From positions 186,001-250,000 of the forward strand of contig DASUYB010000089.1 in assembly GCA_036377595.1 (NCBI GenBank): a stretch of 64,000 bases of DNA, in the 5' to 3' direction. The position numbers and the translations under genes were made by a program. The DNA is from Longimicrobium sp. (lineage in GTDB: Bacteria > Gemmatimonadota > Gemmatimonadetes > Longimicrobiales > Longimicrobiaceae). Below, piece by piece: positions 1-64,000 of this stretch (its first letter is position 1; each line of letters starts with the position of its first letter). The notes beneath the pieces are model-generated. The model was not told the origin of the DNA, ran no database searches, and saw nothing but the letters and a program-made list of their open reading frames with translations.

Positions 1-44
1 CGGAGCACGGCGGGTTCGCCGGCCGAAGCCGTCTCGATCTTCAT
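1..44 (-). CDS. 5' end of an unidentified gene running off the window
   Basis: A minus-strand ATG at 44-42 opens a frame of 14 codons (MKIETASAGEPAVL) that continues past the left edge. A weak purine-rich stretch (GGAAAC) lies just upstream. Too little is visible to assign a family. Confidence 0.35.
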   Translation of the reverse strand, partial: MKIETASAGEPAVL

Positions 45-390
45 CGTTGTTTCCGGGGGGATTCCGCGAACCGCGGGCTACGCGAGGAGCAAAGGGTAGA
101 CCTGAGCGCAGGTGATTGAAATACCGGGACTTGCGATTTTCCGAGGATGACGGGACCTCGGCAATTGCCGATTCTTCGTCACTTCCATCAGCAGTTTTTC
201 GAGCGAGGGATCTGGCCCGCGCGAGGAGGGGTGCGGGCGGATCGATGTCGCGCCCGGCCGAGAGAGGCAATTCCGTCCGGCGCTGCACTCACTGACGCAC
301 CGGCAGCATGAAACCGCCCCCGTTGGCGATCCCACCCCGGCACGAAGCTCCTGGGGCTGCGCATCACGGTGCCACGCAGCCCTGCCGAAG
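45..390. other. Intergenic stretch without a recognisable gene
   Basis: This gap separates the minus-strand partial gene from the duplicated block that precedes the first secreted protein. It holds a short perfect palindrome (CGGCAATTGCCG, about 161-172) that could be an operator. Open frames here lack ribosome binding sites and recognisable protein character. Confidence 0.5.
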
Positions 391-464
391 CACCTGCCGG
401 CCCTGGCTCGGTCACGCTGGTCCCACCGAACTGGTGCGGCCCGTCGCCCCGGGCCAGGGTTGAA
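391..464 (+). repeat. Upstream block, copy 1
   Basis: About 74 bp that recur at 1434-1507, each time about 140-160 bp before the start codon of a secreted protein gene. Shared segments include CACCTGCCGGCC, CGGTCACGCT and CTGGTGCGGCCC. It is probably a shared leader or regulatory region copied together with the gene start, but a translated role is not excluded (see findings). Confidence 0.6.
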
Positions 465-551
465 CGTGCGCGCGTCGCGCGCGAACAGCTCCCCGATCCC
501 TGGCTTCCACCGCTACGCCCGAACCATCTCGGGCGAAGGAGCGCTTGTGAC

Positions 552-1259
552 ATGAGACACTGCGTCGCGCTCTCGATGGCCGTAACCGCCCTGACGTGGG
601 CCTCTGCGGGTTCGGGGCAGGCGTGCGCCCCCCACGTGGCCGGCGCGACGCCGCCGGGCCGCGTCAGCTCGAACGCGGGGCGGGGCCGCTCCGTACACCG
701 CAACACCGTGACCTCGATCAGGGATCCCGTCGTCCGGATCACGGTGGACGAGGCACTGCCTCAGGTCGGCATCCTCAACTTCCCTCTGCGTAACGTGGCG
801 CAGGTGGAGCGCTACGTGTACGCGCGTGCCGCACCCGGCGGGAGAATTCAGCGGCTCTTCATCGTGCAGTTCGAGGGGGTGCTGCCAGGGATCAGGGGCG
901 GGTACGACGCCGCGGTCGCAAACCCCACCCGCATCGGCAGACACGATTACCAGACGGGGATCGGCGTGTTCAACTTCGCCGAGTCGATCGCCCGGAACCC
1001 CGGCGCGGAGGCGGAGCACACCTGCGCCTTCCTGGTGAAGAACGAGTTCGATCCCGGGGGTGACTTCCTTCTGGCCCGCTACGTCCGGGTCACGGACCCC
1101 GAACGAAGGACGGAGATCATCTTCTTCTACATGGAGAACCTCCGGGACCTGGGCCTGAGCCGCGCCGAGGTAGAGCGCGCCCCCGTGTCGCACCCGGCCC
1201 TCGCGGGGTTCCGGAGGCGGGCGCTGCGGAGCTTCCAGGTCGCGGACCTGGGCGGATAG
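552..1259 (+). CDS. Secreted hypothetical protein
   Basis: This 235-residue protein opens with a hydrophobic stretch after MRHCVALSMAV that looks like a signal peptide. The ATG at 552 is preferred over upstream in-frame starts because a GAAGGAG ribosome binding site lies ten bases before it and the longer version would translate the upstream repeat. The mature part has alternating hydrophobic strands (PVVRITVDEALPQVGILNF, RLFIVQFEGV) and no catalytic motif that I recognise. It lies upstream of a metallo-beta-lactamase-fold gene that has a related leader. Function unknown; export is inferred. Confidence 0.7.
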   Translation: MRHCVALSMAVTALTWASAGSGQACAPHVAGATPPGRVSSNAGRGRSVHRNTVTSIRDPVVRITVDEALPQVGILNFPLRNVAQVERYVYARAAPGGRIQRLFIVQFEGVLPGIRGGYDAAVANPTRIGRHDYQTGIGVFNFAESIARNPGAEAEHTCAFLVKNEFDPGGDFLLARYVRVTDPERRTEIIFFYMENLRDLGLSRAEVERAPVSHPALAGFRRRALRSFQVADLGG

Positions 1260-1433
1260 CGCGCCGCCGAACCCGCCCTCCGGTCTGCCCGATAGGTCCT
1301 GGAGGCCCACGTCCGTCACCTCTCCCGCCGCCGCGCTTCGCGTTGCTGTTGCGACGCGGTGCGCGTGCCTCGGAGCCGGACAACGCGCCGCCGCCAGCGC
1401 GGGCGAGCGGGTGCCCGCACGGCACGGCCGATA

Positions 1434-1507
1434 CACCTGCCGGCCCCGGCCCGGTCACGCTCGTCCCCATGCACTGGTGCGGCCCCCCACCGAAACCGAC
1501 TCTCGAA
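1434..1507 (+). repeat. Upstream block, copy 2
   Basis: Second copy of the 74-bp block found at 391-464, roughly 85 percent identical over its first 54 bases. It ends 66 bp before the start codon of the metallo-beta-lactamase-fold gene. Confidence 0.6.
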
Positions 1508-1573
1508 AGGGTCGCGCGTCCAGCACCGGCTCGGACGCGAGTTCGTGAACCTGTGGCACTTCCAGGGAGGCAG

Positions 1574-3094
1574 ATGTACACATCTACTCGAGCCGCGGCG
1601 TCTGCCCTGCTCCTTGCGGCGGTGTCGCTCCTGGCGCCCCCGCGCGCGGCGGCCCAGGCGGCACCGGCCGGCGAGATCGCCGAGCACGTACGCGCGCTGG
1701 CCACCGTTTCGGCGGCGATCGATGCAATGGGAGGGCGGAGCGAGCTTCAGCGGATCACCGCCATCGAGCGGCGGATGGTCGGCGCGAGGTCGGACCCCGG
1801 GCAGGCGGGGGAGCTGGGGGTTCCCGACCGCACGCCCGTCGCCCAGGTGAGCGCCCGCACGGCCGGCCCTGCCCGCTCGGCGGAATACCTCGACCTGCGG
1901 GTGCGTGGCGGGCTGCGCCTGGAGCTCCGCACGGTGACCGATGGCCGCGATGCGTTCACGCTCATCTACCCGAACCGCACGGTCAACCAGATCCCGGGCG
2001 CGCGGGCGCAGCCGATCCTGCAGTCGGCGCTGCGCCGCCACCCCGAGTCGCTGCTGACGGCCGTGGCGAACCGGCCGTTCAGCACGCGGTGGGTCGCGCG
2101 CCGGCCGTGCGGGGGACAGATTTCCGACGTGGTGAGCTATGCCGACGCGGACGGGGCATTCATGTACCTCTGCTTCGACCCGGCCACGCACCTTCTCTCG
2201 TCGGTCGCCCGCGTGGGCGACGACCCGGTCCGGGGCGACGTCATGGTCGAGGCGCGGTACCTGGATTATCGCCAGTTCGGCGCGGTGCGGCTGCCGACCC
2301 GCTACGTGGACGTGCTGGGAAGCGACACGGTCAGCGACATGCGCGTGGAGATCCGGCTGAACGATCAGGTGCCCGACACGCTGTTCACCCGGCCCGCCGG
2401 GTTCGCGGACGCGCCGCCGGCCCCCGCGCAGCCCACGCTGCAGCCGCTCGGCGGCGGCGCCTACGCGGTGCTCGGCGGCTACAACTCCGCGTTCGTGGTG
2501 CTGGACAGCTTCGTGGTGGTGCTCGAGGCGCCGCTCAGCTCGGGCAGCTCCGACGCGGTGCTCGGGTTCATCCGCCAGGCGGCCCCGGGAAAACCCGTGC
2601 GCTACGTGGTGGCCACGCACTTCCACTACGACCACCTGGGCGGGATCCGGCCGTTCGTCGCCGAGGGCGCCACCATCCTGACCACGCCCACGGCCGCCTC
2701 GGTCATCCGGCGCCTCGTACGGCAGCCGCACCTCCTCCGCCCCGACGCGCTCTCGCGGGCGCCGCGCGAGCCGGTGATCGAGGAGGTCACCCGTGCGCGC
2801 ACCCTCGGCCAGGGGGAGCAGCGCGTCGAGATCGAGCCGCTGGGCCGGATGCCGCACGTGGACGAGATCCTGGTGGTGTACGTGCCGCAGGCGAAGCTAC
2901 TCTTCGAGGGCGACCTCTTCGACGCCTACGCCGTCGACCAGCTCCCCGGCACGGACGACTCGGTTCGGCTGGTGGAGTGGATCGCGGCGCACCGACTGGC
3001 CGTGGACCACCTCCTGCCGGTGCACGGGGTGATGTCGGACCTGGCCGGCCTGCGCCGCTCGGTGGACCGGCGCTCCGAGACCGCCCAACGGTGA
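1574..3094 (+). CDS. Secreted metallo-beta-lactamase-fold hydrolase
   Basis: A 506-residue protein with an N-terminal signal peptide (hydrophobic run ending PPRAAAQ), a roughly 270-residue N-terminal region and a C-terminal metallo-beta-lactamase fold. The zinc motif reads THFHYDHLGG, with later ligand candidates in EGDLFDAY and in LLPVHGVM. The N-terminal part resembles outer-membrane lipoprotein-sorting-type beta domains that often precede this fold in Gemmatimonadota and Bacteroidota, but I infer that only from strand pattern. The enzyme presumably acts in the periplasm; the substrate is unknown. The ATG at 1574 is chosen because the signal peptide starts there. The two-component pair begins 67 bp downstream on the same strand. 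Confidence 0.85.
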   Translation: MYTSTRAAASALLLAAVSLLAPPRAAAQAAPAGEIAEHVRALATVSAAIDAMGGRSELQRITAIERRMVGARSDPGQAGELGVPDRTPVAQVSARTAGPARSAEYLDLRVRGGLRLELRTVTDGRDAFTLIYPNRTVNQIPGARAQPILQSALRRHPESLLTAVANRPFSTRWVARRPCGGQISDVVSYADADGAFMYLCFDPATHLLSSVARVGDDPVRGDVMVEARYLDYRQFGAVRLPTRYVDVLGSDTVSDMRVEIRLNDQVPDTLFTRPAGFADAPPAPAQPTLQPLGGGAYAVLGGYNSAFVVLDSFVVVLEAPLSSGSSDAVLGFIRQAAPGKPVRYVVATHFHYDHLGGIRPFVAEGATILTTPTAASVIRRLVRQPHLLRPDALSRAPREPVIEEVTRARTLGQGEQRVEIEPLGRMPHVDEILVVYVPQAKLLFEGDLFDAYAVDQLPGTDDSVRLVEWIAAHRLAVDHLLPVHGVMSDLAGLRRSVDRRSETAQR

Positions 3095-3161
3095 CGGCCG
3101 CCGCGGAGCCCGTGCATTTAAGCGACGCCCAGAACAGGTTGCCGGACATGAGCACCGCCAC

Positions 3162-4367
3162 GTGAGCTCCGACGCACTGCCACCCGCGGGTGCAGAAGCC
3201 GCGGCCGTCCCTTCGAGGCACCGGCGCGCGTGGCCGTGGGTGGCGGGCTGGTGCGCGGTGACCTTCATCTTCGTGGCCCAGAACATCGTGGGCGCCGTCG
3301 GCCGGCGGCGCCCGATCGACTGGGAATGGCACGTATACCACGAAATCCTCTATTGGGCGGTATGGTGGGCGCTGCTGCCGGCGATCTTCCGGGTGGCCCG
3401 GGTGCACAGGCTCGGAACCGGCCGGGCGAAGGCGTGGATCGCCCATGTCGCCGCTGCCCTGGCGGTCGCGGCGGCGCAGCCCGTGGGCACGCTCCTGCTG
3501 CAGGGCGTTCTTCTCGACCTGCTGGGGTTCCCGGTGCCCGGGGGGCTGTGGCGGTGGATGCGGTCGAACACCCTGCTGATCGTGCTGCTCGGGCTGACCG
3601 CGTTGTGGAAATACTGGGTGATCGTGGGGCTGTGGTACGGCTTCGATTTCTACCGCAAATACCTGCAGTCGGAGCGGCGGGCCGCCGAGCAGGGCGTGCG
3701 CGCGGCACAGCTGGAGACGACCCTGGCCAACGCGCGGCTCGACGCCCTGCAGATGCAGCTGCACCCGCACTTCCTGTTCAACACGCTGAACGCGGTGGCC
3801 GTCCTCATCCGCGACCACCCTCGGTCGGCGCGGCGGATGGTGGTCCGTCTCAGCGAGCTGCTCAGGCTCACCCTGGAACGCTCGGGGGTGCAGGAGGTGC
3901 CGCTCCGCCGCGAGCTGGAGTTCATCGAGCGCTATGCCGACATCCTGCGGATCCGCTTCGAAGACCGCTTCCGCCTCGACACCGAGATCGATCCCGAGCT
4001 CCTCGACGTGCTGGTGCCCAGCCTGGTGCTCCAGCCCCTGGTGGAGAACGCCTTCGAGCATGGCGTCGGCGCGCGGGCCGCTGGCGGATCGGTGCTGGTG
4101 CGCGCGGCGCGGGAGGGAGACCGCGTGATCCTCGAGGTGATCGACGACGGCCCCGGGATGAGCGTTCCCGACCGCGGTGCCCGGGACGGCACGGCCAGCG
4201 CGCCGCGGCCGTACGCGCGCACCGGGATCGGGCTCGCGAACACCCGGGCGAGGGTCGAGCAGCTGTACGGCGCGCGGCACCGCTTCGAGACGTACCAGCC
4301 GCCGGGCGGCGGTTTCGCCGTCCGGATCGATCTGCCCCGCCGAATTCAGCCGGTGGAGGGAGGATGA
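3162..4367 (+). CDS. Sensor histidine kinase, LytS/YehU (HisKA_7TM-less, PF06580) type
   Basis: A 401-residue membrane kinase. About four hydrophobic segments lie between residues 25 and 165, followed by a short coiled region and the His_kinase box LHPHFLFNTLN, in which the phosphorylated His is expected in PHFLFN (about residue 203). The ATPase domain shows LVENAFEHG (N box), DDGPGM (G1) and GIGLANTRARVEQLYG (G2). There is no periplasmic sensor domain of note. The start is a GTG overlapping another frame's end. It overlaps the response regulator gene by four bases (ATGA), so the two are translationally coupled and form a standard LytS/LytR pair. The signal is unknown. Confidence 0.92.
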   Translation: MSSDALPPAGAEAAAVPSRHRRAWPWVAGWCAVTFIFVAQNIVGAVGRRRPIDWEWHVYHEILYWAVWWALLPAIFRVARVHRLGTGRAKAWIAHVAAALAVAAAQPVGTLLLQGVLLDLLGFPVPGGLWRWMRSNTLLIVLLGLTALWKYWVIVGLWYGFDFYRKYLQSERRAAEQGVRAAQLETTLANARLDALQMQLHPHFLFNTLNAVAVLIRDHPRSARRMVVRLSELLRLTLERSGVQEVPLRRELEFIERYADILRIRFEDRFRLDTEIDPELLDVLVPSLVLQPLVENAFEHGVGARAAGGSVLVRAAREGDRVILEVIDDGPGMSVPDRGARDGTASAPRPYARTGIGLANTRARVEQLYGARHRFETYQPPGGGFAVRIDLPRRIQPVEGG

Positions 4368-5137
4368 CGGAGCTTCCCCGCGTGCTGATCGTCGACGACG
4401 AGCGCCTGGCCCGCCTCGGCGTGCGGCAGCTGCTCGAGGAGCACGACGTCGAGGTGGTGGGAGAGTGCGACGGCGGCGAAGCGGCGATCGCCGCGATCCG
4501 GCGGCTGGCACCCGACCTGGTGTTCCTGGACGTGCAGATGCCGGAAGTAGACGGGTTCGCCGTAGTGGAACGCGTGGGCCTGGAGAAGATGCCGGCGGTG
4601 GTGTTCGTCACCGCCTTCGACGCGTACGCCGTCCGCGCGTTCGACGTGCACGCGGTGGACTACGTGCTCAAGCCGATCGACGAGGAGCGGTTCCACGAGT
4701 CGGTGGCACGGGCGCTCGCGCGGCTGCGCCAGGCTTCGCTGGAGCGGATCGACCAGCGGGTCGCGGCCCTCGCCAGTGCGGTTCCGTCGGCCCTGGAAGC
4801 GGGCGGGCAGCGCATCGTGGTGAAGGAGGGCGGGCGGATCTCCTTCGTGCGCCATGACGAGATCGACTGGGCCGAGGCCGACGGGAACTACGTGCGGCTC
4901 CACGTCGGCGCGAAATCGCACCTTGTCCGCGGCACCATGGACCGGACCGCCGAGGTCCTGGGACCCGGCTTCATCCGCATCGGCCGTTCGGCGGTCGTCG
5001 CGATCGGGGCCATCCGCCACCTGGAGCCGTATGGCCGTGGAACCTACTCGTTGTTGCTGCGGAGCGGAGAGAAGCTGGTAACGAGCCGGCTCTACCGCGG
5101 AAACCTGGAGAGGCTCCTCCGTGGAAGCCTCGGCTGA
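4364..5137 (+). CDS. LytTR-family response regulator
   Basis: A 257-residue regulator with an N-terminal receiver domain (phospho-acceptor Asp56 in LVFLDVQMP, acidic pair DD at 11-12, Lys in YVLKPID) and a C-terminal LytTR DNA-binding domain (about residues 150-257) with the typical DWAEADGNYVRLH and FIRIGRSAVV segments. The start ATG lies inside the stop region of the kinase gene and follows a GGAGG site, so the two products are made together. LytTR regulators bind direct repeats upstream of their targets. No such pair was identified here. Confidence 0.95.
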   Translation: MTELPRVLIVDDERLARLGVRQLLEEHDVEVVGECDGGEAAIAAIRRLAPDLVFLDVQMPEVDGFAVVERVGLEKMPAVVFVTAFDAYAVRAFDVHAVDYVLKPIDEERFHESVARALARLRQASLERIDQRVAALASAVPSALEAGGQRIVVKEGGRISFVRHDEIDWAEADGNYVRLHVGAKSHLVRGTMDRTAEVLGPGFIRIGRSAVVAIGAIRHLEPYGRGTYSLLLRSGEKLVTSRLYRGNLERLLRGSLG

Positions 5138-5381
5138 TCCCCCTCACGGCCACCTGGGCGGTGCGGGACTCGCCGGCCGGCGGTGCGGGTCGCGTGATGC
5201 GCAGCGATCGATCACGGATCAGGCGCGAGACCGCGCCCGGAACTCCCGGCTGCTGAAGATGTGGCGAAGTCTCGGGACGACGCCGAGGGAGGCCGGAGCA
5301 TGCGTGGAATCCTACCGTCCACGTCACCCCGCGGCGGGACAAGCAGGGGAGAGAAACGGCGGCCGCGAAGAGCGTGGCAGC

Positions 5382-7841
5382 TCATCCGCGTGGCCGGAAC
5401 CGGAGCTTGTCGATGTGCAGCGCCTTGATCTTCGAGTCGAGCGTCTGGCGGGGGATTCCCAGCCTGCCCGCGGCGCCGGACGGGCCGGAGATCCGTCCCC
5501 CGCTCTGGGCCAGCGCGGCCTCGATCAGCTCCCTCTCACGCTCCACGAGGGTGGACGGCAGGCGCACGGCAGGTACCGGGGGCGCGTCCGGCGCCCGCTT
5601 CAGCCACGACTCGTCGATCACGAAGGTGTCGCCGTCGCACAGGATCACGGCGCGCTCGATCACGTTGCGCAGCTCGCGGATGTTGCCGGGCCAGTCGTAG
5701 CCCTGGAATAGCTCCATCGTGCCCTTCGCGATGTGGCGGATGCGCTTGCCGGCCCTGCGGGCGAAGCGCTCGACCAGGTAGCCCGCGAGCACGGGGATGT
5801 CGTCCAGCCGCTCCCGCAGTGGAGGGATGCGGATGGGGAAGACGTTCAACCGGTAGTAGAGGTCGCGCCGGAACGCGCCACTGGCCACCGCCGCCTCCAG
5901 GTCGCGGTTGGTGGCGGCCAGCACCCGCACGTCCACGCTGATGGGGCGGCTGCTGCCGACGCGCTCCAGCTCGCGCTCCTGGAGAACGCGGAGCAGCGCG
6001 ACCTGCGTCTCGGGCGGCAGCTCGCCGACCTCGTCCAGGAATATGGTGCCGCCGTCGGCCGCCTCGAAGCGCCCGATCCGCCGCTGCAGCGCGCCGGTGA
6101 ACGCGCCCTTCTCGTGGCCGAACAGCTCCGAGGCGATGAGCGAGGGCGGGATGGCGGCGCAGCTCACGCGGATGAAGGCCCGGCCCGCGCGCCGTGACTG
6201 CCGGTGGATGGCGCGCGCCACCAGCTCCTTCCCGGTGCCGGTCTCGCCGCTGATCAGCACGGTGGAATCCACAGGCGCCACCTTCGCCACCTGCGCCAGC
6301 ACCTGCCGGAGCGCCGCCGACGAGCCGACGATCTCCTCCACCATCGAGACGCGGTCGATGTCCTCGCGCAGGGCCAGGTTCTCGTTCCGCATCCGCTCCT
6401 CGGCGCGCTTGCGGTCGTCGATGTCCGTCCCCGTGGCATACCAGTGGACCAGGCGCCCGCGGTCGTCGTGGAAGGGACGGAAACGAAGGAGGAACCAGCG
6501 GTACTCCCCGTCCCGACGCCGCAGGCGCTGCTCGCTCTCGAATGGCACCCCGCGCAGCAGCGCTTCCCGGCGCTCGTCCCACCACCGGGCCACGTCTTCG
6601 GGATGGAAGAGCCGGGCGAAGAAGTCGGGAGCCAGCACCTCGTCCATCGTCAGCCCCGTATAGTCGAGCAGGGATCGGTTCGCGTAGACGAAGCTTCCGT
6701 CCGGACTCAGCACGTGGATGGTCTGCGCGATCGCGTCGGTGATCCGCCGCAGCTCCTGCTCGTCCTGCCGAAGACGAATCTCGGCCCGCTTCAAGTCCTC
6801 GATGTCGGTGTTGGTCCCGTACCACTCGACCACGTTGCCGTGTTCGTCGCGCACCGGCTCGACCCGCACCATGAACCAGCGGTATTCGCCGTCGTGGCGC
6901 CGCAGCCGCACCTCGAACTCGGCGGGGCGGCCCGCGGGAACGATCTCGTTCTGCCAGCGCGCCTGCGAGACAGGGCCGTCGTCGGGGTGCATGATGGCGC
7001 GGGCGACGTCGAGCGCGGCGCCGGCGCGGTACGCTTCGTCGCGCGGGATCCCCGTGTACTCGTGCCAGCGCTGGTTGAGGTAGTCCACCGCGCCGTCCGC
7101 GCCCACCCGCCACACCTGGGTGGGGATGGCATCGATGGTAGCGCGCATCCGGACCTCCGACGCGCAGATCTTCAGGACCGCCTGCTCGAGGGCCCGGCGC
7201 GAGCGCTCGCCCTCGATCGCGATGACGGCGATGTGTGCCGCGTCCTCGATCAGCTGGAGCTGGCGGGCATCCGGACTCCGCGGCGCGCCGTAGTACATCG
7301 CGAAAGTGCCGCGCACCTCCCCGTCCTTCGACAGGAGCGGCTCGGACCACGACGCCCGGAGTCCAAAACCGATCGCCACCTCGCGCGCCTGCTCGGCGGA
7401 CGCACCCGCCCACAGGGGGTCGGTGGCGATGTCCGCGACGACCACCCGCTCCCGGCGGAACGCCGCGGTCCCGCAGGAGCCCATCGCCGGGCCGACCAGC
7501 ACCGGGCTGATGACCCGGGTCCAGCCGTCGGGCACGCGCGGCCCCGCCGCCGGCCACAGCCGCCGGCCGTCGGGATCCATCAGCAGCACGGTCGAGATGA
7601 CGCCGGGGTCCTGCGCGTCGATCGCGGCGCACAGGTTCGCGAGGATCTCCGCGAGCTCCGCCCCGCCGGCGATCATCTCCAGGGTTCGCTTGGCGGCCGT
7701 CAGCAGCGTGACGGGAGGGTCGCCCGGCGTGGGATCGCGGTCCGGCTTCGGCCCGGCTCGGGCCCGGCGCACACCACCTGGAGCCTCTCCCTGCCGGGTC
7801 CGGTCGCGCCGGAGCCTGGAGGGAGGTTCGGAAGCGCTCAT
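5382..7841 (-). CDS. Sigma-54-dependent transcriptional activator with GAF and two PAS domains
   Basis: An 819-residue enhancer-binding protein. Order: a basic N-terminal tail, a GAF domain (about 45-205), PAS 1 (about 233-355, ending [13 protein letters not shown]), PAS 2 (about 365-480, [13 protein letters not shown]), a sigma-54 interaction AAA+ domain (about 505-735) and a Fis-type helix-turn-helix (about 770-815). The Walker A motif is GETGTGKE, and the sigma-54 contact loop GAFTGA is intact, so true sigma-54 activation is expected. The C-terminus [20 protein letters not shown] is a recognition-helix region. A GGAG site lies just before the ATG. It converges with the LytR gene. Targets are unknown; I found no clear -24/-12 promoter nearby. 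Confidence 0.93.
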
Positions 7842-8182
7842 CCCGTCTCCCGTTCGTTCCCGCTGCCGAATCCATCCGCCCTGGGCGCGAATCGGGGACG
7901 CTGCTCCGTCATCCCGCCGGGCGCGGCCGGCCGGACCGGGACTGCTCCGCAGCCTCCATCCGATCGCATTGAGAACGAGGCAAGTGTGTATGAAGTCAAA
8001 TAGGGGCAGAACACGCTGGAAGGCAAATCAAACATCCGAGTGTGTAACGAGCTCGTCACAACCCAACCCTTTCACCGGGGGGTCGAGTCCTTACACGATC
8101 GATACAGCAGCGGGCGGCGCCACGGCATGTGGGATGCCGACGGTCCGGCAGGGTGGCGGTAGCTGACAACCAGGAGCCTGGC
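7842..8182. other. Intergenic stretch, likely promoter region
   Basis: This gap separates the divergent sigma-54 activator and a 40-codon ORF. An AT-richer patch near 7975-8040 is the best place for promoters, but no convincing -35/-10 or -24/-12 pair was found. No gene is supported in it. Confidence 0.4.
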
Positions 8183-8305
8183 GTGAAGAAGAAGCTGAAG
8201 GAGCGGCCGCGGAAGCTGGTGGTGAAGCATGGGCCCGAGGTGGCCATGACGCTGGTCGCGGGCTTCATGAGCGGCGTGGCCGCCTCCCGTGGCGCGAGGC
8301 GGTAA
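8183..8305 (+). CDS. Small basic protein of 40 residues
   Basis: A GTG start six bases after an AGGAG site opens a 40-codon frame. The product begins VKKKLKERPRKLVVKHG, has a short hydrophobic centre (VAMTLVAGFMSGVAA) and ends with a basic tail. It could be a small membrane-associated protein. No family is recognised. Support comes from the good ribosome binding site and the amphipathic layout only. Confidence 0.45.
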   Translation: MKKKLKERPRKLVVKHGPEVAMTLVAGFMSGVAASRGARR

Positions 8306-8312
8306 GGCGACA

Positions 8313-8341
8313 GGGCTTGAACTTACGACCCCCTGACTAAC
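8313..8341 (-). pseudogene. Decayed fragment resembling the 3' half of tRNA-Asn
   Basis: A 29-base stretch matches the T-arm to anticodon-arm part of the nearby tRNA-Asn (8542-8615) at 24 positions, and all five differences are transitions. It has the same orientation and lies about 200 bp downstream of the tRNA. It may be a tandem-duplication relic or an old attachment-site remnant. Confidence 0.45.
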
Positions 8342-8406
8342 CACGCTGCCGCGCGACAATTTGATGGAGCTGAGAGGGGTGAATACTGGTGAGAGCTGAT
8401 CAGTCG

Positions 8407-8431
8407 GCCCCCTGATAACCTCGCAGGGGGC
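8407..8431. terminator. GC-rich hairpin
   Basis: Arms GCCCCCTG and CAGGGGGC enclose a nine-base loop. It may end the small ORF transcript or the tRNA transcript. No T-run follows on either strand, so the role is uncertain. Confidence 0.3.
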
Positions 8432-8495
8432 GGTACCTAGCATTTCACATACCCCGACATATCCCAAAATCCTGTTTTTGGACAGTAAAGACGCA

Positions 8496-8528
8496 ATGGC
8501 CCTGCAACGCAAATCGTTGCAGGGCCAT
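8496..8528 (-). terminator. Strong hairpin downstream of tRNA-Asn
   Basis: A perfect 14-bp stem (ATGGCCCTGCAACG with its complement) and a five-base loop lie 14 bp past the 3' end of the minus-strand tRNA. This is the position expected for its terminator or 3'-processing boundary. The T-run is weak. Confidence 0.6.
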
Positions 8529-8541
8529 CGCTTTAGCCAAG

Positions 8542-8615
8542 CGCCCGCGGTAGGATTCGAACCTACGACCCCCTGATTAACAGTCAGGTGCTCTAACCGA
8601 CTGAGCTACACGGGC
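8542..8615 (-). tRNA. tRNA-Asn (GTT)
   Basis: A complete 74-nt cloverleaf on the minus strand. The acceptor stem GCCCGTG pairs with CGCGGGC with one G-U, the D arm is GCTC/GAGC, the anticodon stem CCTGA/TCAGG holds loop CTGTTAA with anticodon GTT, and the T arm is GTAGG-TTCGAAT-CCTAC. A G discriminator is encoded and CCA is not. Confidence 0.97.
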
Positions 8616-8647
8616 AAACAAATGCGCTCCGTCTCCGGAGCGGCCTG

Positions 8648-8676
8648 AAGATATCCTATCCCTCCTCCCCTGTCAA
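8648..8676 (-). promoter_or_regulatory. Promoter of tRNA-Asn
   Basis: Reading the minus strand, TTGACA (8676-8671), a 17-bp spacer and TATCTT (8653-8648) form a near-consensus sigma-70-type promoter whose -10 element ends about 32 bp before the tRNA 5' end. Confidence 0.7.
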
Positions 8677-8964
8677 CCCGTCCCGCCGCCGCCCCTCGCG
8701 TCCGTATCTCCCGCCCGTTGCGCACCTTACGCGCGCCGTCCCGATCCGCGCACCGGCCGTCGCGGCATGCTGCACGGACCGCCGCGGAACGCCCGCTCTG
8801 CCCGCAGCCGGGGAACATCGGCGCGGGCGGAGGGTTTGACGGAGCAATCCCATCCATCGCAGCGCTCCGCGCAACCCGTTACCATGCAACGGGTTCGGAA
8901 CGGATCGTGCCTGTGCCCGGGCGGCGCGGCGCACGACCGCGCACCACGCAGCACCGCAGGACCG
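8677..8964. other. Intergenic stretch upstream of the transglycosylase gene
   Basis: No gene, repeat or convincing promoter was recognised between the tRNA promoter and the transglycosylase start. In-frame upstream extension of the transglycosylase frame runs through here but lacks a signal-peptide-compatible start. Confidence 0.4.
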
Positions 8965-11388
8965 ATGAAGCGTTCCCCCAACCTCGTCCATCTGGCCGCC
9001 GCCGCCGGGGTGCTCGCCGGGCTGCTCATGGGCGGCCCGTCCGCCGCCGTGCGCGACTTGCCGCGGGTGACGGAGCTGGAGCCGAAGGCGGAGCTCGACC
9101 CCTTCCGCACCGTCAGGCACGCGGGGATGCTCATCGCCGCGCGGACGGCGCAGGCGCGGCTGGACGAGGGGCGGCCGTGGGCGGCATGGAACGCCATCCG
9201 CGACTTCGCGGGCGACGACACCGGCGATCTCCCGCCCTCGGTGGCGCTGGTGGCGGCGCGCGCGGCGGCGGGGTGGGACGGCTGGAGCCACGTCCGCCGG
9301 CTGCTGGACGGCCGCTCCTGGCTGGCGGAGGAGGGCGACGGCGCCGGGCTGATGCTGCTGGGCCGCGCGGAGGAAGCGGAGCGCGACTGGAACGCCGCCG
9401 CGCGCGCGTACAGCGGCTACGCGCGCGTGGCCGCCGGCTCGGACCGTGGCGCCACGTACGCGCGCCTGGGCCGCGTCCTGCGCGCGGGAGACCACGACCG
9501 CGCGGCGGCGGACGCGTTCGCGAAAGCGGCCGGCGACCTCCCCGAGGTGGCGGACTGGATGTCCGCGCTCCGCGCCGACGCGCTGGCCGACGCGGGCGAT
9601 GCCTCCGCCGCGTCCGCGGCGACGGGCGGATCCCCCGCCGCCCGGGCGTGGGCGGCGCGCGCGGAGGCCCGGTACCGCGCCGCGCACGGGGACGAGGCCG
9701 GCGCGGCGGCGCGGCTGGGGCGAGAAGCCGCGGCGCTGGCGGACGACGACCCGTCGCTCGCGGCGGAGCTGCAGGTGCAGCGGACGCGGCTCCTCGCCGC
9801 GGACGGGCGCGCGTCCGAAGCGCGGGGCGAGCTGCGAAGCGCCACGGCCAGCGCGCGCGTGGCGCCGGGAACGCGCGCGGCGGCGGCCAGTCTCCTGGGC
9901 GACCTGTCCGTCGAGCTCTCGGCCGACGAGCAGCTGGCGCGCGCGGCGGCGTACGAGGCGGCGGAGAAGCCCGGGCTGGCCGCGAAGGCGCTGCGCGTCG
10001 CTCTTGCCCGCGGCGCGCGGGACGACGGGGCGGCGCGGCTGCACGTTGCCCGGCTGATGTTCGACGCGGCGGACTACGAGCCGGCGCGCGAGTGGGCGCT
10101 GAAGGCCGCGGAGGCGCTGGACGGCGAGGGCGCCGCGGAGGCGGAGCTCGTGGCCGCGCGCTCGCTGGTGCGGCTGGGGAAGGAGGACGACGGCATCGCC
10201 GCGCTGCGGAGATTGACCGATCGCCGCGCGGGGACGGCGGCCGCGGGGAGCGCCTGGTTCCTGCTGGGCGACGCGGCGGCGGACCGCGACGCGGCGATCG
10301 CCGACTACCGCCGCGCCGCCGCGTCTTCATCCCCCTACGCCCGCGAGGCGATGTTCCGCGTGGGCGACCGCTGCCGCAAGGCGGGCGACGACGTCTGCGC
10401 CGCCAGGGCGTGGGAGGACCATGCCGCGCGCTGGCCGCGGGGGGAGAAGACGGCCGAGGCCGCGTACCTGGCCGGCGTGCTGCACGAGCGCGCGGGGCGA
10501 TCGGACCGCGCCCGCGCCCTGTACGCCGCCGCCATCGCCGCCGATCCCGTGGCCTACTATGCCATCCGCGCGGCCGACCGGCTGGGCGCGGACCCGCTGG
10601 CGGACGCCGTCGCCCGCCCCGCGGCGTGGACGGTGTCGGTGGGCGACGACGGCGAGGCGGCGGGGGTGCTGCGGCGCCTGGCCGCGCTGGAGGAGGCGGG
10701 CGCGGACGAGGCGTGGAAGGCGGAGCTCGAGGCGCAGACGCGGCGGCTGTCGTCGAGGCCGTACGCGCTCCTCGTCCTCGCTGAGGGATTGCGGGACGGG
10801 CGGCACACGGTGGAGGCCATCCGCATCGGCCGGCGGCTGCTGGACGCGCGCGGCGGCGCGTGGGACGAGCGGCTGCTGCGCGTGGTCTTCCCCTTCCCCT
10901 ACCGCGAGATCCTGGCGGACGAGGCGGAGCGGGCGAAGATCGACCCCTGGCTCCTGGCCGGGCTGGTGCGGCAGGAGTCGTCGTTCGACCGGCAGGCGCG
11001 GTCGTGGGTGGGTGCGACGGGGCTGTCGCAGATCATGCCCTCGACGGGGAAGTGGCTGGCCCCCGGCGCGGGGGTGCGCAGCTTCGCCACGGAGCTGCTG
11101 GCGGTGCCGGAGATCAACCTGCGCATGGGCGCGCGCTATCTCCGCGACCAGATGAAGCGCTACCACGGCGCGCGGGACCTGGCGCTGGCCGCGTACAACG
11201 CCGGCCCGGGGCGCGCGGACCGCTGGAAGAGCGACCTGGGCTATGGCCGCGACGTCGACGCCTTCCGCGAGAAGATCCCCTTCGCCGAGACGCGCGAGTA
11301 CGTGAAGGTGGTGATCCGCAACGCCGAGGTGTACCGCCGCCTGTACGGCCCGCGCCGCTCGCCGGGACTCGCGGCGGGTGGGGAGTAG
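8965..11388 (+). CDS. Soluble lytic murein transglycosylase
   Basis: An 807-residue periplasmic enzyme that should cleave the MurNAc-GlcNAc bond of peptidoglycan with 1,6-anhydro product formation. The chosen ATG starts a hydrophobic signal segment (LVHLAAAAGVLAGLLMGG). Residues of about 50-640 are an alanine-rich alpha-solenoid of TPR-like repeats. The C-terminal SLT domain holds the catalytic Glu (about 671) in VRQESSFD, followed by GATGLSQIMPSTG and LALAAYNAGPGRADRW, all family signatures. Length and layout fit the Slt70 type. Very high GC and Ala/Arg content in the solenoid is ordinary for this genome. Confidence 0.93.
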   Translation: MKRSPNLVHLAAAAGVLAGLLMGGPSAAVRDLPRVTELEPKAELDPFRTVRHAGMLIAARTAQARLDEGRPWAAWNAIRDFAGDDTGDLPPSVALVAARAAAGWDGWSHVRRLLDGRSWLAEEGDGAGLMLLGRAEEAERDWNAAARAYSGYARVAAGSDRGATYARLGRVLRAGDHDRAAADAFAKAAGDLPEVADWMSALRADALADAGDASAASAATGGSPAARAWAARAEARYRAAHGDEAGAAARLGREAAALADDDPSLAAELQVQRTRLLAADGRASEARGELRSATASARVAPGTRAAAASLLGDLSVELSADEQLARAAAYEAAEKPGLAAKALRVALARGARDDGAARLHVARLMFDAADYEPAREWALKAAEALDGEGAAEAELVAARSLVRLGKEDDGIAALRRLTDRRAGTAAAGSAWFLLGDAAADRDAAIADYRRAAASSSPYAREAMFRVGDRCRKAGDDVCAARAWEDHAARWPRGEKTAEAAYLAGVLHERAGRSDRARALYAAAIAADPVAYYAIRAADRLGADPLADAVARPAAWTVSVGDDGEAAGVLRRLAALEEAGADEAWKAELEAQTRRLSSRPYALLVLAEGLRDGRHTVEAIRIGRRLLDARGGAWDERLLRVVFPFPYREILADEAERAKIDPWLLAGLVRQESSFDRQARSWVGATGLSQIMPSTGKWLAPGAGVRSFATELLAVPEINLRMGARYLRDQMKRYHGARDLALAAYNAGPGRADRWKSDLGYGRDVDAFREKIPFAETREYVKVVIRNAEVYRRLYGPRRSPGLAAGGE

Positions 11389-11422
11389 GCGGAGTTCGCC
11401 GGGGCTCGTCGTTGGGAGGGAA

Positions 11423-11689
11423 GGGGCGAATAAATTCGCGGCAACAACGACACGAAGTCCGCCTTCGCGGACTGCCGGCGGCGGCGCCGACGATGCATCG
11501 GCGCGCGAGACGGAATTCTGTCATTCCGAGAGCGCTGCGCCGCACCTTCTTCGGCTCCAGATCATTGCCCGCGAGGAATGACATGCTTCGGGGATGCCCG
11601 CTCCGAGCACCGTCGACTCGGCCGAACCGGTGGGTGTAGTCCCCGAAGGGGGACTTCGTGTGGTTGTTGCAGCGAATTCATTCGCCCCC
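11423..11689. repeat. Nested palindromic element, family R1 ends with R2-like core
   Basis: The left end (11423-11480, with GCGAATAAATTCGC and ACGAAGTCCGCCTTCG) reappears inverted at about 11635-11689. Between the arms lies a second pair of inverted TGTCATTCC / GGAATGACA ends. A solo left end of the same family is at 42379-42440, and a short inverted fragment (GCAGTCCGCGAAGGCGGAC) at 57761. It has no coding capacity and looks like a miniature non-autonomous element. Confidence 0.7.
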
Positions 11690-11847
11690 TTCGCCCGGCG
11701 ACCCCATCTCATCACCCCGCAACATCTTCCGAAACTTCGGGCGGGCGGGCGGGGTAATGATCGTTGACCGTGGCGGATGGGCGACGTAGCCTAATCTCCA
11801 TCCGCTTCGGCGCCTTTCCGCTCGACGTCCGAATCGCCTTTCCAACG

Positions 11848-12627
11848 ATGCGAATCGACCGGACCCTGGGGTCGCTGGCCCTGCTGGCCTCGCTCGGCGT
11901 GCTGGCCGGGGGCGCGGACGCGCAGACGCTGCGCGGCTCGCGCTCCAGCGTGGAGCGCATGTACGGCCAGGCCCAGCGCCAGGACCTGACCTTCTACCGC
12001 TCCGGCCGCGGCGTGCGCAACGCCGCCGCCGAGGGCGACCTGGTGCGCCTGCGCGGCAACGAGAACTACCGCGTGGCCGACGCCTCGTTTCCCTACGCGC
12101 TGCCCACCACGCGCACCTTCGTGCAGCGGCTGGCCGCGCAGTACCGCGGCTTCTGCGGCGAGAAGCTGGTGATCACCAGCGCCACGCGGCCGCGCTCGGT
12201 GCGGCTGCGCAACTCCGTGGCCGAGTCGGTGCACCCGGCGGGGATGGCGGTGGACCTGCGCAAGCCGACGCGCGGGCGGTGCCTGCGCTGGCTGCGGCAG
12301 GCGCTGCTCGGCGTGGAAGGCGAGGGGGTGATCGAGGCCACCGAGGAGCACCGGCCGCCGCACTTCCACGTGGCCGTGTTCCCGCGCCAGTACCGCCGCT
12401 ACGTCGACGCGCGCTCGGGTGGCGGATCGAGCCGGAGCGCGTCGTCGGGATCGCGGCGCTCGGGAGGGAGTTCGTCCTCGCGCGCGACCTACAAGGTGCG
12501 GCAGGGCGATTCGCTGTGGACGATCGCGCGGCGGCACAACACGACGGTGGCGCGCATCAGGGAAGCGAACGGGATGAGCTCGTCGCGCCTGTCCATCGGC
12601 CAGCGGATTGTCATCCCCTCGCGCTGA
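11848..12627 (+). CDS. DUF5715-type peptidase-like protein with C-terminal LysM
   Basis: A 259-residue exported protein. The ATG at 11848 begins a signal peptide (LGSLALLASLGVLAGGADAQ). The central domain (about 50-195) has the M15-like metal motif SVHPAGMAVDL and a terminal HFHVAVFP, so it likely folds like a D,D-carboxypeptidase or endopeptidase. A Ser/Arg-rich linker leads to a LysM domain (about 215-259, YKVRQGDSLWTIARRH) that binds peptidoglycan. A cell-wall role fits the transglycosylase next door. Catalytic activity is inferred from the motif only. Confidence 0.85.
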   Translation: MRIDRTLGSLALLASLGVLAGGADAQTLRGSRSSVERMYGQAQRQDLTFYRSGRGVRNAAAEGDLVRLRGNENYRVADASFPYALPTTRTFVQRLAAQYRGFCGEKLVITSATRPRSVRLRNSVAESVHPAGMAVDLRKPTRGRCLRWLRQALLGVEGEGVIEATEEHRPPHFHVAVFPRQYRRYVDARSGGGSSRSASSGSRRSGGSSSSRATYKVRQGDSLWTIARRHNTTVARIREANGMSSSRLSIGQRIVIPSR

Positions 12628-12653
12628 GACCGGCCTCTCCCGAGGACGAACGA

Positions 12654-12684
12654 GCCGCCGCCCCGGAACAGCCGGGGCGGCGGC
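12654..12684 (+). terminator. Rho-independent-type terminator
   Basis: A perfect 13-bp GC stem (GCCGCCGCCCCGG) with a five-base loop, followed by TTCTTC, lies 26 bp after the LysM gene stop. Confidence 0.75.
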
Positions 12685-12711
12685 TTCTTCATCTCCATCA
12701 TCTCCCGCGAC

Positions 12712-12879
12712 TTACGGCATCGGCGTCTGCGCGGGATTGTCCACGTGCTGGGCGACCGGTGCGGCCGGGGCGCGCGGCGAGGCGACGTCCGTCGGCGACC
12801 TGCCGCACCCGGCCACGAGCAGCGCCGCGGCGAGGGCGGCGCCGAACGCCACGAGCGCGGCTCTGGAGTGGATTTTCAT
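12712..12879 (-). CDS. Small lipoprotein, 55 residues
   Basis: A minus-strand ATG follows an excellent ribosome binding site (AGGAGGGAAG). The product begins MKIHSRAALVAF, has a hydrophobic core and ends its signal in a clear lipobox (LLVAGC), then a short Pro/Ala-rich, apparently disordered tail. It is therefore a predicted small lipoprotein, comparable in size to entericidin- or Lpp-like small lipoproteins but without resemblance to them. It is easy to miss because the antisense frames are longer. Confidence 0.75.
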   Translation of the reverse strand: MKIHSRAALVAFGAALAAALLVAGCGRSPTDVASPRAPAAPVAQHVDNPAQTPMP

Positions 12880-12997
12880 CTTCCCTCCTGCGAGGAGAGT
12901 CGCGGTGGGAACTGCGGGGTGACCGCACGCTAGCCGCCGCGGCGCGCGTCATCAAGGACGACGTGCGGGGGCCGCGCGGGACCGTTCATCTAACATC

Positions 12998-13024
12998 TTG
13001 CAGATCAAGGAGATAGGATAAGAT
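12998..13024 (+). promoter_or_regulatory. Possible promoter of the repeat-rich lipoprotein gene
   Basis: TTGCAG and TAAGAT are separated by 15 bp in a locally AT-rich patch 74 bp before the start codon. The spacing is short, so this is tentative. Confidence 0.3.
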
Positions 13025-13097
13025 TGCTGGCATCTTGTTTGCTCCACTCCCGCACCCACTCCGGAGACCGTGAGCGAACGACAAGGAGCGAGCGACC

Positions 13098-13760
13098 ATG
13101 AACGGACTGATGCGCGGGCTCAAGGGCGTGGTGCTGCTGGGCGCGGGCGTGGCCATCACCGGGTGCAGCAACCTGGGCACGCTGGGGAACGTGCTGGGCG
13201 GCGTGCTGGGGCCGGCCACGGGTTCGGGAAGCACCGGCCAGGTGGCGGGAACGGTGCGCTACGTCGACACGCAGCGCCAGATCCTGCAGATCACCACGCA
13301 GAACGGGCAGACGGGCAACGTCTACTTCGACAACCGCACGCAGGTGGTCTACCAGCAGCAGAACTACAACGTGACCGCGCTGGAGCAGGGCGACCAGGTG
13401 CAGCTCCGCCTGCAGCAGGACAACCAGGGCAACTACTACACCGACTACATCCTGGTCACCCGCAGCGTGCAGGACGCCAACGGCGGCTACAACAACACCG
13501 GCGGCTACAACAACGGCACGAACAACGGGGGATACAGCAACAGCGGCTACACGCAGGCCGAGGGACGCGTGACCTGGGTGGACCTGCAGCGCGGCCAGTT
13601 CGGGCTGAGCACCAACCGCGGCAACCTGACCGTGCTGATGCCCTACAACTCGAACTCCACCGACGCGGGGCGCTTCCGCAACCTGCGCCAGAACGACTAC
13701 GTGCGCGTGGAGGGCCAGCTGGTGAACAACAGCACCCTCCAGCTCCAGCGCTTCTACTGA
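13098..13760 (+). CDS. Lipoprotein with two beta-domains and an Asn/Gly/Tyr-rich linker
   Basis: A 220-residue lipoprotein. The lipobox is AITGC at about residues 19-23. Two small beta-rich modules (about 45-125 and 150-220; GQVAGTVRYVDTQRQILQI and AEGRVTWVDLQRGQFGL) have the alternating pattern of OB-like or DUF5666-like domains. They flank a linker rich in GGYNN repeats. A GGAG site precedes the ATG. The lipoprotein should sit in the outer or inner membrane facing the periplasm. Function unknown. Confidence 0.8.
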   Translation: MNGLMRGLKGVVLLGAGVAITGCSNLGTLGNVLGGVLGPATGSGSTGQVAGTVRYVDTQRQILQITTQNGQTGNVYFDNRTQVVYQQQNYNVTALEQGDQVQLRLQQDNQGNYYTDYILVTRSVQDANGGYNNTGGYNNGTNNGGYSNSGYTQAEGRVTWVDLQRGQFGLSTNRGNLTVLMPYNSNSTDAGRFRNLRQNDYVRVEGQLVNNSTLQLQRFY

Positions 13761-13782
13761 TCCGCTGATCGCGAACGCAGTT

Positions 13783-13814
13783 CGGGCGGCTTCCCCACAC
13801 GGGGAGGCCGCCCG
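13783..13814 (+). terminator. Terminator hairpin
   Basis: A 14-bp stem with one G-T pair (CGGGCGGCTTCCCC) and a four-base loop lies 23 bp after the lipoprotein stop and is followed by TGTTCTT. Confidence 0.65.
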
Positions 13815-13833
13815 ATGTTCTTGAACAGAAAAG

Positions 13834-13914
13834 TCTCACGCAGAGGCCGCAGAGGTCGCGGAGAACTCAGCGCCGAGGTTGGTTCTCTGCGTCCTCTGCG
13901 GCCTCTGCGTGAGA
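13834..13914. repeat. Palindromic repeat family R4, copy 1
   Basis: A long imperfect hairpin opening TCTCACGCAGAGGCCGCAGA and closing with its near complement. It is one of six such palindromes in the window (also 14954, 36507, 43374, 45871, 61572), all at gene ends. Confidence 0.8.
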
Positions 13915-14021
13915 CTCGTTGTTGACGAGCCGGTCGCTGCTGGAGAACCGCCTGTCGCCCCGCCGCCCCGGCCGGTAAGATAATCTTCTTTCCGTCCGAA
14001 CAGTGTTCAACCGGAGGTGAG

Positions 14022-14948
14022 ATGGACGCTGCATCGACCGCTCCGCCGCAGCCGTTGCGCGTGGCCGTCGCCGGCGCCTCGGGGCTGATCGGGTCGGCGC
14101 TCGTCCGGCGGCTGGAGAGGGACGGGCACACGGTGCTGCGCCTGGTCCGCCGCGACCCCAGGGGAGCGGGCGAGGCGCGCTGGGACCCCGCGTCCGGCTC
14201 GGTGGACGCCGGTGCGCTGGCCGGCGTGGACGCGGTGGTGAACGTGGCGGGCGAGAACGTGGGCGAGCGCTGGACCGGCGAGCGCCGCCGCATCCGCGCC
14301 AGCCGCGTGGAGGGGACGCGGCTCCTCGCCGAGGCGATGGCCGGGCTGCAGCCGAAGCCGCGCGTGCTGGTGAACGCCTCGGCCGTCGGCATCTACGGCG
14401 AGCGCGGCGACGAGCGGGTGGACGAGATGAGCCCCGGCGGCGAGGGCTTCCTGGCCGAGGTCGTGCGCGAGTGGGAAGCGGCCACGGCGCCCGCGTCCGG
14501 CGCGGGGATCCGCGTGGTGCTGCCGCGCATGGGCGTGGTGTTGAGCGCCCGTGGCGGCGCGCTGGCCAAGATGCTGACGCCGTTCCGCCTGGGCGCGGGC
14601 GGCACGATGGGAAGCGGGCGCCAGTGGATGAGCTGGGTGTCGCTCGACGACGCGGTGGACGTGATGTACCTGTCGCTGGTCGACGAGCGCCTCACCGGTC
14701 CCGTCAACGTCGTCGCCGGCGCGGTGACGAACGAGCAGTTCACGCGCACGCTGGCCAGGGTGCTGAACCGCCCGGCATTCGTCCCCGTGCCGGCGTTCGC
14801 GCTGAAGCTGGCGTTCGGCGACATGGCGAAGGAGACGATCCTGATCTCCCAGCGAGTGGAGCACCGCAAGCTCACCCAGCTCGGCTACAGCTTCGCCCAC
14901 CCCGAGCTCGAAGGCGCCCTCCGCGCGGCGTTGAAGGAGAAAAACTGA
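14022..14948 (+). CDS. TIGR01777-family NAD(P)-dependent epimerase (YfcH/SDR39U1-like)
   Basis: A 308-residue extended short-chain dehydrogenase. The Rossmann motif is VAVAGASGLIGSAL (about 14-27). The family signature VVNVAGENVGERWT, the ASAVGIYGERGDE segment with the YG-type catalytic region and the C-terminal DUF1731-like part (about 255-305, EHRKLTQLGYSFAHPELEGAL) are present. A GGAGGTGAG site precedes the ATG. The substrate in bacteria is not established for this family. R4 palindromes flank the gene on both sides. Confidence 0.92.
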   Translation: MDAASTAPPQPLRVAVAGASGLIGSALVRRLERDGHTVLRLVRRDPRGAGEARWDPASGSVDAGALAGVDAVVNVAGENVGERWTGERRRIRASRVEGTRLLAEAMAGLQPKPRVLVNASAVGIYGERGDERVDEMSPGGEGFLAEVVREWEAATAPASGAGIRVVLPRMGVVLSARGGALAKMLTPFRLGAGGTMGSGRQWMSWVSLDDAVDVMYLSLVDERLTGPVNVVAGAVTNEQFTRTLARVLNRPAFVPVPAFALKLAFGDMAKETILISQRVEHRKLTQLGYSFAHPELEGALRAALKEKN

Positions 14949-14953
14949 TTGGC

Positions 14954-15034
14954 TCACACGGAGGAAACGGAGGGAACGGAGGGAGATCGGCGTCGCACCG
15001 TCATCCCTCTGTTACCTCCGTTCCCTCCGTGTGA
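14954..15034. repeat. Palindromic repeat family R4, copy 2 (variant stem)
   Basis: Hairpin with the stem TCACACGGAGG... and its complement. The sequence differs from the other R4 copies but the pairing is kept. It lies between two convergent genes and overlaps the last codons of the minus-strand membrane protein. Confidence 0.7.
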
Positions 15035-16067
15035 TTCTTTCTTTATAGATCCCAACGCGGTGGCGGAGGGCGGCGGCAAGATGGCGAGGCTCGTCCACCA
15101 GCAGGCCGATGCGGGTGATGCCGCGCTTGCGGCCGCCGTACAGCCCGCGCGCCTCCACCGGGCCGTTCAGCTCGATCATCAGCCGCGGTGGGGCGAAGAT
15201 GGCCGCGTGGAGATACCCGGCCGCGCGGCGGCTCGCCGGCGCCGCGCGCACCTCCGCGACGGCGGCGATGCGCTCGAAGGGGACGTGCGCCTCGTGCAGC
15301 ATCCCGATGCGCACCCGCAGCCCGTCCGGCGCGACGACGGTCGGGCGGAGGACGATGGAGCGGCCGAGCCCCACGAGCCACATCACCGAGTACACGCTCA
15401 GCCCCGTCAGCGCCCACGCCGCGTGCGGGCTCCACTGGCCCACCAGCAGGTGCACCCCCGCCGCCTCCACCACGCAGGCGAACGCGAGCGCGCCGATCAC
15501 CCCCGTCGTCCCGCTCTTCCGGTGCTGTGAGAACGCGACGTCGGCGTCACCCACCGCCGGCTTCGCGCGCCAGGAGAGGAGCGCGTACCAGCACAGGGCG
15601 ACCTCCGCCGCGACGGCATCCGCGATGCGCGGGTAGCGCACGATCTCGCCGACGGCGGCGCGGACGGCGGCCAGCACGTCGCCGCGCAGGTGCGTGCCGG
15701 AGCGGAGCAGGCGCCACGCGCGGACGGCGCCCCATCCCAGCAGCCACACCTCCGCGGGCGCGGTCAGCAGCCGCGCGTAGCCCAGGTACTGCTGGTCCGC
15801 CGCGGGAAGCACCAGCAGCCCCGCGTACCCGCTCGCGATCACCACGGGGATGACGGTGAACCAGCGCATCCCGCGCGGGCGCACGACCAGCAGCCAGAAG
15901 AAGAAGGGGACGGTGATGAGGAGATCGAAGGAAATCGCGGCGGCGCCCAGCTGCGGGTTCCGCGAGAAGAGCGGCGACGCGGCGACGGTCAGCGCCGTCG
16001 CATAGACGCCCAGGGCGATCAGTCCGAAGCCGGCCAGCGGGAGCGCCGCGGCGCGACGAGTGCTCAT
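15012..16067 (-). CDS. Multi-pass membrane protein of unknown function
   Basis: A 351-residue protein. The first two thirds contain about seven hydrophobic segments (for example ALPLAGFGLIALGVYATAL, LITVPFFFWLLVV, VIGALAFACVVEAAGVHLLV), and a soluble C-terminal domain of about 120 residues follows (VAPDGLRVRIGMLHEAHVPF). The pattern resembles PH-like-domain membrane proteins that carry a bPH-type C-terminus, but I cannot name the family. The ATG at 16067 is preferred because the longer frame upstream is not membrane-like. The last residues (ITRRERR) are encoded by the R4 palindrome. Confidence 0.7.
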   Translation of the reverse strand: MSTRRAAALPLAGFGLIALGVYATALTVAASPLFSRNPQLGAAAISFDLLITVPFFFWLLVVRPRGMRWFTVIPVVIASGYAGLLVLPAADQQYLGYARLLTAPAEVWLLGWGAVRAWRLLRSGTHLRGDVLAAVRAAVGEIVRYPRIADAVAAEVALCWYALLSWRAKPAVGDADVAFSQHRKSGTTGVIGALAFACVVEAAGVHLLVGQWSPHAAWALTGLSVYSVMWLVGLGRSIVLRPTVVAPDGLRVRIGMLHEAHVPFERIAAVAEVRAAPASRRAAGYLHAAIFAPPRLMIELNGPVEARGLYGGRKRGITRIGLLVDEPRHLAAALRHRVGIYKERITRRERR

Positions 16068-16296
16068 GGGTGCGCTCTCGGGTTCGGTGAACGTCGATCG
16101 AGCGATGGAGCGGCCATCCGCGCCGCCGCCCGCAATCTGCCGCTCCCCCACCCCGCGAACATCCGAAAGACCCTGACGCACGCGGGGAAATCCCCCACAA
16201 CCGCCGATTCTCCGGGCGCGAGATGACCCGCAGTCTCCCCGACAGCGTGGGATGATGCGGCGACGACGCATCCCCGCCGCGCCGCGGGCCGCAATG

Positions 16297-16542
16297 GATG
16301 TGCATTCCGATCGGATGTCATTCCGAGCGGCGCCGCTGCTCCGAACCTTCGATCGCGCCGATGCGGGGCGGCGCCCGAGGAATCTGTGGCGTGCGTCCGA
16401 GCGACAGGCGGTCTGTGGCCCGGGAGCCGGCCACAGATTCCTCAGGCGCCACGGCTTCGGCATGGAGGACAGGGCGGCGTAGCGCCTTCGGAATGACATG
16501 CCTATTCCTTCCGCCAATGCACAATTGATCCGGAGATTCGGT
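16297..16542 (+). repeat. R2 miniature element, copy A
   Basis: About 245 bp with inverted ends (TGTGCATTCC, TGTCATTCCGA and complements) and an inner hairpin formed by GAGGAATCTGTGGC and GCCACAGATTCCTC. Full copies also lie at 21798-22051 (inverted) and 43771-44023; a shorter one is at 19607-19790. Confidence 0.85.
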
Positions 16543-16559
16543 ATAAGTACTGAACTGAG

Positions 16560-16662
16560 TTGCAGTTGCAGTTCACCTCTCCTGCTGTCGGGAGAGGTCG
16601 AAAATCTGGAAGGGCGAAGACGGGGGTTTGTCTTCGCCCTTCCAGATTTTCGGGTGAGGGCC
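16560..16662. repeat. R5 double-hairpin element, copy A
   Basis: Conserved flanks (TTGCAGTTGC, CACCTCTCC and GGGTGAGGGC) enclose a small hairpin (ACCTCTCC/GGAGAGGT) and then a perfect 22-bp stem (16600-16621 with 16630-16651). Copy B at 56092-56200 has the same layout with a differently sequenced stem. It lies about 90 bp before the UbiB-family gene. Confidence 0.8.
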
Positions 16663-16753
16663 TCGGAGGCGGGCTCGCGCACGATACCTGCGTTTTCGCC
16701 GCGCGATTGCCGGAATTTCCTTGCTCCGACACCCACGCGGGGGACACGCAGAC

Positions 16754-18445
16754 ATGGGCATCTCGCTGAAGCCCGAGCACGTGAAGCGCTATCGCGACAT
16801 CGCGAAGCTGATGCTGAAGTACGGGCGCAGCGACCTGGTGCAGACCGCCGGGCTGGAAGACGCGCTGCTGCAGGAAGACGCCGCCGCGGCCGGCCAGCCC
16901 GCGCCCGGCGCGCCCGAGGCGTCGGAGCTGGCCGACGACCTGGAGAAGCTGGGCCCCACCTTCATCAAGCTGGGCCAGCTCCTTTCCACCCGCCCCGACC
17001 TCCTCCCGCAGCCCTACATCGACGCGCTCGCCCGGCTGCAGGACGACGTGGCCCCCTTCTCCGCCGAGGAGGCGGGAACGATCGTGGCCGAGGAGCTGGG
17101 CGTGCGCGTCAGCAAGGCGTTCGCCGACTTCGAGGCCGAGCCGATGGCCGCGGCGTCGCTCGGGCAGGTGCACCGCGCGCACCTCCGCGACGGCCGCCCC
17201 GTGGCGGTCAAGGTCCAGCGTCCCGGCATCCGCCAGCAGATCGCGGAGGACCTCGACGCGCTCGACGAGATCGCCCAGTGGATGGACCGGCACACGAAGA
17301 CGGGGCGCCAGTACGAGTTCGGCCGCACGCTGCAGGAGTTCCGCAAGACGCTGGTGGCCGAGCTCGACTACCGCCGCGAAGCCGCCAACCTCTCCACCCT
17401 GGGCGAAAACCTGGCCGAGTTCCCGCGCATCGTCGTTCCCTCGCCCGTCGACGACTACACCACGTCGCGGGTGCTGACGATGGAGTTCGTGCGGGGGAAG
17501 AAGATCACCTCCCTTTCCCCGCTGGCGCATCTGGAGATCGACGGGGCGGCGCTGGCCGAGGAGCTGTTCCGGGCGTACCTCAAGCAGATCCTGATCGACG
17601 GCTTCTTCCACGCCGATCCCCATCCGGGCAACGTCTTCCTGACCGACGACGGCCGCATCGCCCTGCTGGACCTGGGGATGGTGGGGCGGATCAGCCCCGA
17701 GCTGCAGGAGCAGCTGGTCAAGCTGGTCCTCGCCATCAGCGAGGGGCACGGCCCCGAGGCGGCGCAGATCACCATCGACCTGGGCGAGAAGAAGCCGGAC
17801 TTCGACCGCGGCTCCTTCGAGCGCACCACCAGCGACCTGGTGAACGCGTTCCAGGGCTCCACCGCGAAGGACGTGCAGGTGGGCCGCATCATGCTCGAGG
17901 TGTTCCGCTCCGCCGCCGAGAACGGCATCCGCCTCCCTGCGGAGATGGCCATGCTGGGGCGCGCGCTGCTGGCGCTGGACCAGGTGGGCCGCACGCTCGA
18001 CCCGGAGTTCGACCCCAACGCCTCCATCCGCCGCAACGTCAGCAGCCTGATGCAGCGGCGGATGCTCAAGTCGCTCAGCCCGCAGCGGGTGTTCGCCAAC
18101 CTGCTGGAGATGAACGAGCTGGCGCAGAAGCTCCCCGGCCACCTCAACCGCGCGCTCGACTCCGTGGCCGACGGCCGCGTGAACGTGCGCGTGCGCGTGG
18201 CCGAGGAGGTGTGGATGATGGAGGGGATGCAGAAGATCGCCAACCGCCTGACCACCGGCCTGATCGTGGCCGCGCTGATCCTGGGCGCGGCGCTGATGAT
18301 GCGCGTGCAGACGCGCTTCACCATCTGGGGCTATCCCGGGCTGGCGATGCTCTTCTTCCTGGCCGCCGCGCTGCTCGGGCTCTGGCTGATCTTCTCCATC
18401 GTCCGCGCCGACGTGCACCGTCCGGCGAAGCCTCCGGCGCCGTAG
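16754..18445 (+). CDS. UbiB/ABC1/AarF-family atypical kinase
   Basis: A 563-residue protein of the UbiB family, needed for isoprenoid quinone synthesis or lipid handling in many bacteria. It shows the family KxGQ motif in TFIKLGQLLSTRPDLLP, an Ala-rich loop in AAASLGQVHRA, the ATP-binding Lys in VAVKVQRPG, HADPHPGN in the catalytic loop and DLGM at the metal-binding site. Two C-terminal transmembrane helices (LIVAALILGAALMM and LAMLFFLAAALLGLWLIFSI) are typical of this family. The ATG at 16754 follows a GGGGGAC stretch. Confidence 0.92.
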   Translation: MGISLKPEHVKRYRDIAKLMLKYGRSDLVQTAGLEDALLQEDAAAAGQPAPGAPEASELADDLEKLGPTFIKLGQLLSTRPDLLPQPYIDALARLQDDVAPFSAEEAGTIVAEELGVRVSKAFADFEAEPMAAASLGQVHRAHLRDGRPVAVKVQRPGIRQQIAEDLDALDEIAQWMDRHTKTGRQYEFGRTLQEFRKTLVAELDYRREAANLSTLGENLAEFPRIVVPSPVDDYTTSRVLTMEFVRGKKITSLSPLAHLEIDGAALAEELFRAYLKQILIDGFFHADPHPGNVFLTDDGRIALLDLGMVGRISPELQEQLVKLVLAISEGHGPEAAQITIDLGEKKPDFDRGSFERTTSDLVNAFQGSTAKDVQVGRIMLEVFRSAAENGIRLPAEMAMLGRALLALDQVGRTLDPEFDPNASIRRNVSSLMQRRMLKSLSPQRVFANLLEMNELAQKLPGHLNRALDSVADGRVNVRVRVAEEVWMMEGMQKIANRLTTGLIVAALILGAALMMRVQTRFTIWGYPGLAMLFFLAAALLGLWLIFSIVRADVHRPAKPPAP

Positions 18446-18679
18446 ACGCGGGCGCGGCCCCCGCCTTGCCCATCTCCCCCCGTGCCGGAGAGACGTCCCG
18501 CGCCTCTCCGGCCCGCGCTGCATCCCTCCGTGGACGGCGCGGGCGGGCTGGCTCCCTCTGGCAGAATGTCGTTGCGGCGCATAAGCTTTCCCCAGCGGTC
18601 ACCGCATCTTCCGACCCCTCCCGCCGCAGCCTCGGCCCGGCCACACCGATCCCCGTCTTCCTTACCCACAGGAGATCCA

Positions 18680-19528
18680 ATGCACCGCACCGTCATCTTC
18701 TCCGCCCTCGCACTGTCCCTCGTGGGGGTCACCGCCCCGGCCCGCGCGCAGGACCAGTGGGAGCAGCAGGTGACCCGCCTCCTCGACGAGGCCTCGCGCA
18801 TCGCCCGCAACAACGGGCTCAGCCGCACGCACCAGCCCTACATCGGCTCGCTGCGCGAGGGCCGCAACACCAGCCACACCCTCCAGCTCAACGGCGGCAC
18901 GCGCTACCAGATCATCGGCGTGTGCGACAACGACTGCAGCGACTTCGACCTGCGCCTGTTCGACCCGCGCGGCAACATGGTCGAGGAGGACGTGCTCACC
19001 GACGACACGCCGGTGCTGAGCATCACCCCGCGCGTGAGCGGCACGTACACGGTGCGCGCGATCATGACCACGTGCAGCGACGAGCCCTGCCGCTACGGCA
19101 TCGGCGTGTACGGCTCGCGCGGCGGCGCCGTCTCGTCGAACAACAACAGCGGCGGCGGCGACCAGTGGGAGGCGCAGGTGACCCGCCTGCTGGGCGAGGC
19201 CGCGCGCATCGCCACGCAGAACGGGCTGCGGCGCACGCACCAGCCCTACATCGGCTCGCTGCGCGAGGGCGCCAACGCCAGCCACACCATCCAGCTCAAC
19301 GGCGGCACGCGCTACCAGATCATCGGCGTGTGCGACAACGACTGCAGCGACTTCGACCTGCGGCTGTTCGACCCCAGCGGGCGGATGGTGTCGGAGGACG
19401 TGCTGACCGACGACACCCCCGTGGTGAGCGTGACGCCGCGCCGGACCGGCACCTACACCGTCCGCGCGATCATGACCACCTGCAGCGACGAGCCCTGCCG
19501 CTACGGCATCGGCGTCTACGGCCGGTAA
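18680..19528 (+). CDS. Secreted protein with two tandem near-identical domains
   Basis: A 282-residue exported protein (signal peptide ending APARAQ). Two copies of a module of about 120 residues (about 24-143 and 160-282) start DQWE and end RYGIGVYG. They are about 85 percent identical and separated by a short Ser/Asn/Gly linker. Each holds an N-terminal helix and a beta-sandwich part similar in pattern to bacterial pre-peptidase C-terminal domains, with conserved cysteines in CDNDCSDFDLRLF and CSDEPCRYG likely to form disulfides. AGGAG precedes the ATG. Function unknown; a recent internal duplication is evident. Confidence 0.8.
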   Translation: MHRTVIFSALALSLVGVTAPARAQDQWEQQVTRLLDEASRIARNNGLSRTHQPYIGSLREGRNTSHTLQLNGGTRYQIIGVCDNDCSDFDLRLFDPRGNMVEEDVLTDDTPVLSITPRVSGTYTVRAIMTTCSDEPCRYGIGVYGSRGGAVSSNNNSGGGDQWEAQVTRLLGEAARIATQNGLRRTHQPYIGSLREGANASHTIQLNGGTRYQIIGVCDNDCSDFDLRLFDPSGRMVSEDVLTDDTPVVSVTPRRTGTYTVRAIMTTCSDEPCRYGIGVYGR

Positions 19529-19551
19529 ACCGATCCGATAGATCGCACCGC

Positions 19552-19579
19552 GGCCCACGGAGATGCCTCTCCGTGGGCC
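19552..19579 (+). terminator. Terminator hairpin
   Basis: A perfect 12-bp stem (GGCCCACGGAGA) with a four-base loop and GTTCTCTT after it, 23 bp past the stop of the duplicated-domain gene. Confidence 0.75.
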
Positions 19580-19606
19580 GTTCTCTTGCCCTCACCCGCG
19601 AATCTG

Positions 19607-19790
19607 TCATTCCGAGCGGCGCCGCCGCACCGTCCCCTCGTGCACGCCGATGTCATGCGGCGCCCGAAGAATCTGTGATCTGCGTCCGAGCGACAGGCGG
19701 GCTGTGGCTCGGGAGCCGGCCACAGATTCCTCAGGCGCCACGGCCTCGGCATGGAGGACAGGGCGGCGCAGCGCCTTCGGAATGACAGTC
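19607..19790 (+). repeat. R2 miniature element, shortened copy B
   Basis: This shares the TGTCATTCCGAGCGGCGCCG start, the GAATCTGTG/CCACAGATTC inner arms and the GGAATGACA end with the full R2 copies, but lacks the outer TGCATTCC ends. It lies between convergent genes. Confidence 0.8.
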
Positions 19791-19807
19791 CGGGGTCCGA
19801 CGCGTGA

Positions 19808-21436
19808 TCACGCCTCCACGCCGCCCGTCATCTCGATCTCCAGCCCGAACGTCTCCTCGAACAGGCCGCCCTTCCGGCGCAGGGCCCAGCGCTCCAGCAG
19901 CAGGTCGCCCTCGCCGTCCACCTCCAGCAGCAGCCGGTTGCCGCGGACCTTCGCCGCCACCGCGCGCACGGCCTGGATGTGCTCGCGGTCCAGCGCGTCC
20001 GCGATGCGCAGCAGCGACGCCAGCTTCACGACGAGATTACGGTCGTCCTCCTCCAGCGCGGTGAACGCCACGTGGTGCTCCGCGGGCACTCCCTTGCGGT
20101 GATACCGCGCCACGTTGGCCACGATGTCCGTCTCGCGCGGCGTGAACTCGGGGATCTCGCTGTTGCCGATCAGGTAGAGCGAGTGCTTGTGGTGCTTCTT
20201 GTAGCCCACGAACGCGCCGATGTCGTGCAGCACCGCCGCCGCCAGCAGCATCCGCCGGTCCGCCGCGTCCATCCCGTGCACGCGCTGCAGCTGGTCGAAC
20301 AGCGACGCCGCCAGCCGCGAGACGTGCAGCGCGTGCGCCTCGTTGAAGAGATATCTCCGCCCCAGCGCCACGCATCCGGCTACCGCCTGCCGGTCCTTGC
20401 GGTCCTCGTGCGCCTGGTGGCTGGCCAGGTCGTCGGCCAGGTCGAGCAGCACGCCGTCCTTCAAGCCGACGGCGGGAACGAGCACCTCCGCCGCGTCCAC
20501 CAGCGACGCCACCCGCTCGTAGATCATCGCCGCGGGGAGGATCACGTCCGCGCGGTCCTCGCGCAGGCCCAGCACGTCCACGCGCTGGCGGTACGACAGC
20601 CGCGACAGCAGCTCGATCACCCCGCGCAGCGACTGCAGCGGCACCGCGGCCACCTTCCCCCGCGCCACGTCCGCGCCGGCCAGCTTCGCCAGCGCCTCGG
20701 CGTTGCCGCCGGTGGCCACCATCCCGCGCGGGTTCCAGTGCGCCGCGATGGTGGGGATCTGCAGCGTGGCCGCGTACTCGCGCAGCAGCCGCTGGAAGCG
20801 CCCCGGCTCGTCGCCCGCCGTCGACAGCTCCTCCAGCAGCCGCACCGAGCCCATCACGTGGCTCTCGCTCCACAGGATGCCGCTGGCGTCCACCAGCGAC
20901 ACCTCCACGCTGCCGCCGCCCACGTCCACCGTGATCCACTTCTCCTCGCCCATCCCCACCCGGTTCGCCACGGCGAGGTAGACGAGGCGCGCTTCCTCCT
21001 GCCCGGTGATGGTCTCCAGCTCGATCCCCGCGTCGCGGCGCACGCGCTCCACCAGCTCGCGGCCGTTACGGCTCTCGCGCGTCGCGCTGGTCGCCACCGC
21101 GCGGTAGTCCTCGATCCCCAGCGCCTCCATCCGCGCGCGGAACCGCGCGATCGCCTCGGCCGCCGCGTCGATCGCCTCCGGCGTCAGCTTCCCCGTGAGG
21201 AACACGTCATGGCCCAAGCGCACGGGCACGCGCTCCTCCTCCAGCACGCGGTACTCGCCCGGCGCGCTGAACTCCGCCGCCAGGAAGCGGATGGCGTTCG
21301 AGCCCACGTCCACCGCCGCCACGCGCAGCGGGAATGGAGATTCCTCCGTGTCGGCCTTCTTCCGTCGCCTGCCGGGGAGCTGGAGCTGCGGCATCAGCCT
21401 CATCCACACCGTCTTGATTCGCTCTGGTGAATGCAT
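19808..21436 (-). CDS. Ppx/GppA-family phosphatase with C-terminal HD domain
   Basis: A 542-residue protein predicted to hydrolyse polyphosphate or the gamma-phosphate of pppGpp. The N-terminal actin-like ASKHA fold shows AAVDVGSNAIRFL (phosphate 1), ATSATRESRNG, TGQEEARLVYL, TVDVGGGSVEVSL (phosphate 2) and the later GGNAEALAK. The C-terminal half (about 330-500) is an HD-type helical domain with LLAAAVLHDIGAFVGYKKHHKHSL. The start at 21436 sits right after GGAG. A downstream ATG at about 21403 is an alternative. Confidence 0.92.
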   Translation of the reverse strand: MHSPERIKTVWMRLMPQLQLPGRRRKKADTEESPFPLRVAAVDVGSNAIRFLAAEFSAPGEYRVLEEERVPVRLGHDVFLTGKLTPEAIDAAAEAIARFRARMEALGIEDYRAVATSATRESRNGRELVERVRRDAGIELETITGQEEARLVYLAVANRVGMGEEKWITVDVGGGSVEVSLVDASGILWSESHVMGSVRLLEELSTAGDEPGRFQRLLREYAATLQIPTIAAHWNPRGMVATGGNAEALAKLAGADVARGKVAAVPLQSLRGVIELLSRLSYRQRVDVLGLREDRADVILPAAMIYERVASLVDAAEVLVPAVGLKDGVLLDLADDLASHQAHEDRKDRQAVAGCVALGRRYLFNEAHALHVSRLAASLFDQLQRVHGMDAADRRMLLAAAVLHDIGAFVGYKKHHKHSLYLIGNSEIPEFTPRETDIVANVARYHRKGVPAEHHVAFTALEEDDRNLVVKLASLLRIADALDREHIQAVRAVAAKVRGNRLLLEVDGEGDLLLERWALRRKGGLFEETFGLEIEMTGGVEA

Positions 21437-21696
21437 CTCCGGGCAGCATCTAACCGCCACCCTCGCCGCGGTCAAGCAGCGCGCCACGGGAGATACACGA
21501 TCGGCGCAATCCGCCCCGGCAGAAGCGTGCCGCCATCTCCAGATCGGGGTGATGCGGATCACGTCGCGGGCGATGTCGTCCGCGCGCTTCGACTCGCATC
21601 ATCGCCGGCGAGAATCTCTCAACCGATTCGATCGGGGGGTTGGGCGAGGATCAACCCGGCGTGCGCCTGGGCGATCATCCTGCCTTCAATAACGAC
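21437..21696. other. Upstream region of the Ppx/GppA gene, no gene seen
   Basis: This is the first part of a gap of about 1 kb before the molybdenum hydroxylase operon. No protein-like frame with a ribosome binding site is visible. The rest of the gap is repeats (listed separately). Confidence 0.4.
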
Positions 21697-21722
21697 GATA
21701 GTTAAGCCGATGCTTAACTATC
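21697..21722. promoter_or_regulatory. AT-rich perfect palindrome, possible operator
   Basis: GATAGTTAAGC and its exact complement are separated by four bases. It is unusually AT-rich for this genome and lies between divergent transcription units, which suits a regulator binding site. No T-tail supports termination. Confidence 0.35.
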
Positions 21723-21797
21723 CGCCCCACCTCGGCAGCACCATCGTGCACCACCCGCTCGCCGTCTTCGTGGGACGACAGGACGACCACCTTCCTA

Positions 21798-22051
21798 CCG
21801 AATCTCCGGTTCACTGTGCATTGGAGAAGGAAGATGTCATTCCGAAGGCGCTGCACCGACCTGTCCTCCATGCCAAAGCCGTGGCGCCTGAGGAATCTGT
21901 GGCCGGCTTCCGAGCCACAGGCCGCCTGTCGCTCGGACGCATGCCACAGATTCCTCGGGCGCCGCCCGGCATCCGCGCGATTGAAGATTCGGAGCAGCGG
22001 CGCCGCTCGGAATGACATCCGGCCGGAATGCACAATCAATTGCGGCAGCCC
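21798..22051 (-). repeat. R2 miniature element, copy C (inverted)
   Basis: A full-length R2 element on the minus strand, nearly identical to copy D at 43771-44023. Near identity between copies 22 kb apart suggests recent movement or conversion. Confidence 0.85.
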
Positions 22052-22065
22052 GTAAATTCCTCAGG

Positions 22066-22310
22066 AATCCGCGGATACCAGCCCCACGCCGAGCCTTCCG
22101 GCCACGCACCGCAGCATCGTTGCACACCACCTGATCGCCGTCTTTTGGCGATGCCAGCCCCCGCACCCTGATACGTGCGCGGCGATGACCCGGTCGGCGG
22201 GCCGGACGATCATCGTGCCGCGACAATCCGCGGATACCAACCCCGTGCCGAGCCTTCCGGCCACGCTCCGGCAGCATCGTTGCAGACCATCCGATCGACG
22301 TCTTTTGGGG
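22066..22310 (+). repeat. Direct repeat pair upstream of the hydroxylase operon
   Basis: Two copies of about 85 bp (22066-22148 and 22225-22310) share AATCCGCGGATACCA, GCCGAGCCTTCCGGCCACGC and GCAGCATCGTTGCA. A decayed third part lies at 21731-21771. They are not palindromic overall. The second copy ends about 140 bp before the first hydroxylase gene. Confidence 0.6.
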
Positions 22311-22452
22311 GATGCGTGAAGTTCGAACGAGCGTTGGGTTCGCGGTTGACCGGGGAATGGGCGGGCGGTAATGTTCAGATTCGTCAAACCCGCGCGGAAC
22401 GCCAACTTCCGGCCATCGACGGCCCGGCGCGGAGCACCCTGAGACGGGACGG

Positions 22453-23049
22453 ATGAAGGAGCTCATCACCCTCCGCGTGAACGGCGATACGCACCAGGCG
22501 GCGGTGCCCACGCACTGGACGCTGCTCGAGGCGCTGCGCTACAGCATCGGCCTCACCGGCAGCAAGCAGGGGTGCGACAAGGGCGACTGCGGTGCCTGCA
22601 CCGTGTGGGTCGACGGCGTGCCCACCCTCTCCTGCATCACCCCCGTCTACGAGGCGGTGGGGCACGAGGTGCGCACCGTGGAGGGGCTGGCCGGCTTCCG
22701 TACCCGTCCCGGTGTGCCGCACCCGCTGCAGGACGCGTTCGACCTCTGCGGCGCCGCGCAGTGCGGCTTCTGCACCCCCGGCATCCTGATGAGCGCCGCC
22801 GCCCTGCTCGAGGAGAACGTGACGCCCACGCGCGACGACATCCGCGAGGCCCTCAGCGGCAACCTCTGCCGCTGCACCGGCTACACCAAGATCCTCGACG
22901 CCGTCGAGATGGCCGCCGCCACCCTCCGCGGCGACCGCCCCGCGAGCGACGACGACCCGCACGGGCCGGCGGTGCTGCTTCCGGGGGACGAGGCGCTCGA
23001 GCGGATGGCGGATGATGCGGCTGGCGCGGAGAAGGAGGTGGTGCTGTGA
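22453..23049 (+). CDS. Molybdenum hydroxylase small subunit, [2Fe-2S] protein (CoxS/HcrC type)
   Basis: A 198-residue electron-transfer subunit of a xanthine-oxidase-family enzyme. The N-terminal plant-ferredoxin-like cluster uses Cys41, 46, 49 and 61 (GCDKGDCGACTVW). The second cluster, in the helical domain, uses Cys104, 107, 139 and 141 (QCGFCTPG and NLCRCTGYT). A Pro/Asp-rich tail of about 45 residues follows. It overlaps the next gene by four bases (GTGA). The large subunit follows after the DUF559 gene. No FAD subunit gene is in the window. Confidence 0.95.
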   Translation: MKELITLRVNGDTHQAAVPTHWTLLEALRYSIGLTGSKQGCDKGDCGACTVWVDGVPTLSCITPVYEAVGHEVRTVEGLAGFRTRPGVPHPLQDAFDLCGAAQCGFCTPGILMSAAALLEENVTPTRDDIREALSGNLCRCTGYTKILDAVEMAAATLRGDRPASDDDPHGPAVLLPGDEALERMADDAAGAEKEVVL

Positions 23050-23636
23050 GCGGGATACCTGCTGAGGGCCGCCTGCCGTCCCCCCCACCCCCGGCCCCTC
23101 CCCCACGAGGGGGGAGGGATGGGGGAGGGGAGACCTCAGCGCATTCCGAGACGCCTGCGCGCTGGGACGTGCCCGACGCGCTCCGCGTCCGCATGCGCGA
23201 CGTCGCGCGCGAGCACCGGAAGCATCCCACCTCCAGCGAGTCGCTCCTCTGGGAGTGCCTGCGCGGAACGAAGCTCGACGGGCGCAAATTCCGCCGACAG
23301 CAGCCGATCGGCCCGTTCATCGTGGACTTCTACTGCCCCGAGGAACGGCTCGTCGTGGAAGTCGATGGCAAGATCCACGAGCGCCAGCAGCGCGAGGATG
23401 CGGATCGCCAGGAAGCGCTGGAGTCGCTCGGCCTCCGCTTCGTCCGCGTAACGCATGAAGAGGTCATCCTCGACCTCCAATCAGCCCTCGCGAAGATCCG
23501 TGCGGCCTTCGCGGTAAGTACTCCCCTCCCCCATCCCTCCCCCCTCGTGGGGGAGGGGCCGGGGGTGGGGGGGATCCGCGCCGCGGCCGCACCGGGGCTC
23601 GTCCCGCGCGCTGATGCCGAGGAGGTGTCGAGATGA
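23046..23636 (+). CDS. DUF559 endonuclease-like protein inserted in the hydroxylase operon
   Basis: The open frame codes for 196 residues. Its core (about 45-155) is a DUF559/Vsr-like PD-(D/E)XK domain, seen in SSESLLWECLRG, the FRRQQPIGPFIVDFYC strand with its Asp, and LVVEVDGKIH with Glu-x-Asp. The tails on each side (PPPPAPPPRGGRDGGGE and TPLPHPSPLVGEGPGVGG) are translations of the flanking 54-bp inverted repeats. The GTG start overlaps the small-subunit stop, and its stop overlaps the large-subunit ATG, so it is coupled to both. An internal start near residue 49 (MRDVAREH) is possible. The family is thought to be nuclease-like; activity is not established. Confidence 0.85.
   Translation: MSGIPAEGRLPSPPPPAPPPRGGRDGGGETSAHSETPARWDVPDALRVRMRDVAREHRKHPTSSESLLWECLRGTKLDGRKFRRQQPIGPFIVDFYCPEERLVVEVDGKIHERQQREDADRQEALESLGLRFVRVTHEEVILDLQSALAKIRAAFAVSTPLPHPSPLVGEGPGVGGIRAAAAPGLVPRADAEEVSR
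23079..23574. mobile_element. DUF559 element bounded by perfect 54-bp inverted repeats (R6)
   Basis: The left repeat (23079-23132) and right repeat (23521-23574) are exact reverse complements over 54 bases. Each contains an inner hairpin (CCCTCCCCC-ACGA-GGGGGGAGGG) and, on one strand, four G-runs. They enclose only the DUF559 domain. Near-identical solo R6 copies lie at 56007-56059 and 58648-58702. No target-site duplication could be decided by eye. Mobility is inferred. Confidence 0.65.
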
Positions 23637-26119
23637 CCGACTGGAAGCGCGCATCCGAGCCCCCCGCCGAGGGCGGCGGGTCGCAAACGCCGCTGGTGAA
23701 CGCGGTCGAGCACCCCGACACCGGCTCCGTCCCCCTGCACCCGCGCGACGACGGCTACAACGCCGAGCTCACCGTCATCGGCCGACGCATGCGCAAGACC
23801 GACGGGCTGGCCAAGTCCACCGGCCGCGCGCGCTACACCGACGACATTACCCTCCCCGGGATGCTGCACGGCAAGATCCTCCGCTCGCCGCATCCCCACG
23901 CGAAGATCCTCTCCATCGACACCTCCGCGGCCGAGGCGCTCCCCGGCGTCTTTGCCGTCGTCACCGGCGCGGAGATGCCCACGCCGTACGGCATCATCGT
24001 CTGGACACCCGACGAGCAGGCGCTGGCGACGGAGAAGGTGCGCTACATCGGCGACGCCGTGGCCGCCGTGGCCGCCGTCGACGAGGAGACGGCGAACCGC
24101 GCGCTCGACCTCGTCCGCGTCGAGTACGAGCTCCTCCCCGCCATCCTCGACCCCGAGCAGGCGCTCACCCCCGAGGCCGCCGCCACGCCCATCCACGAGC
24201 CGAAGAAGGAGGGGCACAACGGCAACATCTCCAAGATCGTCAAGCTCGAGTTCGGCGATCTCGATGCCGGCTTCCGCCGGGCCGACGCGGTGATCGAGGG
24301 GGAGTATTTCTTCGAGGGCACCACGCACACGCCCATCGAGCCGCACTGCGCCATCGGGATGTGGGAAGAGGGCGGCGCGGGCGTGGGACGGCTCACCGTC
24401 TGGTCGTCCACCCAGGTGCCGCACTACCTGCACCGCGAGCTGGCCAAGGTGCTGGAGCTGGACCCCGCGCGCGTCCGCGTCATCCAGCCGCCCGTCGGCG
24501 GGGGGTTCGGGGGGAAGAGCGAGCCGTTCGACCTGGAGTTCTGCGTCGCGAAACTGGCGATGAAGACCGGGCGCCCGGTGAAGATCCTCTACACCCGCGA
24601 GGAAGTCTTCTACGCCCACCGCGGCCGCCATCCCTTCAAGATGAAGTACCGCGTCGGGGCGACGGCCGACGGGAAGCTCACCGCCGTCGACGCGAAGACG
24701 TTGCTGGACGGCGGCGCGTACTCGTCGTTCGGGCTGGTGACCACGTACTACTCGGGGCAGCTGCTCACGGCGCCCTACGAGATGCCGGCGTACCGCTTCC
24801 ACTCCACGCGCGTCTTCACCAACAAGCCGGCGTGCGGGCCCAAGCGCGGCCACGGCAGCGTGCAGCCCCGCTTCGCCTTCGAGGTGTCGCTCGACAAGCT
24901 GGCCGAGCGGCTGGGGATCGACCCCATCGAGCTGCGCCGGCGCAACTTCATGGGCGGCTACCGGCGCACCGTCAACGAGCTGCGGGTGACCTCCAACGGC
25001 TTCCTGCAGTGCCTGGACTCCGTCGAGCGCGCCAGCGGGTGGAAGGCGAAGTTCCGGAAGATGGGGTACGGCCGCGGGCTCGGCGTGGCCGGCTCGTGCT
25101 ACATCTCGGGGACGAACTATCCCATCTACCCCAACGCCATGCCGCAGTCCGCCGTGCAGATCCAGGTGGACCGGTCGGGACGGGTGACGGTGTTCAGCGG
25201 CGCGTCGGACATCGGCCAGGGATCCGACTCCGTCCCCGCCTACATCGTCTGCGAGGAGCTGGGCGTCCCGCTCGACTACGTGCGGGTGGTCGCAAGCGAC
25301 ACGGATCTGACGCCGGTGGACCTAGGCGCCTACTCGTCGCGCGTGACCTTCATGATGGGCAACGCCTGCATCGACGCCGCGCGGAAGATCCGCAGGCAGG
25401 TGCAGGAGGCCGTCGCCGAGGAGTGGGGCGTCTCCCCCTCGCGCGTCCTTCTCGCCGGCGGGCGGGCGATGGACGGGCAGGACACGGGGCGGCAGATCCC
25501 CATCCGCGAGGCGTTCAACCTGGCCGAGGCCAGGTTCGGGACGCTGGGAAGCGTGGGATTCTACAACACTCCCAAGGACGTGCACGGCGACTACCGCGGG
25601 GGGACGATCGGCGCGTCGCCCGCGTACTCGTTCACCGCGCACGTGGCCGAGGTGGAGGTGGACCCCGACACCGGGTTCGTGGAGGTGAAGACGATCTGGG
25701 TGGCGCACGACTGCGGCCGCGCGCTCAACCCCGCCATCGTCGAGGGGCAGATGGAGGGCTCGGCGTACATGGGCTTCGCCGAGGCGCTGATGGAGCAGCA
25801 CATCGTGAAGGACGCGGACCACGGCCGCGCGGGGCTGCACGACGCGCCGTCGCTGCTGGACTACCGCATCCCCACCTCGCTGGACACGCCGGAGCTGCGC
25901 TCGCTGATCGTGGAGTCCATCGACCCCGAGGGCCCGTACGGCGCCAAGGAGGCCGGCGAGGGCCCGCTGCACCCCTCCATCCCCGCCATCGCCAACGCCA
26001 TCTACGACGCCGTGGGCGTGCGCCTGGACGCGCTCCCCTTCTCCCCCCCGCGCGTGTGGCGGGCCCTGCAGGAGAAGGCCGCCGCCCAGCGCGAGCCCGA
26101 GCGCTTTGCCGCCGACTGA
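23633..26119 (+). CDS. Molybdenum hydroxylase large subunit (xanthine dehydrogenase/4-hydroxybenzoyl-CoA reductase type)
   Basis: An 828-residue catalytic subunit. After a 45-residue tail comes the hammerhead domain (about 50-165, RRMRKTDGLAKSTGRARYTDD) and then two molybdopterin-binding domains. Landmarks are PVGGGFGGKSE (about 290), ACGPKRGHGS in the active-site loop, DIGQGSDS and the C-terminal KEAGEGPLHPS with the catalytic Glu (about 775). The sequence looks closest to xanthine dehydrogenase/hydroxybenzoyl-CoA reductase alpha subunits, but the substrate cannot be fixed. With the [2Fe-2S] subunit it would form an S-L enzyme; the usual FAD (M) subunit and CoxG/XdhC-like maturation genes are absent nearby. 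Confidence 0.93.
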   Translation: MTDWKRASEPPAEGGGSQTPLVNAVEHPDTGSVPLHPRDDGYNAELTVIGRRMRKTDGLAKSTGRARYTDDITLPGMLHGKILRSPHPHAKILSIDTSAAEALPGVFAVVTGAEMPTPYGIIVWTPDEQALATEKVRYIGDAVAAVAAVDEETANRALDLVRVEYELLPAILDPEQALTPEAAATPIHEPKKEGHNGNISKIVKLEFGDLDAGFRRADAVIEGEYFFEGTTHTPIEPHCAIGMWEEGGAGVGRLTVWSSTQVPHYLHRELAKVLELDPARVRVIQPPVGGGFGGKSEPFDLEFCVAKLAMKTGRPVKILYTREEVFYAHRGRHPFKMKYRVGATADGKLTAVDAKTLLDGGAYSSFGLVTTYYSGQLLTAPYEMPAYRFHSTRVFTNKPACGPKRGHGSVQPRFAFEVSLDKLAERLGIDPIELRRRNFMGGYRRTVNELRVTSNGFLQCLDSVERASGWKAKFRKMGYGRGLGVAGSCYISGTNYPIYPNAMPQSAVQIQVDRSGRVTVFSGASDIGQGSDSVPAYIVCEELGVPLDYVRVVASDTDLTPVDLGAYSSRVTFMMGNACIDAARKIRRQVQEAVAEEWGVSPSRVLLAGGRAMDGQDTGRQIPIREAFNLAEARFGTLGSVGFYNTPKDVHGDYRGGTIGASPAYSFTAHVAEVEVDPDTGFVEVKTIWVAHDCGRALNPAIVEGQMEGSAYMGFAEALMEQHIVKDADHGRAGLHDAPSLLDYRIPTSLDTPELRSLIVESIDPEGPYGAKEAGEGPLHPSIPAIANAIYDAVGVRLDALPFSPPRVWRALQEKAAAQREPERFAAD

Positions 26120-26235
26120 CCGCGCGAAAGAGGCCACAGCAATCTATCGCGCAGTCTGGACGATCATGTTAGCTTCCAGAGTGAACGACGCTCTGGACGG
26201 CAAACGTTTACGCGGCAACTGGGCAAACGGCTCTC

Positions 26236-26880
26236 ATGGCGAAGGCGATCTCGGGCTACGCCGCGTACCGCTTCCTCGTCCGGGTGAAGCGAGGGCGATG
26301 GGTTCCCGAACCCGGCGAGCTGTACATCCTGGACCTCGGCCGTAAGGCCACGGTCCGCGATCTCCGCTGGGTGAAGGGCCAGGCCGAGATCGTGGACGAC
26401 AAGCTCGTGGTGATGGCGCCGTCGGGGTGGAGAAATGCCCGTGCGCGCGGAGCACTTCTCTCCTCCCTGATGGACTACGAGGACTGCCACAAAGGCGATG
26501 GCGTGGCTGTTACGTCAACCGTGGCTTTCCTGATCGACGCGCCCCACCGCCGTTCGATCTGCGCGGACGTCTCGTGGTACACCGGGCCGCGCTCTGGCCC
26601 CGATTTCCCACCGGTCGCGCCCGTGTTTGCCGCCGAGGTCCGCGACTACGCGAACTACGGCAATGAAGCGGAGGAGCACTTCGCCATCAAGCTGGGCGAC
26701 TACTTCGCCGCGGGGACGAAGGTCGTTTGGGACGTTGACGTGCTGCGCGAGGAGCTGATCCGCGTATACCGCGCGGACGATCCGGAGAATCCCACCATCT
26801 ACCGCCGCGACGGTGTCGCGGAGGCGGAGCCCGCCGTGCCCGGATGGCGCTTCCCCGTAAACGAATTGTGGGACGATTGA
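26236..26880 (+). CDS. Uma2-family (DUF820) restriction-endonuclease-fold protein
   Basis: A 214-residue protein. The central region (about 45-200) has the Uma2 pattern: ARGALLSSLMDYE, then CADVSWYTG, then APVFAAEVRDYAN where the family has its EV strand, and the KLGDYFAAGTKVVWDVD segment. These proteins have a PD-(D/E)XK-like fold and unknown biological role, and are often found in many copies per genome. It starts 117 bp after the hydroxylase operon. The N-terminus (about 1-45) is longer than usual. Confidence 0.75.
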   Translation: MAKAISGYAAYRFLVRVKRGRWVPEPGELYILDLGRKATVRDLRWVKGQAEIVDDKLVVMAPSGWRNARARGALLSSLMDYEDCHKGDGVAVTSTVAFLIDAPHRRSICADVSWYTGPRSGPDFPPVAPVFAAEVRDYANYGNEAEEHFAIKLGDYFAAGTKVVWDVDVLREELIRVYRADDPENPTIYRRDGVAEAEPAVPGWRFPVNELWDD

Positions 26881-26943
26881 GATCGTCGCGTTAGATTGGC
26901 CTGCGTAGCATCCGCATACCTGCCGCTCGATTCTTTTCCAACC

Positions 26944-27513
26944 ATGCGCCGCACCCTCCTCCTGGCCGCCATCGCGGCCGCGTTCGCCGCGCCGTCCGCC
27001 GCGGCGCAGCACTGCTGGCCGACCGGCATCGCGCTGCTGGTGCGCGACGCGCAGGGCGCCATCATCGACCCGCGTCCGCTGGTGGACGGCATGCAGTACT
27101 CTCCGCAGCGAGGAGAGACCGAGGGCTTCTCCGACTTCAGGGTGCGCGCGGCGCTGATCGATCCCGAGGAGACCAACAACTTCGACCGCGCGGGGGGCAC
27201 GCCGGTGATCATCTGGTACGGCCAGGGCGACTGCCGGGTGGACATGCGCGAGGTGGTGCTCCGCCGCGGGCCGACGGTGATGCGACTGTGGATGGACCTG
27301 CACGTGGACTCCGACGCGCGCCCCGGCCCGTCGGACTTCCTGCTGGAGACGCCACCCTTCGCATCCGGCACCTGGCGGCTGGACGTCTGCTCGCTTCCCG
27401 AGGGCGTGCTCCACCACTACACGCCCATCCCGACCCGCTGGGTGCGCGTCTCCGCCTTGGGCGATCCGGGGACACCCTGGCAGCCGCCGCAGGGCTGCGG
27501 CGCGGGGCGCTGA
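26944..27513 (+). CDS. Secreted hypothetical protein
   Basis: A 189-residue protein whose signal peptide (RRTLLLAAIAAAFAAPSAAAQ) fixes the ATG at 26944. The mature part is beta-rich, with a few cysteines (HCWPTG, GDCRVDM, LDVCSLPEG, QGCGAGR) that may pair in the periplasm. No family recognised. The next gene starts four bases after its stop codon, so the two may be co-transcribed. Confidence 0.7.
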   Translation: MRRTLLLAAIAAAFAAPSAAAQHCWPTGIALLVRDAQGAIIDPRPLVDGMQYSPQRGETEGFSDFRVRAALIDPEETNNFDRAGGTPVIIWYGQGDCRVDMREVVLRRGPTVMRLWMDLHVDSDARPGPSDFLLETPPFASGTWRLDVCSLPEGVLHHYTPIPTRWVRVSALGDPGTPWQPPQGCGAGR

Positions 27514-27516
27514 ACG

Positions 27517-28143
27517 ATGCGCCGCCTCCCGCTCTTTCCGCTGCCGACGGTGCTCCTCCCCGGGGCGCCGATGCCGCTGCACATCTTCGAGCCGCGCTAC
27601 CGGCAGATGGTGGCGCACTGCGTGGAAGGCGACGAGCGCTTCGGCCTCGTCTACCACGACCCGGACCGCGAGGGGCCGTTCCACCCCGACGAGGAGCGCG
27701 TGGGCACCGTTGCGCGCATCATGAAGTACGATCCACTCCCCGACGGGCGGTCGATGATCCTCTGCAAGGGCGAGGAGCGGTTCGTCATCCGCGAGGGTGT
27801 GGAGGGCGGCGCGCCGTACTACGAGGCGGTGGTGATGCCGTACGACGACGAGGCCGCGCCCGATCCCCGGCTTCCCGCGCGGCGCCGCCAGTCCATCGCG
27901 CTCTTCCACCGCGTGCTGCGCGAGGCGATCGAGGCGCCGCCGCCGTATCCCCACGTCGACCCGGAGCGTGAGGTGGCGTTCCGCCTGGCGCAGACGGTGC
28001 GCATCGACCCGGCGTGGCTGCAGCGGCTGCTGGAGACGCGCGACGAGCGCGACCGCCTCGACCAGATCGACGACCTCCTCCGCTCCGTCCTGGAAGCCCA
28101 CGCCCGCGGCGAATGGAGCCCGCAGGCGGAGGGCGACGAGTGA
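27517..28143 (+). CDS. Lon N-terminal-domain (PUA-like) protein
   Basis: A 208-residue stand-alone Lon substrate-binding domain without the AAA+ ATPase or protease part. It shows RLPLFPLPTVLLPGAPMPLHIFEPRYRQMV, the family hallmark, in segments at residues 3-33, then GTVARIMKYDPLPDGRSMI and the helical bundle ending LLRSVLEAH. Such proteins are widespread and may present substrates or assist proteolysis. The role is not established. Confidence 0.88.
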   Translation: MRRLPLFPLPTVLLPGAPMPLHIFEPRYRQMVAHCVEGDERFGLVYHDPDREGPFHPDEERVGTVARIMKYDPLPDGRSMILCKGEERFVIREGVEGGAPYYEAVVMPYDDEAAPDPRLPARRRQSIALFHRVLREAIEAPPPYPHVDPEREVAFRLAQTVRIDPAWLQRLLETRDERDRLDQIDDLLRSVLEAHARGEWSPQAEGDE

Positions 28144-28235
28144 TCCGTCCCGCCCGCGACCCTTCCGCGGTTCCAACCGTCCGTCCACTCTGCTAGATTG
28201 AGAGCCGACGCTCTCAACCCACACCGCCGGACCCG

Positions 28236-29150
28236 ATGTCTTCGTCGCGACGCTCGTTCCTGCGCAACCTGGCGCTTTCCGCGGCCGCGCTCGCCATGCC
28301 GAAATCGCTCGACGCCTCGTCCGTGCTGGCCGCCATCGCCCCCGCGGACCGCGAGCGGCTGGCGGCGTGGCTGCGCACGCTGCAGCGCGACGGGCTGGCC
28401 TCGCCGCGGGCGCCGCTGGGACGCGCGGTGGCACGCGTCGGCGAGCTGGCGCTGGGCACGCCGTACAAGGCCTTCACGCTGAACGAATACCTCGCCGGCG
28501 GCGGCCCCGTCCCCGCGCACGAGCCGGTGACCGCGTACCTGACCGTGTTCGACTGCGTGACGCTGGTGGAGTCGACGCTCGCCGTCGCGCGGGCGTCGGC
28601 CACGCCGGGCGCGGGGTGGGACGACTTCGTGCGCGAGATCGAGCGGATGCGCTACCGCGGCGGCGCGCGGAGCGGATACGCGAGCCGGCTGCACTACTGG
28701 AGCGAGTGGATCTCCGACAACGCCGCGCGCGGGCTGGTGCGCGACCTTGGACCGGAGCTGGGTGCCGTGGAGGACCGGCGGCCGCTGCGGTTCATGACCA
28801 CGCACCGCGCGTCGTACCCCGCGCTGCGCGACGACGCCGTGTTCGCCGACATCGCGGCGATGGAGCGGCGGCTGGACGCGCAGCCGCGGCACCTCGTGGC
28901 GAAGGAGCACATCCCCGCGGTGATGGACCGCATCCAGACGGGCGACGTGCTGGGCTTCGCCTGCTCCATCGAAGGGCTGGACTGCACGCACACGGGTCTC
29001 GCGTACCGCGACCGCGCGGGCGTCCTCCGCGTCCTGCACGCCCCGCTCTCCGGCGGCGAGGTGCAGATCAGCCGCGGCACGCTGCCGGAGTACGTCGCCG
29101 GGCTGCGCAGCGGCACCGGCATCCTCGTCGCCCGGCCGCTGCGGGGCTGA
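28236..29150 (+). CDS. DUF1460 N-acetylmuramoyl-L-alanine amidase-like protein, Tat-exported
   Basis: A 304-residue protein. The N-terminus SSRRSFLRNLALSAAALAMP is a twin-arginine-type signal. The DUF1460 fold is NlpC/P60-related. The nucleophile candidate is Cys107 in TVFDCVTLVE, and a partner His lies in LDCTHTGLAYR or VLHAPLSGGEV. Members cleave peptidoglycan stem peptides or related amides. The final part (PEYVAGLRSGTGILVARPL) matches the family end. Confidence 0.85.
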   Translation: MSSSRRSFLRNLALSAAALAMPKSLDASSVLAAIAPADRERLAAWLRTLQRDGLASPRAPLGRAVARVGELALGTPYKAFTLNEYLAGGGPVPAHEPVTAYLTVFDCVTLVESTLAVARASATPGAGWDDFVREIERMRYRGGARSGYASRLHYWSEWISDNAARGLVRDLGPELGAVEDRRPLRFMTTHRASYPALRDDAVFADIAAMERRLDAQPRHLVAKEHIPAVMDRIQTGDVLGFACSIEGLDCTHTGLAYRDRAGVLRVLHAPLSGGEVQISRGTLPEYVAGLRSGTGILVARPLRG

Positions 29151-29238
29151 ACCTCGCACGGAGGATGAAGATCGAGAGGGCGCATCCCCCGCGAATGCGC
29201 CCTCAAGTCGTACGGAATCTCCGATCAGCTGCCGTGGT

Positions 29239-29313
29239 GGAAGTGCGGAAGTGCGTGAGTGCGGAAGTGCGGCCCGACGCACTCACGCACTCACGCACTC
29301 ACGCACTCACGCA
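29239..29313. repeat. Short tandem array and hairpin
   Basis: Five near-perfect ACTCACGC units follow GTGCGGAAGTGCGTGAGTGC, so the two halves pair. It lies between convergent genes and may end transcription of both. A related purine-rich stretch lies at 49868-49900. Confidence 0.55.
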
Positions 29314-29319
29314 CGTGTC

Positions 29320-30039
29320 TTATGCGTCGCGCCGGGCGCGGACGGCGAGGTACCAGGGAGTCTTCATGAACTTCTCGTACTCCTCCGGGTTGGCGTGGCG
29401 AAACGCCTCCACGGGCTGCGGCTCGATCAGCCGCTCGACCACGAACCCGGCGCCGGCGAGCGCCTCGGTGATGGCCGTGAGCGGCCGGCGGTAGAAGGCC
29501 ACCTTCCCGACCACGTCCCACGCGCTCTCCAGGCGCTCGGTGGCGAAGTAGTCCGGCGTCTGGTAAAGCATCCAGGTCATGAACGGGTGGTGGGTGGAAA
29601 AGACCAGGTGCCCGCCCGGCCGCAGGACGCGCGCGAGCTCGCGGAGCAGCACGTCCCAGTCCTGGACGTAGTGCAGGGCGAGCGGGCTGAGGACGAGCTC
29701 GAAGGCGGCGTCGGCGGCGAAGTCCAGCGGCTGCGCGAGATCTGCCTGAAGCACGTGCGCGCGGTCGCCCACGCGGGCGCGGGTCAGCTCCACGAAGCGC
29801 GGCGCCGCGTCGAAGGCGGTGACCTCCGCGCCCTGCGCCACCAGCTGCTCGGTGTACCACCCCGGGCCGCAGCCGGCGTCCAGCACGCGCGTTCCCGCCA
29901 GCGGGGGGAGGAGGGAAAGCACCGCCGGCCGCTCGTAGAAGGCGTTGAGCGGCCGGGTGTCGACCTCGGCGGCGTAGCGGTCGGCGATCTCCTGGTAGAC
30001 GGGCCGCTCGGTCGTTGCGGCTCCCTGTTCGTCAAGCAT
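29320..30039 (-). CDS. SAM-dependent class I methyltransferase
   Basis: A 239-residue Methyltransf_11/25-type enzyme. Motif I is VLDAGCGPGWYTEQL (about 51-65), the acidic residue after beta 2 is in VTAFDAA, and motif IV/post IV is FELVLSPLALHYVQDW. LRPGGHLVFSTHHP completes the core. The substrate is unknown. A GAAGGGGGA site precedes the ATG. Confidence 0.88.
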   Translation of the reverse strand: MLDEQGAATTERPVYQEIADRYAAEVDTRPLNAFYERPAVLSLLPPLAGTRVLDAGCGPGWYTEQLVAQGAEVTAFDAAPRFVELTRARVGDRAHVLQADLAQPLDFAADAAFELVLSPLALHYVQDWDVLLRELARVLRPGGHLVFSTHHPFMTWMLYQTPDYFATERLESAWDVVGKVAFYRRPLTAITEALAGAGFVVERLIEPQPVEAFRHANPEEYEKFMKTPWYLAVRARRDA

Positions 30040-30210
30040 CGGTCCCCCTTCCGGCGCCGGGGCGCCACGTCTGCATCTCCGTCGGTGCGGTCTCCGATCG
30101 ATCCTGACTCACGCGTTCTCCCCGATCATTTGTTAAGGCGCCTCCTACGCGGTCCACTATCGGCTCGCCAGGAGGTGTGCCGCCGGTACTGGCGGCAAAC
30201 TCGAAGCAGC

Positions 30211-30930
30211 TCACGCCGGCGCGGGCGTCCGGACCGACGTTGCCGCGTGGACGAAGGCGCGCGCCAGCGGCGGCGTGTGCGCCTGCAGCGCGGCGCGCTC
30301 GGGCTGGAAGAGCGTGGCGATGAAGAACGGGTGCCCGGGCAGCTCCAGCGCGCGCGGCGACCCGTCGGGATCGAACGCGGTGAAACGCATCCCGCCGCGC
30401 TCCAGCGCCTCGCGGTACTCCGGGTTCAGCCCGAAGCCGCACATGTACTCTTCCTCGATCTCCTCCACACCGTAGATCTCGCGGATCCTCGATCCCTCCT
30501 CCAGCCGCACGCGCCCCGCCTCGCCGCGCAGCGCGCATGCCAGCGGCGTGACAACCAGCGTCCCGCCATCGGGATGTGTCTCCGCGTGGTCCGCATCCCC
30601 CAACCCGCAGACGTCGCGCGCGAACTCGATGGCCGCGTGCTGGAAGCCGGCGCAGGTGCCCAGGAACGGCATCCCGCGCACGCGGGCGCGGCGGATGGCG
30701 GCCAGCGCGCCCTCCATGCTGCGGTACGGCGACGCGGGAACCACCCAGATCGCGTCCACGTGGCCCAGCGCGCCCTCCTCGTCCGCGGCGGCCTCCTCGG
30801 TCGCCACCCACACCGCGTCGACGGTGCGGCCGAGCGAGAGCGCGGCCAGCCCCAGCGCCTTGGGGATGGCGCGGTGCGCCACGACGTCCGGGTCGTGGTC
30901 GCCGACCAGCGCGATGAACGTGGGCTCCAT
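30211..30930 (-). CDS. CTP-synthase C-terminal-like class I glutamine amidotransferase, catalytic His missing
   Basis: A 239-residue stand-alone GATase domain that resembles the C-terminal part of CTP synthase. The nucleophile elbow GTCAGFQH holds Cys93. The family Q-F-H-P-E motif reads LFQPE (about 207-211), so the triad His is replaced by Gln while Glu211 remains. Ammonia transfer is therefore doubtful. It fits the annotated group of CTP-synthase C-terminal-region-related proteins, whose role is unknown. The minus-strand neighbours are spaced too far to prove an operon. Confidence 0.8.
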   Translation of the reverse strand: MEPTFIALVGDHDPDVVAHRAIPKALGLAALSLGRTVDAVWVATEEAAADEEGALGHVDAIWVVPASPYRSMEGALAAIRRARVRGMPFLGTCAGFQHAAIEFARDVCGLGDADHAETHPDGGTLVVTPLACALRGEAGRVRLEEGSRIREIYGVEEIEEEYMCGFGLNPEYREALERGGMRFTAFDPDGSPRALELPGHPFFIATLFQPERAALQAHTPPLARAFVHAATSVRTPAPA

Positions 30931-31017
30931 GGCCGGCCTCGGAGCTTGCGTGGCGGAGCTGTGGTGGGGTTCGGATCGAAAGATGATGCCCCGGCCGCCG
31001 CGGCGGAAGCCCCGGGG

Positions 31018-31530
31018 TCAGGCGCGGCCGATCTCCCTGGCCGCGGGCTCGGTGATGGCCGCGAGGCTGGAGAGGAGCATCCCCGCCATCATCCCGACGA
31101 AGGGGGAGGTGTAGAGGCCCGGGAAGTAGCTGCCCGCGCGGATGGCCAGCAGCGGGTGCGCGATCCCGTTCACCACGCCCGCGATGCCGAGGAACCAGAG
31201 CGGGAAGAGCGCGGCGCGGCGGCGGGCGAAGAGCGCGGGGACGCTCATCGTCCAGATGGCGAGCCAGAACACGTTGAAGAGGACGAAGAAGAGATCCGGC
31301 CACGGCGCGAGCCCCAGCAGCTCCGGGAAGCGCCGCGCGAAGCCCGTCTCCAGCTCCTCGCCGAAGTGCCCCGCCTGCAGCGCGATGGTAATGAAGGCGA
31401 GGCGCACGGCGTGGCGCAGCCGCGCCTCGTCCGCATCCGCGTAGCCGCGCGCGAGCGTCAGCACCAGCGCGATCACCGCGCCGATGGCCAGGCCGGAGGT
31501 GCCGATCACGATGCTGCGGAGTGATTCCAT
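31018..31530 (-). CDS. HXXEE-domain membrane protein
   Basis: A 170-residue protein with about five hydrophobic helices. The family-naming motif is present as HFGEE (about residues 54-58), and the second conserved site is VNGIAHPLLAIRAGSYFPGLYT. Both place acidic and His residues in or near the membrane. The function of this family is unknown. It ends 88 bp before the GATase gene start on the same strand. Confidence 0.8.
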   Translation of the reverse strand: MESLRSIVIGTSGLAIGAVIALVLTLARGYADADEARLRHAVRLAFITIALQAGHFGEELETGFARRFPELLGLAPWPDLFFVLFNVFWLAIWTMSVPALFARRRAALFPLWFLGIAGVVNGIAHPLLAIRAGSYFPGLYTSPFVGMMAGMLLSSLAAITEPAAREIGRA

Positions 31531-31554
31531 CTCCCTGCCACCGCCGAGGAAGGG

Positions 31555-32745
31555 CTACGAGCGCGACTCGGTCGAATCTACCGTCGCCCCCTCTCCCGCG
31601 CAGTACGACGCGGCCGTGCGCGCGAGGATGTCGGCGAGCCGGACATGGCTGTCGATGTCGGCCCACTCCTCCGTCTCGTGCGCGCCGGCGCCGCCGCCGC
31701 CGATCACCACCGTCTGCACGCCGGCCTTGCCGAGGAACGCGGCGTCCATCCAGAACGGGAAGCCGCGCGTCACCGGCTCGCTGCCCAGCACCTCGCCGGC
31801 GCAGCGGAGCACCGTCCGCACGATCGGCGCGTCCGCGGGCACCTCGAACGAGTCGCGGGTGAGCGTGGGACGGACCTCGGCGCGGAAGGTCGGGTCCTCC
31901 GCCGCCAGCGCGTCGGCGATGGCCTGCAGCTGGCCGACGACGAGTTGCTCCGTCTCGCCGGGCGTCATGCGGCGCTCGACGGTGAGGCGGCAGTGCGCGG
32001 CGTAGGTGCTGGCGCCGGTGCCGCCGTTCAGCACCGCCGCGTGCAGAGACGGAGGGCCGACCAGGGGATGAGGCTCGGAGGCGCGCAGCTCCTTCTCCAG
32101 CCGGTCGAGTTGGGCGAGAAAGCGACCCATGCGCATGTTGGCGTCGATGCCCAGGTCGAACTGGCTGCCGTGCGCGGCGCGGCCGAACGTCTCCACCTCG
32201 AGCCAGCAGAAGCCCTTGTGCGCCAGTCCGACGGCGAGCTCGGTGGGCTCGGTGACGATGGCGGCGTCGGCGGTCACGTGGCGCAGCACCTCCTGCATCC
32301 CGATGCTGGCCACCTCCTCGTCGGCCACGGCGGCGACCAGCACGTCGCCGGCGAGCCGCGCGCCGGCGTCGCGCAGCGCCTTGACCGCGGCGAGGGATGC
32401 GGCCAGGCCGCCCTTCATGTCGTACGTGCCGCGGCCGTACATCCGTCCGTCGCGCACCTCGGCGGAGAACGGATCGGGCATCTCCTCGACGCCGACGGTG
32501 TCGAGGTGCGCGTACAGCATCAGCGAGCGCCCGCCGCCGGTGCCGGGGAGCACGCCGACCACGCTGGCGCGCCCGGGCTCGGCCTCGAACCGCCGCGCCG
32601 TCATCCCCAGCCGCTCCATCTCCTTCCCCACCCACGTGGCGATCTCGGCCTCGTTGGTCGAGCCGTCGCTGAACGCGGGGTTGATGGAGTTGGTGCGGAC
32701 CAGCCTGCGCAGCGTGTCGACGAAGTACTCGCGGTCGGCCTGCAT
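31555..32745 (-). CDS. M20-family metallopeptidase (ArgE/DapE-like deacylase)
   Basis: A 396-residue zinc peptidase or N-acyl amino acid deacylase. Metal and catalytic motifs: YAHLDTVG (His and Asp), GTYDMKGGLA (bridging Asp), ADEEVAS (Glu pair), TEPTELA, and a late HETEEWADID (His). The dimerisation lid lies between about 175 and 290. A GGAGGAGCG site precedes the ATG. Substrate not determined. Possible roles are acetylornithine or succinyl-diaminopimelate cleavage or peptide salvage. The HXXEE gene starts 24 bp after its stop. Confidence 0.9.
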   Translation of the reverse strand: MQADREYFVDTLRRLVRTNSINPAFSDGSTNEAEIATWVGKEMERLGMTARRFEAEPGRASVVGVLPGTGGGRSLMLYAHLDTVGVEEMPDPFSAEVRDGRMYGRGTYDMKGGLAASLAAVKALRDAGARLAGDVLVAAVADEEVASIGMQEVLRHVTADAAIVTEPTELAVGLAHKGFCWLEVETFGRAAHGSQFDLGIDANMRMGRFLAQLDRLEKELRASEPHPLVGPPSLHAAVLNGGTGASTYAAHCRLTVERRMTPGETEQLVVGQLQAIADALAAEDPTFRAEVRPTLTRDSFEVPADAPIVRTVLRCAGEVLGSEPVTRGFPFWMDAAFLGKAGVQTVVIGGGGAGAHETEEWADIDSHVRLADILARTAASYCAGEGATVDSTESRS

Positions 32746-32770
32746 CGCTCCTCCGGGGGGTGGAGATTCG

Positions 32771-32910
32771 CACGGGCGGGTAAACCCGCGGGCTGGAACA
32801 TTGGGAAGCCTGCTGCGCAGGCTGCGGCCGCCGCAAGGGCGCGAGATCCCGATCGCCGCTGCAGTTCAAGCCCGCGCAGTTTGCGAGCTTCCCGATGTCA
32901 GTCCGCCCGG
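32771..32910. repeat. R8 palindromic repeat, copy 1
   Basis: Starts CACGGGCGGGTAAACCCGCG, GGCTGGAACATTGGGAAGCC, and ends with a decayed inverse (GAGCTTCCCGATGTCAG, GTCCGCCCG) that includes the last codons of the threonine synthase gene. The partner copy is at 34134-34307. Confidence 0.7.
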
Positions 32911-34064
32911 CCGCTGGTGACGATCAGCACGGCCGTCTTTCCCTCGAGCGATTCGGCCTCGGCCACGTGCGCGAGGGCGGCGAGCGGCGCGGCGGAGGTG
33001 AACTCGCACACCAGGCCGGCCTCGCGCGAGAGGGTGGCGCAGGCGCGGTCCGTCTCCTCGTCGGGAACGGCGAGCAGCGTGCCGCCGGCCGTATCGAGCT
33101 CGCGCAGCAGCCGCAGCGCGTTGCGCGGGTTCCGCACGGCGATGGAGGCGGCGCGGGTGCTCCCCTCCGCCCCGCCATCCTCGCCGGTCAGGCGGTGGAC
33201 GAGCGGCTGCACACCCTCGGCCTGCGCGCCAACCAGCCGCGGCAGCGCGTCCGTGCGCCCGATCTCGCGCAGCTCGCGGAACCCCTTCCCCGCCGCGGAA
33301 AGCGTGCACCCGTCGCCGACGGGGGCGAGCACCAGGTCCGGCGCGCGCCATCCCAGCTGCTCGGCGATCTCGAATGCCACCGTCTTCTTCCCCTCCACGA
33401 GATAGGGGTTGAAGGCGCAGTTGCGCGAGTACCAGCCTTGCGTCCGCCCCTCCGCCTCGCTCTGGTCGTACGCGAAATCGTAGTCCCCCGCGGCGACGTG
33501 CACCGTGGCGCCGAAGCGCTGCAGCCACGCGAGCTGCTCGGAGCTCGCACGCGCGGGCACCCACACGTGCGCCCGCAGCCCCGCGTGCGCGCAGAACCCG
33601 GCGAGCGAGATGGCCGCGTTCCCCGCCGACGCGCAGAAGAGCGTGTCGCGCCCCGCCGCATCCGCCATCGCCAGCGCGATCGTCGTGGCGCGGTCCTTCA
33701 AGCAGCGCGTGGGGTTGGCCGTCTCGTCCTTGAGCCACAGCTCCTTCAGCCCGAAGCGCCGCGCCAGCCCCGGCGCGGAGACGAGCGGCGTCCCGCCCGC
33801 CGCCAGCACCGCGCGCTCCGGGCGGTCGACGGGGAGGAGCGGCGCGTAGCGGAACACGTCGCCGCGCACCGCGCCCGCGCCGTCGCCAGGGAAGGCGGCG
33901 ACGGCGCCGTAGTCGTAGACCACCTCCAGCACGCCCGCGTCGATCCCGTCGCCGCGGTCGCACGCGGGGCAGAGATACGCGCCGACGTCGGGCGGATACG
34001 CCGCGCCGCACCGCAGGCAGCGCAGCTCGGCGACGTGGGCGAGAGGGGCAGAAGGCGAGGACAT
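32898..34064 (-). CDS. thrC: Threonine synthase (PLP-dependent, with N-terminal zinc ribbon)
   Basis: A 388-residue fold-type II PLP enzyme predicted to convert O-phosphohomoserine to threonine. The first 40 residues hold a ribbon with Cys16, 19, 32 and 35 (LRCLRCGAAY and YLCPACDRG). The PLP lysine is Lys123 in NPTRCLKDRAT. SAGNAAIS is the phosphate/Asn loop, and the glycine-rich region is APVGDGCTLS. Length and ribbon match one thrC subgroup, but diaminopropionate lyase-type relatives cannot be fully excluded. There is no ribosome binding site before the ATG; the promoter sits so close that a leaderless mRNA is plausible. R8 repeats bracket the gene. Confidence 0.85.
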   Translation of the reverse strand: MSSPSAPLAHVAELRCLRCGAAYPPDVGAYLCPACDRGDGIDAGVLEVVYDYGAVAAFPGDGAGAVRGDVFRYAPLLPVDRPERAVLAAGGTPLVSAPGLARRFGLKELWLKDETANPTRCLKDRATTIALAMADAAGRDTLFCASAGNAAISLAGFCAHAGLRAHVWVPARASSEQLAWLQRFGATVHVAAGDYDFAYDQSEAEGRTQGWYSRNCAFNPYLVEGKKTVAFEIAEQLGWRAPDLVLAPVGDGCTLSAAGKGFRELREIGRTDALPRLVGAQAEGVQPLVHRLTGEDGGAEGSTRAASIAVRNPRNALRLLRELDTAGGTLLAVPDEETDRACATLSREAGLVCEFTSAAPLAALAHVAEAESLEGKTAVLIVTSGRAD

Positions 34065-34071
34065 AAAGACG

Positions 34072-34100
34072 ATCGTATACTGTATACAAGCTACCTGCAA
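34072..34100 (-). promoter_or_regulatory. Putative threonine synthase promoter with overlapping GTATAC dyad
   Basis: On the minus strand, TTGCAG (34100-34095), a 17-bp spacer and TACGAT (34077-34072) place the expected transcription start at or beside the A of the ATG. A GTATAC-T-GTATAC dyad (34075-34087) overlaps the -10 element and resembles GntR-type operator halves. Confidence 0.45.
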
Positions 34101-34133
34101 GGGACGTGTGCGGGTGCGTCGGACGCGCGTTGA

Positions 34134-34307
34134 GACGGGCGGGTAAACCCGCGGCTGGAACATTGGGAAGCCTGCTGCGCAGGCTGCGGAGTCCGCTGTC
34201 GTGCGATGCCGCGGCCATTCGCGCCGCCGCATCGCCCGAGTGCAGTTGAAGCCTCGCGCGGTTTGCGAGGCTTTCCAATGTTCCAGCCGCGGCTTCAGCC
34301 GCCCGTC
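34134..34307. repeat. R8 palindromic repeat, copy 2
   Basis: Begins GACGGGCGGGTAAACCCGCG and GCTGGAACATTGGGAAGCC, and ends with the near-exact reverse complement (GGCTTTCCAATGTTCCAGCC, GCCGCCCGTC). With copy 1 it flanks the threonine synthase gene. Confidence 0.8.
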
Positions 34308-34417
34308 ACGATGGTAGCGGCGATCACGTTCCCCCAGTTCCCCATCTCCGCCAAACGTTGTAACATCAGTCCGCCGCACGTTGAGCGCGGCTCACTCTCC
34401 CGCACATCTTCCGCCCC

Positions 34418-36484
34418 ATGCGAAAGCCCCTCTCCCTGGCGGCCTGGATCGCCGTCGCCGCGCTCGGCGCCACGTCGCTCGCGCTCATCGCCCTGCACCG
34501 CGGCGAAACGATCAACGCGGCGTGGCTGGTGACCGCCGCCGTCTGCACCTACGCGGTGGCGTACCGCTTCTACTCGCGCTTCCTGGCGCGCCGCGTGTTC
34601 GGGCTCGACGACCGCCGCGCCACCCCCGCCGAGCGGCTGAACAACGGCGTCGACTTCGTCCCCACCAACCGCTGGGTGCTGTTCGGCCACCACTTCGCGG
34701 CCATCGCCGGCGCCGGCCCGCTTGTCGGACCGGTGCTCGCGGCGCAGTTCGGCTATCTCCCCGGCACCCTCTGGCTGATCGTCGGCGTCGTCCTGGCCGG
34801 CGCGGTGCAGGACTTCATCATCCTCTTCGCCAGCATGCGCAGGGACGGCAAGTCGCTGGGGCAGATGGCGCGCGAGGAGATCAACACCGTGACCGGCTTC
34901 ACCGCGATGGTGGCCGTGCTGGCGATCATGGGGATCCTGCTGGCCGTCCTCGCCCTGATCGTGGTGAACGCGCTCAAGCACAGCCCGTGGGGGATGTTCA
35001 CCATCGCCTGCACGGTGCCCATCGCGCTGCTGATGGGGTTCTGGATGCACACCTTCCGCCCCGGCAGGGTCGGCGAGGCGTCGGCCATCGGCGTGGTCCT
35101 CGTCCTCCTCGCCACCATCGGGGGGAAGTGGGTGGCCGAGAATCCCGCGCTCGCGGCGTTCTTCACGGTGGAGGGGAAGACGCTCGTCTGGCTGCTGATG
35201 GGGTACGGCTTCGTCGCCTCCGTCCTTCCCGTCTGGGTGCTCCTCTGCCCGCGCGACTACCTGTCGACCTTCCTGAAGATCGGGACGATCCTGGCGCTCG
35301 CGGCCGGCATCCTGATCACCCTGCCGACGATGCACATGCCCGCGCTCACGCAGTTCGTGGACGGCACCGGGCCCGTGTTCGCGGGGAAGCTCTTCCCCTT
35401 CGCCTTCATCACCGTGGCGTGCGGGGCCATCAGCGGCTTCCATGCGCTGGTCTCGTCGGGGACCACGCCGAAGATGCTGACGCGCGAGGGCGACGCGCGC
35501 ATGGTGGGCTACGGCGCGATGCTGATGGAGAGCTTCGTGGGGGTGATGGCGATGGTGGCCGCGGGGATCCTGCAGCCCGGCGTGTACTTCGCCATCAACT
35601 CGCCCGCCGGCGTCGTCGGAGGGACGCTGGCCGAGGCGACGCGCACCATCGCCGCCTGGGGGTTCGTGGTGACGCCCGCCGACATGGAGGCGCTGGCGCG
35701 GCAGGTCGGCGAGCAGACGCTGCTCGCGCGGACCGGCGGCGCGCCGTCGCTGGCGGTGGGGATGGCGCAGATCTTCTCGGGCGTGTTCGGCGGCGGCGCG
35801 CTGGCGGCGGTGTGGTACCACTTCGCCATCATGTTCGAGGCGCTGTTCATCCTGACCACCATCGACACGGGGACGCGCGTCGGGCGCTTCATGCTGCAGG
35901 AGCTGCTCGGCCACGTGTGGAAGCCGCTGGGGCGCACCTCGTGGTACCCGTCGGTGGTGGTCTCCAGCGGGCTGATGGTGGCGTTCTGGGGATACTTCCT
36001 CTACCAGGGCGTGGTCGACCCGCTCGGGGGGATCAACTCGCTCTGGCCGCTGTTCGGCATCTCCAACCAGCTGCTGGCGGCCATCGCGCTGTGCGTGGGG
36101 ACGACGGTGCTGATCAAGATGGGGAAGGCGCGCTACGCCTGGGTGACGCTGGCGCCGCTGGCCTGGCTGGCGACGGTGACGTTCACGGCGGGGTGGCAGA
36201 AGGTGTTCTCGGCCGACGCCAGGCTCGGCTTCATCGCCCACGCGCGGATGATCGAGGCGAAGCTGGCCGGCGGCGCCCTTCCCGCCGGCGCGAAGACCAT
36301 CGCCGACGCGCAGCGGATGCTGTTCAACGACCGGATGGACGCCATCGTCGCGCTCGTGTTCATGGCCGTGGTGGTGATGGTGCTGGCCGCGTCGATCGCG
36401 CAGTGGGTCCTCATCCTCTCCCGCCGCCGCCCCGCGGTGATGACGGAGACCCCCTTCGTCGCCAGCGCCTTCGCGGGAGATTGA
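34418..36484 (+). CDS. cstA: Carbon starvation protein A (peptide/pyruvate transporter family)
   Basis: A 688-residue polytopic inner-membrane protein with about sixteen hydrophobic segments. CstA hallmarks are present: the NNGVDFVPTNRWVLFGHHFA segment near residue 70, AGAGPLVGPVLAAQFG, GAVQDFIILFASMRRDGKS, SGTTPKMLTREGDARMVGYG and the C-terminal CstA_5TM-like part. It imports peptides or pyruvate under carbon limitation in characterised bacteria. Length fits. The upstream sequence is R8 copy 2 and no CRP-type site was recognised. Confidence 0.95.
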   Translation: MRKPLSLAAWIAVAALGATSLALIALHRGETINAAWLVTAAVCTYAVAYRFYSRFLARRVFGLDDRRATPAERLNNGVDFVPTNRWVLFGHHFAAIAGAGPLVGPVLAAQFGYLPGTLWLIVGVVLAGAVQDFIILFASMRRDGKSLGQMAREEINTVTGFTAMVAVLAIMGILLAVLALIVVNALKHSPWGMFTIACTVPIALLMGFWMHTFRPGRVGEASAIGVVLVLLATIGGKWVAENPALAAFFTVEGKTLVWLLMGYGFVASVLPVWVLLCPRDYLSTFLKIGTILALAAGILITLPTMHMPALTQFVDGTGPVFAGKLFPFAFITVACGAISGFHALVSSGTTPKMLTREGDARMVGYGAMLMESFVGVMAMVAAGILQPGVYFAINSPAGVVGGTLAEATRTIAAWGFVVTPADMEALARQVGEQTLLARTGGAPSLAVGMAQIFSGVFGGGALAAVWYHFAIMFEALFILTTIDTGTRVGRFMLQELLGHVWKPLGRTSWYPSVVVSSGLMVAFWGYFLYQGVVDPLGGINSLWPLFGISNQLLAAIALCVGTTVLIKMGKARYAWVTLAPLAWLATVTFTAGWQKVFSADARLGFIAHARMIEAKLAGGALPAGAKTIADAQRMLFNDRMDAIVALVFMAVVVMVLAASIAQWVLILSRRRPAVMTETPFVASAFAGD

Positions 36485-36506
36485 GACCGATCCGAAAAAG
36501 ACTTGC

Positions 36507-36570
36507 CTCACACAGAGCAGCAGAGGCAGCAGAGAACTCACCTCTGCTGCCTCTGCTGCTCTGCGTGAGA
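36507..36570. repeat. Palindromic repeat family R4, copy 3
   Basis: Hairpin of CTCACACAGAGCAGCAGAGG and its complement between two convergent genes. It ends GTGAGAAAAAAG on the plus strand. It can serve as a bidirectional terminator for cstA and the MNIO operon. Confidence 0.75.
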
Positions 36571-36584
36571 AAAAAGATCGGCGG

Positions 36585-37232
36585 TCAGCGCACGGATGCA
36601 TCGAGGACGCGCTCGACCAGGCCGCTGCCACGGCGGTCGAGGAGGAGATGGAACTCGCCCTCGGGCACGTCGTCGTACGGGAGCGGATCTTTGGCGGTGA
36701 GGTGGCGCAGCAGGATCGTCGGATCGTGCGCGAACGTGGCGACGCGGACGAGGGGATGCGAGGTGACGTCATCACCCGGGTCCTGCTCGGAGACGCGGCT
36801 CGGCTGGGGGGCCATCGCCAGCTCGTAGCGCATCATCTCGTAGTCCACCACCTCGCGCAGGTAGGGCGACGAGAGGCGGCCGCGCTCCAGCGCGCCGCGC
36901 ACGAACGCCGCGAAGCGCTCCGCCTCGCGGCGCATGTTGCGGTCGGGGGCGTGCTCGGCCCAGAACTCGTCGGCCACGGCGCGCGCCTCGCCGCCCAGCA
37001 GGTGCAGCGCGCCGGGGAAGATCGTCGCCAGCGTGGTGATGCGGTTGTAGCGGTAGAGAGTGCAGTTCACCGCCATCCCGCGCTGCCCGGCGGCCGCGGC
37101 CAGGCGCCGGCGCTCGACGTCCGTCAGCTCGTATCCGGCCAGCGACGCGTCGGGATCGGCCGCCACGCGCCGGCAAAAGGCGAGCGACGCCGTCATCTCC
37201 GCCAGCGCGATCTGGAAGCCGCGGAGCGACAT
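36585..37232 (-). CDS. DUF2063 / HvfC-like partner of the MNIO enzyme
   Basis: A 215-residue protein. The N-terminal DUF2063-type domain (about 1-110) begins LRGFQIALAEMTASLAFCRRV and has the helical pattern VNCTLYRYNRITTLATIFPG seen in HvfC/BufC proteins. The C-terminal part ends in beta strands (GEFHLLLDRRGSGLVERVL). Such partners bind the precursor leader and deliver it to the DUF692 enzyme in methanobactin, TglHI and bufferin systems. The ATG overlaps the stop of the DUF692 gene by four bases, so the two are translated together. Confidence 0.8.
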   Translation of the reverse strand: MSLRGFQIALAEMTASLAFCRRVAADPDASLAGYELTDVERRRLAAAAGQRGMAVNCTLYRYNRITTLATIFPGALHLLGGEARAVADEFWAEHAPDRNMRREAERFAAFVRGALERGRLSSPYLREVVDYEMMRYELAMAPQPSRVSEQDPGDDVTSHPLVRVATFAHDPTILLRHLTAKDPLPYDDVPEGEFHLLLDRRGSGLVERVLDASVR

Positions 37233-38167
37233 CAGGCCGCGCGGCGGTGGCGGCGCCAGACCTCGCGCGCGGTGCACAGCTCGCGGATCACCCCCTCCGC
37301 GCCCATCGCCGGGTACCACCCCTCGTGGAACTCGAAGGTGACGGCGCACAGGTTGGGACACGCCTCGACCACGTCCGGCAGCAGCTCCCACACTGCCTGG
37401 GCGACCGGGCCTGCGTGCGAGTCGGTGTACAGCCCCGCCAGCTCGCTCCCGCCCGCGATGTGCAGCTCCACCACCGCGGACAGGTCCAGCGCGAAGATGA
37501 ACGCGCGCGGGTCGAAGCCGTGGTTCGTCGAATTCACGACGACGTTGTGCACGTCCAGCAGCAGCCCGCACCCGGTGCGCGCCGTCAGCGCGTTCAGGAA
37601 CTCGGGCTCCGTCATCTCCTGCTCGGGGAGATCCACGTAGTACACGTTGTTCTCCAGCAGGAAGGGCACGGGGATGCGCGACTGCACGTACTCCACGCGC
37701 TCGATCATCATCTCCAGCACCTCGCGGTCGTACGGCACCGCCAGCGCCATGCTGGCCGACAGCTCGGTGTGCGCGTCCACGCCGGGGAGGCGGATGAAGG
37801 AGAGATGGTCGCTGTGCCACGGCATCCGGTACCGTTGCTGCCACCGCGCGAGCTGCTCCACGTGGCCCGTGTCGAGCGGGTCCGCGCTGCCGATCGACAA
37901 CCCCACGCTGTGCCCGACGATCGTGAGCGCCTGGGCCGCGCGGTCGAGGATCTCCATCTGCGACTCGCTCTCCACGAAGCGCGCCGGGGCGGACGGGCCC
38001 TCGTCGCTCCACGCGCGGTCGGGGATGGTGGCCAGGTAGTCGAGCTCGGCCGCGTGGTCCGCCACGAACGCCTGCAGCGACGGGTTGTACAACACGCCCA
38101 CGCCCAGCCGCGGCAGCGCGGCCAGCCGCCTGCGCGCGGCGATCGGGTCGGATGCGATGACGGTCAT
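37232..38167 (-). CDS. DUF692 multinuclear non-heme iron oxidase (MNIO)
   Basis: A 311-residue TIM-barrel enzyme of the DUF692/MbnB/TglH/HvfB family, which uses two or three irons to modify cysteines in ribosomal peptides. The N-terminus LGVGVLYNPSLQAFV and metal-ligand segments are visible: MPWHSDHLSF, FLLENNVYYVDLPEQ, LLLDVHNVVVNSTNHG, VELHIAGGSE, YTDSHAGPV and FEFHEGWYP. The ATG at 38167 is chosen because the family starts there. A 48-codon precursor-like gene lies 71 bp upstream and the DUF2063 partner overlaps downstream, which is the standard MNIO operon order. Confidence 0.92.
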   Translation of the reverse strand: MTVIASDPIAARRRLAALPRLGVGVLYNPSLQAFVADHAAELDYLATIPDRAWSDEGPSAPARFVESESQMEILDRAAQALTIVGHSVGLSIGSADPLDTGHVEQLARWQQRYRMPWHSDHLSFIRLPGVDAHTELSASMALAVPYDREVLEMMIERVEYVQSRIPVPFLLENNVYYVDLPEQEMTEPEFLNALTARTGCGLLLDVHNVVVNSTNHGFDPRAFIFALDLSAVVELHIAGGSELAGLYTDSHAGPVAQAVWELLPDVVEACPNLCAVTFEFHEGWYPAMGAEGVIRELCTAREVWRRHRRAA

Positions 38168-38192
38168 CTGCGGTGATGCGAAAGGAACGGAT

Positions 38193-38232
38193 CGCCGCTC
38201 CCGGACCAGCCGTGGCCTGCCCGGGAGCGGCG
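38193..38232 (-). terminator. Hairpin between precursor and MNIO genes, possible attenuator
   Basis: A perfect 12-bp stem (CGCCGCTCCCGG) with a 16-base loop sits in the gap between precursor and enzyme. It lacks a T-run, so partial termination or RNA stabilisation is more likely than full stop. Such features let precursor outnumber enzyme. Confidence 0.5.
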
Positions 38233-38238
38233 GCTCGG

Positions 38239-38385
38239 TCACTCGGCCGAGGCGACCTCGACGATCTTCACGATCGGATCGTTCGGATCGGTGGGGCCAA
38301 TGCCCGAGAGGCATGCCGGGCAGTACGTGGGGTCCTTCGGGTCGGTCGGCTCGAGGGTGGGGTAGCGCTCGATCGTATCGGCCAT
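38239..38385 (-). CDS. Putative MNIO-modified RiPP precursor peptide, 48 residues
   Basis: A short gene with an ideal ribosome binding site (GGAGG, five bases before ATG). The leader-like N-terminus is MADTIERYPTLE. Two copies of a PTDPxDP motif (EPTDPKDPTYC and GPTDPNDPIV) surround the only two cysteines, in YCPAC. The tail is hydrophobic then acidic (IVKIVEVASAE). No signal peptide is present, unlike bufferins. The Cys pair and the position directly upstream of DUF692 and DUF2063 genes make it the likely substrate. The modification and function are inferred. I do not recognise it as a known MNIO substrate class. Confidence 0.75.
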   Translation of the reverse strand: MADTIERYPTLEPTDPKDPTYCPACLSGIGPTDPNDPIVKIVEVASAE

Positions 38386-38757
38386 GTAGGCCTCCGTATG
38401 GGGTGTGGGTTCCGGGGGAGGAAAAAGCGACGGAGCCCGTCCCGGACCGGACTCCTTGTATCGGATGGTGCCACCGATGTCCACAAAGGCGCTGCACGAA
38501 GGCGCGGGGAAGCGCCGGAGATCGCACACGCGGCCCGCAATCATAACCCCGAAGTTCCGGTCCACGCAACGATGAAACGGCGGAAAACATCAGTGTTCAT
38601 CCGGACCGCGCCGGTGGCGCCGGAATCGAAGCGCGGTCTCCACGGCGGAGCGGACGAGGTGGCCGCGGCTTGTGAAGCCGGGCGACGCGCGCGAATCTTC
38701 CACCCGCGCCCTGCCGTAATCTCCCCACTGTCGGAGACTCGAAACGCACGACGCGTC
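38386..38757. other. Divergent promoter region between the RiPP-like operon and the VanW fusion
   Basis: About 370 bp with no supported gene. It should hold promoters for both directions (a candidate for the operon is listed separately). No promoter was recognised for the plus-strand gene. Confidence 0.45.
38457..38486 (-). promoter_or_regulatory. Candidate promoter of the RiPP-like operon
   Basis: On the minus strand, TTGTGG (38486-38481), an 18-bp spacer and GATACA (38462-38457) lie about 71 bp before the precursor start. Confidence 0.35.
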
Positions 38758-40587
38758 ATGGACACCGCCTTCCCCGCCCCACGCACCCTTCGCCCGGACG
38801 AGCCGGTGCGCCACACGCGCACGGGCGCGGCCGTCTTCCGCGCCAAGGCCACGCTCTTCCAGCTCCGCCGCGCCGTCGCCGAAATGGGTGATGCGCCCCG
38901 GCGCCATCCCCGCGCCGGGGAGTTGCGGGACGCGCCGGTGCTCGGCGAGTCGGTGACCGCGCTGTGGACGGACGGCGGCGCGGCCGAGCGCCCGCTGGTC
39001 GCGGGGAAGGTGCACAACCTCCGCGTTGCGCTGCGGCGGCTGGACGGCGTGGTGGTGCCCGCGGGCGCGACCTTCTCGTTCTGGCGGCAGGTCGGCCGGG
39101 CGACGCGGCTGCGCGGGTTCGTGCGCGGGCGCGAGCTGCGCGAGGGGTGCCTGATCCCCACGGTCGGCGGCGGGCTGTGCCAGCTCTCCGGCGCGCTGTA
39201 CGACGCCGCCCTGCAGGCCGGGTGCGAGATCGTGGAGCGGCACGCGCACACGCGCGGCGTTCCCGGGTCGCAGGCGGAGCGCGGGCGCGACGCCACCGTG
39301 TTCTGGAACTACGTGGACCTGCGCTTCCGCTCGCCGCGCCCGTTGCGCGTCGAGGCGCGGATGGATGCGGACACGCTCACCGTGCGCCTGCGCGGCCTCC
39401 CCGCCGGGGGCGAGGCGCGGACGCGAACGCCGGCGCGCGTACGCGTGCTGCGGGTGCTGGGAGGCGAACCGCGCAGCTGCGGGTCGTGCGGCCAGGACGA
39501 GTGCTTCCGCCACGACGACCGCCCGCGCGAGCCGGCCGGACGCGCCGCGCACCTGGTGGACGAGTGGTGGCCTGAGCTGGACCGCTATCTCGCCGGCGTC
39601 AGGAGACCGGGCGACGTGCTGGGGATTCCGCTGGACGGGCGGCGGTTCCGCAGGCCGGCGTATGCGTGGACCACGGACGGCGCCGCGCGCGTGCGGCAGA
39701 GCTGGCGGCAGACGCTGGCGCGGGCGTGGCGCTCGCGCCGGCTGGCGGCGCAGGGCGCGGCCCGGCAGCGCGCGCTGCTGGCGGCCGCGGCGGCGCTGGC
39801 GGAGAGCTACCTGCCGCTCCTGCGGTGGGACGTGACGCACGTCGTCGTCTCCCAGAACCTGCTCCCGTTCCTGTGGCGCGGCGGCCACCTGGGCGGGCGC
39901 ACCTTCGACGTGCTGATGTCGTCGCCGCCAATGGCCGAGCTGCACGCGCGGCTCGACGCGGCGGCGCGGCTGCACCCCGGCAGCCCCACGCTGGCCGACT
40001 TCCGCGCGGACGAATCGCTCGTCCGCGACGAGGCCGAGGCGCTGGCGCACGCGCGCCGCGTCGTCACGCCGCACCGCGACGTGGCCGCGCTGTTCGGCGA
40101 GCGCGCCGAGGTGCTGGACTGGGTGATGCCGTCCCCGCGCACGACTCGACGGGGCGACGGCGGGCGCCCGCGCGTCGTCTTCCCCGGCCCGACCGCCGGC
40201 CGCAAGGGCGCGTACGAGCTGCGCGAGGCGCTCGCGGGGATGGAGGTGGAGCTGCGGGCGATGGGCTCGCGGCTGGAGGGTCCCGGCTTCTGGGACGGCG
40301 TGCGCCTGGCGGAGCCGGCGCCGCACTGGCTGGACGGGGCGGATCTCGTCGTGCTCCCCGCGTTCGTGGAGAACCGGCCGCGGCGGCTGCTCGAGGCGCT
40401 GGCGAGCGGCGTTCCCGTCGTCGCCACGGCGGCGTGCGGGCTGGGCGATGCGGAGGGACTCATCACCGTCGACGCGGGCGACGCCCCCGCGCTGCGCGGC
40501 GCGATCCAGCGCGTGCTCGACGCCCGGGTGGCGTCCGCGGCTGAGAGGGTGTCCCCGATTCCTGACACCCCTCGGGTGTCATCCTGA
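38758..40587 (+). CDS. VanW-domain protein fused to a C-terminal glycosyltransferase-like domain
   Basis: A 609-residue fusion. Residues of about 85-215 form a VanW domain (VVPAGATFSFWRQVG, then REGCLIPTVGGGLCQLSGALYDAALQ and ERHAHTRGV). After it a cysteine cluster, SCGSCGQDECFRH (about 236-248), could bind metal. The C-terminal 270 residues look like a GT-B glycosyltransferase: VVFPGPTAGRKGAYELREAL and the donor-site stretch VENRPRRLLEALASGVPVVATAACGLG. Neither substrate is known. The ATG at 38758 lacks a strong ribosome binding site. The last few residues are encoded by repeat sequence (R3). It is divergent from the MNIO operon. Confidence 0.78.
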   Translation: MDTAFPAPRTLRPDEPVRHTRTGAAVFRAKATLFQLRRAVAEMGDAPRRHPRAGELRDAPVLGESVTALWTDGGAAERPLVAGKVHNLRVALRRLDGVVVPAGATFSFWRQVGRATRLRGFVRGRELREGCLIPTVGGGLCQLSGALYDAALQAGCEIVERHAHTRGVPGSQAERGRDATVFWNYVDLRFRSPRPLRVEARMDADTLTVRLRGLPAGGEARTRTPARVRVLRVLGGEPRSCGSCGQDECFRHDDRPREPAGRAAHLVDEWWPELDRYLAGVRRPGDVLGIPLDGRRFRRPAYAWTTDGAARVRQSWRQTLARAWRSRRLAAQGAARQRALLAAAAALAESYLPLLRWDVTHVVVSQNLLPFLWRGGHLGGRTFDVLMSSPPMAELHARLDAAARLHPGSPTLADFRADESLVRDEAEALAHARRVVTPHRDVAALFGERAEVLDWVMPSPRTTRRGDGGRPRVVFPGPTAGRKGAYELREALAGMEVELRAMGSRLEGPGFWDGVRLAEPAPHWLDGADLVVLPAFVENRPRRLLEALASGVPVVATAACGLGDAEGLITVDAGDAPALRGAIQRVLDARVASAAERVSPIPDTPRVSS

Positions 40588-40766
40588 GAGAGGCGCTGCA
40601 TCGAGCTCTCATCCGCACGAGCGCTGGGCGCCGACCGAAGGATCTGCTCGGCGCCGCGATGATCCCGGCTTCTCTCGACGGACTTCCGGCCCGCCCTGCA
40701 AGATCCTTCGGGCGCGCAGGCTTTGGGTAGAACGCGAGTCCGGTGCTCCGCGCCCTCAGGATGACA
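40577..40766. repeat. R3 palindromic element
   Basis: Outer arms TGTCATCCTGAG and CTCAGGATGACA enclose inner arms GAAGGATCT and AGATCCTTC. The architecture matches R2 with different sequence. It begins inside the end of the VanW fusion gene. Confidence 0.7.
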
Positions 40767-40822
40767 TCCGGGAGGGGCCCACTGGGTCTGATCACGCTCT
40801 CCGAGGATCGTCCACGCGCGAC

Positions 40823-40872
40823 ATCATCCCCCCGCCACGCCTGCGCGGTTGCACGGCGGGTGGGGGGATGAT
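40823..40872. terminator. Hairpin of C-rich and G-rich arms
   Basis: ATCATCCCCCCGCC pairs with GGTGGGGGGATGAT apart from one mismatch around a 22-base loop. It lies 56 bp before the symporter gene. Termination of upstream readthrough is possible. Confidence 0.4.
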
Positions 40873-40928
40873 CTATTGCGCACCTTCACCCCATCTCCCG
40901 CGTCGTCCCACTCTCGATCTCGCCCGGC

Positions 40929-42389
40929 ATGAGGCACGCCTTCACCGCGCTGGACTGGGCCGTCCTGATGGCGTACCTGGTCGGCGTCACCGCGCTGGGC
41001 ACGCTGCTGGGGCGGCGGCAGAAGGACGCGCGCGACTACTTCCTGGCCGACCGCTCCATCCCCTGGTGGGCCATCTGCTTCTCCGTCGTGGCCACGGAGA
41101 CGAGCGCGCTGACCTTCATCAGCGTCCCCGCGACGGCGTACGGCAGCGACTTCTGGATGCTGCAGCTGGCTATCGGCTACGTGATCGGCCGCGTGGCCGT
41201 CTCCGCGCTCCTCCTTCCCGGCTACTTCCGCGGCGAGACGCTGACCGCGTACGCGCTGCTGGAGCGCCGCTTCGGCCCGGGGACGCGGCGCTTCGCCTCG
41301 GTCGTCTTCCTGGTCACCCGCGTGCTGGCGGACGGCGTGCGCGTGTTCGCCACCGCCATCCCCATCCGCCTGATCACCGGGCTCCCGTACTGGCAGGCGA
41401 TCCTGCTGACGGGCCTCTTCACGGTGATCTACACCTGGTACGGCGGGCTGCGCGCCGTCGTCTGGGTCGACGTGGTGCAGCTGTTCGTCTACCTGCTCGG
41501 GGGGATCGCGGCGCTGTGGATCCTGGCGCGCCTGGTGCCGGGGGGATGGGGCGGGATCGTGGCCGCCGCGCCGGGGAAGATGCGCATCGTGCACCCGGAG
41601 GGGGGATTCGCGAGCCCGAGTTGGGTGCTGACGGGCGTCGTGGGCGGGACGTTCCTGTCGATGGCGTCGCACGGCGTCGACCACATCATCGTGCAGCGCC
41701 TGCTGGCCGCGCGCTCGCTGGGCGACGCGCGCAGGGCGCTGGTGACGAGCGGGGTGGTCGTCTTCCTCCAGTTCGCGCTCTTCCTCTGCGTGGGGACGGG
41801 GCTGTTCGTGTTCTATCGCGGGCGGGCGTTCGCCGCGCCGGACGAGATCTTCCCCACCTTCATCGTCGAGCAGTTGCCGCCGGGGGTGACGGGGCTGGTG
41901 ATCGCCGCGATCCTGGCGGCAGCGATGAGCACCATCGCCAGCTCGCTGAACTCGTTGGCCAGCGCGGCCACGCACGACCTGTACGCCCCGCTCACCGGCC
42001 GGACGGACGAGACGCACCTGATGCGCGTGGGGCGCACGCTGACGCTGGTGTGGGGCGCGGTGCTGGTGGGCGCGGCGATGCTGTTCCAGTTCGCGCGGCA
42101 GGGCACGCCGGTGGTGGTGATCGCGCTGCAGATCGCCAGCTTCACCTACGGCGGGCTGCTGGGCGGGTTCCTGCTGGGGCTGGTTTCGAAGCGCGCGGGG
42201 CCGCGCGACGCGGTCGCGGGCATGGCGGTTGCCATCGCGCTGATGGCCGCGCTCTGGGCCGCCCAGCAGTTCGGCGCCATGCCGAAGGTGATCGACAGCC
42301 TGTGGTTCGCGCTGCTGGGCTCGGCGGTGACAGTGGGCGTGGGGTGCGCGCTGGCGGCGGTGCGGCGGCCGGTTTTGCGGGGCGAATGA
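40929..42389 (+). CDS. Sodium:solute symporter (SSS family)
   Basis: A 486-residue permease with about thirteen hydrophobic helices. Family features: DYFLADRSIPWWAICFSVVATETSALTFI near the N-terminus (in pieces at residues 39-66), VIYTWYGGLRAVVWVDVVQ in TM5-6, and LAAAMSTIASSLNSLASAATHDLY in TM8-9, where sodium ligands lie. The substrate may be a sugar, an amino acid or a sialic acid; no neighbour decides. The stop codon lies within an R1 repeat end, so the C-terminal VLRGE is repeat-derived. Confidence 0.92.
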   Translation: MRHAFTALDWAVLMAYLVGVTALGTLLGRRQKDARDYFLADRSIPWWAICFSVVATETSALTFISVPATAYGSDFWMLQLAIGYVIGRVAVSALLLPGYFRGETLTAYALLERRFGPGTRRFASVVFLVTRVLADGVRVFATAIPIRLITGLPYWQAILLTGLFTVIYTWYGGLRAVVWVDVVQLFVYLLGGIAALWILARLVPGGWGGIVAAAPGKMRIVHPEGGFASPSWVLTGVVGGTFLSMASHGVDHIIVQRLLAARSLGDARRALVTSGVVVFLQFALFLCVGTGLFVFYRGRAFAAPDEIFPTFIVEQLPPGVTGLVIAAILAAAMSTIASSLNSLASAATHDLYAPLTGRTDETHLMRVGRTLTLVWGAVLVGAAMLFQFARQGTPVVVIALQIASFTYGGLLGGFLLGLVSKRAGPRDAVAGMAVAIALMAALWAAQQFGAMPKVIDSLWFALLGSAVTVGVGCALAAVRRPVLRGE

Positions 42390-42440
42390 ATTCGCTGCGA
42401 CAACCACACGAAGTCCGCCTTCGCGGACTACCGGCTGCGG
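42379..42440 (+). repeat. R1 element, solo left end
   Basis: GGGGCGAATGAATTCGCTGC, then ACAACCACACGAAGTCCGCC and TTCGCGGACTACCGGC, as at 11423 and (inverted) 11635-11689. It overlaps the symporter stop codon. Confidence 0.75.
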
Positions 42441-42550
42441 CTTGGACGAGGCGGCGGCGCGCGCGACGGGCATCACGCCGGAGACACACGCAGATCCAGC
42501 AGTTGCTGTTTCTTCCTTCAAGAACCTAGAGACGAGAACGGACGGGCGCG

Positions 42551-43366
42551 GTGGATCCGATCCTGTTGCTGAAGGCGGCGGTGATGGGGCTGGTGGAGGG
42601 GGCCACGGAGTTCATCCCCGTGTCGTCCACCGGGCACCTGATCATCGCGGGCGACCTGCTGGGCTTCGACCGGTGGCACGGGGCGGAGACCTTCGAGATC
42701 TTCATCCAGCTGGGGGCCATCCTGGCGGTGGTGTGGCTGTACCGCGCCAAGATCTTCGGCGTGGTGCGCACCGCCCCGCGCGACGAGCGCTCGCGGCGGC
42801 TGATCCTGAACCTGGTCATCGCCTTCCTGCCGGCGGCGATCGTCGGCTTCCTGGCGCACGACTTCATCAAGGACAGGCTCTTCAACCCCGTCACCGTCGC
42901 GATCGCGCTGGTGGTGGGCGGCTTCGTCATCCTGGCGATCGAGGCGTGGCACCGGCGCGTCGTCACCGAGACGGTGGACGACGTGCGGCCTCGCGAGGCG
43001 CTGGGGGTGGGGCTGGCGCAGCTGCTGTCTCTGATCCCCGGCACGTCGCGCTCGGGGGCCACCATCATGGGCGGCGTGAGCCTGGGACTGAGCCGCGTGG
43101 CGGCGACGGAGTTCAGCTTCTTCCTGGCGATCCCCGTGATGTTCGCGGCCACGCTCTACGACCTGTGGAAGAGCCGTGACCTGCTCTCCGGCGCGGACCT
43201 GCCGGTGTTCGCGGTGGGCTTCGTCGTCTCGTTCGTCTCCGCGCTGCTGGTGATCCGCTGGCTGCTGCGCTTCGTGGCGCACCACGACTTCCGCGGTTTC
43301 GCATGGTACCGCATCGTCTTCGGCCTCCTCCTGCTCGGCTTCTACTGGGCGACGATGCGCGGATAA
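42551..43366 (+). CDS. uppP: Undecaprenyl-diphosphate phosphatase
   Basis: A 271-residue inner-membrane enzyme (BacA/UppP family) that recycles undecaprenyl pyrophosphate to the monophosphate carrier for peptidoglycan and other cell-wall polymers. Signature 1 is LVEGATEFIPVSSTGHLI (about 13-30) and signature 2 is SLIPGTSRSGATIMGGV (about 160-176), with the essential Ser/Arg. About eight helices and the typical length. The GTG start is used because the family begins with this DPILLLKAA segment. It ends before an R4 palindrome. Confidence 0.97.
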   Translation: MDPILLLKAAVMGLVEGATEFIPVSSTGHLIIAGDLLGFDRWHGAETFEIFIQLGAILAVVWLYRAKIFGVVRTAPRDERSRRLILNLVIAFLPAAIVGFLAHDFIKDRLFNPVTVAIALVVGGFVILAIEAWHRRVVTETVDDVRPREALGVGLAQLLSLIPGTSRSGATIMGGVSLGLSRVAATEFSFFLAIPVMFAATLYDLWKSRDLLSGADLPVFAVGFVVSFVSALLVIRWLLRFVAHHDFRGFAWYRIVFGLLLLGFYWATMRG

Positions 43367-43373
43367 CAGATGG

Positions 43374-43438
43374 TCTCACGCAGAGTTAGCAGGGTGTAGC
43401 AGTGATACTGACCGCTAACTCTGCCAACCCTGCGTGAC
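43374..43438. repeat. Palindromic repeat family R4, copy 4 (decayed)
   Basis: TCTCACGCAGAGTTAGCAGG pairs with CTAACTCTGCCAACCCTGCG only partly. A run of T (ATTTTTTC) follows at about 43442-43450, so on the plus strand it looks like a terminator for uppP. Confidence 0.7.
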
Positions 43439-43529
43439 AAAATTTTTTCTCGATTTCGGGGTTCGGAACGTGTGTTTTTGATGTATATTTCTCTGTGCTT
43501 TCATCGTCTTTCATCCGCCGGAGCATGCC

Positions 43530-43763
43530 ATGCGTACAGAAGGCGCGTACTCGGAGCTTGCTGATTTCCTCGCCGCCAACATCGCGCCGGACACGCTGAT
43601 CGCATTCCGCCCATCCGGGAACACGCGCCGCCGGGTCGTCGACCTCGTCGAGCGCGAAAAGACCTCGGGTCTGTCCCGCGCAGAACGGTCGGAGCTCGAC
43701 CACTTCCTCTCGATCGAACACCTCATGCGCTTGGCAAAGGCGCGCGCACGTCTGGCGGAGTGA
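43530..43763 (+). CDS. Small conserved-type protein of 77 residues
   Basis: A mostly helical protein. Its second half (RRRVVDLVEREKTSGLSRAE and ELDHFLSIEHLMRLAKARAR) resembles a common bacterial small-protein family with the layout LLEKxxxGxLTxEExxELDxYLxLEHLxxLxKARA, often located next to HNH or other nuclease genes. No such partner is here. GGAG lies before the ATG, and an AT-rich tract upstream (TTTTTGATGTATATTTC) is a likely promoter. Function unknown; some members are suspected antitoxins. Confidence 0.7.
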   Translation: MRTEGAYSELADFLAANIAPDTLIAFRPSGNTRRRVVDLVEREKTSGLSRAERSELDHFLSIEHLMRLAKARARLAE

Positions 43764-43770
43764 ATTATCG

Positions 43771-44023
43771 GCTGCCGCAATTGATTGTGCATTCCGGCCG
43801 GATGTCATTCCGAGCGGCGCCGCTGCTCCGAATCTTCGATCGCGCGGATGCCGGGCGGCGCCCGAGGAATCTGTGGCATACGTCCGAGCGACAGGCGGCC
43901 TGTGGCTCAGGAGCCGGCCACAGATTCCTCAGGCGCCACGGCTTCGGCATGGAAGACAGGTCAGCGCGGCGCCTTCGGAATGACATTCCTTCCGGCAATG
44001 CGCAGTTGATCCGGAGATTCAGT
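43771..44023 (+). repeat. R2 miniature element, copy D
   Basis: Full-length copy in plus orientation with GCAATTGATTGTGCATTCC at the left and AATGCGCAGTTGATCCGG at the right. It begins seven bases after the small protein's stop. Confidence 0.85.
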
Positions 44024-44058
44024 GTGACAGATCTCCACTCTTGCGTGTGAATGCATCA

Positions 44059-44100
44059 GAGCGCCCCGGAACGCCTGGTTCCGCGGCGCTCCCGATTTTT
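44059..44100 (+). terminator. Terminator hairpin with T-run
   Basis: A 14-bp stem with one mismatch (GAGCGCCCCGGAAC) and a five-base loop, followed by CCGATTTTT. It lies between the R2 copy and the M28 peptidase gene, so it shields that gene from upstream transcripts. Confidence 0.65.
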
Positions 44101-44159
44101 GCGTGGCTTGGCGGCGAATCTCGCCTCATATCCCCAGCACCACCTCGCCGGAGGCACGG

Positions 44160-45863
44160 GTGATCCACGGACGGAGCAGGCTCGGCATGATCGCGGCGGG
44201 CGCGCTCGGGTGCGCGCTGGCGGCCGGTCCGGCGCTCGCTCAGGCGGGCGTGGCGCGCGCGGAGCAGGGGGTCACGGCGGAGCGGCTGCTGCAGCACGTG
44301 CGCGTGCTGGCCTCGGACCGCTTCGGCGGGCGCGGGCCGGGGACGTTCGGCGAGGACTCGACCGTCGCCTACCTGGCCGACCAGCTCCGGCGGATGGGGC
44401 TGCAGCCGGGGAACGCGGGGAGCTTCTTCCAGACCGTGCCACTGGTCGGCACCATCAGCCAGGTGACCGCGTCGGTAGCCGTGCGCGGCCAGCGGCAGGA
44501 GCTGAGGCAGCCGGATGACTATGTCGCCTGGTCGATGCGGCCGAATGCGGAAGTGCGCGTCGACGACAGCGAGCTCGTGTTCGTGGGCTACGGGGTGGTG
44601 GCGCCGGAGTTCGGGTGGGACGACTTCAAGGGCGTGGACGTGCGCGGCAAGACGGTGGTGATGCTGGTCGGTGACCCGCCCATCCCCGATCCGCGCGACC
44701 CGGCGAGGCTGGACCCGCGCGTCTTCCGCGGTCCCGCGATGACGTACTACGGGCGCTGGACCTACAAGTACGAGACGGCGGCGGCGCGCGGCGCGGCGGC
44801 GTGCATCATCGTCCACCAGACGGGGCCGGCGGGATACGCGTGGGGCGTCGTGGCGTCGAACACCGGCCGCGAGCGCTTCGACATCCAGGGCGCGGGCGCG
44901 CAGCACATCCCCGTGGAGGGGTGGATCCAGCTCGATGTTGCGAAGCGGCTGTTCTCCGCCGCGGGGCAGGACTTCGACGCGCTGGAGCGCGCGGCCGCCA
45001 CGCGCGCGTTCCGCCCGGTCTCGCTCGGCGCGACGGCCAGCTTCGTGGTGCGCAATGCCGTACGCGAGGTGCGGTCGCGCAACGTCGTGGCGCGGCTCGA
45101 CGGGCGCGACCCGGCGGCGCGCAGCCAGTACGTCCTCTACACCGCGCACTGGGACCACTTCGGGATCGGCCGCACCATCAACGGCGACTCGATCTACAAC
45201 GGCGCGCTGGACAACGCCGCCGGACTGGCGTGGCTGCTGGAGACGGCGCGCGCCTACCGTGCGCTGCCGACCGCGCCGCGGCGGAGCATCGTCTTCCTCG
45301 CCGTCACCGCGGAGGAGCAGGGGCTGCTGGGCGCGCGCTGGTACGCGGCGCATCCCATCTACCCGCTGGCGCGCACGCTGGCGGACATCAACATGGACAT
45401 CCCCAACCCGTGGGGCCGCACCCGCTCGATCGTCAGCGTGAGCCACGGCCAGACGACGCTGGAGGGGATCCTCGCGCGCGAGGCGGCGCGCGTGGGGCGG
45501 CGGGTCGTGCCCGATCCGGAGCCGGAGAAGGGCTACTTCTACCGCTCGGACCACTTCGAGCTGTCGCGGCAGGGGGTGCCCGCGCTGGCGTTCCTCTTCC
45601 CCGGCACGGACTACATCGGCCGGCCGGCGGACTACGGCACCCGCGTCCGCGCCAACTACGTCGCCAACGATTACCACAAGCCGACGGACGAGGTGAAGCC
45701 CGACTGGGACCTCGCGGGGATGGTGGACGACACGCGCCTCCTCTTCCGCGTGGGGATCGACGTGGCGAACGGGACGACGTGGCCGCAGTGGAACCCCGGC
45801 ACCGAGTTCCGCGCCGCCCGCGAGCGGATGCTCCATCCCCGCAACTGCGGCAACTGCGATTAA
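44160..45863 (+). CDS. M28-family metallopeptidase, secreted
   Basis: A 567-residue exported peptidase. The GTG at 44160 is chosen because GGAGG lies five bases before it and it gives a clean signal peptide (LGMIAAGALGCALAAGPALAQ). A PA-like insert (about 150-270) precedes the M28 domain. Zinc ligands and catalytic residues: YTAHWDHFG (His, Asp), NGALDNAAGLA (bridging Asp), TAEEQGLLG (Glu pair), NMDIPNP (Asp) and FYRSDHFELSRQGVPAL (His). It likely trims peptides in the periplasm or outside. Confidence 0.93.
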   Translation: MIHGRSRLGMIAAGALGCALAAGPALAQAGVARAEQGVTAERLLQHVRVLASDRFGGRGPGTFGEDSTVAYLADQLRRMGLQPGNAGSFFQTVPLVGTISQVTASVAVRGQRQELRQPDDYVAWSMRPNAEVRVDDSELVFVGYGVVAPEFGWDDFKGVDVRGKTVVMLVGDPPIPDPRDPARLDPRVFRGPAMTYYGRWTYKYETAAARGAAACIIVHQTGPAGYAWGVVASNTGRERFDIQGAGAQHIPVEGWIQLDVAKRLFSAAGQDFDALERAAATRAFRPVSLGATASFVVRNAVREVRSRNVVARLDGRDPAARSQYVLYTAHWDHFGIGRTINGDSIYNGALDNAAGLAWLLETARAYRALPTAPRRSIVFLAVTAEEQGLLGARWYAAHPIYPLARTLADINMDIPNPWGRTRSIVSVSHGQTTLEGILAREAARVGRRVVPDPEPEKGYFYRSDHFELSRQGVPALAFLFPGTDYIGRPADYGTRVRANYVANDYHKPTDEVKPDWDLAGMVDDTRLLFRVGIDVANGTTWPQWNPGTEFRAARERMLHPRNCGNCD

Positions 45864-45870
45864 AGACTGG

Positions 45871-45942
45871 TCTCACGCAGAGGAGCAGAGGCAGCGGAGA
45901 ACTGAACGCAGTTCCTCTGCTGCCTCTGCTCCTCTGCGTGAG
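45871..45942. repeat. Palindromic repeat family R4, copy 5
   Basis: TCTCACGCAGAGGAGCAGAG and its complement, between the convergent M28 and M1 peptidase genes, eight bases after the M28 stop. The stem is almost perfect. Confidence 0.85.
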
Positions 45943-45965
45943 CTCCTTCTGTTCAGCAGATCACG

Positions 45966-47774
45966 TCACTGCACCGGCGCGGCGTTGTTCGCGCGGTTGT
46001 AGTCGATCAGCACCCACTTTGGATCGAGCATCACCGTCGCGGGCTTCGCGGCGGTCGTCACCGTCACGGTCTGGCGGCGGTCGCGCGAGGTCAGGCGCTG
46101 GGTGGCGCCGCCCACCTGGAGGTCGACCGGCATCCACGCCTCGCCGGCGCGCTGCACGGTGACGGTGGTGCTCCATCTCCCATCACCCAGCTGGCGCGCG
46201 CGGGCTTCGGCGACGGAATAGTCGAGCTTGTCGGTGCGGCGGATCCACTGGTCCCAGAACCAGCCCAGCTGCTGCCCGCTCACCTGCTCCGCCACCTGCC
46301 GGAAGTCCTCGCCCGTCACGTGGCGGAACTGGTAGCGCCGCGCGTACTCGCGCAGCACGCGCTCGAACACCGGCGTCCCGAGATGCTCGCGCAGCATGCG
46401 GAAGACGGCCGACGGCTTGGTGTAGGTCATCAGGTTGTACATCCGGAAGCTGCGGAACGCCTCGGCGGGGAGCGCGATGGCCTGCGTGCTGTCGCCGCGC
46501 TCGACCTGCTCCAGCGTCTGCATCGTCCCGCGCCAAACGTTGGTCGTGTCGCCCGTCCGGCGGTTCTTCTCCTCCGTGTACCAGCTGGTCATGAACGAGG
46601 TGAAGCCCTCGTCCAGCCATCCCTCCTTCCACTCGTTGTTCCCCAGGATCCCGTGCAGCCACTGGTGCGTGGTCTCGTGCACGATCAGCCCCTCGGCGGC
46701 GCTGCCGTCCATCACCACCATGGGGAACTCGGTGCCGCCGCTCTCGATGCGGTGGAGGTTCGTCAGCTGCGGCCACGGGTACTGCGAGAGCTTCGACTGC
46801 AGCCACACCAGCGCGTCGTACGTCCGCCGCGACGCCTGGTTGTTGGCCCACGACGTGTCCTCGGGGAGATAGAGGACGTGGATGGTGGGGAGCCCGCGCG
46901 CCACGGAGTCGGCGTCGCTGACCACCGCGCGCTCCACGATGTCGTGGCGGTAGCGGGGATCGATGGACCAGGCGAAGTGGTGCACGTTCTCGGCGTGGAA
47001 GCGCACCAGCTTGCGCCCCGCCGCCACCGGCTCGGTGACGAGGCCGAGCGCGCCGCCGCCGCGGTTGTAGAAGCGCTTCTCGAAGTCCGTCACCGTGTAG
47101 CCCGGATCGCCCGCCACCGCCACGCCCGTGGCGCCGATCACCTGGTCGGCGGCGACGTCGAGGGTGACGTCGTACGTCGCGTACTCGCCGTAGAACTCGC
47201 CCTGCGGCAGCAGCGGGTGCGCCTCCCATCCCCAGCGGTCGTACACGGCGATGCGCGGGTACCACTGCGCGAAGTCGTAGTGCCGCCCCGCCCTCCCCTG
47301 CCGGCGGGGAAGCGTCGCCAGCCGCGCGTCCCAGTCCATCCGCAGCTCCGCCGTCGCGCCCGGCGGCAGCCGCGCGGGGAGCGGGATGGCGGCGACGGTG
47401 GAGTCGGGCGAGAGCGGGTAGACGGGGCGCACCGCGCGGCCGTCGACGGTGACCGAGGTGAAGCGCTCGTAGGCGTGGTCGTTGGGCCCCAGCGCCTGGA
47501 AGCGGTCGACCCCCTGCTCCAGCTCGCGCCGCGCCCACGCGCTGTTGGGGCGGAAGGCGTTCAGGTGCTGGTGGAGATAGATGGTGTCGAGCGCGCGCGG
47601 GGCGTGGTTGGTGTAGCGCAGCCGCGCGCGGCCGTGCAGCACCGACGTCTGCTCGTCGAGCCGCGCCTCGATGCGGTACTGCACGCCCTGCTGGAAGGCG
47701 CCGGCGCCCTGCGCGGGCGCGGCGAGCGGAACGAGGAGGGCCGCGGCGGCCGCGGCGGTCACGCTGAGTCTCAT
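45966..47774 (-). CDS. M1-family metallopeptidase, secreted
   Basis: A 602-residue gluzincin aminopeptidase-like enzyme. The ATG at 47774 starts a signal peptide (MRLSVTAAAAAALLVPLAAP). The N-terminal domain is a beta saddle. The zinc site is LIVHETTHQWLHG (HExxH), with the third ligand in KEGWLDEGFTSF. The exopeptidase GxMEN motif is replaced by GGTEFPMVV, as in several bacterial M1 relatives, so strict aminopeptidase action is not certain. It converges with the M28 peptidase. Confidence 0.9.
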   Translation of the reverse strand: MRLSVTAAAAAALLVPLAAPAQGAGAFQQGVQYRIEARLDEQTSVLHGRARLRYTNHAPRALDTIYLHQHLNAFRPNSAWARRELEQGVDRFQALGPNDHAYERFTSVTVDGRAVRPVYPLSPDSTVAAIPLPARLPPGATAELRMDWDARLATLPRRQGRAGRHYDFAQWYPRIAVYDRWGWEAHPLLPQGEFYGEYATYDVTLDVAADQVIGATGVAVAGDPGYTVTDFEKRFYNRGGGALGLVTEPVAAGRKLVRFHAENVHHFAWSIDPRYRHDIVERAVVSDADSVARGLPTIHVLYLPEDTSWANNQASRRTYDALVWLQSKLSQYPWPQLTNLHRIESGGTEFPMVVMDGSAAEGLIVHETTHQWLHGILGNNEWKEGWLDEGFTSFMTSWYTEEKNRRTGDTTNVWRGTMQTLEQVERGDSTQAIALPAEAFRSFRMYNLMTYTKPSAVFRMLREHLGTPVFERVLREYARRYQFRHVTGEDFRQVAEQVSGQQLGWFWDQWIRRTDKLDYSVAEARARQLGDGRWSTTVTVQRAGEAWMPVDLQVGGATQRLTSRDRRQTVTVTTAAKPATVMLDPKWVLIDYNRANNAAPVQ

Positions 47775-47895
47775 CCACACCTGCAGGGGTTGGGGTCCGG
47801 CGCCAACATCGCCCGGCGCGCGGCGGAGTGCAAGGCGCCGCGGCGCGCCGTGTGCGTAGCGGGCGTGCCGGACCGCGGAACCGACGGGAGGCGGC

Positions 47896-48399
47896 GTGGC
47901 GACGAAGACCGTGGCGATGGACGACCCTCGCGAAGCGAAGCGCACCGCGCTGGTGCGGCGGCTGGACACGCTGGCGTACCTGCTCGACAACTCCATCCCT
48001 ATCCCCGGCACGGGCACGCGCGTGGGGCTCGACGCGGTGATCGGGCTGATCCCCGGCATCGGCGACGCGGCGGGCGCCATCCTGTCGGGCTACATCGTGC
48101 TCGAGGCGGCGCGGCTCGGCGCCGGCTTCGCGGTGATCCTGCGGATGCTGCTGAACGTGGGGATCGAGACGGTGGTGGGCGCCATCCCGCTCCTCGGCGA
48201 CCTGTTCGACGCGGGATGGAAGGCCAACGAGCGCAACCTCCGCCTGCTGCACCGGGCCATCGACGCGCCCGGGGCGGCGCGGCGGACGAGCTGGCTGTTC
48301 GTGGGCTTCGTGCTGCTGGTGATCCTGGGGATGCTGGCGGGGGTGGCGTGGGTGGTGTGGTGGCTGCTGACGCACTTCACCCAGCCCGCGACGTGGTAG
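47896..48399 (+). CDS. DUF4112 small membrane protein
   Basis: A 167-residue protein. The family core DTLAYLLDNSIPIPGTGTRVGLDAVIGLIPGIGDAAGAILSGY (in pieces at about 24-66) is followed by AIPLLGDLFDAGWKANERNL. A C-terminal transmembrane helix (FVGFVLLVILGMLAGVAWVV) anchors it. The GTG start is preceded by GGGAGG. The DUF4112 function is unknown. It is divergent from the M1 peptidase. Confidence 0.9.
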   Translation: MATKTVAMDDPREAKRTALVRRLDTLAYLLDNSIPIPGTGTRVGLDAVIGLIPGIGDAAGAILSGYIVLEAARLGAGFAVILRMLLNVGIETVVGAIPLLGDLFDAGWKANERNLRLLHRAIDAPGAARRTSWLFVGFVLLVILGMLAGVAWVVWWLLTHFTQPATW

Positions 48400-48575
48400 G
48401 CCAACTGCCCGCGGGGTGACGGCGATCCAGAGCAGACCGCGCGCTTCGACGGCAGGGATTCGGCGGATCACGTCCCATATGTCTCACACAATCCGCCATT
48501 GATTGTGCAAACCTTATCATCTCTTTCTCCAACTTTAAGCTCATAAGCAACAGCGCCAATCCGGTAAACATATGG
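48400..48575. other. AT-richer intergenic stretch
   Basis: No gene is seen. A short relic of an R2 end (GCCATTGATTGTGCAA) lies near 48492. The local AT content is well above the window average just before the strong promoter at 48576. Confidence 0.4.
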
Positions 48576-48605
48576 TTGACAAGAATCCATCTCCGCTCTT
48601 ATACT
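48576..48605 (+). promoter_or_regulatory. Near-consensus sigma-70-type promoter
   Basis: TTGACA (48576-48581) and TATACT (48600-48605) are separated by 18 bp, the best match to consensus in the window. It is 138 bp before the DUF4082 lipoprotein start, implying strong expression and a 5' leader of about 130 nt. Confidence 0.75.
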
Positions 48606-48743
48606 GCCTTTCCAGTTACGCACGTCGGTAGCTGTCGCCTGCCTTGCCAGCACACGCCGGCCGGGCCGGAGTGCGCAACGATGCCCATCTCCGGGCGTGA
48701 CCGGCGTGCATCACCCCCGTACCCACCCTACGAGGAGGCACAC

Positions 48744-49355
48744 ATGCGGAGACAGTTCCTGCTGGCGTCCGTCGCGACGCTGGCGCTCGCCGGCTGCGCC
48801 GACGGGCCGACGGCCGCCGTCCAGACGGAGACCCCGGATGCGCCGAAGTCCGCGCCGTCGTTCTACGCGTCGGGCGACCGCTTCGGCATCTTCGACGGGA
48901 TCACGCCCGCCAGCACGCTCGACGCCTCGCCCGGCTGGGAGGTCGGCACCCGCTTCTACGTCACCGCGCCCGGGTGCGTGGTGCAGCTGCGCTTCTACCG
49001 GGCCGCGGGCGAGACGGGGACCAACACCGTCAAGCTCTGGTCGAACTCGGGCCAGCTCCTCGCCTCGCAGACGTTCAGCGGCGCCACCACCGGGTGGAAC
49101 TACGTGGAGTTGCGCAACCACGGCATCGGCCCGTACTACGACTTCAGCGTCTGCCTCCAGACGAACACGTGGTACCGCGTGTCGGTGAACACCAACACGA
49201 AGCAGGTGAAGACCTTCGGCTATCTCGACAGTGGCCCCATCGTCCGTGGGCCCCTCGTGGCCGACGCGGGCTTCTACGGCCAGCCCACCGGCAGCATGCC
49301 CACCACCCAGACGGGCAGCATCTTCTTCGTGGACGTGGTGTTCGAGGCGGACTAG
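48744..49355 (+). CDS. DUF4082-domain lipoprotein
   Basis: A 203-residue lipoprotein (lipobox LALAGC at about 14-19). The mature part is a DUF4082 beta-sandwich: WEVGTRFYVTAPGCVVQLRF, then KLWSNSGQLLASQTFSGATT and GWNYVEL, and FGYLDSGPIVRGPLVADAG. In other bacteria this domain occurs in surface or carbohydrate-associated proteins. GAGGAGG precedes the ATG and a strong promoter precedes the leader, so high expression is likely. Confidence 0.85.
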   Translation: MRRQFLLASVATLALAGCADGPTAAVQTETPDAPKSAPSFYASGDRFGIFDGITPASTLDASPGWEVGTRFYVTAPGCVVQLRFYRAAGETGTNTVKLWSNSGQLLASQTFSGATTGWNYVELRNHGIGPYYDFSVCLQTNTWYRVSVNTNTKQVKTFGYLDSGPIVRGPLVADAGFYGQPTGSMPTTQTGSIFFVDVVFEAD

Positions 49356-49385
49356 CCGCTCGCGCGGACCGGCGCGGACGGAAAA

Positions 49386-49415
49386 CGCCCCGCGGGACTC
49401 AGGTCCCGCGGGGCG
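49386..49415 (+). terminator. Terminator hairpin
   Basis: A perfect 12-bp stem (CGCCCCGCGGGA) with a six-base loop, 30 bp after the DUF4082 gene, preceded by AAAA so that it also works for the convergent minus-strand VOC gene. Confidence 0.7.
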
Positions 49416-49438
49416 CCGCCGTCTGGAACACATCCTCC

Positions 49439-49858
49439 TCACCCGTCGCCGAACGTCTCCGCGTCAGTGAGGTGCCAGATGGAGGGGGTGCCGAGCTCGA
49501 TGCTGTTGCCGGCCGGGTCGCGGAAGTAGATCGATCTCCCCCCGCCCGGCCACTCCTTCTCCTGCTCGATCTCCACGCCCCGCGCGCGCAGGTGCGCCCG
49601 CCACCCCTCCAGCTCGCCCGCTGCCGCGGCGAAGCAGGCGTGCCCCGCGCCCGCCGCGCCGTGGCCAGGGATGAATCCCCCCGCCGCCGTCTCGCGCGGG
49701 TCGAAGACCAGGAACACGCGCCCGCCGCAGCGGAAGAACACGTGCCGCCCCTCCACCCGCGCGATCCGCTCCAGCCCCAGCACCTCCGTGTAGAAGCGCT
49801 CGGCCGCGTCCAGGTCCTCGGCGTAGAGGCAGGTCTCCAGGATCTCGCGGGCGCGCAT
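49439..49858 (-). CDS. VOC-superfamily (glyoxalase/bleomycin resistance-like) protein
   Basis: A 139-residue protein with two beta-alpha-beta-beta-beta modules. The segments ETCLYAEDLDAAERFYTEVLGL, HACFAAAAGELEGW and IYFRDPAGNSIELGTPS are characteristic, the last holding the C-terminal metal Glu. The substrate could be a dicarbonyl, an antibiotic or an aromatic; nothing nearby decides. The upstream DNA is a purine-rich tandem stretch (GTGCGAAGGTGCGA) and no ribosome binding site is visible. Confidence 0.85.
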   Translation of the reverse strand: MRAREILETCLYAEDLDAAERFYTEVLGLERIARVEGRHVFFRCGGRVFLVFDPRETAAGGFIPGHGAAGAGHACFAAAAGELEGWRAHLRARGVEIEQEKEWPGGGRSIYFRDPAGNSIELGTPSIWHLTDAETFGDG

Positions 49859-49941
49859 TGGCCAGTGCGAAGGTGCGAGAGTGCGAAGGTGCGAAAGTCG
49901 ATCGGCCGCCGGAGGTTGCGTGGCGGCCGATCATCTTTCCC

Positions 49942-51042
49942 CTACTGCTTGAAGATCTGGATCTCGACACGGCCGGCGGCGTCGATGTGGCCGCGGTACA
50001 TGCCGCTGGTGTTGAAGGGCCACGCCCAGTTCCCCTGCCGGTCCATCGCGATCACCCCGCCGTCGCCGTTCTGCGCCACCAGCTGGCGCATGACGATGCT
50101 GTCGGCGGCCTGCGCCAGCGGCAGGCGCGCGTACTCCACCAGCGCGCAGATCGAGTGCGCCACGGTGTTGCGGATGAAGTACTCGCCCGTGCCCGTGGCC
50201 GAGACGGCGCAGGAGCGGTTGTTGGCGTACGTCCCCGCGCCGATGATGGGCGCGTCGCCCACGCGGCCGTAGCGCTTCATCTGCGTGCCGCCGGTCGACG
50301 TCCCCGCGGCGAGGTTCCCCGCCTGGTCGAGCGCCACCGCGCCCACTGTGCCGAACTTCCGCTCGTCTGGCACCGACCACGCGGGCTCGGCCATCGCCGT
50401 CCCCGTCCCCCGCGCGCGGGCGCTGTCGGCGGCGCGCTGGCGCTCCCACGACCGGCGGCGCGGCTCGGTGATGAAGTAGCCCGGGTCCACCTGCTCGATC
50501 CCCTGCTGCCGGCCGAAGAGCTCGGCGCCGTCGCCCACCATCATCACGTGCGGGCTCTTCTCCATCACCGCGCGCGCGAGGTTGATCGGGTTCTTCGTGC
50601 GGTGGATCCCCGCCACGGAGCCCGCCGCCAGCGTGGCGCCGTTCATGATCGCCGCATCGAGCTCGGCGTTCCCCTCGGCGTTCAGCACCGCGCCCTTCCC
50701 CGCGTTGAAGAGCGAGTCGTCCTCCATCACGTTGATGGCGGCCTGCACGGCGTCGAGGCTGGGCCCGCCGCGCTGCAGCACCGCGTAGCCGGCGCGGAGC
50801 GCGCGTTCCAGGCCCGCGCGGTAGGCGGCCTCGCGCTCGGGCGTCATCTGCTGGCGCGAGATGGTGCCGGCGCCGCCGTGGATCACCATCCCCCAGCGCG
50901 CGGGCTGCTGCACGGAGCCGGAGCCGGCGGGGAGCGCCGCGGGGGTGGATGCCGGCGCCGGCGCGGGGGGCGCGCACGCCGCCGCGGCCAGGGCCAGGGC
51001 GAGGAGGACCGCGGGGATGCGGAGGGACGGATGCGTGCTCAT
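49942..51042 (-). CDS. Isoaspartyl peptidase / L-asparaginase (Ntn hydrolase), lipoprotein
   Basis: A 366-residue T2-family enzyme that would remove isoaspartyl or beta-aspartyl residues, or asparagine, after self-cleavage. The nucleophile Thr is expected in KFGTVGAVALD. The family start GMVIHGGAGTI and GNLAAGTSTGG with KRYGRVGDAPIIGAGTYA are present. The N-terminus has a signal with a possible lipobox (LAAAAC), so export and membrane anchoring are likely. The start at 51042 is set by this signal. Confidence 0.9.
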   Translation of the reverse strand: MSTHPSLRIPAVLLALALAAAACAPPAPAPASTPAALPAGSGSVQQPARWGMVIHGGAGTISRQQMTPEREAAYRAGLERALRAGYAVLQRGGPSLDAVQAAINVMEDDSLFNAGKGAVLNAEGNAELDAAIMNGATLAAGSVAGIHRTKNPINLARAVMEKSPHVMMVGDGAELFGRQQGIEQVDPGYFITEPRRRSWERQRAADSARARGTGTAMAEPAWSVPDERKFGTVGAVALDQAGNLAAGTSTGGTQMKRYGRVGDAPIIGAGTYANNRSCAVSATGTGEYFIRNTVAHSICALVEYARLPLAQAADSIVMRQLVAQNGDGGVIAMDRQGNWAWPFNTSGMYRGHIDAAGRVEIQIFKQ

Positions 51043-51210
51043 GCCGGTCGCAGGTTCGAGTGTTCCGTTGGGAAGATGACCGTGGGGGCGCCGCGAAGCG
51101 CGTGCCGCATGTCCATCAACATCCTTGACCGCGCGCGCCGTGCCCCCCGGATTATGGGGCGCGGAACCGCCGAGGGCCAACCCACCACACCCACCGGATC
51201 GGAAACGACA

Positions 51211-51573
51211 ATGCATCCCGACAACGAATGGCTCACCTTCATCGCCGCGCTGCTCTTCGGCGTGGTGGTAGGATGGGTGACGTACCGCACGCTGCGCCAC
51301 GCCACGGTCACCGGGCTCTCCGACATCGCCACGGTGATCGGCGCGATCGGCGGCGCGGCGATCACCGGCCTGTTCCCGCTGGCCGACGGGGCGTTCAACG
51401 GCTACTGCATCGGCCTGTTCCTGGGCTTCTTCCTCTACTTCCGCACCGCGCGCGACCCCCACGCGCCGGCGTGGATGGGTGGGCCGAAGCCCGGCGCGGG
51501 CGGCGGCGGCGGCGTGGGACCGCAGCCCGGCCTCGGCCCCAAGCCCGGCGTGCCCGGCGGGCCGCACGCCTGA
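51211..51573 (+). CDS. Small membrane protein with Gly/Pro-rich tail
   Basis: A 120-residue protein with three hydrophobic segments (FIAALLFGVVVGWVTY, VIGAIGGAAITGLFPLA and YCIGLFLGFFLYF). The C-terminal 30 residues are Gly/Pro-rich (GGPKPGAGGGGGVGPQPG). The ribosome binding site is weak. No family is recognised. It stops four bases before the end of the convergent CHAT gene. Confidence 0.65.
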   Translation: MHPDNEWLTFIAALLFGVVVGWVTYRTLRHATVTGLSDIATVIGAIGGAAITGLFPLADGAFNGYCIGLFLGFFLYFRTARDPHAPAWMGGPKPGAGGGGGVGPQPGLGPKPGVPGGPHA

Positions 51574-51577
51574 GCGG

Positions 51578-54412
51578 CTAGGCGTCGACCAGCAGCTTGA
51601 GCCCGGCCAGCGCGTACATCGTGTAGGCCAGCCCCAGCAGGTTTCCCTTGTCGGCCAGCGCCCAGCGCATCTCGCGCAGCGCGTCGTCGGCCGCGGCGCC
51701 GCGCACCAGGGCGCCCAGCAACAGGTCGGCGGCTTCGATGGCCACGGGAAGCTGCACGCTGATCTCGGTGCCGATCACGCCGGCGGCGCCCGCGAAGCCG
51801 AAGGTGGAGACGAAGTTCAGCAGCCGTCCGGGCTCCAGCTCGAAGGTGTGGCAGCCGTTGACCACCACCAGCGGCCGCCGGTCGAGCCAGACGTCCGGCG
51901 GCTGCGTGCGCAGCCACCCCGAGAGCTTGTTGGCGTACACGCGGCGGTTGGGGTCCGCGTCGCCGCGGCCGATCCCCAGGTAGCCGTCGGCGGTGGCCTC
52001 GTCGTACCGGCCGTGGCAGAGGAAGTAGACGACCTCGGGCTGCGCCAGGATCTTCTGCACCCCCGGCCAGTCGTCGGCCGGCGGCGGCGCGTAGCGCACC
52101 TTCGCCAGGCCGGAGAGCCGGTTCAGGTGGGCCTCGGCCGCCTTCAGCGAGTCGTCGTCCAGCTCCTCGGTGACCGCCGCCACCAGGTCGATCTCCGCCC
52201 CGCACTTCACCTTGTCGGTGGTGCCGGGCGGGTCGCGGTCGTCGTCGGCCAGCAGCGCCCCCAGCGGCTGCTCCACGCGGTGGGCCAATCCCCAGAACCC
52301 GTAGGGGCAGATCACGTCCATCTGGTGCCACGCCTCGCCCGCGTGCGGGCAGGCGGTGCGCAGCGGCCCGGTGCGGACGCCGTCCTCGCCCCATTCGGCC
52401 AGCACGTCGCACCAGCGCACCTTCGCGGGGTCGGCCTCCACCAGCGGGTACTCGTACATCACCGCCCAGGGAAGGACCCAGTTGGCCGCCCCCGTGCGCG
52501 CCACCTGCACCACGCCCGCGCCCGCCGCGCGGCGGAACTTCCACTCCCACGTCCGCGCGTCCATCCCCTTCGGCCGGAGGTTGGTGGCCACCATCTCGTA
52601 CAGGCGGCTCCCCTCGCTGGCCAGGCGGAACAGGTCCATCTGGAACTGGTCGCGGTCCTTGCCGTTGCGCGCGTCCAGCCCCGGGACCGCTTCGTCCACC
52701 CTGTAGCTGCCGGGGTCGCGGCGGAAGAACACCTCCATCAGCCGGGCGCGCACCCCGTCCAGCACGGTCCTGGCCTCCCCGGGGTCGAACGGCAGCCAGG
52801 CGGGGACGGCGTCGGGGGCGTCCTTCAGGATGATGCGGTGCCCGCCCGCGCCGTCGCCGTTCAGCGCGAGGGAGAGCGACACCGGCACCGCCTCCTCGCG
52901 CCCGTCCACGAGCAGCGTGCGGGTGGCGAAGGCGTCCAGGTCGAGGTCGGCGGAGAGCACGTAGTCGACCTCTATGCGGTTGTCGCGCTCCAGCGTCTCG
53001 CCCGGCGCCGCCCGCACACCGACCCGGACGATGGCGGACTGCACCAGGTTGCTGCCGAAGTACATGCAGAGCCGCCCCAGCGCCTCCCCGGAGCCTTCAT
53101 CGACGCTGGCGGGGGCGGTGACGCGCAGCGCCAGCGGTCCCGGCCGCCCGGCCCGTACGCCGTCGACCACCGGGAAGCTCCGGCCGGCACGCGCGGGGAG
53201 GAAGATCTCGCCGGTGACGGTGCCCGGGGTGAAGTGCTCGCTGATCAGCACCACCTGGATCGGCCACCCTTCGTCGGTGGGCGGCAGGTGCCGCTCGGGG
53301 AAGGTCTTCTTCCCCTTCACCAGCGTCTTCTCCGGGTCCCACGGCGGCCCGACGTCCACGCGCAGCTCGTACTCGCGCCCGGCGCCCAGCGCGGCGCGCG
53401 GCGGCAGCACGTCCGCGGCGCCGGGCTCGGCGAAGTTGGCGTTCAGCACCCGCGGCGCCGGACCTCCCCCATCTCCCTCCTCTTTCTCCACCGGCGGCCG
53501 CCGCTTCTTCCCGCCGTTCGGCCGGGGGACCTCTTCCTTCTCGTCCGGCTGCAGCGACTCGGCGCCACCACCGTCGTCTCCCTCCGGCTCCACGGCGGAC
53601 TTGGTCTCTTCGCCATCGACCTCCTCCGTGCCCCGGGACTCCCTGGCGGACTCCGCCTTCTCCTCGACCTCGTCCGGCTCCCCGGCGAACGCCTGCTCGC
53701 GCGCGCCCACCCGGGGCTTTCCGGCCGAGCCCTGGACGGGGTGCGCGACGACGATCTCCGGACGGTGGCCGGCGGGGAAGACGGGGATCTCGGGGACCTC
53801 GTCGCCCAGGAAGAGCTCCGCCTCCAGCCCGCGCTCGTCGTCGAAGCGGAACGGGCGCGCGGCCTCCTCCAGCGACGTCCCCTCCGCGAGCGACTCGTAG
53901 AGCTTGCGGAAGTAGCGCTTCGACGAGAGCGGCGCGTCGGGAATCCGCACCCGCAGCGTGGCCGGGCCGCCCGCGCGCACCACCTCGCGGGCGAACCCGT
54001 CCATCTTCGCGGGGGCGCCCTCCAGCACCAGCAGCCCGGTGCCGAGGTCCCTCAGCATCTCCGCCACGTGCTCCGGGTCGGCTTCGGCCAGCGGGGCCGA
54101 GGTCACCGTGTGCAGCACCGGCACCGTTCCGCGCGCGTACGCCCTCACGTCGCGCATCCGCAGCACCTCGTGGCGATAGGGGACGATCACCCCCAGCGAG
54201 CCGCCGATGATGTCGCGGAGCTTGCGGACGTAGTCGGGGCGGAGGACCGGCCCGGTGATGGCCGACGACAGCCGCCAGGCGCGCTCCTCGCCCAGCAGCT
54301 CCAGCTCGCCGTAGCGGCCGATGCGGGTGGCGGCCAGCACCGCCGACGCGCGGCCGAAGCGGCCCGGCTCGGCCATGCGGGTGCGGGAGGGGATGGAATG
54401 AACGAGGTACAT
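51578..54412 (-). CDS. Large CHAT-domain (caspase-like) protein
   Basis: A 944-residue protein. The C-terminal region (about 640-944) is a CHAT cysteine-protease domain with His800 in VVYFLCHGRYDE and Cys854 in VVVNGCHTFE, both intact, followed by GTEISVQLPVAIEAADLLLG. The N-terminal 235 residues are an alpha/beta region I do not recognise (YRHEVLRMRDVRAYARGTVP). A highly charged, low-complexity linker (about 245-335) and a beta-rich middle (about 335-560) separate them. CHAT proteins act in peptidase cascades and some defence or cell-death systems. No gasdermin or obvious substrate gene is adjacent. The ATG at 54412 is preferred to 54451 and 54376 on spacing. Confidence 0.85.
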   Translation of the reverse strand: MYLVHSIPSRTRMAEPGRFGRASAVLAATRIGRYGELELLGEERAWRLSSAITGPVLRPDYVRKLRDIIGGSLGVIVPYRHEVLRMRDVRAYARGTVPVLHTVTSAPLAEADPEHVAEMLRDLGTGLLVLEGAPAKMDGFAREVVRAGGPATLRVRIPDAPLSSKRYFRKLYESLAEGTSLEEAARPFRFDDERGLEAELFLGDEVPEIPVFPAGHRPEIVVAHPVQGSAGKPRVGAREQAFAGEPDEVEEKAESARESRGTEEVDGEETKSAVEPEGDDGGGAESLQPDEKEEVPRPNGGKKRRPPVEKEEGDGGGPAPRVLNANFAEPGAADVLPPRAALGAGREYELRVDVGPPWDPEKTLVKGKKTFPERHLPPTDEGWPIQVVLISEHFTPGTVTGEIFLPARAGRSFPVVDGVRAGRPGPLALRVTAPASVDEGSGEALGRLCMYFGSNLVQSAIVRVGVRAAPGETLERDNRIEVDYVLSADLDLDAFATRTLLVDGREEAVPVSLSLALNGDGAGGHRIILKDAPDAVPAWLPFDPGEARTVLDGVRARLMEVFFRRDPGSYRVDEAVPGLDARNGKDRDQFQMDLFRLASEGSRLYEMVATNLRPKGMDARTWEWKFRRAAGAGVVQVARTGAANWVLPWAVMYEYPLVEADPAKVRWCDVLAEWGEDGVRTGPLRTACPHAGEAWHQMDVICPYGFWGLAHRVEQPLGALLADDDRDPPGTTDKVKCGAEIDLVAAVTEELDDDSLKAAEAHLNRLSGLAKVRYAPPPADDWPGVQKILAQPEVVYFLCHGRYDEATADGYLGIGRGDADPNRRVYANKLSGWLRTQPPDVWLDRRPLVVVNGCHTFELEPGRLLNFVSTFGFAGAAGVIGTEISVQLPVAIEAADLLLGALVRGAAADDALREMRWALADKGNLLGLAYTMYALAGLKLLVDA

Positions 54413-54473
54413 TGTGCCCTGCCATGAGGATGGAGTCCGCGGCGGGGCCATGCGCCCGGCCGCGGCGACGGGA

Positions 54474-55616
54474 TCACGACGCGGGCGCGATGCGGAGGAC
54501 GCGGCCGCCCGCGGTGGTGATGTACAGCTCGTGGCTCATGTCCTCGCCGAACGAGGTCACGTTGCCGATGCTGCCGACGTCCCACTGGCGGGGATCGGCG
54601 GCCTGCGCGCCGTCCCAGCGGAAGCTGCGCAGCCAGCCGTTGCAGTAGTCCGAGTAGAAGTAATGCCCGCGGACGGCGGGGATGGCGCTGCCGCGGTAGA
54701 CGTAGCCGCCGGTGATGGAGCACCCGTCGCCGTGCCCGTACTCGGCCACGGGAAGGGTGAGCCCCTGCTGGCTGCAGCTGCCCGCGTTGTAGCAGTGCAT
54801 CCCCTCCATCAGGTTCCACCCGAAGTTCAGCCCGCCCGTGCGCGCGGAGACGACGTTCACCTCCTCCCACGCGTTCTGCCCCACGTCGGCCACGTACAGC
54901 AGGCTGGACGAGGCGTCGAACGAGAAGCGCCACGGGTTGCGCACGCCGTAGATCCAGATCTCCCCCCGACGCCCCGCCTGCCCCGCGAACGGGTTGTCGG
55001 CGGGGATGGCGTACGGCTGCGCGCCATCGACGTCGATGCGCAGGATCTTTCCCAGCAGCGCCGCCAGGTTCTGCCCGTTCCCCTGCGGGTCGCCGCCGCC
55101 GCCACCGTCGCCCAGCCCCACGTACAGCTTCCCGTCGGGGCCGAAGAGCAGCAGCCCGCCGTTGTGGTTGGCGAACGGCTGGGCGACGCCGAGCACGACC
55201 ATCGCGCTCTGCGGGTCCGCGACGTTGGGGTCGCCGCTCACGTGGTAGCGGACCACGCGCGTGTCGCCGTTGCGGTCGGTGTAGTAGACGTAGAAGAAGC
55301 CGTTGGTGGCGTAGTGCGGATGGAAGGCCATCGACAGCAGCCCGCGCTCGCCGCCCGAGGTGATCAGCGAGGTGACGTCGAGGAAGGGCGCGGCCCGGAG
55401 GCTGCCGTTCTGAATGATGCGGATCTTCCCCGTCTGCTCGACCACGAACAGGCGCGGGTCCGACGGCGGGGAGGTGAGGAAGAGCGGATGGTCGAGCCCG
55501 CCGGCCACCTCCACCAGGCGGAGGCCGTCGGCGGGAAGCGGCGGCGGATTGGTGTCCGACGGGCCGCCGCGCCCGCACGCGGCGATGAGGAGGAGGACGG
55601 CGAAGCGGCTGATCAT
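54474..55616 (-). CDS. PQQ-dependent sugar dehydrogenase (soluble aldose dehydrogenase type), lipoprotein
   Basis: A 380-residue beta-propeller of the glucose/sorbosone dehydrogenase family. The N-terminus is a lipoprotein signal (LLLIAACGRG). Landmarks: GLDHPLFLTSPPSDPRLFVVEQTG, GERGLLSMAFHPHYATNGFFYVYYT, NHNGGLLLFGPDGKLYVGLGDGG (each given here as recognised stretches shorter in the text) and GVRNPWRFSFD. It likely oxidises aldoses in the periplasm with PQQ. PQQ synthesis genes are not in the window. It overlaps the DUF2007 gene by four bases. Confidence 0.9.
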   Translation of the reverse strand: MISRFAVLLLIAACGRGGPSDTNPPPLPADGLRLVEVAGGLDHPLFLTSPPSDPRLFVVEQTGKIRIIQNGSLRAAPFLDVTSLITSGGERGLLSMAFHPHYATNGFFYVYYTDRNGDTRVVRYHVSGDPNVADPQSAMVVLGVAQPFANHNGGLLLFGPDGKLYVGLGDGGGGGDPQGNGQNLAALLGKILRIDVDGAQPYAIPADNPFAGQAGRRGEIWIYGVRNPWRFSFDASSSLLYVADVGQNAWEEVNVVSARTGGLNFGWNLMEGMHCYNAGSCSQQGLTLPVAEYGHGDGCSITGGYVYRGSAIPAVRGHYFYSDYCNGWLRSFRWDGAQAADPRQWDVGSIGNVTSFGEDMSHELYITTAGGRVLRIAPAS

Positions 55617-55879
55617 GCGGACTCCTCGTGGACGTCGTCGTCCGTGCCGGGATCGAGCCCTTCCAGGATCATCCGGGCGTCGTCCTCGCGGTGCCAGGGA
55701 ACCATCACCCGCGCGCCGAACATGGAGGGGCCCTGGTACCCGGCGCCGAAGATCCCCAGGTGCGCGCCGGTCACGCGCGCGGGGATGCCGGCCTCCTCGA
55801 GCGTGGCCGCGGCGAAGTCGGCCTCGAGCACGGCGCCGTACTCCGCGACGATCACCCAGGGTGCGGTTGGATCTGGCAT
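55613..55879 (-). CDS. DUF2007-type small protein
   Basis: An 88-residue ferredoxin-like alpha/beta protein (WVIVAEYGAVLEADFAAATL, then EEAGIPARVTGAHLG and VMVPWHREDDARMILEGLDP) matching the DUF2007 'putative signal transducing' family. It is translationally coupled (ATGA overlap) with the PQQ-type dehydrogenase that follows. Its role is unknown. Confidence 0.82.
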   Translation of the reverse strand: MPDPTAPWVIVAEYGAVLEADFAAATLEEAGIPARVTGAHLGIFGAGYQGPSMFGARVMVPWHREDDARMILEGLDPGTDDDVHEESA

Positions 55880-56006
55880 GCTCTCTTGGACTCTCCGCGT
55901 CAGCCGGTGTTCCCGGGATCAATGGTAATCCGCCGCGCGTGCGGGGACAAATGGCGGGGTGCAGGGATCGGGCTGCGATGCGGACGTGACGGAACGCCGC
56001 CGCGGT

Positions 56007-56059
56007 TCCCCCCCACCCCCGGCCCCTCCCCCACGAGGGGGGAGGATGGGGGAGGGGAG
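56007..56059 (+). repeat. R6 solo copy 1
   Basis: Fifty-three bases that differ from the DUF559-flanking repeat by a single missing G. There is no DUF559 frame beside it. It lies 126 bp upstream of the DUF2007 gene start. Confidence 0.85.
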
Positions 56060-56091
56060 ACCTGATCGCGGGATCGGCTTCCGGTTCGCGG

Positions 56092-56200
56092 TTGCAGTTG
56101 CCGTTCACCTCTCCCAGGCTGTTTTGGGAGAGGTCGAAAAATGGAGATGGGCGAGACGGCTGTTTTTGTCTCGCCCATCTCCATTTTTCGGGTGAGGGCC
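56092..56200. repeat. R5 double-hairpin element, copy B
   Basis: Same flanks and first hairpin as the copy at 16560-16662, then a perfect 22-bp stem (56136-56157 with 56168-56189) whose sequence differs from that of copy A. It abuts the stop codon of the acyltransferase gene and may terminate it. Confidence 0.8.
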
Positions 56201-57682
56201 CTATCCGGGCGAGGCTCGCGCAGGGGCCATGGTGTCAATCACCGTATCGGGCAGCGCGACGGCGGCCGGGCGCGGCGGGAGCAGGTGGGCGATGGAGTTG
56301 GCGTAGTAGGCCAGCGCCTGCATCTCCCGCGGCTCGGCGGCGAACAGGCCGTCGCTCTCGCGCGCGAGGTGGCGCAGGGTGAGCATGCGCAGGCCCACCG
56401 TCACCGCGTAGTCCATGTCGCTGCGGGGGATGTAGATGCGCGCGCCGGCCGCCTCCAGCTCGCGGATCAGGTCGCGGACGCGCGCCTTCAGCTCCAGCTC
56501 GCTGATCGCCGTGGCCGGGTCGCGCACGAACACCGTGGCCACGAGCGAGACGGGGACCACGGGAACGACGTCGCCGACCTCGCGCATCAGCTCGGCGCCG
56601 AGCGCCTCGACGGCGGCGTGGCGCTCGTCCTTCCCCATCGTCCTGAAGTCAAGCCCCCGCTCCGCGCAGTACGCGCGCATGGACACGGGTGTGCCGAAGT
56701 TGGCGCAGGCGTAGCCGAAGCGGTGCCAGTGCCCGCGCGCCATCAGCCACAGGTTGCGCCCCACGAAGCGGAGCGAGTTCACCGCCGCGGCCATGCGCCC
56801 CGCCTTCGGCCGCTCGGGCTGCAGGTCCAGCAGCAGCGTGCGGTCTTCCAGCGTGCGGTCGTAGTTGATGCCGACGGGGATGAACACCAGGTCGCGCTCG
56901 CCGTGGGGGTCGAACGCACGGAGGATGTAGTCCAGCAGCCCCAGCTTGGGCCGGCGGAGGCGGCCGTCGCGGCTGAGGCCGCCCTCGGGGTACACGGCCT
57001 GGGTCACACCGGCGCTGGTGGCCATCCACACGTAGCGCTCCAGCACGCGGCGGTACAGCTCGTCGCCGCTGTTGCGGCGCACGAAGTAGGCGCCCATCGA
57101 GCGGATCAGCGCCTGCAGCGGCCAGACGCGCGCCCACTCGCCCACCGCGTAGCTGAGGGCCGCGCGCTTGCTGGCCAGGTAGCCGACCAGCACGTAGTCC
57201 ATGTTGCTGCGGTGGTTCATCACGAAGACGACCGTGCTTCCCTTCGCGATCCCCGCCAGCCCGGCCTCGTCGCTGTAGCCGAGACGGACGCGGTAGAGGA
57301 AGCGCGCCAGCCGCCGCGCCGCCCAGTAGCCGATGCGGAAGTACAGGTACGCATTGAACGCGGGCACGATCTCGCGGGCGTAGCGGCCCACGCGCTCCAT
57401 GGCCACCTCGCGCGGCATCCCGCGTTCGCGCGCGAAGGCCTCGGCGGCTTCGAGCACGCGCGGGTCGTACATCAGCCGGTCGATCAGGACCTGGCGCTTG
57501 GTGAGGTTGAAGTGGGGGATCTCGATGGGAAGCCGCGTGTTGATCTCCTCGATCACGCGGTTGGTGCGCTGGCGCAGGAACCACCGCACGCTGGGCACCA
57601 TCAGCCGGTCCAGCGCCGCCCACGCCGCGAGGATCGCGATCAGTACGAAGAGCCACGCGGGGAGGGTGACCGTGCTGGACAT
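56201..57682 (-). CDS. Glycerol-3-phosphate acyltransferase-like membrane protein (PlsB family)
   Basis: A 493-residue LPLAT-superfamily enzyme predicted to acylate sn-glycerol 3-phosphate, the first step of phospholipid synthesis. An N-terminal membrane helix (TLPAWLFVLIAILAAWAAL) precedes the acyltransferase domain. The HX4D motif is in FVMNHRSNMDYV, block III is YPEGGLSRDGRLRRPKLGLL and block IV is VFIPVGINYDRT. It is shorter than classical PlsB (about 800), matching the compact forms of many soil bacteria. No clear ribosome binding site precedes the chosen ATG. Confidence 0.85.
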   Translation of the reverse strand: MSSTVTLPAWLFVLIAILAAWAALDRLMVPSVRWFLRQRTNRVIEEINTRLPIEIPHFNLTKRQVLIDRLMYDPRVLEAAEAFARERGMPREVAMERVGRYAREIVPAFNAYLYFRIGYWAARRLARFLYRVRLGYSDEAGLAGIAKGSTVVFVMNHRSNMDYVLVGYLASKRAALSYAVGEWARVWPLQALIRSMGAYFVRRNSGDELYRRVLERYVWMATSAGVTQAVYPEGGLSRDGRLRRPKLGLLDYILRAFDPHGERDLVFIPVGINYDRTLEDRTLLLDLQPERPKAGRMAAAVNSLRFVGRNLWLMARGHWHRFGYACANFGTPVSMRAYCAERGLDFRTMGKDERHAAVEALGAELMREVGDVVPVVPVSLVATVFVRDPATAISELELKARVRDLIRELEAAGARIYIPRSDMDYAVTVGLRMLTLRHLARESDGLFAAEPREMQALAYYANSIAHLLPPRPAAVALPDTVIDTMAPARASPG

Positions 57683-57906
57683 CAGGAAACAGGGGACAGG
57701 GGACAGCGGGAAACTCAGCGCGAAACCAGCCATCCGCGCCGAATGAGATTCCGCGCCGGCGCAGTCCGCGAAGGCGGACTTCTCGCCTTTCGAGCGGTGG
57801 GTTTCTAACCCACCGGAGATGGAGGGCGGATTGCCCGAATGGATATCCCAACTGCTGGATGGCGATCAATCACAGGATAAATCGCCGCGAGAGTAGATCC
57901 AACGAA

Positions 57907-57939
57907 AACGGCGGCGCCCGATCACAAGGCGCCGCCGTT
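57907..57939 (-). terminator. Rho-independent-type terminator
   Basis: On the minus strand a perfect 12-bp stem (AACGGCGGCGCC) is followed by TTTTCGTT, 23 bp past the end of the LEA-type lipoprotein gene. Confidence 0.75.
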
Positions 57940-57962
57940 CCCCTGTCCCCTGTCCCTAAATC

Positions 57963-58472
57963 CTATCTCGTCACCCGCACGTTGCCGGCAAGCAGGTTCA
58001 TCGGGCCGAACGTGGGCTGGCCGAGCACGCCCGCGTCGACGCCGACGGTGCCGTTCAGCGCGTAGCGGATGGACTGCCCCGTCGCCGCGCGCAGCAGCAC
58101 GTCGGCAAGGCCGGGGATGTCGTTGAAGTTCACGATGATGTCCAGCGGCACCAGCACGTCGCCGTTGGCCTGCAGCGGAACGCCGAGCGGGAAGTCGACC
58201 TGCGCGGCGTTGCGCCCCTCCAGCTGCAGCCCGCCCGCCAGCCGCGCCAGCGTCAGCCCGATGGGATTGGGATTGCGCACCCGCGCGTACAGCCGCAGCG
58301 CGGCGCCCCCGCGCGGATTCTGGAAGCTCGGGCCGACCAGCCGCAGCTGCGGCTGCTGCGAGTTGTCCACCGTGAACTGCGGCGCCTGGATCCCCAGCTG
58401 CGCCAGCGTGGCGCACCCGGACAGCAGCGGCAGCGCCATCAGCATCACGCCCGCGCGCCTCAGACTCTTCAT
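57963..58472 (-). CDS. LEA type 2 (WHy-domain-like) lipoprotein
   Basis: A 169-residue lipoprotein (lipobox PLLSGC). The mature part is one LEA14/WHy beta-sandwich: APQFTVDNSQQPQLRLVG, then YARVRNPNPIGLTLARLAGG with the NPN motif, and VPLDIIVNFNDIPGLADVL. The ATG at 58472 is preferred over 58478 because GAGGAG lies six bases before it. It is likely periplasmic and outer-membrane associated. In plants the domain relates to stress; the bacterial role is unknown. Confidence 0.88.
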   Translation of the reverse strand: MKSLRRAGVMLMALPLLSGCATLAQLGIQAPQFTVDNSQQPQLRLVGPSFQNPRGGAALRLYARVRNPNPIGLTLARLAGGLQLEGRNAAQVDFPLGVPLQANGDVLVPLDIIVNFNDIPGLADVLLRAATGQSIRYALNGTVGVDAGVLGQPTFGPMNLLAGNVRVTR

Positions 58473-59014
58473 CGCCATCTCCTCGTCTCCCTTTGTGGAG
58501 GTCGAATCTCCAGGAACTTCATCTCCAGGGACTTCGACCGATCATCGCTCCAACCAGCCGGCATCCCCGCGGCCGCGGACGACCCCCTCCCCCGCTTCGC
58601 AGGGGCGGGGGAGCACTCAGCGCCGACGCCTGCGTCCGCGCCGAGGTCTCCCCTCCCCCATCCCTCCCCCCGCGTGGGGGAGGGGCCGGGGGTGGGGGGG
58701 GAGGCAGGCTGCCCCCGGGAGGCACTCCGCCCCGCGCCGGGGGGATTGCCGTCTCGCACAACCCCATGCGCCGCATCCGCATCCACGCTTCAGCCGTGTG
58801 TGCCGTCTCCCTTGCCACAGCCGTGCCACCATCCCGCGCACACCCGATTCTCCCGCGGCGGCGCGGGGTGCCGGGTGGAATGATTGGTGCATCCCCGCGT
58901 CGGCTCCCGTCCCCACCCGGCGACATGCGCGCGCCCGGCGGAGAGGACGGCGGAACGGACTGGGACATGGCCGGGGAAGGCACTGAACCGCCTGCTGCGC
59001 AAAGGAGGAAACCG
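58473..59014. other. Long intergenic region with an R6 copy, no supported gene
   Basis: Between the divergent LEA-type lipoprotein and DUF2383 genes. Apart from R6 solo copy 2 (58648-58702) and G/C-rich runs near 58560-58620, I see no gene. Open frames across it translate the repeats (Pro/Gly/Arg-rich) and are not protein-like. Confidence 0.5.
58648..58702 (-). repeat. R6 solo copy 2 (inverted)
   Basis: Differs from the DUF559-flanking repeat by one substitution (A to C in the ACGA loop) and one additional G. Orientation is opposite to the copy at 56007. Confidence 0.85.
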
Positions 59015-60001
59015 GTGGACACGCAACTGACCGGCATGGGAGGGACGCACGCGCCGGCGCTCCAGGAGGTGCTGGACGGGCTGAACGACCTGCTCCAGCT
59101 CGACCACGACGCCGTGGCCGCGTACGACGTGGCCATCGCCAAGCTCGAGGACCGCGACCACGCCGACATGATCGCCGGCTTCCGCCGCGACCACGAGCGC
59201 CACATCCGCGAGCTGAACGAGCTCGTGTCGCGGCTGGGCGGCACTCCCGTCAACCATCCCCATGCCACCGGCCCCTTCAAGACCGCCCTGCAGGGGCTGG
59301 GCGGGCTGGCCGGCGACAAGGGGCTGCTGATGGCCTTCCGCACCAACGAGCTGCAGGTGCGCACCAAGTACGACAGCTACGCCAGCAAGGCCATGCTCTG
59401 GCCCCCCGACGTCAAGCGCATCATCGACGGCGCCGCGCTCGACGAGGAGCGCCACTACGCCTGGGTGGCCGGCGTGCTGCAGCGCATGGGCGTGGGCCAG
59501 GGCGAGGTCGAGGGCGTGCACTCCATGAACGCCGCGCGCGAGGCCGCCAACGTGGGCCACGGCGTGGTGGAGACGGCGAAGGACGCCGTCGCCGGCGCCG
59601 CCTCGGCCGTGGGCGAGAAGGTGAGCGGCCTGGCCGGCGCGGTGGGCGGCACGGTCGGCGGCGCGGCCTCGGCGGTCAGCGAGACGGTGAGCGGCGCGGC
59701 CTCGTCCGTGGGCGACACGGTGAGCGGCGCGGCGGGGAGCGTGGCCGACCGGGTGAGCGGGCTGGCCGGCTCGGTGCGCGAGCGAGTGACGGGCGGCGCC
59801 GACGCGGTGCGCAACCGCATCGCGGGGCTGCTCGACACCGACGAGGGGCCGCTGGCGGGCGCCCGCGGCTATGTGGACACGGCGCGCAGCGGCGTCCAGT
59901 CGGCCGCCGACGGGTTCGAGGGACGGGTGCGCGAGAAGCCGCTCCAGACGCTGCTGCTGGCCGGCGTCGCGGGGTTCGTCATCGGCCGGCTGCTTCGCTA
60001 G
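59015..60001 (+). CDS. DUF2383-like ferritin-fold protein with amphipathic repeats and membrane anchor
   Basis: A 328-residue protein. The GTG at 59015 follows an ideal AAGGAGG. The N-terminal four-helix domain (about 12-165) resembles DUF2383/PA2169 proteins (LQEVLDGLNDLLQLDHDAVAAYD and DEERHYAWVAGVLQRM). Residues of about 180-300 are short Ala/Gly/Ser/Val repeats (VSGLAGAVGG, VSGAASSVGDTVSGAAG), LEA- or apolipoprotein-like. The end (LLLAGVAGFVIGRLL) is a membrane helix of the YqjD/ElaB kind. Likely an envelope stress protein. The DUF3618 gene follows after 12 bp. Confidence 0.8.
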   Translation: MDTQLTGMGGTHAPALQEVLDGLNDLLQLDHDAVAAYDVAIAKLEDRDHADMIAGFRRDHERHIRELNELVSRLGGTPVNHPHATGPFKTALQGLGGLAGDKGLLMAFRTNELQVRTKYDSYASKAMLWPPDVKRIIDGAALDEERHYAWVAGVLQRMGVGQGEVEGVHSMNAAREAANVGHGVVETAKDAVAGAASAVGEKVSGLAGAVGGTVGGAASAVSETVSGAASSVGDTVSGAAGSVADRVSGLAGSVRERVTGGADAVRNRIAGLLDTDEGPLAGARGYVDTARSGVQSAADGFEGRVREKPLQTLLLAGVAGFVIGRLLR

Positions 60002-60013
60002 GGAGAAACCGCA

Positions 60014-61507
60014 ATGGCTGACTACCGACACGACGACGACCGGACGCTTCCGGGCGGACCGGGGATGAACCGCACCCCCGAGACCGACCCCGAGCACCTG
60101 ATCCCCGAGCACACGCACGCCGCGGCGCCGGGGACCATCGGCGCCAGCTCGACCAGCGACGACCCCGACGTGGTGCGCGGCGAGATCGAGCGCACCCGCC
60201 AGCGCATGTCCAGCACCATCGACGAGATCGAGGGCGCGCTGCTGCGCAAGAAGGGCGAGATCCAGGACCGGCTCGACTTCGCCGCCCCGGTGCGCCAGCG
60301 GCCGTGGGCCTTCGCCGCGGGCGTGTTCGGCACCGGGCTGGCGCTCGGCTTCCTCACCGGCGGCGGCAGCCGGAGCGACGACGACGGCGACCGCGAGTAC
60401 GTGAAGATCCCCCGCACGCTGCTGGAGGGGATCGGGGTGGAAGAGGCGGGCTCGTCGGGGAACACCGCCGGGAACGGCCTCGGCGCGGGCGACTGGGAGC
60501 TGCGCACGCGCGAGCTGATGCAGGTGGTGGCGCGGCAGGAAGAGGAGATCCGCGACCTGCGCGCCGTCGTCTACGGCCGCGACGACGACCTCGACGCGCT
60601 GGCGAACGCGGAGATCGGCGCCCCCGAGTCCATCGGCGAGGTGGAGATCGAGGACGAGTGGGACGAGGACTGGAACTTCAGCGACCAGGGCGACGACTTC
60701 CAGGACTTCGAGGCGCTGGGGATGGAGGCCGAGGACGAGGGCGGCTTCAGCCTCGGCAAGCCGCTGGCCGGGGTGATCGCCGCCGGCGTGGCGGGGATCG
60801 TGGGTGGGCTGGCGAAGAAGCTCATCGACAACCGCGGCTCCGACGAGCTGGACGTGGAGATCGACCTGGAGCCCCGTCCCCCCGCCAGTGTGGTGGACGA
60901 CCGCGCGCACCGCTACACCGCCCGCGGCACCGCGGACGTGCGCGAGGCGCTGGCCGCGACGGAGACGGAGCCCTACCAGCCGACGGGGCGCACGCGGATG
61001 GAGCGCGAGCGCGAGCGGCACTACGAGGGCACGCTTCGCCCGCCGCAGTACGGCGAGCCGCTGGAGGTGGAGGTCGAGCTGGACCAGGCCGGCTACGTGC
61101 CGCGCCGTCCCCGCCGCCGGAGCCTGCGCGCGCCGGAGATGAGCCCGCTGGCCGGCGCCGTGGCCGTGGGCGCGGCGGTCGCGATCAGCGGCCTGGTCGC
61201 CCGCCTCCTCCACAACCGCCGCTCGGACGAGATGGACGTCGAGGTCGAGCTGGAGGACCGCACCGGCTACCGCCCGTCCGCGCAGCCGCGCACCGCCTAC
61301 ACTTCGACTCCGCGTTCGACCGGCGAGATGGAGGTGGAGGTCGAGCTCGAGTCGCGCGGCACCACGACCTCGGGCTACACGGCCGCCGATGCGGGCACGC
61401 AGCGGGAGCTCGACGTGGAGGTCGATCTCGAACCTCGCGCCGGCGATCCTCGGCCGCGGAGTGACGACCTGGGCGGCAGCGGCACCCAGTCTCCGCCGCT
61501 GATGTAA
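60014..61507 (+). CDS. DUF3618-domain membrane protein with repeated acidic D/E-V-E-V-E-L motifs
   Basis: A 497-residue protein. The DUF3618 helix (about 57-80) reads VVRGEIERTRQRMSSTIDEI. A transmembrane helix follows (FAAGVFGTGLALGFLTGGG). Two further hydrophobic glycine-rich segments (GVIAAGVAGIVGGLAKKLI and AVAVGAAVAISGLVARLL) each lead into an acidic stretch. The motif (D/E)VE(V/I)(E/D)L occurs five times (DELDVEIDLE, LEVEVELD, MDVEVELE, MEVEVELE, LDVEVDLE). The flanking gene has a similar anchor, so they form an operon. DUF3618 proteins sit beside YqjD/phage-holin superfamily genes. The function is unknown. Confidence 0.78.
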   Translation: MADYRHDDDRTLPGGPGMNRTPETDPEHLIPEHTHAAAPGTIGASSTSDDPDVVRGEIERTRQRMSSTIDEIEGALLRKKGEIQDRLDFAAPVRQRPWAFAAGVFGTGLALGFLTGGGSRSDDDGDREYVKIPRTLLEGIGVEEAGSSGNTAGNGLGAGDWELRTRELMQVVARQEEEIRDLRAVVYGRDDDLDALANAEIGAPESIGEVEIEDEWDEDWNFSDQGDDFQDFEALGMEAEDEGGFSLGKPLAGVIAAGVAGIVGGLAKKLIDNRGSDELDVEIDLEPRPPASVVDDRAHRYTARGTADVREALAATETEPYQPTGRTRMERERERHYEGTLRPPQYGEPLEVEVELDQAGYVPRRPRRRSLRAPEMSPLAGAVAVGAAVAISGLVARLLHNRRSDEMDVEVELEDRTGYRPSAQPRTAYTSTPRSTGEMEVEVELESRGTTTSGYTAADAGTQRELDVEVDLEPRAGDPRPRSDDLGGSGTQSPPLM

Positions 61508-61516
61508 GACGGAGGA

Positions 61517-61557
61517 GAGGACACGGAGATCTCGATCCCCGTGTCCTCCCTGTTTTA
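61517..61557 (+). terminator. Terminator with T-run
   Basis: A 10-bp stem (GAGGACACGG, 61517-61526 with 61539-61548) is followed by CCTGTTTT, ten bases after the DUF3618 gene. Confidence 0.75.
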
Positions 61558-61571
61558 ACCCAAACAGCAGG

Positions 61572-61635
61572 TCTCACGCAGAGCAGCAGAGGCAGCAGAG
61601 GTGAGTTCTCCGCTGCCTCTGCTGCTCTGCGTGAG
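61572..61635. repeat. Palindromic repeat family R4, copy 6
   Basis: TCTCACGCAGAGCAGCAGAG and its complement between the convergent DUF3618 and Omp85-like genes. Confidence 0.85.
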
Positions 61636-61671
61636 GCAAATCTTTTCCGGATTCGGTGGCACCAGGAGCGC

Positions 61672-63537
61672 TTACCGGTCCGTCGGATAGTCGAACAACG
61701 ACACGCCGATCGGGCGGCGCGAGCTGCGGCCGATCTGCGGATCGTCCTCCACCGCGGTGCGGCCCACCGCCTGGCCGGTGCCGATGGAGATCTGGATCGA
61801 ACGCGGCTTGAAGTCCGGCGCCACCGGGAACGCGAAGTCCAGCCGGTACGTACGCCGCGACCCCGGCGGGAAGGCGATCCGCAGCCCCGCGCCCGCGGCC
61901 ACCAGGATCGGCGAGTCGCGGCCGAACGGGTCGCCGCCGGCCCACGACTTTCCCGCGTCCACGAACACCGCCGAGCCCAGGTCGAACAGCCGCGGGAACG
62001 GCCACGCCAGGAACGCGCGGTGCTCCAGCGTAGCCACCACGCGCCGCTGCCCGGCGTACACCTGCCGCGGATAGCCGCGCAGCCCCGCGCGGTGCCCCAG
62101 CGTCAGCTGGAAGGGCACCATCGCGTGCCATCCCCCCGCCGCGTGCGCCGCGGCCACGAACGTGTGCTTGCTGTCGCCCGCGGGGCGCCAGTACGCCCAC
62201 ACATCGCCCTCCCCGAAGATGTCGCGCCAGACGGCGCCGCCGGACCCCTCGAAGTCGCGCTTGGCCTCCAGCAGCAGGCGCGTGCCCGCCAGGATGCCGC
62301 CGGGCAGGTCGCGCGCGGCGTTCAGCCCGAAGTCGAACGACAGGTCGTCGCCGTCCGACAGCGCCTCGATGCTGCGCCCCACCGCCGCCTCCAGGTCGGC
62401 GCCCAGCTGCACGTCCTCCGCGCCGTGCACCGCGTCGAGCCCGCGCCGCCGGTCGAACGTCACCCGCCGCTGGCCGGCCAGCAGCACCAGCCGCGTGGCC
62501 GACACCGGCTCCAGCCCCGGCACCACCCCGCCGCCGGGAAGGAGGGAGACGGGGATCCCCTCCTCCACCGTGCTGAAGGTGTCCTGCGGAAAAGTCCGCC
62601 GCTCCCCCGCCAGCGCGAGACCGAAGAGCGTCAGGTTGCCGCGCCGTCCGAACCGCCGCACCACGCCCACGTCCCATCCCGTGCGCTCGACCGGGAACAG
62701 CCGCTTGTCGAGCCCGTCGCTGCCCTGCACGTAGTACTGGAAGTTGCGCTCGTCGCGGAAGATGGCCTGCCGCCACGCCCACCGCGCCCCCTCGCCGCGG
62801 AAGGGAAACGCGATCCGCTCGCCCCCCGAGAACCCGATCGGCGTCTTCGCCAGCGACACCTCGGCGTCCAGGTGCGTGCCGAAAAGCTGCGGCGTGCCCG
62901 CGCGCCCACCGAACACCCGCTCGCCCTGCTGCTGCCGCCAGAACGCCGCGACGCGCGCGCCGCGCCCGGCCAGGTTGTCCTCGCGCAGCTCCACCCCCGT
63001 CACTTCGCCCGAGCCCGCGGCCGCCTCGAGCCGGGTCGACCACTCGTCGCGCGTCTCCACGATCACGTCGTAGCTGCCGTCCGGCTGGCGCACGGAAAAG
63101 ACGTCGGCGTCGGCCAGGTAGCCGGTCGAGCGCAGGATCCGCTCGCTGTCCTCCAGCAGCTCGGGGCGATAGCACCCGCCCTCGTGGAACAGCAGCTCGC
63201 GGCGGATCACCGACTCGCGGGTGCGCACGTGCAGCCGGTTGGCCAGCCGGTACGCGTCGGTGAAGCGCTGGTCCAGGTTGGGGTCGCCGACGAGGAAGAC
63301 GGAGTTGTTGTCGACGAAGATGTTGCCGATGCGCGGGCACCCCGGCGCCGTGTCCCCCCGCGCGACCGCGGCCGAGTCGGGCCGGGGGAGGGTGGAGATG
63401 GTGTCGCCGCGCGCCGCCGCGGTGTCGCGCTTCGCGCCGGGGATGGTGTCCTGCGCGCGCGCGGCGGCGGGCGCGCACGCGGCGAGCGCGGCGGCCGCCA
63501 GGGCGGCGCGAAGCGGGTTCGATCGGGTCGGCGGCAC
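61672..63537 (-). CDS. Omp85-like outer-membrane beta-barrel protein
   Basis: A 621-residue protein. No ATG fits the signal peptide; a GTG at 63537 gives a clean one (NPLRAALAAAALAACAPAAARAQ), but a GTG at 63570 or the ATG at 63693 is possible. After a short Asp/Thr-rich linker comes a POTRA-like module (about 55-160, GNIFVDNNSVFLVG and ESVIRRELLFHEGGCYRPELL with the GY(L/F) surface). The rest is barrel, with the late GLRGYPRQVYAGQRRVVATLEHR matching the VRGF/barrel-strand signature of the BamA/TamA family. It is probably an outer-membrane assembly or export factor and not the housekeeping BamA (too few POTRAs). Confidence 0.78.
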   Translation of the reverse strand: MPPTRSNPLRAALAAAALAACAPAAARAQDTIPGAKRDTAAARGDTISTLPRPDSAAVARGDTAPGCPRIGNIFVDNNSVFLVGDPNLDQRFTDAYRLANRLHVRTRESVIRRELLFHEGGCYRPELLEDSERILRSTGYLADADVFSVRQPDGSYDVIVETRDEWSTRLEAAAGSGEVTGVELREDNLAGRGARVAAFWRQQQGERVFGGRAGTPQLFGTHLDAEVSLAKTPIGFSGGERIAFPFRGEGARWAWRQAIFRDERNFQYYVQGSDGLDKRLFPVERTGWDVGVVRRFGRRGNLTLFGLALAGERRTFPQDTFSTVEEGIPVSLLPGGGVVPGLEPVSATRLVLLAGQRRVTFDRRRGLDAVHGAEDVQLGADLEAAVGRSIEALSDGDDLSFDFGLNAARDLPGGILAGTRLLLEAKRDFEGSGGAVWRDIFGEGDVWAYWRPAGDSKHTFVAAAHAAGGWHAMVPFQLTLGHRAGLRGYPRQVYAGQRRVVATLEHRAFLAWPFPRLFDLGSAVFVDAGKSWAGGDPFGRDSPILVAAGAGLRIAFPPGSRRTYRLDFAFPVAPDFKPRSIQISIGTGQAVGRTAVEDDPQIGRSSRRPIGVSLFDYPTDR

Positions 63538-63677
63538 TCTGGGCCTTGGGCGGAACGAGCGGCCCCGCGGCACCCAGGGTGCGGCGGCCGGGTCGTTCCT
63601 GCGCGTGTCTGAGAGCGAGCGGTCAGGGGTCCGGGAGCACGGGGGAGCAATCTTCGCGCCCCACGCCGGGGAACGCA

Positions 63678-63710
63678 AACGGCGGGGCCGCAAGCCGCGG
63701 CCCCGCCGTT
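63678..63710 (-). terminator. Long GC hairpin after the TPR gene
   Basis: A perfect 14-bp stem (AACGGCGGGGCCGC) with a five-base loop follows the truncated TPR gene on the minus strand by 27 bp. There is no T-run. Confidence 0.55.
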
Positions 63711-63736
63711 CGCATCCCGTCTCGCCGTCCGGCGCG

Positions 63737-64000
63737 CTAGTCGCCGGCGGCCGCCAGCGGCGCCTCGCCCTCGGGCTCCAGCTCGTCCGCCTCCGCGCGC
63801 AACGCGGCCAGCGCGCGGTTCACCCGCTCGACCTCGCCCGCCGCGCCCAGCTCGCGGAAGATCTCGCGCGCCCGCTCCAGGTAGGCCGCGGCCTCTTCGC
63901 CGCCATCGTTCTGCGCCCGCAGCGCCGCGTAGTCCAGGAGCGTTTCGGCCTCGAGGAAGGGATAGCCCTTCTCGCGGGCGATCTCCAGCGCCTTCTCGAA
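63737..64000 (-). CDS. C-terminal end of a TPR-repeat protein (truncated by window)
   Basis: The last 87 codons of a minus-strand gene that continues past the right edge. Visible helices have the TPR pattern: FEKALEIAREKGYPFLEAET, LLDYAALRAQND and AAAYLERAREIFRELGA, then an acidic tail ending in PLAAAGD. The upstream part might be a kinase, cyclase or ATPase, as TPR tails of this type often belong to adenylate/guanylate-cyclase or serine/threonine kinase proteins in Gemmatimonadota. Confidence 0.6.
   Translation of the reverse strand, partial: FEKALEIAREKGYPFLEAETLLDYAALRAQNDGGEEAAAYLERAREIFRELGAAGEVERVNRALAALRAEADELEPEGEAPLAAAGD

Follow-up and report, generated by a model that had tools for sequence, protein, structure and literature searches.

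The reactions that MNIOs perform on peptides are unusual, and clades with a substrate motif of their own have tended towards a chemistry of their own. Several are known to act on cysteines together with RRE partners (PMC12452194, PMC10880893, PMC12668002). Bufferins (BufABC) and captophorins/oxazolins are encoded in the order precursor, MNIO, partner; their Cys-containing precursors have Sec signal peptides and several Cys or EGKCG/Cys-Lys motifs, and their partners are full DUF2063 proteins. Methanobactin (MbnABC) likewise relies on an MNIO, with a Cys core in a precursor that has no signal peptide, and in the aminopyruvatide pathway a C-terminal Asp is modified and a P450 is used (PMC10635010). 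Small ORF-DUF692-DUF2063 units whose peptides hold six Cys are described in a 2021 study of Antarctic soil. Antoine et al. 2025 described, in silico, a group referred to as adjamnio-7, which comprises signal-peptide-less CxxC precursors from Novilysobacter with enzymes of MNIO SSN cluster #7; according to the same article, the partners in signal-peptide-less MNIO systems tend to be of PME type 2 (PMC12452194).

The locus considered here lies in a 64,000-nucleotide stretch of Longimicrobium sp. (contig DASUYB010000089.1), which as a whole is called the window. With TglHI (3-thiaglutamate/pearlin; PDB 8hci, 8hi7) it shares both protein folds, as predicted, all nine iron ligands and a substrate that lacks a signal peptide, and with the bufferins and captophorins/oxazolins the gene order and a Cys-containing precursor. 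Membership of the bufferins or captophorins was ruled out by the absence of a signal peptide, by the tree described below and by profile scores (177.7 bits against the BufB equivalog, cut-off 310). The lack of a signal peptide, the MNIO and the Cys core are also found in methanobactin, but the window enzyme reaches only 31.3 bits against the MbnB cut-off of 325, and a fold search with the partner matched TglI and no MbnC chain. The enzyme can be aligned over its full length with ApyH, and a PME type 2 partner is a further likeness to the aminopyruvatide system as outlined in PMC12452194; its ApyH score of 136 bits, however, falls far short of the cut-off, 400.

The three genes of the operon

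The peptide, MNIO and partner genes form a real three-gene operon on the minus strand (38385..36585; Table 1). The initial annotation had described a 48-residue gene with a ribosome binding site placed 71 bp ahead of a DUF692 gene, and all three points hold: GGAGG stands five bases before the ATG of the precursor gene, the spacer up to the MNIO start codon measures 71 nt, and the middle gene matches PF05114 with 205.8 bits (cut-off 25; E 9.2e-61). The four-base overlap that it gave for the second and third genes is in fact a single base (TGATG). One MNIO and one copy of such a peptide were found in the genome, and PADLOC returned no match.

Table 1. Features of the operon and of its surroundings in the window
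Feature	Coordinates	Strand	Basis
Precursor peptide candidate, 48 aa	38239..38385	(-)	ORF; homologues upstream of MNIO elsewhere
Conserved core CPACLSG, precursor residues 22-28	38302..38322	(-)	Alignment of 26 peptides
MNIO (DUF692, PF05114), 311 aa, ATG at 38167	37232..38167	(-)	Profile match, ligands, model
Partner, 215 aa, ATG at 37232, stop at 36585	36585..37232	(-)	TglI-like predicted fold
GC-rich stem-loop of 14 bp in the 71-nt spacer, without a U tract	38193..38232	(-)	Folding against shuffles
Weak promoter candidate TTGCGT-18-TATGAT, similar in two relatives	38540..38569	(-)	Read by eye
Terminator-like hairpin with T run	38455..38432	(-)	
Palindrome on AGAGGCAGCAGAG, four copies	13842-13906, 36502-36574, 45887-45927, 61588-61620		

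The AlphaFold model of the enzyme is a TIM barrel (mean pLDDT 85) that is closest to TglH. The iron ligands of TglH (H71, H107, E151, D184, N187, H216, D229, H231 and E258; PMC10880893) correspond to H86, H121, E172, D205, N208, H236, D249, H251 and E279 of the window MNIO, and 9/9 are identical here and in all 27 aligned enzymes, a set that consists of the clade and fusion enzymes discussed below and includes the window copy. Asn73, a residue that TglH cannot do without (PMC10880893), is matched in none of the aligned enzymes, the window MNIO among them. This residue bears on carbon excision of the TglH type, wherein the Cys beta carbon would be removed and the peptide would be a scaffold that later releases a small thia-amino acid. 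Such a reaction is improbable for this locus: among solved structures TglH is closest to the enzyme and TglI to the partner, and TglH groups with the clade in the tree, but it does so on a long branch where its placement is unsure, Asn73 is missing, and TglH uses a C-terminal Cys that is added post-translationally, whereas both cysteines of the window peptide are encoded and internal.

The third gene had been put down as DUF2063. Its product scores 25.4 bits, under the Pfam cut-off of 27.2, and it is its predicted fold that relates it to known partners: the AlphaFold model (mean pLDDT 90), a helical domain followed by a partial RRE-type domain, has TglI as its sole PDB match at E<=0.001 (probability 1.00). 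A TglI-like fold with a DUF2063 signature below cut-off makes it a partner of PME type 2 rather than a standard DUF2063 protein. Six other loci have a long C-terminal extension on the MNIO and appear to be natural MNIO-partner fusions; the extension of one of them matches the partner profile with 98.4% probability (4.8e-15; the query began with one stray residue), and a CxxCxSG peptide is encoded upstream in 6/6.

The window partner is about 50 C-terminal residues shorter than those of its closest relatives, G306 and G243, and a palindrome that occurs four times in the window begins some ten bases past its stop codon. The window copy might thus be decaying, its partner truncated beside a dispersed repeat and the operon dead even though those of the relatives work. 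This is very unlikely, as the precursor, the enzyme ligands and the core are all intact, the model of the partner is confident to about residue 210, and proteobacterial partners (192-225 aa) stop near the same point and also do without most of the G306/G243 tail.

The CxxCxSG core and its enzyme clade

The precursor candidate (MADTIERYPTLEPTDPKDPTYCPACLSGIGPTDPNDPIVKIVEVASAE, 48 aa) has no match among Pfam and NCBIfam models. As the initial annotation held, it has no Sec signal peptide, judged from the lack of a hydrophobic N-terminal stretch, and differs in this from the bufferins. The PTDPxDP repeat reported around CPAC is present in the window peptide but is not what the family conserves: the closest relative has the second copy only, other relatives have it in part or not at all, and by comparison of the peptides the repeat is a lineage-specific trait special to the window peptide. 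Conserved instead is a core of the form [G]CxxCxSG(xD), for which the window has CPACLSG. When 26 peptides are anchored on the first Cys, Cys is found at positions 0 and 3 in all 26, Ser at +5 and Gly at +6 in 25/26 each, and a preceding Gly and an Asp at +8 in 19/26 each; near-copies among the peptides mean that these counts overstate independence. The window precursor is 65% identical to that of its closest relative, and the 26 codons that differ (10 synonymous, 16 non-synonymous) lie mostly outside the core, which points to a conserved core rather than to strong constraint over the whole peptide. The window's family has short leaders rich in Pro and Asp; those of proteobacteria are longer and finish with a conserved VPELPG, and the fusion group has yet another type. 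Since near-relative precursors share the leader only in part, their sequences give no clear sign that it is recognised.

CPAC resembles the CPxC turns of zinc knuckles and rubredoxin, and with only two Cys the product could be a small, unmodified metal-binding peptide at the service of the MNIO, such as a metal donor or a regulator. However, the Pro varies across the family (GCRPC, GCxAC, GCNTC) while the Ser-Gly after the second Cys is kept, so that an enzyme-recognised core fits better than a metal knuckle. In studied systems, moreover, peptides encoded directly before an MNIO are substrates (PMC12452194), and the metal-binding reading is quite improbable.

The enzyme is present in 5/21 genomes of the window's family, a patchy distribution, and each of these five loci has a small upstream ORF with CxxCxSG. 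Within this family strong precursor matches occur only in MNIO-bearing genomes; orphan precursors were sought, and the weak matches obtained appear to be due to chance. A scan of the genome collection added loci in Holophagales, Acidobacteriaceae, Burkholderiales, Hydrogenophaga, Luteimonas and others, again with such peptides (one Holophagales locus has two in tandem), and larger draws added members of Acidobacteriota, Burkholderiales and Lysobacteraceae, a repeat draw of Acidobacteriota yielding mostly the same genomes again. Clade-level scores are rare (4/347 Acidobacteriota, 2/300 Hydrogenophaga-order and 6/247 Luteimonas-family genomes), and these frequencies are not unbiased rates because sampling was centred on genomes in which the enzyme had already been found. 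In total, 20/21 distinct genomes with a clade MNIO, drawn from Gemmatimonadota, Acidobacteriota and Pseudomonadota, encode a CxxCxSG peptide upstream, which is the outcome of the homologue search that the initial annotation had proposed as a check and does not refute its reading. The deviating clade member, L060, has GCEACGR in place of CxxCxSG.

Specificity was assessed by scoring MNIOs with a clade profile and searching the 900 nt ahead of each for C..C.SG. Of the loci that reach 250 bits, 35/36 have the motif, a number that includes same-genome duplicates (distinct genomes, 20/21). Between 178 and 250 bits the motif accompanies 7/11: six of these matches (five distinct) belong to precursors of fusion enzymes, and the one at L061 falls in a Gly/Ser/Cys-rich stretch and probably arose by chance. 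It accompanies 2/97 lower-scoring MNIO matches, namely the sixth fusion locus (L089) and a distant one that is probably also chance. Set against this 2/97, the 20/21 of the clade exceed what chance would give. Plasmid MNIOs retrieved with the window enzyme, which served as negative control, have Cys-rich, signal-peptide-like precursors and score 152-168 bits. The 250-bit cut was chosen after the score gap had been seen, and the tree is therefore the fairer test. Here a 99/92 branch has the 26 motif-bearing enzymes, L060 and TglH on one side and 84 other MNIOs on the other, and separates the motif-bearing clade from bufferin-type MNIOs; the exact placement of TglH and L060 is unsure owing to their long branches. 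The clade is defined by the tree and not by score alone, since the Holophagales MNIO L156 reaches 198 bits yet has no CxxCxSG precursor.

L061-L064 and L156, which score about 180-200 bits with the clade profile, make up an MNIO clade of their own within Acidobacteriota; in place of CxxCxSG peptides, L061 and L156 are preceded by Gly/Ser/Cys-rich stretches, possibly another type of substrate. In a different family of the class to which the window belongs, many genomes have a weak PF05114 relative (L009-L024; 86-98 bits) that matches the middle of the profile only.

Sequence comparison supports the precursor as a conserved MNIO-linked candidate without a signal peptide, distinct from bufferins. 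It had been suggested as a possible new substrate class; that it is a wholly new one is not supported, because adjamnio-7 had already been named by Antoine et al. 2025 (PMC12452194). Like the window precursor, adjamnio-7 peptides as described there have no signal peptide, contain CxxC and are encoded directly upstream of the MNIO, and the Novilysobacter representative belongs to the same bacterial family as the Lysobacteraceae members L036 and L117-L120, which show its features. Adjamnio-7, going by its description, is probably the proteobacterial branch of the CxxCxSG family. The available text of that article makes no mention of Gemmatimonadota, Acidobacteriota or a CxxCxSG core (PMC12452194), and in openly readable article text the motif had no match besides adjamnio-7. 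What is added here to that account are the short precursors found in the window's family, a core shared across phyla, the fusions and the enzyme clade.

Proposed mechanism

The locus is quite likely a minimal RiPP-type operon in which a leader guides the precursor and one or both of its cysteines undergo oxidative modification by a TglHI-like complex. The 48-aa peptide would be the substrate, its first 20 or so residues acting as leader and CPACLSG as core. By analogy with TglHI, MbnABC and FonBC, the TglI-like partner would dock on the MNIO and bind the leader through its RRE-type domain, and a two- or three-iron centre would use O2 to modify one or both CxxC cysteines. Counting against this reading are the deviating core of L060, the shorter window partner, the patchy occurrence of the operon and the long branch on which TglH is placed.

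As to the chemistry, the leading guess, though a weak one, is a Cys-derived heterocycle (thiooxazole or oxazolone/thioamide), which could turn CxxC into a metal ligand. It is conceivable, if doubtful, that the clade instead performs an undescribed cysteine chemistry on CxxC as a unit, such as a paired heterocycle or a ring derived from both Cys, for which Ser-Gly and Asp would be needed in recognition or catalysis and whose product would be intracellular.

In three phyla, then, one MNIO clade goes together with a single short core motif. The setting is minimal, with three genes, or two in lineages with an enzyme-partner fusion, and one or two precursors. With a setting this small and a single motif, it is clear enough for a co-expression test what the substrate is, which residues are likely to be modified and which protein is the partner, and Hydrogenophaga species are culturable hosts.

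RNA elements, repeats and gene neighbourhood

A hairpin similar in size to that in the precursor-MNIO spacer, with a different sequence, occupies the same place in four relatives and is thus found in all five family members. Its z value is -3.7 in the window and -5.1, -3.3, -2.6 and -0.8 in the relatives (4/5 at -2.6 or lower). Its role may be to shield the part of the mRNA that encodes the precursor or to curb read-through, and the peptide would then be made in excess of the enzyme. The scanner gave no sigma-70 site upstream of the operon at its threshold. The terminator-like hairpin falls in what is presumably the 5′ leader of the precursor transcript; an attenuator was considered here and rejected, since G306, the closest relative, does not preserve the T run. 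The palindrome, with 8 half-sites against 0.08 expected in the window, has one copy (at 36502) between the convergent CstA and partner genes and is likely a dispersed repeat or a two-way terminator; Rfam matched miRNA look-alikes on a palindrome and nothing else.

The absence of a transporter or protease beside the operon, as first annotated, stands insofar as there is no dedicated export or protease gene, but CstA is the convergent neighbour of the partner gene and an SSF symporter is encoded nearby. With no such gene of its own, the operon may yield a product that works within the cell or depends on housekeeping enzymes for processing. No peptide aminoacyl-tRNA ligase, the enzyme that adds the Cys in the TglH pathway, was found among the four neighbour genes scanned. 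Conserved neighbours were seen only in G306, whose operon is likewise flanked by CstA, a VanW/glycosyltransferase protein, an SSF symporter and BacA/UppP, in a different order; the more distant relatives examined have other ones.

Other peptide genes were encountered around related operons. In two relatives, small proteins with MKKFSLDLEALKVDSF / MKKLRLDIDSLQVESF and Cys-rich ends are encoded near the operon (L049, reverse-complement 4567-4896; L051:603-989) and look by eye like lanthipeptide-type (pinensin-like) precursors. A 69-aa peptide ending in LTLQTGPGIPGGGGSGGGTVF (L005:3468-3677), downstream of the G224 operon, is possibly an unrelated RiPP precursor. The Holophagales operon with tandem precursors (L031:18-4217 and 4400-4910) directly follows a nonribosomal peptide synthetase-like gene.
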